Assembly: GCA_025935995.1 (NCBI GenBank)
Contig: JAICUF010000017.1
Coordinates: 1-33,968, forward strand
Source: Gemmatimonadales bacterium
Lineage (GTDB): Bacteria; Gemmatimonadota; Gemmatimonadetes; Gemmatimonadales; GWC2-71-9
Length of the DNA stretch: 33,968 nucleotides
Reading direction: 5' to 3'
This document shows, one piece after another, positions 1 through 33,968 of the stretch (position 1 is its first letter; each line of letters opens with the position of its first letter). Both the position numbers and the translations under genes were made by a program. A model generated the notes under the pieces. That model saw only the letters and a program-made list of their open reading frames with translations. It had not been told where the DNA came from and searched no databases.

Positions 1-870
1 ATCGAGCAGGCCCAGCGGCAGGGGCAGCTCTACATTCACCAGCCGTTCGAGCTCTACTCGGAGGCGAACCACGACGCGTGGCGCCGGCTGTACGCCCGCA
101 TGGAGAGCCGCTGGCGGACGTACGCCAATCCGCGATTCCTGCAGGGGATCGACAACCTCTGCCTCGACCCCGCGCGGGTGCCGCGGCTGGATGATGTCAA
201 CCGATTTCTGAGCCCGCTCACCGGCTTCAAGGCGAAGGCCGTGAGCGGGTACATCCCGTCGTTCCTCTTCTTCGACAGTCTCAGGAACCGCGAGTTTCCC
301 ACCACGATCACCATCCGGGACGGCGCGACACTCGACTACCTGCCCGAGCCGGACATCTTCCACGACATCGCCGGCCACGTCCCGATGCACACCGACCGTG
401 CCTTCGCGGACACGCTGGTGCGCTTCGGCGACTGCGCCCACACCGCGGCGGACATCGTGGCCGGGATTCCGGACGAGGCGGAGCGCATCCGGCGGGTAAC
501 CAGCATCTTCAAGGCGCTGGCCCGCTTCTTCTGGTTCACGATCGAGTTCGGCCTCATGCGGAGCGAGGACGGGCTCAAGGTCTACGGCAGCGGGCTGCTC
601 AGCTCCTACGGCGAGATCGAGCATGCCGTGGACTCGCCGGAGGTGCAGCGCTATCCGGTCCAGCTCGAATGGGTGATCAACCAGTACTTCGAGATCGATC
701 ACTACCAGCCGCTCCTCTTCATCGTCGATTCGTTCGACCATCTCTTCGAGCTCGTCGGCGAGCTCGAGCGGTGGATGCTGGCGGGAAAGCTCGACAACGT
801 CGCGGGCGGGGAACCCGGAATCAGCGAGCCCGACCTGCGCAGCTTTCTGGAGGCGGCGGCGGGTCGCTAG
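1..870 (+). CDS. phhA: Phenylalanine 4-monooxygenase (aromatic amino acid hydroxylase), 5' end truncated by window
   Basis: Frame is open from base 1 (IEQAQRQGQLYIHQPFELYSEANHDAWRRLYARM...); LPEPDIFHDIAGHVPMHTDRAFAD iron-binding His motif typical of aromatic amino acid hydroxylases. Confidence 0.9.
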   Translation: MEQAQRQGQLYIHQPFELYSEANHDAWRRLYARMESRWRTYANPRFLQGIDNLCLDPARVPRLDDVNRFLSPLTGFKAKAVSGYIPSFLFFDSLRNREFPTTITIRDGATLDYLPEPDIFHDIAGHVPMHTDRAFADTLVRFGDCAHTAADIVAGIPDEAERIRRVTSIFKALARFFWFTIEFGLMRSEDGLKVYGSGLLSSYGEIEHAVDSPEVQRYPVQLEWVINQYFEIDHYQPLLFIVDSFDHLFELVGELERWMLAGKLDNVAGGEPGISEPDLRSFLEAAAGR

Positions 871-874
871 CTGC

Positions 875-904
875 TTGACTCCCGGAGACCGGAGCGCCAG
901 TTTT
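875..904 (+). promoter_or_regulatory. Possible sigma70-type promoter of tRNA-Gly (TTGACT -35; weak -10)
   Basis: TTGACT at 875-880 lies 34 nt before the mature tRNA 5' end; the same hexamer sits 35 nt before the second tRNA. The -10 is poor. Confidence 0.3.
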
Positions 905-913
905 CGGCCTCAC

Positions 914-985
<72 letters not shown>

Positions 986-1010
986 CTCGCAGCAGCTGAC
1001 GGCACACGTG

Positions 1011-1048
1011 GCGGCCCGGCTCCCCCAGGGAGCCGGGCCGCTCTTTTT
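1011..1048 (+). terminator. Rho-independent terminator after tRNA-Gly
   Basis: Perfect 14-bp stem gcggcccggctccc / gggagccgggccgc with 3-nt loop, followed by tcttttt. Confidence 0.9.
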
Positions 1049-1059
1049 CATGGGCGCAG

Positions 1060-2052
1060 ATGATCTTCGTGGACAACGGCGGCATCACGGACCCGCATCT
1101 CAATCTCGCGCTCGAGGAGCATGTGCTCCGCCAGCGGTTCCCGGGCGAGGAGTGTCTCCTCTTCTACGTGAACGACCCTTCGATCATCATCGGACGCAAC
1201 CAGAACACGATCGAAGAGATCGAGCCCGACGCCGTGCGCGCGCGGAACGTCCAGGTGGTGCGCCGGATCTCGGGTGGCGGCGCGGTCTATCACGACCACG
1301 GAAACCTGAACTTCAGCTTCCTCGCGCCCTATGCGATGGGCCGCTTCAACCGATACGAGGAGTTTACCCGGCCGGTCATTGCCGCCCTCCGGCGGATGGG
1401 CGTGCCGGCGGAGCTCGGTGGCCGGAACGACATCGTGGTCGAGGGACGGAAGATTTCGGGCAATGCGCAGTTCGTGAGCGGCGACCGGATGTTCAGCCAC
1501 GGAACCCTGCTCCTCGACAGCGATCTCACGGTGCTCTCGCGCGTCCTCACGCCGAAGCCGGGGAAGGTGGAATCCAAGGGGCACAAGTCGGTACGGAGCC
1601 GCGTAGCCAACATCGCGGAATTCCTGCCGGCGCCACTCGACATCACCGAGTTTCGCGGCCGGATCCTCGACGAGATCTTCGGCGACCGCTCCAGCCTCCC
1701 ACTCCTTCCGCTCGACGAGGGCGACTGGGAGGCCGTCCGTGCGCTGGCAGACGGGAAGTACCGCAGCTGGGACTGGAACGTCGGACGCTCGCCCGCATGC
1801 AACGTGCAGCGCGTACGACGATTCCCCGCCGGGGAGATCGACGTCCGGATCGACGTGCAGGAGGGACGGGTGGCCGGGCTCCGATTCTTCGGCGACTACA
1901 TCGGGCTCCGCGAAGTCGATCGGCTGGAGGAGCGCCTGCGCGGGGTCCGCTACGACCGCGAGTCGCTCACCGAGGCACTGGGCCCCCTCGACCTGTCCGA
2001 TTACTTCGGTTCCGTGACGCGCGACGACATTCTCGCGCTGATCCTCGGATGA
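1060..2052 (+). CDS. lplA: Lipoate-protein ligase A
   Basis: MIFVDNGGITDPHLNLALEEHVLR..., RRISGGGAVYHDHGNLNFSF and GRNDIVVEGRKISGNAQF motifs of the LplA/BPL-LPL family. Confidence 0.9.
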   Translation: MIFVDNGGITDPHLNLALEEHVLRQRFPGEECLLFYVNDPSIIIGRNQNTIEEIEPDAVRARNVQVVRRISGGGAVYHDHGNLNFSFLAPYAMGRFNRYEEFTRPVIAALRRMGVPAELGGRNDIVVEGRKISGNAQFVSGDRMFSHGTLLLDSDLTVLSRVLTPKPGKVESKGHKSVRSRVANIAEFLPAPLDITEFRGRILDEIFGDRSSLPLLPLDEGDWEAVRALADGKYRSWDWNVGRSPACNVQRVRRFPAGEIDVRIDVQEGRVAGLRFFGDYIGLREVDRLEERLRGVRYDRESLTEALGPLDLSDYFGSVTRDDILALILG

Positions 2053-2155
2053 GCCCCCGACCCGTTAGATTTGCACCTGGCCGGCGCGAGCGCTTTCGAT
2101 CCGCCACGCCGCTTTCCCGTTAGGACGGCGGTGCCCCTCGCATCATCCTGCCCGA

Positions 2156-4207
<2,052 letters not shown>

Positions 4208-4284
4208 GGCGAAGCTTTCGGTGGCCGGGTCGAAGTGGGCCCGGCACTTGAATTTAGGCCGCTGACCGGCGATCTTCGCTCCCC

Positions 4285-5562
4285 ATGATCAAGGTCACCG
4301 CCGTGCGGCCCGGCTCGATCGCCGAAGAGCTGGGGCTGGTCCCCGGCAGCGAGCTCGTGTCCATCGACGGCCGGGAGCTGGAGGACTTCCTCGACTGGGA
4401 GTTCCTGAGCGCCGAGGAGCGGTTCCTGCTCCACGCTCGGCAGCCCGACGGCACCGAGGTCGAGTTCGACATCGAGCGCCCGCTGGAGGAGGGGATGGGC
4501 CTGTCGCTCGAGCCGGTGCGCATCCGCCGCTGTGCCAACCGCTGCGACTTCTGCTTCGTGGACGGGCTGCCCGAAGGACTCCGCGAAGTCCTCTACATCC
4601 GCGACGACGACTACCGGCTCTCCTTCCGCTACGGCAACTTCGCCACGCTCACCAATCTCAAGCCGCGCGACGTCGAGCGGATCATCGAGTATCGCCTCTC
4701 GCCGCTGTACGTCTCGGTGCACGCCACCGATCCGGTCACGCGCCGCTACCTGCTCCGGAATCCGACGGCTCCCGAGATCATTCCGCAGCTGCGCTTCTTT
4801 GCCGAGCACGGCATCGTCTTCCACACGCAGATCGTCATGTCGCCCGGCGTGAACGACGGGCCGGTCCTGGAGCAGACGCTGCGCGATCTGTACGAGTTCG
4901 GCGACGCGGTGATGGGATGCTCGGTGGTACCTGTGGGGCTGACCGAGTTCAGCAAGCACCACCTCGTGCGTGAGCCTTCCACCGCCGAGTGCCGGGCCGC
5001 GATCGCGCTGATCGAGCAATGGTCGGCCCGCGCCACGCGCGAGCGCGGCCTGCACTGGGCGTTCGGCGCGGACGAGCTCTACATGCGGGCCGACGTCGAC
5101 CTGCCGCCGGCGGAGATCTACGACGGCTTCGACCAGGTGGAGAACGGTGTCGGAGCCGTCCGGTGGCTGCAGCAGCGGATCGGGGAACGGGCCGGCGAGC
5201 TCCACGGCTGGGAGGGACGGCGCGTCGGGGTCGCGACGGGCACGGCGATGGGCCGCCTCATGCCGCAGGTGCTCGAGCCGCTCGCGCGGGCGACGGGAGC
5301 CGATTTCCAGCTCATTCCCATCGAGAACTCGCTCTTCGGCGCATCGGTGACGACGGCGGGGCTGATCCCCGGCGTCGCCTTCCAGCGCGCGCTCCGAGGC
5401 CGGGACGATCTCGACCTCGTGCTGCTGCCGGCCGAATCGATCAACGACGACGGCCTGTTCATGGACAGCATGTCCGCCGAGCTTCTCGAGGCGAGCGTGC
5501 CGGTGGAGATCCGCTTTTCCAGGGACTTCGCCGACGCGCTCCAGGCGCCGGTGGCCGCATGA
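4285..5562 (+). CDS. Radical SAM protein with N-terminal PDZ-like and C-terminal DUF512 regions
   Basis: RRCANRCDFCFVDGLPEGLREVLYIRDDDYRLSFRYGNFATLTNL: CX3CX2C radical SAM cluster motif plus DUF512-family signature; located directly before der. Confidence 0.88.
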   Translation: MIKVTAVRPGSIAEELGLVPGSELVSIDGRELEDFLDWEFLSAEERFLLHARQPDGTEVEFDIERPLEEGMGLSLEPVRIRRCANRCDFCFVDGLPEGLREVLYIRDDDYRLSFRYGNFATLTNLKPRDVERIIEYRLSPLYVSVHATDPVTRRYLLRNPTAPEIIPQLRFFAEHGIVFHTQIVMSPGVNDGPVLEQTLRDLYEFGDAVMGCSVVPVGLTEFSKHHLVREPSTAECRAAIALIEQWSARATRERGLHWAFGADELYMRADVDLPPAEIYDGFDQVENGVGAVRWLQQRIGERAGELHGWEGRRVGVATGTAMGRLMPQVLEPLARATGADFQLIPIENSLFGASVTTAGLIPGVAFQRALRGRDDLDLVLLPAESINDDGLFMDSMSAELLEASVPVEIRFSRDFADALQAPVAA

Positions 5563-6884
5563 GCCGCCCGACGGTCGCGATCGTGGGGCGTCCGAACGTG
5601 GGCAAGTCCACGCTGTTCAACCGGCTCATCGGGGGCCGTCGCGCGATCGTATCCGACCGCCCCGGCACGACGCGTGACCGCCACTTCGGCGAAGCCGACT
5701 GGGACGGGCGAAGGTTCTGGCTCATCGACACGGGTGGGCTCGTCCCCGACTCGCAGGAGTCGATGGACCGGGCGATCCGCCAGCAGGTGGAGTTCGCGCT
5801 GGCGGAGGCCGACGCCGTCGTCTTCCTCGTGGACGGTCGCGAGGGGCCGAACCCGGTGGACCGGGCGATCGCGGACCGGCTCCGGAAGGCGGGCCGGCCG
5901 GTGCTGCTCGCCGTGAACAAGCTCGACGATCTCGAGCGCTCGACCGCGCAGTACGGCTTCTACGACCTCGGCTTCGGCGATCCCATCGGTGTATCCGCCG
6001 CGATCGGGAAGGGCACCGGCGATCTGCTGGACGCCATCGTCGACCGGCTCCCGGAGGGGGGCGGGGAGGAGGGGGACGAGCAGATCAATGTCGCCGTCGT
6101 GGGTCGGCCGAACGCGGGGAAGTCGTCGCTGGTCAACCGGCTGCTCGGCGCGGAGCGGCACGTGGTGGCCGCCGAGGCCGGGACCACGCGGGATGCGGTC
6201 GATTCCGTGCTGCGCTATCACAACCGGACCCTCAACTTCATCGATACCGCAGGCTTACGGCGTCGAGCGAAAGTAGAGGATGACCTCGAGTTCTATTCCA
6301 CGCTCCGCACGCAGCGCGCGATCGAGCGCGCCGCCGTCTGCGTGCTCGTGGTGGATGCCGCGATCGGGCTTCACAACCAGGACCTGCGGATCGCGACCGA
6401 GGCCTGGGACGCGGGGTGCGCCCTCATCATCGTGGTCAACAAGTGGGACCTGATCGAGGAAAAGGACGCGAACACGGCGCGGCGCGGGCAGGCTGACCTC
6501 GTCGCGAAGGCGCCGTTTCTCCAGTACGTGCCGTTTCTGTACGGATCGGCGCTCACCGGGCAGCGAGTCCGCAAGCTGCTCGACCTCATCATCGAGGTGG
6601 CGGAGGCGCGGGACGCGCGCATTGCGACCGCGGAGGTCAACCGCGTGCTCGGCGAGCTCACGGAGCGCACGGCGCCCCCGCAGAAACCGGGTGAGGAGGT
6701 GAAGCTGCTCTACGCCTCCCAGATCGGCACCGCTCCTCCGACGTTCGCGATCGTGACCAACCGGCCCGATGACGTGCCCGAGTCGTACCAGCGCTACCTG
6801 ACGCACGGGTTCCGCGACGCCTGGCCGTTCACCGGATCGCCGCTCCGGCTCAAGTTCACCCGGCGGGGAGCGCGGCGCGCGTGA
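5559..6884 (+). CDS. der: Ribosome-associated GTPase Der (EngA)
   Basis: Two tandem G domains (GRPNVGKSTLFNRL and GRPNAGKSSLVNRLL), C-terminal KH-like region; ATG at 5559 in a 4-nt ATGA overlap with the upstream gene. Confidence 0.96.
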   Translation: MSRPTVAIVGRPNVGKSTLFNRLIGGRRAIVSDRPGTTRDRHFGEADWDGRRFWLIDTGGLVPDSQESMDRAIRQQVEFALAEADAVVFLVDGREGPNPVDRAIADRLRKAGRPVLLAVNKLDDLERSTAQYGFYDLGFGDPIGVSAAIGKGTGDLLDAIVDRLPEGGGEEGDEQINVAVVGRPNAGKSSLVNRLLGAERHVVAAEAGTTRDAVDSVLRYHNRTLNFIDTAGLRRRAKVEDDLEFYSTLRTQRAIERAAVCVLVVDAAIGLHNQDLRIATEAWDAGCALIIVVNKWDLIEEKDANTARRGQADLVAKAPFLQYVPFLYGSALTGQRVRKLLDLIIEVAEARDARIATAEVNRVLGELTERTAPPQKPGEEVKLLYASQIGTAPPTFAIVTNRPDDVPESYQRYLTHGFRDAWPFTGSPLRLKFTRRGARRA

Positions 6885-7498
6885 GCAGCATCCCCGCCAT
6901 CCTCGCGTCCTACTGCCTCGGCGCGATACCCACGAGCTATCTCGTCGCGCGGCTGGCGCGGGGCATCGACCTCCGGGAGCACGGCAGCCGGAACCTCGGC
7001 GCCACGAACCTCTACCGGACGCTTGGCTGGAGGTTCGCGGTGCCGGTCGCGCTGTTCGACATCGCCAAGGGCGCGATCCCCGTCGTCGTCTTCGCGCCGC
7101 TCGCCTCGCCGTCACGGCTCCTGGCGCTCGGATGTGGCGCGGCGGCCGTCGTCGGACATGTGCTCTCGGTGTTCGTGCGCTTCCGCGGCGGGAAGGGAGT
7201 CGCCACGGCGGCGGGCGTGATGCTCGGTTTCGCCCCGATCGCAGTCGGGATCGCGGCGGCGATATGGATCTCGGTCGTCCTCCTTACGGGCTACGTCTCG
7301 CTCGGCAGCATGACGGCGGCCGCGGCGCTGCCGCTCCTGGTGCGCCTCGTGCGGCCCGACGATCGCCAGCTCTTCTGGGCCACCGTGCTGGTCGCAGCGG
7401 CGATCGTCTGGCTGCACCGGGCCAACATCGCGAGGCTCGCGGCCGGCACCGAGAACCGGTTCGGCCGCCGCCGCGCGACGTCGCCGCCCGCGCGATGA
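6881..7498 (+). CDS. plsY: Glycerol-3-phosphate acyltransferase PlsY
   Basis: YCLGAIPTSYLVARL, HGSRNLGATNLYRTLG, GGKGVATAAGV motifs; GTG start. Confidence 0.95.
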   Translation: MSSIPAILASYCLGAIPTSYLVARLARGIDLREHGSRNLGATNLYRTLGWRFAVPVALFDIAKGAIPVVVFAPLASPSRLLALGCGAAAVVGHVLSVFVRFRGGKGVATAAGVMLGFAPIAVGIAAAIWISVVLLTGYVSLGSMTAAAALPLLVRLVRPDDRQLFWATVLVAAAIVWLHRANIARLAAGTENRFGRRRATSPPAR

Positions 7499-8493
7499 CG
7501 CGGATCGCGGTCCTCGGCGCCGGCAGCTGGGGCACGACGCTCGCGGATCTGCTCGCCCGGAAAGGGCACGATGTCCGGATCTGGGCTCACGAAGCCGAAG
7601 TGGTCGAGTCCATCAACGGCCAGCATGAGAACCCGCTGTTTCTGCCCGGCGCGGCGCTCAGCCCGACGCTGACAGCGACGGCCGACCCCGCGAAGGCCGT
7701 CCGGGACGCCGAGCTCGTCGTGTCGGCGCCGCCCAGCCACGTGGCTTCCGGCGTGTTCCAGGCAGTCGCGAACGCGATGCCGCCGGGCGCTCCCCTGGTG
7801 AGCGCCACCAAGGGCATCGAGACGGCTGAGCTCAGGCTGATGTCGGAGCTTGCGGCGCGCATTCTCCCGGGGCGGCCCTTCGCCGCGCTCTCCGGTCCGA
7901 GCTTCGCGCAGGAGGTGTTCGAGGGGCAACCGACGGCGGTCGTCGCGGCGGCCGGAGATCCGGCGGTCGCGCGGCAAGTGCAGGAGCTCTTTGCGACATC
8001 GCGGTTCCGCGTGTACTCCAATCGCGACGTGGTCGGCGTGGAGCTGGCGGGCGCGCTCAAGAACGTGATCGCGGTCGCCGCCGGGATGCTGGAGGGCCTG
8101 GGCCTCGGCCACAATCCGCGCGCGGCGCTGATCACTCGGGGATTGGCGGAGATCACGCGACTGGGCCAGGCGATGGGGGCCGATCCGCTGACCTTCGCCG
8201 GGCTCGCGGGGATGGGTGACCTGATTCTGACGGCGACCGGCAGTCTGAGCCGGAACCGGGCGCTTGGCATCGCGATCGCACGCGGCGAATCGCTGGACGC
8301 TTTCCGCGCCGCGCACCGGAGTGTGGCCGAGGGCGCCAATACCTCCCGGGCCGCGGCGGCGCTGGCGGATCGTGCGGGTGTCGAAATGCCGATCACCGCG
8401 AACGTGTGCGCCATTCTGTTCAACGGCAAGCCGCCGCGCGAGAGCGTGGGCGAGCTCATGGAACGCGACCTCAAGGCGGAGCAGTGGCGATGA
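7495..8493 (+). CDS. gpsA: NAD(P)H-dependent glycerol-3-phosphate dehydrogenase
   Basis: MTRIAVLGAGSWGTTLADLLARKGHDVRIWAHE, SGPSFAQEV, AAGMLEGLGLGHNPRAALITRG; ATG at 7495 overlaps the plsY stop. Confidence 0.96.
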   Translation: MTRIAVLGAGSWGTTLADLLARKGHDVRIWAHEAEVVESINGQHENPLFLPGAALSPTLTATADPAKAVRDAELVVSAPPSHVASGVFQAVANAMPPGAPLVSATKGIETAELRLMSELAARILPGRPFAALSGPSFAQEVFEGQPTAVVAAAGDPAVARQVQELFATSRFRVYSNRDVVGVELAGALKNVIAVAAGMLEGLGLGHNPRAALITRGLAEITRLGQAMGADPLTFAGLAGMGDLILTATGSLSRNRALGIAIARGESLDAFRAAHRSVAEGANTSRAAAALADRAGVEMPITANVCAILFNGKPPRESVGELMERDLKAEQWR

Positions 8494-8876
8494 CCTCTTC
8501 CCGACCGGTCCAGGAGTTCTACTCCATCGGCGAAGTCTGCACGCTCACCGATCTCAAGCCGCACGTGCTGCGCTACTGGGAGAGCCAGTTCCGCTTCCTG
8601 AACCCGGCCAAGAACCGCTCCGGCAACCGGGTGTACAAGGCGCGCGAGGTCGAGCTCATCATGCTGGTGAAGCATCTCCTCTACAGCGAGAAGTACACGA
8701 TCGAGGGCGCGCGGCAGCGGATTGATCAGTACCGGAAGAGCGGGGAGCTCAAGACGGCGGCGCGGCGCGCGCTCGAAGCGGAGACGGTGCAGGAAATCCG
8801 GCTCGCCGTGGACGAGGTGCTCGCCGTGCTGGACGGCCGGCCGGTGCCGCCTCGCGAAGCGCCGCCCGAGACGTGA
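8490..8876 (+). CDS. MerR-family transcriptional regulator
   Basis: FYSIGEVCTLTDLKPHVLRYWESQFRFLNPAKNRSGNRVYKAREVELIMLVKHLL MerR-type winged HTH; ATGA overlap with gpsA. Confidence 0.88.
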   Translation: MTSSRPVQEFYSIGEVCTLTDLKPHVLRYWESQFRFLNPAKNRSGNRVYKAREVELIMLVKHLLYSEKYTIEGARQRIDQYRKSGELKTAARRALEAETVQEIRLAVDEVLAVLDGRPVPPREAPPET

Positions 8877-9622
8877 ACATTCTGGTCAGCAATGACGACG
8901 GCATCCTCGCTCCCGGCCTGGCGCTGCTGGCCGACGCCTGCCGCGAGGTGGGTGACGTCACCGTCGTGGCGCCCGACCGGGAGCAGAGCGGGACGTCGCA
9001 CTCGCTGACGCTGCATCGCCCGCTCCGGCCCACGCGCCGCCCCGACGGCGCGTTCCAGGTCGACGGCACGCCGACCGACTGCGTCATGCTGGCGGTGGAG
9101 GCCCTCATGGCGGCGCGCCCCGACTTCGTCTTCTCCGGCGTCAATCACGGCCCCAACATGGGCGAGGACGTGCTGTATTCGGGCACCGTCGCCGCCGCGA
9201 TGGAGGCGGTCATGCTCGGGATTCCGGGCATCGCGATTTCCTTTGCCGGCCATCAGCCCGAGACGATGACGACCTACCGCGAAGTGCTCGCGCGACTGGT
9301 TCGGCGAATCGTCGAGGTGCGGGACTACCCCCGCGACATGCTGCTCAACATCAACCTCCCGCGCTGCGAGGCGTCCGACATGCAGGGCACGCGCGTCACG
9401 ACCCTGGGGAGCCGCTACTTCTCGGAATCGCTCATGCGCATGAAGGATCCATGGGGCCGGGAGATCTTCTGGATCGGCGGCGGCACCATCACCTGGACCG
9501 GCGATGAGCGCTCGGACCACACGGCCGTCGCCGACCGGTTCATCTCGATCACGCCGCTCCACATGGACCTGACCCGCTATCCGCAGATCGAAACGGTACA
9601 GGGATGGCGACTGGACGCGTAG
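8873..9622 (+). CDS. surE: 5'/3'-nucleotidase SurE
   Basis: MNILVSNDDGILAPGLALLA, VVAPDREQSGTSHSLTL, GTPTDCVMLA, GVNHGPNMGEDVLYSGTVAAA. Confidence 0.96.
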   Translation: MNILVSNDDGILAPGLALLADACREVGDVTVVAPDREQSGTSHSLTLHRPLRPTRRPDGAFQVDGTPTDCVMLAVEALMAARPDFVFSGVNHGPNMGEDVLYSGTVAAAMEAVMLGIPGIAISFAGHQPETMTTYREVLARLVRRIVEVRDYPRDMLLNINLPRCEASDMQGTRVTTLGSRYFSESLMRMKDPWGREIFWIGGGTITWTGDERSDHTAVADRFISITPLHMDLTRYPQIETVQGWRLDA

Positions 9623-10272
9623 GTCCGGCCGACAGCTACGGCGGCTACCGGGCGCAGCTCGTCGCCACGCTGCGCGACAAGGGGATCCGGGACCTGTCGG
9701 TGCTGCACGCGGTCGCCCAGGTGCCGCGTCATCTCTTCGTGCCGGAGAGCGTCCGCCACCGCGCCTACGAGGACACGGCACTGCCGATCGGGGGCGGGCA
9801 GACGATCTCGCAGCCGTTCATTCAGGCGCTCTACCTCGAGGTGATCGGACTGACCGGCAAGGAGAAGGTGCTCGAGATCGGAACCGGATCCGGCTACCAG
9901 ACGGCGCTCCTCAGCCTCCTGGCAGGCAGCGTCTTCAGCGTCGAGCGGATTCCGGCGCTGGCCCGGAGTGCGCGGGCTGCCCTCGATGCCGCCGGTGCCA
10001 GGAACGTGTCGATCTTCGTGGGGGACGGCACGCTCGGGTGGCGGCCGTATGCGCCCTATGACGCCATTCTCGTCTCGGCCGCGTCACCGTCGGTACCGCA
10101 GCCCCTGGTCGACCAGCTGGGTCCGGGGGGACGGATGGTCATTCCGATCGGCGACAAGCAGATCCAGACATTGACGGTCGTCCGCCGGGAGGGCGACCGC
10201 ATCACCACGGGCACCGCGGGGGACGCACGCTTCGTCCCGCTGCTCGGACAGTTCGGGTTCCGCGAAACATGA
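9604..10272 (+). CDS. pcm: Protein-L-isoaspartate O-methyltransferase
   Basis: VPRHLFVPESVRHRAYEDTALPIGGGQTISQPF, LEIGTGSGYQTALL; 19-nt overlap with surE. Confidence 0.95.
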   Translation: MATGRVGPADSYGGYRAQLVATLRDKGIRDLSVLHAVAQVPRHLFVPESVRHRAYEDTALPIGGGQTISQPFIQALYLEVIGLTGKEKVLEIGTGSGYQTALLSLLAGSVFSVERIPALARSARAALDAAGARNVSIFVGDGTLGWRPYAPYDAILVSAASPSVPQPLVDQLGPGGRMVIPIGDKQIQTLTVVRREGDRITTGTAGDARFVPLLGQFGFRET

Positions 10273-10895
10273 TCGCGCACTTCATCGACTGGCTCATCGG
10301 GACGATCTCTTCGCTGGGCTATCCCGGCATCATCCTCCTCATGGCAATCGAATCGTCGGTACTGCCGCTTCCGAGCGAGCTGATCATGCCGCCCGCCGGC
10401 TACCTGGCCGCGCGGGGCGAGATGGACCTCGGCCTCGCGATCCTCGCCGGCACGATGGGCAGCGTCCTCGGCGCGCTGGTGAACTATTTCCTGGCGGTGG
10501 CGGTCGGCGAGCCGATCCTCCGCCGATACGGGAAATTCGTCCTGATGACGCCGGCCGCGCTCGATCGGAGCGAGGCCTTCTTCAAGCGCCACGGAGAGAT
10601 CAGCACCCTCCTCGGCCGGCTGCTGCCGGTGGTGCGACACCTCGTGTCGATCCCGGCCGGTCTCTGCCGCATGCGGCTCGGACGCTTCATCGCGTTCACC
10701 GGAATCGGGGCGGGGATCTGGTGCAGCGTCCTCACGCTCATCGGCTGGGCCATCGGGCGGCACGAGGGCGAGCTCCGGCAGGCCGCGGTGCATGCCTATA
10801 CGGCCCAGGCGCTCCGATGGATCGTCGTGGCGGCACTGGTCGTGATCGCGACGTATGTCGTCTGGTATCGGAGGCGGGCGCGGCGCGCGGCGTGA
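10269..10895 (+). CDS. DedA-family membrane protein
   Basis: LGYPGIILLMAIESSVLPLPSELIMPPAGYLAARG ... GRLLPVVRHLVSIPAGLCRMRLGRF DedA motifs. Confidence 0.92.
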   Translation: MIAHFIDWLIGTISSLGYPGIILLMAIESSVLPLPSELIMPPAGYLAARGEMDLGLAILAGTMGSVLGALVNYFLAVAVGEPILRRYGKFVLMTPAALDRSEAFFKRHGEISTLLGRLLPVVRHLVSIPAGLCRMRLGRFIAFTGIGAGIWCSVLTLIGWAIGRHEGELRQAAVHAYTAQALRWIVVAALVVIATYVVWYRRRARRAA

Positions 10896-10918
10896 CGGCG
10901 CGCGGCGTGACGGCGCGG
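10881..10918 (+). repeat. 15-bp tandem repeat (about 2.5 copies) spanning the dedA stop / acyP start
   Basis: cggcgcgcggcgtga x2 followed by the partial copy cggcgcgg. Confidence 0.95.
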
Positions 10919-11182
10919 AAGTTCGTCGTGTCGGGCCGGGTACAGGGGGTCGGCTTCCGGTGGTTCGTCGCCCGGCTGGCAGCCGCCCTCGGGATCAGGG
11001 GCACCGTCCGCAACCTGAACGACGGCCGGGTGGAAGTGGTGGCGGCCGGCTCCGACGCCGCGCTCGAGCGGCTGGCCCGCGAGCTCGCGCAGGGACCGCC
11101 CGCCGCTCAGGTGGAGCGGGTCGAGACAGCTCATGTAGAGGATGAGGTCGTTCCCGCGAGCGGATTCGAGATCGTGCGTTGA
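10892..11182 (+). CDS. acyP: Acylphosphatase (start ambiguous: GTG 10892 or GTG 10907)
   Basis: KFVVSGRVQGVGFRWFVARLA and GTVRNLNDGRVEVVA acylphosphatase signatures. Confidence 0.92.
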   Translation: MTARGVTARKFVVSGRVQGVGFRWFVARLAAALGIRGTVRNLNDGRVEVVAAGSDAALERLARELAQGPPAAQVERVETAHVEDEVVPASGFEIVR

Positions 11183-11208
11183 CTTCAAACCGTCGCCCGG
11201 CCTACATT
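11179..11208 (+). promoter_or_regulatory. Putative sigma70-type promoter of tRNA-Arg
   Basis: TTGACT - 18 nt - TACATT, ending 10 nt before the mature tRNA 5' end. Confidence 0.6.
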
Positions 11209-11218
11209 TGCGGGCTTT

Positions 11219-11292
11219 GCCCCCGTAGCTCAGGTGGATAGAGCAGCGGTTTCCTAAACCGTTGGCCGGGTGTTCGAGTCACCCCGGGGGCA
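11219..11292 (+). tRNA. tRNA-Arg(CCT)
   Basis: Acceptor gcccccg/cgggggc, anticodon loop ttCCTaa with stem gcggt/accgt, T-loop ttcgagt; no encoded CCA. Confidence 0.93.
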
Positions 11293-11343
11293 CTTGGCCA
11301 CGGCGGGTCCCTGGCGACGGCATTCACTCTTTGCAGGACGAGC

Positions 11344-11991
11344 ATGGCAACGATCGCGGAACGGACGAAGCAGCAGGAGGAAACGGCGGCCTGGCACGGC
11401 GTGAGCCTCAGGACGATCTACATCGTCGGGGGCGCCCTCGTGCTGGCCGCGCTCGTGATCTGGGGCATCACGGTGAGCGGCCGCCGGAAGGCGGAGTTCT
11501 CGGCCCGGGAGCTCGATCAGGCCCGGTCGGTCGCCGAGACGGGCAACCTGCCGCTGGCGTCGTCGTCGCTGCAGAAGATCATCCAGTCGTATCCCGGCAC
11601 GCCGGCAGCCGAGGAGGCGGTGATCACGCTGAACCAGGTGCGGCTGGTGAACGGGCAGAGCGAGCTCGCGGCGGTCAACCTGCGGGAGTACCTCAAGGGC
11701 AGCCATGACCCGCAGTACGTGGCCGCGGCCAACGGGCTCCTTGGCGCGGCACTGGAGAACTCCAAGCGGCCGCTGGAGGCCGCAGCCGCGTACCGGGCCG
11801 CCGCGGGCGCCGCGGGGGTCGATTACCTGAAGGCGGAATATCTGGTGGACGCAGGACGGGCGTACCGGGACGCAGGCAAGACGGCGGAAGCCACGGCGGC
11901 CTATCGTGAGGTGGTCGACAAGTATGCCAAGACCGCGAGCATCACGGAGGCTCAGGTACGCCTGGCGGAGCTGACTGCAGGGAAGATGTAG
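11344..11991 (+). CDS. Membrane-anchored tetratricopeptide-repeat protein
   Basis: Single N-terminal TM (IYIVGGALVLAALVIWGI) then TPR-like helical repeats (AARSVAE..., YLVDAGRAYRDAGKTAEATAAYREVVDKYAKT). Confidence 0.8.
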   Translation: MATIAERTKQQEETAAWHGVSLRTIYIVGGALVLAALVIWGITVSGRRKAEFSARELDQARSVAETGNLPLASSSLQKIIQSYPGTPAAEEAVITLNQVRLVNGQSELAAVNLREYLKGSHDPQYVAAANGLLGAALENSKRPLEAAAAYRAAAGAAGVDYLKAEYLVDAGRAYRDAGKTAEATAAYREVVDKYAKTASITEAQVRLAELTAGKM

Positions 11992-12022
11992 GCGGCCAGC
12001 GGCATGGCAGACGGTCGCGACC

Positions 12023-12050
12023 GGGGTCTTCAGGCGGGGACCCCTTTCTT
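12023..12050 (+). terminator. Probable rho-independent terminator for the + strand arm
   Basis: GGGGTC ... GACCCC 6-bp stem followed by tttctt, 31 nt after the TPR gene stop. Confidence 0.65.
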
Positions 12051-12066
12051 ACGGCTCCCTGGACAT

Positions 12067-12094
12067 ACTACGTATAAGATATATTATGTTAACT
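12067..12094 (+). other. dif: Putative chromosome dimer resolution site (dif; XerC/XerD core site)
   Basis: ACTACGTATAA GATATA TTATGTTAACT. Compared with recalled E. coli dif GGTGCGCATAA TGTATA TTATGTTAAAT, 21/28 identical (XerD arm 10/11). Compared with recalled B. subtilis dif ACTTCCTAGAA TATATA TTATGTAAACT, 23/28 identical. Located at the convergence of the + and - gene arms. Confidence 0.85.
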
Positions 12095-12099
12095 TCGCA

Positions 12100-12119
12100 T
12101 GGGGATAACTGTGGAGAAC
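12100..12119 (+). repeat. Two imperfect 10-bp direct repeats resembling DnaA boxes
   Basis: TGGGGATAAC TGTGGAGAAC; each 9-mer has one mismatch to TGTGGATAA (complement of TTATCCACA). Confidence 0.5.
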
Positions 12120-12204
12120 CCCGAGAACGGCTGCCTCCCCGCTCTCAAGTGCCGCCAGGTCAACGCGTTGTCCGAGTGGAAAAGAACCAGGAAACGCCCG
12201 CAGA

Positions 12205-13020
12205 TCAGTCGGTCAGCCGGCCCTCGAACACCAGTCGGCCTTCGCCGCACAGCCACACGTCGCGGGCGTCGGAACCCTGAACGATGGCCGAAACGCCGAG
12301 CAGCGCCCCGCCCCGCGAGATGAAGCTGGCGGGCAACCCGGCCTCGGCCGCCACGGCCAAGGCCGCCGCGACGGTGCCCGTTCCGCAGGCCAGCGTCTCG
12401 CCTTCGACGCCGCGCTCGTAGGTCCGGATCCGCCACGGCCCGCCAGGCGCGACCGGCGGACTCACGAAATTGGCGTTCGCCCCGGCGGGCCCGAGGCCCG
12501 GGTGGAAGCGGAGGACCCGCCCCCGGCGCAGGAGGTCCACGCTGTCGACCTCCGCCACGCGGATCACCAGATGCGGAACGCCGACGACCGTGAAGCTGAT
12601 GGCCAGCTCGCCGGCCTCGGGCTCGAGGCCAGCCACCGGCGCCGGCATTCGAAGATCGGCGAGCCGAAGCTCGGCGCGTTCGGTGCCGCCGACGGAGCGC
12701 GTGCTGTAGGTGGCGGCGTCTGTGACCAGCTCCATCCCCTCGGCGGCGCCCAGCCCGAGGCGAGCCGAGAGCCGGGTGCTGCAGAGGGCCGCATTGCCGC
12801 ACATGGCGGCGCGGGACCCGTCGGCATTGAAGGAGGTCATCCGGACGGCGTTGGGGCGCTCCGGGGTCAGGACGACGAGGCCGTCGGCCCCGACCCCGTG
12901 GCGGCGGTCGCAGGCGGTGGCGATGCGCTCGACCGTCCAGGACTCGACCGGCGACACCCGGCCGTCGAGCATCACGAAGTCGTTGCCCGACCCGCTCATC
13001 TTGAAGAACGGCGTCGCCAT
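12205..13020 (-). CDS. dapF: Diaminopimelate epimerase
   Basis: MATPFFKMSGSGNDFVMLDGR, MCGNAALC and GETLACGTGTVAAAL catalytic-cysteine motifs. Confidence 0.93.
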   Translation of the reverse strand: MATPFFKMSGSGNDFVMLDGRVSPVESWTVERIATACDRRHGVGADGLVVLTPERPNAVRMTSFNADGSRAAMCGNAALCSTRLSARLGLGAAEGMELVTDAATYSTRSVGGTERAELRLADLRMPAPVAGLEPEAGELAISFTVVGVPHLVIRVAEVDSVDLLRRGRVLRFHPGLGPAGANANFVSPPVAPGGPWRIRTYERGVEGETLACGTGTVAAALAVAAEAGLPASFISRGGALLGVSAIVQGSDARDVWLCGEGRLVFEGRLTD

Positions 13021-13754
13021 CAGAGCCGTCCCGCCAGCGCGCGGAGACGCAGCCACCAGACCATCCAGATCGCCTCGCGTACGATCCTCTTGTTCATCTT
13101 GCTCTGGCCCTCGATCCGGTCGGTGAAGACGATCGGCACCTCGACCAGGCGAAAGCCCTTTCGCCAGGCCCGATAGCTCATCTCGATCTGAAAGGCGTAG
13201 CCGTTGGAGCGAACCCGGGTGAAATCGATGGCCTCGAGGACCGACCTGCGAAAGCACTTGAACCCGCCGGTGGAGTCGGTGAGCGGCAGGCCCGTGATCC
13301 AGCGGGCGTACTGGTTGGCGCCGATCGAGAGGAGAAGGCGCGACATCGGCCAGTTGATGACGTTCACGCCGGTCTTGTAGCGGGAGCCGATGACGAGGTC
13401 CGCCGCTTCGGCCGCCCGGATGAGCTCCGGCAGAAACTTCGGATCGTGGGAGAAGTCGGCGTCCATCTCGATCAGAAGATCGTAGCTTCGCGCCAGCGCC
13501 CAGGTGAACCCGGCAAGGTATGCCTTCCCCAGCCCCTGCTTCGCCTCACGGTGGAGCACGTGCACCCTCGTGCTTTCGGTCGCCAGCGTGTCGGCGATGG
13601 CGCCGGTGCCGTCGGGGGAGTTGTCGTCCACCACGAGCACGTCGAGCCGCGGATCCTGCTGGAGGATCGCGGGCACGATGATCGGCAGGTTGACGCGCTC
13701 GTTGTAGGTCGGCACCACGACGAGCACCCGTTCGGCTCCGGGAACTGGATTCAT
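13020..13754 (-). CDS. GT2 glycosyltransferase, polyprenol-phosphate mannose synthase-like
   Basis: VVVPTYNERVNLPIIVPAIL, VVDDNSPDGTG, MDADFSHDPKFLPELI, TDSTGGFKCFRR; DPM1-like signature. Confidence 0.9.
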   Translation of the reverse strand: MNPVPGAERVLVVVPTYNERVNLPIIVPAILQQDPRLDVLVVDDNSPDGTGAIADTLATESTRVHVLHREAKQGLGKAYLAGFTWALARSYDLLIEMDADFSHDPKFLPELIRAAEAADLVIGSRYKTGVNVINWPMSRLLLSIGANQYARWITGLPLTDSTGGFKCFRRSVLEAIDFTRVRSNGYAFQIEMSYRAWRKGFRLVEVPIVFTDRIEGQSKMNKRIVREAIWMVWWLRLRALAGRL

Positions 13755-13796
13755 GTGGGCGGGAAAATAATGCTGCTCCGGCGCCGCCGGGACCGG

Positions 13797-16178
13797 CTAG
13801 CGCCCGCGGCGCCAGAGGGGCGCCGCGAGAAGGATCGCCGTCAGCAGGAGCGCCAGCAGCGTCACGAGCCGGCCCCTGTGGTACTCGCTGCTCGAGAACT
13901 CGAGCAGCACCCGGCGGGCATTCGCCGGCAGCGGAACGCTGATCAAGGCGTAGTCCCCCCGGAGCGTCGCAGCCGGCTTGCCGTCCACCGCGGCTCGCCA
14001 GGCGGGGTACCAGCTCTCCGCGACCAGGAGATATGTCGGCCGGGGATCGCTGCCCTCGATGGCGATCTCCATGCGGCCCGGGGCCCAGCTGGTCACGCTG
14101 GCCCGCGCAGCGGCGGGCTCCGGAAGCCTGCCCTGCAGCGGAACCGGTGAGACCGAGGTCGATTCGGGATACAGGACCACCCGGTCCACCGGGAAGCGCG
14201 AGTCGTTGACGGTGGTGACGATCTGATCCTCGGGGAGCTTCACGGCCCCGGCCACGATGCGGGCGTACGGCGGCACCGAATCGCGTTCATAGAGGACGGC
14301 GCTGTCGCCCGGCTGCGGCGATGTCGTGGCGACGGGGCCCAGTACCCGATGGAAGCCGGGAATGTTCTGCGCGGCACCGGCGGTCAGCACCAGGTACTTC
14401 ACCGCCCAGACGTCCCAGAGCGCAGCGTTGTTCATGTTCCGATAGATGTTCTTCCCGCCCCACAGATCGTCGTAGAACCGCTCCTCGTTGCCGTGGTAGC
14501 CGAAGGTCGCAGGGATCCGCTTGGCCATCAGAAACGAGCCGTGGTACACGGGCGGAAGGTTGAGCGTGTTGCTCGGCGCCGCGTCGAAGACCCGGAACGG
14601 CGGCCGTTCCTGATGCAGCCGGGTCGTGATCGGGTCGTCGGCGAAGAGCTGCTCCGCCGTCCCGTTGAAGTGGAAGAAGAGCCGGTCGATGCTCCAGAGG
14701 TCGCCGCCCACCAGCACCGCCAGCAGCGCGGGGACGGCCCATCCGCGGAGTTTCCCCGCTCCGACGGCCCAGAACAGAGCGGCGCCGAGCGCGACGAAGA
14801 CGAGCAGGCGTAGCGAGCCGGAGACGAGCGCGGGCGCGTTGGCGGCCACCTGCCCCGCCATCCCGGGATCCGCCATCCCGCTCGCGAGCGACTGCAGGAC
14901 CCCCGCGATGCCGAGCACCGCGAGAAACACGAGAACCCCGGCCGGGATTGCGATACGCCGTACGGACACTTCGCGTCGGACGAGTCGCTCGACGCCGAAC
15001 GCGGCATAGATGCATACGGGAAGTGCCACGAGGAAGAACGCCATGCCGGGGGCCCGCACCTTCTTCATGCCGGGCATCACCTCGTACCAGAGGCGGTAGA
15101 ACGGCGTGTGTCCGCCGAAGGCGATCAGGAGAAAGAGCGCCGCGATGCCCGCCAGCGCGAGCACGGTCCGGCGCCGCGCGCGGTCCGCCACTCCCACGAC
15201 GGCCAGGATGACGACCAGCGCGCCGAGGTATTCGGTGTGGCCCTTGAAGAAGTTGCCGCCCCAGTAGTGCTCGAGGACGCCGTTGAACTGCGGCAGCACG
15301 GTTACCAGGATCTCGCTCGGCGGATAGGCATAGCCCGTGGCATACTGCCACGCGGCTTCGGGCGAGGTCGCGGCCGCGCGGGCGGAGAACGGCAGATAAT
15401 GGAGGAACGGCAGGACCTGAATCGCGGCGATCGCGACCCCGAGGACGACGGCGCCCGCGGCGAGACCGAGGTGTCGCGGCCAGCGTGCGCCTCGTGGTCC
15501 GTCGGGATCACCGAAGACCAGATACAGCGTCCAGAGCCCCGCGGCGAGGAAGGCGTAGTAGCTCATCTGCGGGTGCGGCGTGAGCAGACACAGTCCCACC
15601 ACGAGTGCGGTGAGCCCGTATGCCCAGAGCCGCTCCTCCCGCACCGCCCGGATGAGCGCGAAGAGCAGCAGCGGCATCAGCGCGGAGACGAACAGCTTGC
15701 CATCGTGTCCCGGGCTCACGAGCGAGTCCACGATCCCGGTGAGCTCATACGCCAGCCCACCGATGAATGCGGCCGTCCAGCCGAGCCGCAGGGCACGCAG
15801 GAGCAGATAGGCGAAGAGCCCGGCGAGCACGATGTGTACGGCCATCCCGACGCCCATCGCCGTTCCGACCGGCATGATCAGGCGGAGCCACGCCGTAGGA
15901 TAGAAGATGTCGCCGTGCATCGCGCCGACGAACGGCATGCCGCCGAAGATGTAGGGATTCCAGAGCGGCACGTGGCCCGTGGCCTTGAACATCTCCGCGC
16001 CGAAGAGCCGAAACGAGTAGCCCGCGGTGTACTGGTCGCTCCCGATGCCGCCCAGGAACTGCCCCTGGAAGACCGGCCAGCAGAGGATCAGCATGAAGAC
16101 GGTATACACCGCGACGGCGATGAGCGCTGGAAACCGCGGCTCGGCGGACGGTGATGCGCTGCTCTCAGGTGTGCGCAC
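13797..16178 (-). CDS. YfhO-family multi-spanning membrane protein (793 aa)
   Basis: Many TM segments; NPYIFGGMPFVGAMHGDIFYPTAWLRLIMP and C-terminal ...LVAESWYPAWRAAVDGKPAATLRGDYALISVPLPAN typical of YfhO proteins. Confidence 0.87.
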   Translation of the reverse strand: MRTPESSASPSAEPRFPALIAVAVYTVFMLILCWPVFQGQFLGGIGSDQYTAGYSFRLFGAEMFKATGHVPLWNPYIFGGMPFVGAMHGDIFYPTAWLRLIMPVGTAMGVGMAVHIVLAGLFAYLLLRALRLGWTAAFIGGLAYELTGIVDSLVSPGHDGKLFVSALMPLLLFALIRAVREERLWAYGLTALVVGLCLLTPHPQMSYYAFLAAGLWTLYLVFGDPDGPRGARWPRHLGLAAGAVVLGVAIAAIQVLPFLHYLPFSARAAATSPEAAWQYATGYAYPPSEILVTVLPQFNGVLEHYWGGNFFKGHTEYLGALVVILAVVGVADRARRRTVLALAGIAALFLLIAFGGHTPFYRLWYEVMPGMKKVRAPGMAFFLVALPVCIYAAFGVERLVRREVSVRRIAIPAGVLVFLAVLGIAGVLQSLASGMADPGMAGQVAANAPALVSGSLRLLVFVALGAALFWAVGAGKLRGWAVPALLAVLVGGDLWSIDRLFFHFNGTAEQLFADDPITTRLHQERPPFRVFDAAPSNTLNLPPVYHGSFLMAKRIPATFGYHGNEERFYDDLWGGKNIYRNMNNAALWDVWAVKYLVLTAGAAQNIPGFHRVLGPVATTSPQPGDSAVLYERDSVPPYARIVAGAVKLPEDQIVTTVNDSRFPVDRVVLYPESTSVSPVPLQGRLPEPAAARASVTSWAPGRMEIAIEGSDPRPTYLLVAESWYPAWRAAVDGKPAATLRGDYALISVPLPANARRVLLEFSSSEYHRGRLVTLLALLLTAILLAAPLWRRGR

Positions 16179-17070
16179 GCGTGCGCTCCGGTGAGGTGAG
16201 GAGAAACGGGGCGGCGGCCCCGCACTGCGCGAACTTCCGGAGGAGCCGGGAGGCCAGCGCGAGCGCGAGCGCGGTGGGCCCGCCCAGGGTCGCCTGCGTC
16301 ATGCCGACGAACACCGCCTCGCGAACGACGAGCCCATCGGGGATGCCGAAGGCGAGGAATCCCGCGAGGTACGACGCCGTGAAGGCGCCGATCGCCTGCG
16401 GCAGCGACAGCGGTGCCGCGGCGAAGAGCCCGCGCGCCAGAAGCCAGAGGCCGAATCCGTAGCCGAGCCACGCGAGGAGGTTGGCAAGGGCACCGAAGAG
16501 AATGTTGCCGAACGCGGGAACGGCCCCGCCCCGAAGCTCGGTCCGGAAGATCCCGAGCACCCGGCGCACGAACGGCGGCCAGAGCAGCAGGGCCACACCC
16601 GCGGCGCTCAGCGCCACGAGCACGACGAGGATGGTGCGAACGGCGGGCACCTGTCCTTCGAGGAGGCTTACTCCGGTGGCCCCGAGCACCGCGGCGCCGG
16701 TTCCCACCGCGAGTCCCTGAAGCAGGATCGATGAGCTCGTCGCGGCCCAGGCGGCGATGCCGGCGCGCTGCGCCATCACGGCCATGCCGGCGATGGCCCA
16801 CACCTGCCCCGGTACATACTTGCCCAGGCTCGAGACGGTCCAGATCCTCGCAGCGGGCCAGAGGCCGATCGTCTCACCCCAGCCCGCGAGCATGACGCGC
16901 CACGCCTCTACGAGCACGAGATACATGGCCCACGTGAGCAGGAGCGCCGCGGCGATGAAGAGCGGCGCGATTCGCCATTCGACCGGCTGGGTCGCCAGCC
17001 GTGACCAGTTCGCGACCACGCTTCGCCCGGCCACGACCACGATGGCGACGGCGAAGATCCACTGCGTCAC
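16165..17070 (-). CDS. Lysylphosphatidylglycerol synthase TM region / UPF0104-like membrane protein
   Basis: VSSLGKYVPGQVWAIAGMAVMAQRAG motif and ~8 TM segments; GTG start at 17070 follows the upstream gene stop (the ORF track over-extends to 17325). Confidence 0.78.
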   Translation of the reverse strand: MTQWIFAVAIVVVAGRSVVANWSRLATQPVEWRIAPLFIAAALLLTWAMYLVLVEAWRVMLAGWGETIGLWPAARIWTVSSLGKYVPGQVWAIAGMAVMAQRAGIAAWAATSSSILLQGLAVGTGAAVLGATGVSLLEGQVPAVRTILVVLVALSAAGVALLLWPPFVRRVLGIFRTELRGGAVPAFGNILFGALANLLAWLGYGFGLWLLARGLFAAAPLSLPQAIGAFTASYLAGFLAFGIPDGLVVREAVFVGMTQATLGGPTALALALASRLLRKFAQCGAAAPFLLTSPERTRAHT

Positions 17071-17083
17071 GCGCCAGCCACGC

Positions 17084-18226
17084 CTATTCACCGAGCGCCT
17101 CCCGGTACCAGCGCTCGCACGCGGCGGCCGCCGTGTCGGGATCGAGCCGGCGCCGCCACTCCGCGCCTGCCTCTCCGGCGAGCTGTCGAGCGGACGGATC
17201 CTGGAGCAGCTCCAGCGCCACCCGGGCAAGAGCTTCGGGCGTCGGACTCGCCAGCCGTCCGGCTCCGTCCGCGGGCACCACGTCGAGGAGACCCCCGCCG
17301 TCCCGGCACGCCACGACGGGCACACCGCACATGAACGCTTCCGCCGCCGCGAGGCCGAATCCCTCGCGCTCGGCCGGAAAGAGCATCAGGTCGGCCGTCG
17401 CAAGCCGCTCGGGTATCGACGCCGGCGGAACGGCGCCGGCGAACGCCACCACCTCGCCCAGCTCCCTGGTGCGGACTTCCTCCTCGAGCTCCGGTCGCGT
17501 CGGGCCGTCGCCGATGATGGTCAGGCGCGCGTCGTGTCCGAGCTCGCGGAGCCGGGCCACCGCGGCGATCGCCAGACCCACGCGCTTCTGCCGGGTCAGG
17601 CGACCGATCACCACGATTCCCCCACCCCCGGGACCGGCTCGGAACGTCCCGGTCTCGACCGGCATCGGCTGGACATGCGACGGATCGACGGCGCGGCCGG
17701 TCGCGCGCTCGATGGTGCGCGCGAGCTCGCTCGAAACTGCGGTCACCACTCGCGCCCGGCGAAACACGGGTCGCGCGAGCACGCGCGCGGGCCATGAGCG
17801 CCGGAGAAGCGCCGCGTCGGTGCCATGACAGGTGAGGACGAAGGGTGCGTCCGGCGGCACGGCGAGCCCGGCCGGGATCCACCAATGCGCATGGACGAGC
17901 CGGGCGCCGGCCCGGAGCTCCGCTCCAGCCGCGCGGCGGAGCGCGCGGTGCAGACCGCGCAGCGCGACGAGTCCGGCCGGCCGGCGGATCGCGGAGGTCA
18001 TGGTGCCCCGATAGGCGAGCGTCTCGCGCGAGGCGTGGGCGTAGCGTACCCGCTCGATCGCCACGCCATCGCGCGTCTCGCGACCGCCCGCGCCCTCATC
18101 GCTCGGCGCGAGGACGGTGACCGCGGTGCCACGCCGTACGAGCGCGGCCGCCAGGGTGTGCAGGAAGCTGCCGGACATGTCGGCCGGCGACCGCGGATAG
18201 TTGTGGGTCAGGAAGACGACCCGCAC
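17084..18226 (-). CDS. GT4-family glycosyltransferase
   Basis: GT-B fold: N-terminal MRVVFLTHNYPRSPADMSGSFLHTLA, C-terminal VVIGRLTRQKRVGLAI and PAEREGFGLAAAEAFMCGVPVVA. Confidence 0.9.
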   Translation of the reverse strand: MRVVFLTHNYPRSPADMSGSFLHTLAAALVRRGTAVTVLAPSDEGAGGRETRDGVAIERVRYAHASRETLAYRGTMTSAIRRPAGLVALRGLHRALRRAAGAELRAGARLVHAHWWIPAGLAVPPDAPFVLTCHGTDAALLRRSWPARVLARPVFRRARVVTAVSSELARTIERATGRAVDPSHVQPMPVETGTFRAGPGGGGIVVIGRLTRQKRVGLAIAAVARLRELGHDARLTIIGDGPTRPELEEEVRTRELGEVVAFAGAVPPASIPERLATADLMLFPAEREGFGLAAAEAFMCGVPVVACRDGGGLLDVVPADGAGRLASPTPEALARVALELLQDPSARQLAGEAGAEWRRRLDPDTAAAACERWYREALGE

Positions 18227-18229
18227 CGG

Positions 18230-19210
18230 TCAGCGGCCGGCGTCGCCGCGCTCGGCCCGGCCGAGCTGACGCAGCAGCTCCCGCTGTTCTTCGCGGAGGC
18301 CTGCGATCATCTCGCCGACGAACCCGAAGCCGAAGAGCGCGATGCCGCTGATCACCATCGTCTCGACGAGGTTGAGGAACGGCCGGAACCCGATGCCGAA
18401 CCCGAAGCGCAGGATCAGCGCGGCGATCCCGACCACGAGGCCGATGAGGAAGAGGACCGCGCCGGCCACGCCGAAGAAGAGCATCGGCTTCCGGCCGAAG
18501 CGGAGGAGAAACCAGACGGAGAGGAGGTCGAAGACGCCGACCGGGATGCGGCGCCAGTTGAACTTCGAGACCCCGGCGCGGCGCGGATGCAGCGGCACCG
18601 GGTGCGACGTCAGGCGGAAGCCGTCCGCGGCCGCGATGACCACCATGAACCGATGCCAGTCGGGCCGCATCGGCATCCCGTCGACTACCTGCCGGCGATA
18701 GGCCTTCACGGAGTTGAGGTCGGTCACCCCCACGCCGAAGAGCCAGCGGCAGAGCCCGTTGTAGATGCCGGAGACGAAGGCCTTCTCGTACCGGCCCTGC
18801 TTCGTCCCGGTGACGATGTCGGCTCGGCCCTCGAGGATCGGCGCGACCAGCGGCGGAATGTCTTCCGGCAGGTACTGGAGGTCAGCCGGGTAGAAGACGA
18901 AGACGTCGCCGCGCGCGGCGTCGCCGCCTGAACGCAGCGCCTCGGCGATGCCGCGCTGGCGGCGGTGACGGACCGACCGGAGGAAGGGGTACTGTGCCTC
19001 GAGGGCCGCGAGCACCGCCGGCGTGTCGTCGCGCGACCCGTCGTCGATCACGACGACCTCGAAGGAGAAGCCGGCGGGCGTGAGCGCCGCGTCGCAGAGG
19101 CGGACGAAGTCGGGAAGGTTGGCGGCCTCGTCCTTCGCGGGGACGAGGACGCTCACGTCGAGCGTCGGCGCGGGCGCCACTGGGACGGCGGGGGCCGCGG
19201 AGAGGGTCAT
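18230..19210 (-). CDS. GT2-family glycosyltransferase with C-terminal TM helices
   Basis: DVSVLVPAKDEAANLPDFVRLCDAAL, VVIDDGSRDDTPAVL, two C-terminal hydrophobic segments; ATG 19210 overlaps the rpoN stop (ATGA). Confidence 0.9.
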   Translation of the reverse strand: MTLSAAPAVPVAPAPTLDVSVLVPAKDEAANLPDFVRLCDAALTPAGFSFEVVVIDDGSRDDTPAVLAALEAQYPFLRSVRHRRQRGIAEALRSGGDAARGDVFVFYPADLQYLPEDIPPLVAPILEGRADIVTGTKQGRYEKAFVSGIYNGLCRWLFGVGVTDLNSVKAYRRQVVDGMPMRPDWHRFMVVIAAADGFRLTSHPVPLHPRRAGVSKFNWRRIPVGVFDLLSVWFLLRFGRKPMLFFGVAGAVLFLIGLVVGIAALILRFGFGIGFRPFLNLVETMVISGIALFGFGFVGEMIAGLREEQRELLRQLGRAERGDAGR

Positions 19211-20688
19211 ACCCTCTTGCGCATCCGCGCGGGGAGGATGCCGAGCTGGTCGCGGTACTTCGCCACGGTGCGGCGCGCGATCTGGATCCCCTGCTCCTGG
19301 AAGAGGTGCACGATCTGCTGGTCGGTGAGCGGCTTCGCCGTGTTCTCCTCGGCCACCATCTTCTCGAGCTTGGCGCGGATCGAGCGGGCGCTCGCGTCCT
19401 CGCCCGACGCGGTGGCGAGGGCGCTGGAGAAGAAGAACTTGAGCGGCAGAACGCCCCGCGGCGTCTGCACGAACTTCTCGTTGGTCACCCGGCTCACCGT
19501 GGACTCGTGCATGTTGATCACCTCCGCGACCTCGCGAAGCGTGAGCGGGCGCAGATACTCGATACCCTTCTCGAAGAACTCGCGCTGCCGGTCGACGATG
19601 AAATTCATGACCTTGAGCATGGTCTGCCGCCGCTGCTCGATGGCCTGGATCATCCAGTTCGCGCTGTTCATCTTCGACGCGATGAACTCGCGGTTCTCCG
19701 GCGTCATCCTCTTCTTGTCGCGCGCCACCTCCTGGTACGAGCGGCTGAGGCGGAGCCGCGGCATGCCGGTGTCGTTCAGGAAGACGTGGTAGCGGCCGTC
19801 GATCTTGTCGACGATCAGGTCGGGAATGATGTAGCCATCGCCGTGGCCCGAGTGCCGGAGGCCCGGCTTGGGATCGAAGCGCGCGAGCTCGTCGGCGGCG
19901 GCCTGCACCTTCGCCGGCTCGACGCCGAAGCGGCGCGCGAGGTCGTTCCACCGGTGGGCGATGAGGTCGGCGAAGGCCTCGGACACGAGCCGATAGGTGA
20001 GCGACGTGGTGTCGCCCTGATCGACGAGCTGCAGCAGCAGGCACTCGCGGAGGTCGCGCGCGCAGATCCCGGCCGGCTCGAGGTGCTGCATGATGCCGAG
20101 CATCTCCTCGACATCGGCAAGGGTGTAGAGCGCGGCCTCCGGCACCTCGCGCGAGCCGTCGGCCTCGTCGTCCTCCTCGGCGTTTTCGGCGAAGTGCGTG
20201 GTGACGAGCTGATTGACCGAGCCGAGGATCTCCTCGAGGGAGGACCCCAGGTACCCGTCCTCCATGATGTTCCCGAGGAATTCCTCGCTGAGGAGCCGCT
20301 GCCGGGGGCTCAGATGGAGGAGCTGCAGCTGGTCGCGGAGAAAATCGATGAGATCGCGGGTCTCCACCGAGACCGGCTCGATGTACTCCTGCTGCTCGAA
20401 CTGCTCGCGCGTGCCGCCGACCTCGAAGCCGTTGAGGAGGATCTCCTCCCAGTCGACCTCGTCCTCCTTGTCGGCTTTCTCCTTCTCCTGTTCGGCGGTC
20501 TTCTCCTCCGGCGCCTCCTCCTCCTCGGGCTCGAGCAGCTCCAGGAACGGATTGGCGAGCAGCTCCTGCTTGAGGTGCTGCTGCAGGTCCATCATGGGCA
20601 TGTAGAGCATGTCCATGGCCTGGTAGAGCCGCGGGTTGACCCGCAGCTCCTGGCGCATCGAGCCGGTCTGGCTGAGTCCCGTCCTCAC
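19207..20688 (-). CDS. rpoN: RNA polymerase sigma-54 factor
   Basis: N-terminal LSQTGSMRQELRVNPRLYQAMDMLYMPMMDLQQHLKQELLANPFLE; MHESTVSRVTNEKFVQTPRGVLPLKFFFSS; C-terminal RpoN box ARRTVAKYRDQLGI. Confidence 0.96.
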   Translation of the reverse strand: MRTGLSQTGSMRQELRVNPRLYQAMDMLYMPMMDLQQHLKQELLANPFLELLEPEEEEAPEEKTAEQEKEKADKEDEVDWEEILLNGFEVGGTREQFEQQEYIEPVSVETRDLIDFLRDQLQLLHLSPRQRLLSEEFLGNIMEDGYLGSSLEEILGSVNQLVTTHFAENAEEDDEADGSREVPEAALYTLADVEEMLGIMQHLEPAGICARDLRECLLLQLVDQGDTTSLTYRLVSEAFADLIAHRWNDLARRFGVEPAKVQAAADELARFDPKPGLRHSGHGDGYIIPDLIVDKIDGRYHVFLNDTGMPRLRLSRSYQEVARDKKRMTPENREFIASKMNSANWMIQAIEQRRQTMLKVMNFIVDRQREFFEKGIEYLRPLTLREVAEVINMHESTVSRVTNEKFVQTPRGVLPLKFFFSSALATASGEDASARSIRAKLEKMVAEENTAKPLTDQQIVHLFQEQGIQIARRTVAKYRDQLGILPARMRKRV

Positions 20689-21842
20689 GCGACGGCGTCC
20701 AGCCGGGCCCGCAGCCGGCTCGTGAGGGTGGGACCGAGGTAGAGCTGGGCGACGCGGTCGTTGTACACGAGATCGCGCACGCTTCCCGCCGCCTGCACCT
20801 TGCCCTCGAACATGATGTACGCGCGGTCGACGATATCCAGCGTCTGCTCCACGTTGTGATCGGTGATGAGGACGCCGATGCCGCGATGCCGCAGCCCGGC
20901 GACGATGGTCTGGATGTCATGCACGGCGATCGGATCGACGCCGGCGAACGGTTCGTCCAGCAGCATGAACCGCGGCTCGGTGACCAGCGCACGGGTGATC
21001 TCGAGCCGGCGCCGCTCGCCGCCGCTCAGCGAATAGGCCCGGTGGCGCCGGAGGTGGCGGATGGACAGCTCATCGAGCATCCGTTCGAGCTCCCGGTCAC
21101 GCTCACGCGGGGGCAGGTCGCGGGTCTCCAGGATCGCCAGAATATTTTCCTCGACCGTCATCCGGCGAAAGATGGACGGCTCCTGCGCCAGGTATCCGAT
21201 TCCGCGGCGCGCCCGGCGGAACATGGGCAGCCCGGAGAGATCCTCTCCGTCCAGCAGCACCCGCCCCGCATTGGGCTTGATGAGGCCGGTGATCAGGTAG
21301 AAGGTCGTGGTCTTTCCCGCGCCGTTCGGCCCCAGCAGCCCGACGATCTCCCCCTGCTCCACTCGCACGCTCACGTCGTCCACCACGCGTCGCCCGCGGA
21401 AGCTCCGGCCGAGACCGACGCCTTCGAGCACGCTGCGGGGGCCGTGGGCCGCACGACGCACCGGCGCATGCAGATTGTGTCGCGCAACGGCGATCAGCGC
21501 CTCGAACGCCTCGATCCGGTTGCCGGCGGCGGCCGGCCACCAGTCGCCCTGGGCCTGGATGGCCTCCCAGCCGATGCTCGCCGTATCGTCGATCCAGCCC
21601 TCGCTCGCGAGCCGCGGCAGCAGCGAGGCCATGAGGTGGGTGCGGACCTCATCCTCGGAGAGATTCGGATCCTTCCCGCCCAGCGTATCGCGATAGCAGA
21701 TCATGAACGTCTCGCGGTACGCCATCAGGAGCTCCGGGAGGCCGATCGCGCCCCACGGACCGGCCGCCCGGACGACCGATGCGAGCGTGAGGGGGACCGA
21801 CGGATCCCGACGGCTGACCGCGCCCAGCCATTCGCCGCTCAT
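20685..21842 (-). CDS. lptB: LPS export ABC transporter ATPase LptB with ~130-aa N-terminal extension
   Basis: GLLGPNGAGKTTTFYLITGLI, YLAQEPSIFRRMTVEENI, LSGGERRRLEITRAL, DEPFAGVDPIAV; start chosen at ATG 21842 because of the ATGA overlap with lptA. Confidence 0.9.
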   Translation of the reverse strand: MSGEWLGAVSRRDPSVPLTLASVVRAAGPWGAIGLPELLMAYRETFMICYRDTLGGKDPNLSEDEVRTHLMASLLPRLASEGWIDDTASIGWEAIQAQGDWWPAAAGNRIEAFEALIAVARHNLHAPVRRAAHGPRSVLEGVGLGRSFRGRRVVDDVSVRVEQGEIVGLLGPNGAGKTTTFYLITGLIKPNAGRVLLDGEDLSGLPMFRRARRGIGYLAQEPSIFRRMTVEENILAILETRDLPPRERDRELERMLDELSIRHLRRHRAYSLSGGERRRLEITRALVTEPRFMLLDEPFAGVDPIAVHDIQTIVAGLRHRGIGVLITDHNVEQTLDIVDRAYIMFEGKVQAAGSVRDLVYNDRVAQLYLGPTLTSRLRARLDAVA

Positions 21843-23149
21843 CGCCGCGCCGCGCCGGGGAGTCGCGCGCGGTCCGCCTCGCCCGGCTCGAGCTGGACTC
21901 CGTCCGCGTGACCCGCCACGTCCACCCGCTCGACGCCCTCCGGGCCGTCCTTCTTCATCGTGAGCGTGATCGTGTCGCCGCGGACGTAGCTCAGCGACGG
22001 TCCCCGGCCGGGACGGTTGCTCTTCGCCTCGTGGAACGATCGCGCCCCATGCCGGGCGCGAACGACGTCGAGCGCGGTGCGGCTCTTCCCCGCCGAGTCG
22101 CGGCGCGCGAACGTCGCGACGACGGTGTCGCCCTGCATCCAGTCGCGGTTGCCGGTGGCCGAGTCGACGGCGCCGCCGACCCAGGCGGTGCCGAAGGCGC
22201 GGGCCTCGGTGAGCACCTGCCTGGGCGTGTCGAAGGCGAGCGAGTCCCCGCGCACCTCGTAGCGCGCGCCGACCGCGCGTGGCCGGGTCCCCCGCCCCCA
22301 GGCGAACATGCTCTCGACGGTGTGCTGTGCGACGCCGATCAGGATGGTGTCGGCCACGAGGTCCCATTCCCCCTTGATCGCGTGCGCATGATCGCCGGCC
22401 CGGACCGAGCGGACCTGCCGCCCTGCGAGCGCGAAGTCGATGCGCGTCCCCGTGACCGTGAAGCTGTCGGCGCCGAGGCCGCGAAACATCGGATGCCCCA
22501 CCAGCGTGCCGTCGTTGCCCGTGCCGGTGTCGAGGCGGATGGAGTCGGCCCGCGCCGCGATGTCGCTCCGGTCGATCGTGACGCGCCCGCCGCCCCAGAC
22601 GCGATCCTCGCCGAAGGCGTGCAGGCGGTCAGCCAGAATCACGTAGGGCTCCGGCCGCTCGCCCGCCGAGTCGCGCGCGAAGTAGTCCACGTGGGGCCGG
22701 CCCGTCGCGAACACCTCGAAGGTGTCGCGGACGCCCGCGGCGCTCCGGAGGTAGTCGACCGACGGGCCCCGGATGGTCGACCCGCTCGTGACGCTTCGCG
22801 AGAGAACATTCCCGCGAGCCTCCCAGCGCTCTCCGGTCTTCCGGTAGGTGACCCGGTCCGCGTCGACGCTCATCGTCGAGTCGCGGTAGCGCATCCGGCC
22901 GATGAACTCGACGTCGCCGCTCGCGTACGCGACCACGCTGTCGCTCTCCATCGTCACGTTCTGGCCGAGACAGCGGAGGCGAACACCGCCACCCGCGTAG
23001 TAGCTGGTCTGCCCATTGGCCTCGACGCGGCGGCCGGTGTCGCCGACCGACACGATCTGCACGCGGCAGGGCTGGGCGGCGGGTGCCTGGGCCAGGCCCG
23101 CGGCGGGCACCGCACCGAGCGCAGCCGTGAGCGCGAGACGTCGCCTCAT
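21839..23149 (-). CDS. lptA: OstA-like LptA/LptD N-terminal domain protein (periplasmic LPS transport)
   Basis: Signal peptide MRRRLALTAALGAVPAAGLAQA then repeated OstA-like beta strands (GGGVRLRCLGQNVTMESDSVVAYASGDVEFIGRMRYRDSTMSVDADRVTYRKTGERWEARGNV). Confidence 0.82.
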   Translation of the reverse strand: MRRRLALTAALGAVPAAGLAQAPAAQPCRVQIVSVGDTGRRVEANGQTSYYAGGGVRLRCLGQNVTMESDSVVAYASGDVEFIGRMRYRDSTMSVDADRVTYRKTGERWEARGNVLSRSVTSGSTIRGPSVDYLRSAAGVRDTFEVFATGRPHVDYFARDSAGERPEPYVILADRLHAFGEDRVWGGGRVTIDRSDIAARADSIRLDTGTGNDGTLVGHPMFRGLGADSFTVTGTRIDFALAGRQVRSVRAGDHAHAIKGEWDLVADTILIGVAQHTVESMFAWGRGTRPRAVGARYEVRGDSLAFDTPRQVLTEARAFGTAWVGGAVDSATGNRDWMQGDTVVATFARRDSAGKSRTALDVVRARHGARSFHEAKSNRPGRGPSLSYVRGDTITLTMKKDGPEGVERVDVAGHADGVQLEPGEADRARLPGAARR

Positions 23150-23705
23150 TGGCCCGGCAGCAGCAGCGTATCGGCCGCGACCCCGCGGGGCCGGCTTACC
23201 GCGACGTTCCGGAAATCGGGGTCGGACCGGAAGCCGTCGCCTTCCAGGTGCTCCGAGCCGCGAACGAGCGTAAAGTGCTGATCGGTGCTGATGGTATTGC
23301 TCGGCTGATCGAACCGGAGGGCGCTGGTGGTGAGGCGCCGCCCGTCCGGCGAGACGAGCACGACGCTGCCCGCCGCATTCATGGAGCCGTCCTGCCATCG
23401 GTACGACGCGCTGTCCGCGGTGAGGCGGGATGCTTCCGCGCCATTCCGGTCGTAGAACACGGCCTTGAGCCGTCGCAGCGAGGTCAGCTGCGTGTTCTCG
23501 AAGAAATAGGCGGTGTCCGCGTTCACCAGGCTCCGGCGGATGCCGTCGCTGGTGAGATAGTGCGAGAAGCCGATCAGGAGCTGGTCGGCGCTGTCCGGCG
23601 CCTGCACCGTGGCCGTCGGATGCGCTCCGGAGCCGCCGCAGGCGGCGGCGAGCGCGGCGAGAAGCGTCGTCGCCCACGCCGCCCGGCCGCGGGCGCCAAC
23701 GCGCA

Positions 23706-23706
<1 letters not shown>
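23146..23706 (-). CDS. lptC: LPS export system protein LptC (lipoprotein-like)
   Basis: Lipobox-like LLAALAAACGG; LKAVFYDRNGAEASRLTADSASYRWQDGSMNAAGSVVLVSPDGRRLTTSALRFD typical of LptC. Confidence 0.83.
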
Positions 23707-25494
<1,788 letters not shown>

Positions 25495-25546
25495 GGCTAT
25501 ACCCAGCTAAGGCCATGAGGTCCAGCGGGTTAGGGGGGTCGATGCG

Positions 25547-26134
25547 CTAGTGCGTTCTGGCGTTCGCACTGTCCATCGCACGCCGGACCGATGCCTGGAT
25601 CGAGTCGCCAAGATCGGCGGGGACGCTGTCGTCGTCGCGCGAGTATTCGGTCTGGATGTCCTGGATCACCTCGCGCGCCAGCAGGAACGGAAAGCTGTCG
25701 CTGCGCGAGCGTATCGCGAGCATCCCGAAGGGCTCGAGATCCTTCCCCGCGCTGTCCGCGGGGGTGAGGCAGCGGAAGGCCGTCTTCGCGTCGATGTTGA
25801 AATGCCGGCCGCTGCTGTTCCGTTCGGGGTCCACGAGGATGATGCACTTGGCCAGGACGTCGCTCGCAACGGAATCGGGCAGGCTCACGACGACACGGAA
25901 GGACGACGGGACCTTGGGGGCGGAGCGGTACATGGTGAGCTGGCTGACCGAGCCCAGGTGGTGACCGTCAAGAATGAACGGCACGGCGCCCAGCAGCGGG
26001 ACGGTGATCGGTCCCGTTCCCTCGGCGATCGCATGCACGGCATCGCGGCCCTTGTCGACGGCCCGCGCGATGCCCATCCCGATGGCGAAGATCACGAGCA
26101 CGCCGAGTGCGATCTTGAGCCAGTAGTTCCGCAT
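25547..26134 (-). CDS. Hypothetical membrane-anchored protein (195 aa)
   Basis: N-terminal TM helix WLKIALGVLVIFAIGMGIARAV followed by an extracytoplasmic domain; no family recognised. Confidence 0.7.
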   Translation of the reverse strand: MRNYWLKIALGVLVIFAIGMGIARAVDKGRDAVHAIAEGTGPITVPLLGAVPFILDGHHLGSVSQLTMYRSAPKVPSSFRVVVSLPDSVASDVLAKCIILVDPERNSSGRHFNIDAKTAFRCLTPADSAGKDLEPFGMLAIRSRSDSFPFLLAREVIQDIQTEYSRDDDSVPADLGDSIQASVRRAMDSANARTH

Positions 26135-26288
26135 GGAGAATCCCGGTGAAGAGGTGCGAACCGACGTTTCAAGAGGTGACGTACGCCGCCGAGCGAAAGT
26201 TTCAGGACACCCGCCTCGGGCCTGGTGTAACTTATCCTGCCTACTCGCTTTTCGCCGAACGAGTTAGCTCCCCGAGCGGAGGTCCCAC

Positions 26289-27017
26289 GTGATCGAGGTC
26301 AGCGGCCTCACCAAGCTCTATGGAGATTTCCCGGCCGTCCGTGAGCTGAGCTTCCGGGTGGAACCCGGCGAAGTGCTGGGGCTGGTGGGGCCGAACGGTG
26401 CGGGCAAGACGACGACGATCCGTGCCATCGCGGGCATCCTGGCTCCGTCGACCGGACGAGTCACAGTGGGCGGGCACGACGTGGGACGAGATCCGGTCGG
26501 CGCCAAGTCCCTGCTCGCCTTCATCCCGGACGAGCCGCACCTCTTCGAGTATCTCACCGTGGAGGAACATCTGCTCTTCACGGCTCGGCTCTACGGCGTG
26601 ACCGACGTCCGGGGCCGTCTCGATGCGCTCCTCTCCGAGCTCGAGCTGCTGCCCCGCCGTCATGCGCTCCCCGGCGAGCTCTCGCGGGGCATGAAGCAGA
26701 AGCTCGCGATCGCCTGCGGTCTCATCCACTCGCCTTCGGCGCTGCTCCTCGACGAGCCGCTCACCGGCCTCGATCCCGTGGGCATCCGCCGGATGAAGGA
26801 GACGATCCGCGGCCGGGCGGCGACCGGCGCCGCCGTCATCCTCAGCTCGCACCTGCTCCATCTCGTCGAGGAGATCTGCACTCGGGTGCTCGTCATGCGC
26901 GAGGGGCGGGCGGTCGCGATCGGCAGTATCGCCGAGATCAAGCGCGAGCGGCCGGAGCTGGCGGCGCTCGGGCTCGAGGACCTGTTCATTTCCCTCGTCG
27001 GCGAGGGAGCCGGGTGA
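26289..27017 (+). CDS. ABC transporter ATP-binding protein
   Basis: GLVGPNGAGKTTTIRAIAGIL Walker A, ELSRGMKQKLAIACGLIHSPSALLLDEPLTGLDPVG; SD-like GGAGG 6 nt before the GTG start. Confidence 0.94.
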   Translation: MIEVSGLTKLYGDFPAVRELSFRVEPGEVLGLVGPNGAGKTTTIRAIAGILAPSTGRVTVGGHDVGRDPVGAKSLLAFIPDEPHLFEYLTVEEHLLFTARLYGVTDVRGRLDALLSELELLPRRHALPGELSRGMKQKLAIACGLIHSPSALLLDEPLTGLDPVGIRRMKETIRGRAATGAAVILSSHLLHLVEEICTRVLVMREGRAVAIGSIAEIKRERPELAALGLEDLFISLVGEGAG

Positions 27018-28732
27018 GCCGCGCGCTCGTCTACCTCACCGTCCGGAGCGCAGCCAATCGTGTGCGGCGAAAGGCCGGGCGTCTCCGGACGCCGCGATAC
27101 GCGCTCGCATTCGTGCTGGGTGCCGCGTTCCTCTGGGTCTTCCTCGTCCGTCAGCCCGCGCCGCCGTCGGGGCGCTCGCCCGGAGCAGGGATGCACCGCG
27201 AGCTGGTGATGGCGATCCTCACGTCGTGGGCGGTGGCGTGGGCGTGGGCCTTCGGGGGCCGCCGCGTCGCGCTCGCGTTCTCGCTGCCGGAAGTCGAGTT
27301 TCTCTTCCCCGCGCCCATTTCCCGTCGCGCCCTGATCCGCTTCAAGCTGTTTCACTCGCAGGGGCCCGTGCTCTGGAGCGTGCTCATCTGGACGCTGATG
27401 CTGTCGCGGTCTGAGACGGTCGCGGTCGCGCTCCTTCACGCGGCGGGCATCTGGATGCTTCTGTCCACCCTCCAGCTCCACCGCCTCGGAGCCTCTCTCG
27501 CGCGAGCCGCCGTGGCCGAACACCGGGGAGCCGCGATCGCGCGGCGATGGGGGACCATCGCCGCAGTCCTGCTCGCGGCGCTGGCGGCGGCAATCGCGCT
27601 CGTGACGGCCGCGCCGGCGCTCGCGGCAGCGGCGGGCCACGGCACTGATGCATTCCTGGACGCGCTGGAGCGGTCGGCTGAACGGCCGCTCGCGCACCTC
27701 GTCCTGCTTCCGTTCCGGATGCTCGTCCGCCCGGCCGCAGCCACCGATCCGGCTTTCTGGCTCAGGGACGCGTTTCCGGCGCTGCTGCTCCTCACGGCGC
27801 ACTTCGTCTGGGTGACGCACGCGGACGCATCGTTCGAAGAATCGGCGGCGGAGGCAGCCGCGCGACGCGCGGAGCGCCTGGCCACCCGGGGCGCGGGCCG
27901 GCCGTCGAACGGCAAGGCTCCCGCCGCGCCGATTTTCCACCTGGCCGCCGAAGGCCGGCCGGCTGCTGCGCTCTTCTGGAAGAACATCATCGCGGTGGGC
28001 CGCGCCGACCGTTTCCGCCGCACCGCTGCCGGATTCGCGCTCGTCGTGGTCGCGGTGGCGGCACTGGCAGTGCGGCACGTGGGCAACGTCGGTGCGGCAG
28101 TGGGGGCGCTGGCCGGCAGCTGGGCGGTATTCGCGGTCATCATCGGACCGCAGTGGGTACGGAACGATCTGCGGACCGATCTTCAGCGGCTCGAGCTCCT
28201 GCGGAGCTACCCGGTGAGGGGCGCCGCCATCGTCGGCGCCGAGGTAGCCGGGTCCGCCGTGATCCTCACGCTGATTCAGCTCATGCTCGCGGCTGTCGCC
28301 GCTGCCGCCTTCCTCGGCGAACCGTGGATGACGGGCGATCCCGAGCTCAGCCTCCTCGCCGCGTTCGGCGTGTGCGTCGTCCTTCCGGCCGTGAATTATC
28401 TGGGGCTGCTCCTGCTCAACGGCGGCGCCCTCCTCTTCCCCGCGTGGGTGCGCATCGGTCCCGCTCGCGCCGCCGGCATCGAGGGCCTCGGCCAGAACGT
28501 GGTCGTGATGGCGGCGTACGGCCTCGGACTCACGGTCGCACTGGTGCCGGCGGCGCTCGCCGCCGGCGTGGCCGCATGGGCGGTGCGGACGACGGCTGGA
28601 TCAGCGGGTTGGGTTGCGGCGGGTCTGGCCGGACTCGTGGTCATCGCGGCGGAATGCCGCCTCCTGCTCGCGCCGCTGGGACGGATTCTCGAGCGCATCG
28701 ACCTGCCGTCGGCGGGAATCGACCAGCAGTGA
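27014..28732 (+). CDS. ABC exporter membrane component (permease-like, 572 aa)
   Basis: Many hydrophobic segments, 4-nt overlap with the ATPase gene; PEVEFLFPAPISRRALIRFKLFHSQ resembles the putative ABC-exporter permease family. Confidence 0.82.
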   Translation: MSRALVYLTVRSAANRVRRKAGRLRTPRYALAFVLGAAFLWVFLVRQPAPPSGRSPGAGMHRELVMAILTSWAVAWAWAFGGRRVALAFSLPEVEFLFPAPISRRALIRFKLFHSQGPVLWSVLIWTLMLSRSETVAVALLHAAGIWMLLSTLQLHRLGASLARAAVAEHRGAAIARRWGTIAAVLLAALAAAIALVTAAPALAAAAGHGTDAFLDALERSAERPLAHLVLLPFRMLVRPAAATDPAFWLRDAFPALLLLTAHFVWVTHADASFEESAAEAAARRAERLATRGAGRPSNGKAPAAPIFHLAAEGRPAAALFWKNIIAVGRADRFRRTAAGFALVVVAVAALAVRHVGNVGAAVGALAGSWAVFAVIIGPQWVRNDLRTDLQRLELLRSYPVRGAAIVGAEVAGSAVILTLIQLMLAAVAAAAFLGEPWMTGDPELSLLAAFGVCVVLPAVNYLGLLLLNGGALLFPAWVRIGPARAAGIEGLGQNVVVMAAYGLGLTVALVPAALAAGVAAWAVRTTAGSAGWVAAGLAGLVVIAAECRLLLAPLGRILERIDLPSAGIDQQ

Positions 28733-29935
28733 TCAGGCGGGGAGCGGAAACAGGTCCTCGGCGTCGTGTCGCGCGCCGGCGATCGCTGCACAGATGATGT
28801 CGGCGGCGACGGCGCCGAAGGTGATTCCGTTCCCGCCGTAACCGAGCGCGAGCCAGACCCCCGGCATCCCGGGCAGCGGGGCGATGCACGGGAGCCCCGT
28901 GGGAGTCTCCGCGAAGGTGCCGGCCCACGAAAACTCGGGCGTGAAATCAATCGATGGAAAGAGCCGGGCCGCGCGCTCGGCGAGCCGCGCGGCCTTCTTC
29001 GGGATGAGCGCGTCGCGACGCTTCGGGTCTACGATCGATTCGTCCTCCCCGCCGACGAGAACCCGGCCGTCGGGCGTGGTGCGGAGATAGAGATATGGAC
29101 GGGCTGTCTCCCACAGCAGGCAATGACGCGGCCATTCCCCGAGCGGCTGAGCCGGCGCCGTCGCGATGACGTACGTGCTCTTGAGCGACGCGACCGGCGC
29201 CGCGAGATACGACTGGGATTCGTAGCCGGTGGCGAGGATCGCGCGACGAGCCCTCACCACCCCACCGGGGGCGACCAGCTCCACTCGATCCGCGCACCGA
29301 ATGCTCGCGAGCACGGCACCGGGACCGGTGCGGATCCGTGCCCCCTCCATGGCCGCGGCGTCCAGCAGACGGTCGGTGAGACGGACCGGGTCCAGCTGCG
29401 CCATGCGCTCGGACAGAAGCCCCGCGGGCCGGCTGAACGGAAAGCGGTCGGCGATCTCGGCCGACGAGAGTTCGGTGACGGCGAGGCCCAACTCCCGGCG
29501 CGCGGCGCACTCGCGGCTTAAATCGGCGGCGTCGGCGGGATCGCTCGCGACATAGAGGCTGGGAACCTCCTCGTACCCGCAGTCGGCCCCGCTGTCGCGG
29601 ACGGTCTCCCCGATGAGGCGAACACCGGCCGCGGCGGCGAGGTATGCCCGATCGGCGCGGGCCCGGCCCACCGACCGGCGAAGCTCGATGAGCGACGTGT
29701 CGAGCTCGTAGGTGATGAGCGCGGTGGATGCCGCGGTGCTTCCCCGCCCCGACTCGCGGCGGTCGAGCAGCACCACGTCGTGACCGGCGCGCACGAGTCG
29801 CCACGCGACGAGCGCGCCGGTGATCCCTGCCCCCACGATGGCGATGTCGCATTCCATCGGGCCGTCGAGATCGGGCTGCGGCGGCTCCGGCGGGACCTTC
29901 GCGAGCCAGACGGGTGTGCCCGATCGCAGGTCCAT
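28733..29935 (-). CDS. FAD-dependent oxidoreductase, DAO (glycine/D-amino acid oxidase-like) family
   Basis: CDIAIVGAGITGALVAWRLVRAGHDVVLLDRRESGRGSTAASTA dinucleotide-binding motif; C-terminal PGVWLALGYGGNGITFGAVAADII. Confidence 0.9.
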   Translation of the reverse strand: MDLRSGTPVWLAKVPPEPPQPDLDGPMECDIAIVGAGITGALVAWRLVRAGHDVVLLDRRESGRGSTAASTALITYELDTSLIELRRSVGRARADRAYLAAAAGVRLIGETVRDSGADCGYEEVPSLYVASDPADAADLSRECAARRELGLAVTELSSAEIADRFPFSRPAGLLSERMAQLDPVRLTDRLLDAAAMEGARIRTGPGAVLASIRCADRVELVAPGGVVRARRAILATGYESQSYLAAPVASLKSTYVIATAPAQPLGEWPRHCLLWETARPYLYLRTTPDGRVLVGGEDESIVDPKRRDALIPKKAARLAERAARLFPSIDFTPEFSWAGTFAETPTGLPCIAPLPGMPGVWLALGYGGNGITFGAVAADIICAAIAGARHDAEDLFPLPA

Positions 29936-29939
29936 GCCG

Positions 29940-30857
29940 TCAACCGCGCGGGTGGAACTGCCGATGGACCGAGCGCAGGTACTCGCGGTCGACGTGGGTG
30001 TAGATCTGCGTGGTCGACAGGTCCGCGTGACCGAGCATTTCCTGGACGGCACGGAGGTCCGCGCCTCCCTCGAGCAGGTGGGTCGCGAAGCTGTGGCGGA
30101 GAGTGTGCGGCGTCACCCGCTTCGTGATCCCGGCGCGCTCGGTGGCCTGCTTCACGATGCCCCAGGCGCCCACGCGGGAGAGCGGTTCGCCGCGGGCATT
30201 GAGGAGGACGCGTCCGCGCGACGCACCGCGATCGAGCTCCGGGCGGAGGGTGTGGAGATAGACGGAGACGATCCCGATCACACCCCGGCCGATCGGGACG
30301 AGCCGCTCCTTGCTGCCTTTTCCCATCACCCGGACCAGGCCGTCGTCGAGCACGAGATCGGCCAGCCCGAGGCCGCACAGCTCGCTCACACGGAGTCCCG
30401 CTCCATAGGCCAGCTCGAGCAGCGCGCGGTCCCGCCAGGCGAGGGGTCGGTCGGTGGCGGCCGCGGCGAGCAGCGCCTCGACCTCGGTGACGCCGAGCGT
30501 ATCGGGAAGCGTCCGCCACCGCTTCGGCGTCTCCAGGCGGTCACTCGGGTCCTCGTGCAGCAACCCCTCGCCGATCAGGAATCCGAAATAGGTGCGCGTG
30601 GATGAGATGGCCCGGCGAATGGTCGCAGGGCTCAGTCCCAGGTCCTTGAGCAGAAACACGAAGTCGCGGAGCATCGGCCGGGTGAAGCCGGCCGGCGCCG
30701 TGACGCCACGGCTCAAGCCGAACTCGCCGAGGCGCCGGAGATCGCGCAGGTATGCGGTAATGGTGGTGGGGCTGTGACCGGCCTCGAGCGAGAGATAGTC
30801 ACGGAACGCGTTCAGGAGGAAGTCGCGGTCGATGCGCTCCGCGAGCGCGGACGTCAT
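29940..30857 (-). CDS. xerD: Tyrosine recombinase XerD/XerC
   Basis: SAM-like N-domain plus catalytic residues in LAYGAGLRVSELCGL, GKGSKERLVPI, TPHTLRHSFATHLLEGGADLRAVQEMLGHADLSTTQIYTHV. Confidence 0.93.
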   Translation of the reverse strand: MTSALAERIDRDFLLNAFRDYLSLEAGHSPTTITAYLRDLRRLGEFGLSRGVTAPAGFTRPMLRDFVFLLKDLGLSPATIRRAISSTRTYFGFLIGEGLLHEDPSDRLETPKRWRTLPDTLGVTEVEALLAAAATDRPLAWRDRALLELAYGAGLRVSELCGLGLADLVLDDGLVRVMGKGSKERLVPIGRGVIGIVSVYLHTLRPELDRGASRGRVLLNARGEPLSRVGAWGIVKQATERAGITKRVTPHTLRHSFATHLLEGGADLRAVQEMLGHADLSTTQIYTHVDREYLRSVHRQFHPRG

Positions 30858-31909
30858 GGCGCGGCCGGCCCCGCGACGCGCGCTCGCGCCGCCTGCACCT
30901 CGTCGGGCGTCAGCCCGAGCAGCGCCGCCGCGGGCAGCACCAGCGCCGCGTGATCGCCGGGCGCGCATCCCTCGAGTGCCACCCGCCACATCCGTTCGAC
31001 CAGCGCGACCCTGCGTTCCGCGCCGAAGCGGGCGAGAATGCGCTCCCGGTAGGCCGCCAGTCGCGAGCGCTCCGGATGCGGCTGGCCCTCGAGCGTCTGG
31101 CGCGGGGCGGCCGGGAGCGACCATTCGCGCCGAAGCCGCTCGGCCACGGCCGCCCGGTCGCTCGCGGTGAGCGACGGGTCGGCGTAGGCCACCTCGAGCA
31201 TCAGCAGGGCCGCCGCCCTGCGGGACTCGTCCTCCTGCCCCGGGAGCGAGCCGGGCGTCGCCTCGAACGCGCCGTGCAGCGCCGTCCAGAGGGGTTGGCG
31301 CGCCCTCCGCCGCCGCCGGAGCAGCCACCAGACGAGGAGTGCGATCGCTGCGGCACCACCGAGCACCGCCAGGGTGCCGTTCACGCGATGCAGGACGCGC
31401 TCGAGCGAGGACCACTCCGCGCCAAGGGCGCTGCCGAGAATGGTGATGGCGCCGTACCAGACGGCGGACGCGAGCGCCATCGGAATGAGCGACCGCCACG
31501 CACTGATCGCGGCCAGTCCCGCAAACGGCGCCACCACCGCGCGGAACCCCGGCAGGAACCGGGCGATGAAGATCCCGGCGACGCCGAACCGGAGGTACTC
31601 GCGCTCGATCGTGGCGAGGGCGCGCGGCGCCAGCAGCCGCCGGCCGGCGCCGGTCGCGAAGAGCCGCCGGCCGTAGCGCCGGGCCACGATGTAGACCGCC
31701 GTGGCGCCCGCCATGTTGCAGGTCCAGATCACCAGGAAGACGCCGAGCGGGGTGGTGACGCCGCGGTGACTGAGGAACGCGCCGAGCGCGACGGCGGCGT
31801 CGGTGGGAAGCGGCGGGATGACGTTTTCCAGCGCGGCGAGGAGCCCGAGCACGAGATAGACCAGTCCGCTGGGCAGCCCGGCAAGCCACTGGAGCAGCGA
31901 CTCGATCAG
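30854..31909 (-). CDS. DedA-family membrane protein with C-terminal TerB-like domain; probable CTG start at 31909 (ORF track begins at GTG 31852)
   Basis: (M)IESLLQWLAGLPSGLVYLVLGLLAALENVIPPLPTDAAVALGAFLSHRG; C-terminal AALLMLEVAYADPSLTASDRAAVAERLRREWSL ... ERMWRVALEGCAPGDHAALVLPAAALLGLTPDEV. Confidence 0.82.
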   Translation of the reverse strand: MIESLLQWLAGLPSGLVYLVLGLLAALENVIPPLPTDAAVALGAFLSHRGVTTPLGVFLVIWTCNMAGATAVYIVARRYGRRLFATGAGRRLLAPRALATIEREYLRFGVAGIFIARFLPGFRAVVAPFAGLAAISAWRSLIPMALASAVWYGAITILGSALGAEWSSLERVLHRVNGTLAVLGGAAAIALLVWWLLRRRRRARQPLWTALHGAFEATPGSLPGQEDESRRAAALLMLEVAYADPSLTASDRAAVAERLRREWSLPAAPRQTLEGQPHPERSRLAAYRERILARFGAERRVALVERMWRVALEGCAPGDHAALVLPAAALLGLTPDEVQAARARVAGPAAP

Positions 31910-32382
31910 CGGGCCTCCACGGTCGCGACGGCGATCACGGCGATGCCTTCGCCGCGCCCGATCCAGCCCATCCCCTCGTTGCTCTTCGCCTTGACACCCA
32001 CGGCCCCGACGGCCACGCCGAGCGCGTCGGCCAGCCCCGCGGCGATGGCGCCCGCGTGGGCGCCAAGGCGCGGCGCTTCGGCGATGACGGTGACGTCAGC
32101 CTGCGAGATGCGGAAGCCGCGGCGCTCGACGATGTCCCGCGCTGAACGCAGAAGCGCCATCGAGTCGGCGTCCTTCCAGCGAGGGTCGGTGTCGGGAAAA
32201 TGCGTCCCGATGTCGCCGGCAGCGGCGGCGCCGAGGATCGCGTCGATGACTGCGTGCGCTACGGCGTCGGCATCGGAGTGGCCGGCCAGGCCGGCGTCGT
32301 GCGGGATGCGCTGGCCGCCCAGGATGAGCGGGCGGCCGGCAGTGAAGCGGTGGGAGTCGTAGCCGATCCCGACCCGGGTCAT
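31906..32382 (-). CDS. ispF: 2-C-methyl-D-erythritol 2,4-cyclodiphosphate synthase
   Basis: MTRVGIGYDSHRFTAGRPLILGGQRIPHDAGLAGHSDADAVAHAVIDAILGAAAAGDIGTHFPDTDPRWKDADS. Confidence 0.97.
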   Translation of the reverse strand: MTRVGIGYDSHRFTAGRPLILGGQRIPHDAGLAGHSDADAVAHAVIDAILGAAAAGDIGTHFPDTDPRWKDADSMALLRSARDIVERRGFRISQADVTVIAEAPRLGAHAGAIAAGLADALGVAVGAVGVKAKSNEGMGWIGRGEGIAVIAVATVEAR

Positions 32383-32394
32383 GCGCGTGGCCGG

Positions 32395-33633
32395 CTAGCG
32401 CCAGCCCCGAACCGCGATCGTGGCGTTGTGGCCGCCGAATCCGAAGGAGTTGCTGATGGCCACGTCGACGCCGCGCTCGACCATGCGATTGGGCGCCGAG
32501 TCGAGATCGCAGGCGGGATCGGCGTTGAACTGGTTGATCGTCGGCGGAATCTTCCCGGTGCGCGTCACCATGAGGGAGACGGCGAACTCCAGCGCGCCGG
32601 CGGCACCGAGGAGGTGTCCGGTCATCGACTTGGTCGAGCCAAAGACGAGCCGGCGCGCATGCTCCCCGAACACCGCCTTCACCGCCTCCGTCTCGGCGAT
32701 GTCGCCCTGCTCGGTGGAGGTGCCGTGCGCGTTGATGTACCCGACACCCGCCGGGTCGACGCCCGCGTCGGCGAGGGCGGCGCGCATGGCACGCTGGGCG
32801 CCTTCCCCTTCCGGCGCGGGCGAGGTCATGTGGAACGCGTCCCCGCTCGCGCCGTAGCCGATGACCTCGCCCAGGATCGTGGCACCGCGCCGCTCGGCAT
32901 GCTCGAGACTCTCGAGGATCACCACGCCGGCGCCGTCGCCCAGCACGAAGCCGTCACGGTCCCGATCGAAGGGCCGGCTCGCCGTCTCGGGCTCGTCGTT
33001 CCGGGTGGAGAGGGCCCGCATGTTCTGGAAGCCGGCGATGGCGAGCCCGGTGATCGCCGCCTCGGCGCCGCCGGTGATCATCGCATCCGCCTTGCCGTCG
33101 CGGATCATCGTGTACGACTCGCCGATTGCGTGCGCGCTCGACGCGCACGCGCTCACCGTGGCGAAGTTGGGTCCCTTCGTTCCGTAGCGGATCGACACGA
33201 GACCGGCGGCGATGTCGGGGATGAACATGGGCACGAAGAACGGCGACACGCGGTCGGGACCCTTGGTGAGGTAGATCGAGCACTGGTCCTCGAAGGTCCG
33301 CATCCCGCCGATCCCGCTCCCGATCACGACGCCCGTGCGCTCCGGCGAGGGGAAGCGGCCTTCCAGGCCGGCCTGGGTGACGGCCTGATGCGCGGCGGCC
33401 AGCGCGAACTGCACGAAGGCGTCGTAGCGCTTCGCTTCCTTCCGGTCCATGTACTCCGACGGGTCGAAGTTCTTCACCTCGCAGGCGAAGCGCACCTGGA
33501 GTGCCGCCGCGTCGAACTTCGTGATCGGGGCCGCGCCGGAGCGGCCGGCCAGCAGCGCGCTCCAGGTGGACTCGACGTCGTTGCCAACCGGAGTCACCAG
33601 CCCGAGGCCGGTGACGACGACGCGCTGCGCCAA
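32395..33633 (-). CDS. fabF: Beta-ketoacyl-ACP synthase II
   Basis: VVVTGLGLVTPVGNDVESTWSALLAGRSG, TVSACASSAHAIGE, NAHGTSTEQGD, STKSMTGHLLGAAGALE, NSFGFGGHNATI. Confidence 0.97.
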   Translation of the reverse strand: MAQRVVVTGLGLVTPVGNDVESTWSALLAGRSGAAPITKFDAAALQVRFACEVKNFDPSEYMDRKEAKRYDAFVQFALAAAHQAVTQAGLEGRFPSPERTGVVIGSGIGGMRTFEDQCSIYLTKGPDRVSPFFVPMFIPDIAAGLVSIRYGTKGPNFATVSACASSAHAIGESYTMIRDGKADAMITGGAEAAITGLAIAGFQNMRALSTRNDEPETASRPFDRDRDGFVLGDGAGVVILESLEHAERRGATILGEVIGYGASGDAFHMTSPAPEGEGAQRAMRAALADAGVDPAGVGYINAHGTSTEQGDIAETEAVKAVFGEHARRLVFGSTKSMTGHLLGAAGALEFAVSLMVTRTGKIPPTINQFNADPACDLDSAPNRMVERGVDVAISNSFGFGGHNATIAVRGWR

Positions 33634-33634
33634 G

Positions 33635-33874
33635 CTATTTCCCGATCTTCTGATGGAGGTAGTTCATCGCATCGCCCACGGTGCGGAGCTTCTCCGCGTC
33701 CTCGTCCGGGATGTCGATGTCGAACTCCTTCTCGAAGGCCATCACCAGCTCGACGGTGTCGAGGCTGTCCGCTCCGAGATCCTCCATGAAGCTGGCCCCG
33801 GCGGTCAGCTTGTCGCGCTCGACGCCAAGCTCTTCGACGATGATGTCCTTGACCTTCTCTTCGACGTTGTCCAT
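33635..33874 (-). CDS. acpP: Acyl carrier protein
   Basis: [69 protein letters not shown] phosphopantetheine site. Confidence 0.98.
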
Positions 33875-33904
33875 GTCATCCTCGATGGAAGATTGAGACC
33901 TGCG

Positions 33905-33968
33905 TCAGAGCACCATCCCGCCGTCGACCACGAGCACCTGGCCGGTGATATAGCCGGACAGGCCGGAC
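33905..33968 (-). CDS. fabG: 3-oxoacyl-ACP reductase, C-terminal end only (truncated by window)
   Basis: Reverse translation ...SGLSGYITGQVLVVDGGMVL* matches the FabG C-terminus; position next to acpP-fabF. Confidence 0.85.
   Translation of the reverse strand, partial: SGLSGYITGQVLVVDGGMVL

Follow-up and report, generated by a model that had tools for sequence, protein, structure and literature searches.

A Predicted Chromosomal dif Site in Gemmatimonadales and the Conserved DnaA-Box-Like Element Beside It

Introduction

In most bacteria, circular chromosomes that have become doubled up are separated by the recombinases XerC and XerD at a site termed dif.

Within the phylum considered here, Kono et al. 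2011 (PMC3025954) report a single successful dif prediction, for one Gemmatimonadetes genome; term searches of their text gave no mention of flanking sequences. Given that earlier prediction, the dif described below is itself ordinary and adds one more example to a known kind of site. The plasmid Xer sites cer and psi are known to have accessory sequences, with which ArgR, PepA and ArcA are associated (reviewed in PMC5357621). For chromosomal dif, a literature search judged mostly by titles and abstracts gave no report of DnaA boxes or accessory sequences beside the site. What appears to be new here is a conserved DnaA-box-like element beside a chromosomal dif of otherwise known kind.

The window, as the whole stretch of DNA analysed is called, is 33,968 nucleotides long and represents an entire contig (C111) of a MAG assigned to the order Gemmatimonadales (2.86 Mb, 222 contigs, 87% complete), from a soil or water bacterium.

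The 28-mer and Its Relatives

Direct inspection of the window places the 28-mer ACTACGTATAAGATATATTATGTTAACT at 12067-12094, between the stop of a TPR gene (11991) and the stop of dapF (12205). It has the layout of a dif site: 28 bp, with 11-bp arms around a 6-bp centre and the XerD arm the better conserved of the two (Table 1). Against dif reference sequences, it is identical at 21/28 positions for E. coli and 23/28 for B. subtilis, and its XerD arm agrees with both at 10 of 11. The position, the arms and the counts that the first-pass annotation gave were correct. Elsewhere in the window, the runner-up reaches 15/28 against either reference. The site had also been described as an AT-rich 28-mer amid GC-rich DNA, as indeed it is: 28-mers with at most 7 G+C bases occur in a single stretch of the window (70% G+C overall), and ACTACGTATAAGATATATTATGTTAACT lies inside it.

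Table 1. Features at and near the dif site, with positions in the window.
Feature	Position	Strand	Basis or remark
TPR-repeat protein gene, neighbour on XerC side	11344..11991	+	Pfam TPR matches; common to most relatives
Terminator-like hairpin 3' of TPR gene	12023..12044	+	Consensus scan only
dif XerC-binding arm, ACTACGTATAA	12067..12077	+	Aligned to relatives: CGTATAA invariant, first 4 bases variable
dif central region (6 bp), GATATA	12078..12083	+	Position between arms; variable among relatives
dif XerD-binding arm, TTATGTTAACT	12084..12094	+	10/11 with E. coli arm; TTATGT nearly invariant in relatives
Weaker proximal DnaA-box-like copy, TGGGGATAA	12100..12108	+	10 bp before distal copy; from sequence
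Distal DnaA-box-like 9-mer, TGTGGAGAA (reverse TTCTCCACA)	12110..12118	+	15 bp past XerD arm
dapF (diaminopimelate epimerase), neighbour on XerD side	12205..13257	-	TIGR00652, 160.5 bits (cut-off 114.65); common to most relatives; ORF extent, true start downstream of first GTG
xerD, approximate start	29940..30836	-	TIGR02225, 329.4 bits (cut-off 329.6); NF001399 above cut-off; closest solved structure 1a0p (E. coli XerD), E 2e-60

A single match to ACTACGTATAAGATATATTATGTTAACT at up to 3 mismatches was found in the whole MAG. Profile R1, which used sequence only and was trained on the dif sites of 27 relatives' loci with the window's own site excluded, likewise gave one match at E<=10, the site at 12067-12094 (34.2 bits, E 8e-8). 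The expectation of a single best match to a dif profile was thus borne out, and neither search of the MAG turned up a rival dif-like site.

The site is widespread in the family. Counted at up to 3 mismatches from a degenerate consensus, it is present in 87 of 103 genomes, nearly always as a single copy; of the 50 genomes with completeness of 90% or more and contamination no higher than 5%, 47 have it. When an exact pattern was matched to a collection of named genomes, nearly all matches were to MAGs of Gemmatimonadota or Gemmatimonadales; one carried the label Myxococcaceae, and two, both from one isolate, were labelled only 'bacterium'. These matches place the host in the Gemmatimonadota and, most likely, in the order Gemmatimonadales. 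The surroundings are also almost always alike: the TPR gene is next to the XerC arm, and beyond the XerD arm come dapF and genes for a glycosyltransferase and a YfhO-like protein, so that retention of the 28-mer between the TPR gene and dapF, anticipated from the single sequence, was seen in almost all relatives. The 28-mer also persists elsewhere in the class, in other families, but at the ten loci examined there no dapF was found next to it. With this support, ACTACGTATAAGATATATTATGTTAACT is almost certainly the dif site of the chromosome.

Assemblies of some relatives show irregularities at this locus. One MAG (G372) holds two differing TPR-dif-dapF loci, on contigs C12 and C41 (L004, L054), and is probably a mixed bin. 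Contig ends lie within about 100 bp of dif in G087 (C70/C171), G243 (C63/C119) and G256 (C48/C98), as expected if some cells of the population carry a mobile element integrated at dif, or if the assemblies broke there.

A Conserved Element on the XerD Side

Alignment of the dif flanks revealed a second conserved motif, TGTGGANAA (reverse TTNTCCACA), on the XerD side. It begins 15-16 bp beyond the end of dif, and a second copy is often found 10 bp nearer. The bases in between are poorly conserved, and that the motif is kept where its surroundings are not is an argument for selection. The first-pass annotation had recognized dif correctly and missed this element next to it.

The distal copy (at most 1 mismatch from TGTGGANAA, at +14..17) is present at 62/63, 42/48 and 5/5 loci of families f1, f2 and f3; the proximal copy (same tolerance, at +4..7) occurs at 21/63, 26/48 and 1/5. 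One or both copies are found in 115 of these 116 loci of the order, which share ancestry, so that the counts are not independent events. Where the flanks are complete, a copy accompanies 113 of 114 loci; shuffled flanks are expected to yield about 0.3, and the XerC side gives 1-2. Family f7 lies outside the order, and all 16 of its loci lack the motif, although their dif 28-mers are intact. The single locus of family f8 has one proximal near-match. Exact copies of TGTGGANAA are rare, with 11 in the whole MAG. Because the distance from dif to dapF differs by hundreds of bases among relatives, the motif travels with dif and not with dapF. The flank of the Gemmatimonadales dif is most likely a conserved accessory site that is bound by protein.

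Candidate Binding Proteins

The sequence TTNTCCACA, the reverse complement of TGTGGANAA, is the established DnaA-box consensus. On the minus strand of the window, the distal copy (TTCTCCACA, 12110-12118) fits the DnaA-box consensus TTNTNCACA. Moreover, the region immediately upstream of dnaA was examined in nine relatives, and each of them has either TTATCCACA or TTTTCCACA beside a TTGAC hexamer, as might be expected of a dnaA promoter under self-regulation. Because the motif equals the consensus box and boxes lie upstream of dnaA in these nine genomes, DnaA is rated the likeliest binder; as such it is the leading candidate, at about an even chance.

A different protein may instead occupy the flank: a lineage-specific Xer accessory, fork-arrest or terminus-organising factor, or FtsK or XerD directly. 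The fixed spacing of 15-16 bp from the XerD arm would fit a protein that touches the recombinase complex, and confinement of the element to one order would also suit such a protein. Identity of the motif with the DnaA-box consensus TTNTCCACA argues the other way, as does the copy just upstream of dnaA in every one of the nine relatives, given that the 9-mer is otherwise rare. This alternative, which concerns the flank only and leaves the dif reading unaffected, is a serious possibility that falls somewhat short of even.

No match to dnaA was found in the MAG assembly, which is 87% complete. Elsewhere in the same MAG, at G000:C187:6727-6927 (L300), a pair of oppositely oriented TTNTCCACA boxes separated by 190 bp lies beside an ORF that, judged from its sequence by eye, is pyruvate-kinase-like. 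An oriC-like box cluster was considered for this region and rejected, as no further boxes surround the two.

Position of the Terminus

The site had been described as the convergence point of the window. The direction of the genes close to it agrees with this; genes farther to the right have mixed directions, and GC skew across the window shows no clear change of sign. Only five copies of the KOPS-like GGGNAGGG occur in the 34-kb window, too few for assessing polarity; four of them point toward dif.

Complete or nearly complete relatives are more informative than the fragmented MAG. In five of them (G039, G090, G205, G141 and G139), the distance between dnaA and dif amounts to about 42-49% of the chromosome. 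For example, it is at 1.930 of 4.64 Mb in G039 (dnaA at 1 kb), at 2.12 of 4.72 Mb in G090 and at 1.606 of 3.26 Mb in G205, with similar placements in G141 and G139. Scores for profile R1 are weak in G205 (E 0.16) and G141 (E 0.49); both sites adjoin dapF. Sampled cumulative GC skew in G039 has its maximum between 1.84 and 1.955 Mb, an interval that includes dif, and in G205 the maximum is the 1.60-Mb sample. The prediction that dif would be found at the GC-skew switch, roughly opposite dnaA, therefore holds in these two complete relatives. In G276, a complete 5.5-Mb MAG of the same family, dif is 1.44 Mb from dnaA and the sampled skew is incoherent, for which a rearranged genome or misassembly is the suggested reading; this genome was counted neither in favour of dif nor against it.

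These positions bear on whether the 28-mer could be a dif-like attachment site, or its relic, left by an IMEX or phage that integrates by means of Xer. Such elements do carry dif-like sites, and contigs of a few relatives break at dif (G087, G243, G256). An origin of this sort is nevertheless highly improbable, given one copy in the MAG, identical housekeeping neighbours across three families, good conservation of both arms, and the coincidence with the skew switch where complete relatives could be examined. Less probable still, to the point of being negligible, is an AT-rich promoter that resembles dif by chance: a sigma-70-like pair (TGGACA-16-TATTAT, 10/12) does overlap the site because the dif core is AT-rich, but no plus-strand gene starts just downstream, dapF on the minus strand runs toward the site, and the conserved 28 bp coincide exactly with the span of the two Xer arms. 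Promoter or terminator identity of the 28-mer was accordingly rejected in favour of dif.

Recombination Machinery and a Proposed Mechanism

Three tyrosine recombinases are encoded in the MAG: XerD, XerC and an integron integrase. XerD is encoded in the window itself (Table 1). XerC is on contig C152, where the best model is TIGR02224 at 319.7 bits, 15 below the cut-off of 335. FtsK with its gamma domain is found on contig C83 (86.7 bits). With XerD, XerC and FtsK-gamma all encoded, the parts of an E. coli-type system are present. The first-pass reading of the locus as the replication terminus and site of dimer resolution is thus supported by the uniqueness of the site, by synteny, by its position relative to skew in relatives and by the Xer and FtsK genes.

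The xerD gene is about 18 kb from dif; according to Kono et al. (PMC3025954), the gene usually near dif is xerC, not xerD. The integron integrase (L033, G000:C67:39-638, minus strand; TIGR02249, 452.6 bits) is at a contig end, and the MAG may contain a chromosomal integron.

By analogy with the E. coli system, from which the order of the reaction and its control by FtsK are inferred, XerC and XerD would each bind one of the two dif arms. Once a dimer of sister chromosomes has formed, FtsK would pump DNA toward the terminus and, at the septum, its gamma domain would activate XerD. Strand exchange by XerD and then by XerC would restore two monomers.

A protein bound at the flank, with DnaA the leading candidate, could mark the terminus or tune the access of XerD/FtsK or of arriving forks. 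Because the spacing to the XerD arm is fixed, accessory control of XerD/FtsK is the preferred role; marking of the terminus or fork arrest would also be possible. As a tentative proposal that is somewhat more likely to fail than to hold, the Gemmatimonadales dif may be a composite site in which the XerD arm is combined with one or two DnaA boxes at a fixed helical spacing, and through which the initiator, or a protein of the same specificity, would link the state of replication to Xer recombination or fork arrest.

Significance

Few members of this phylum have been cultured, and dif gives a marker for their replication terminus; with the conserved interval from the TPR gene through dif to dapF, contigs of MAGs can be assigned to the terminus region. 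The conserved flank is concrete evidence hinting that, in one bacterial order, Xer recombination on the chromosome involves an accessory site for protein binding. If DnaA does have a site at dif, control of initiation would be tied to the terminus. The question is testable in cultured Gemmatimonas.

Comparison with Known Systems

A close likeness is to dif/XerCD of E. coli, which shares with this locus the 28-bp site, its 11-6-11 division, an XerD arm alike at 10 of 11 positions, and encoded XerC, XerD and FtsK-gamma. The XerC arm differs more, matching at 7 of 11. The dif of E. coli is not known to have a conserved DnaA-box-like element on the XerD side, and in this respect the Gemmatimonadales locus is probably distinct. 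The B. subtilis site, served by RipX/CodV, is closer in sequence (23/28) and sits in a different chromosomal neighbourhood; the flanking element may be a further difference from it.

The Gemmatimonadetes dif predicted by Kono et al. 2011 (PMC3025954) belongs to the same phylum and is the same kind of site. Like cer and psi (PMC5357621), the locus pairs a core site for Xer with an accessory sequence that is conserved. In contrast to those plasmid sites, it is chromosomal, FtsK-gamma is present, the accessory motif resembles a DnaA box, and the accessory sequence extends over about 20 bp rather than the roughly 180 bp of cer and psi.
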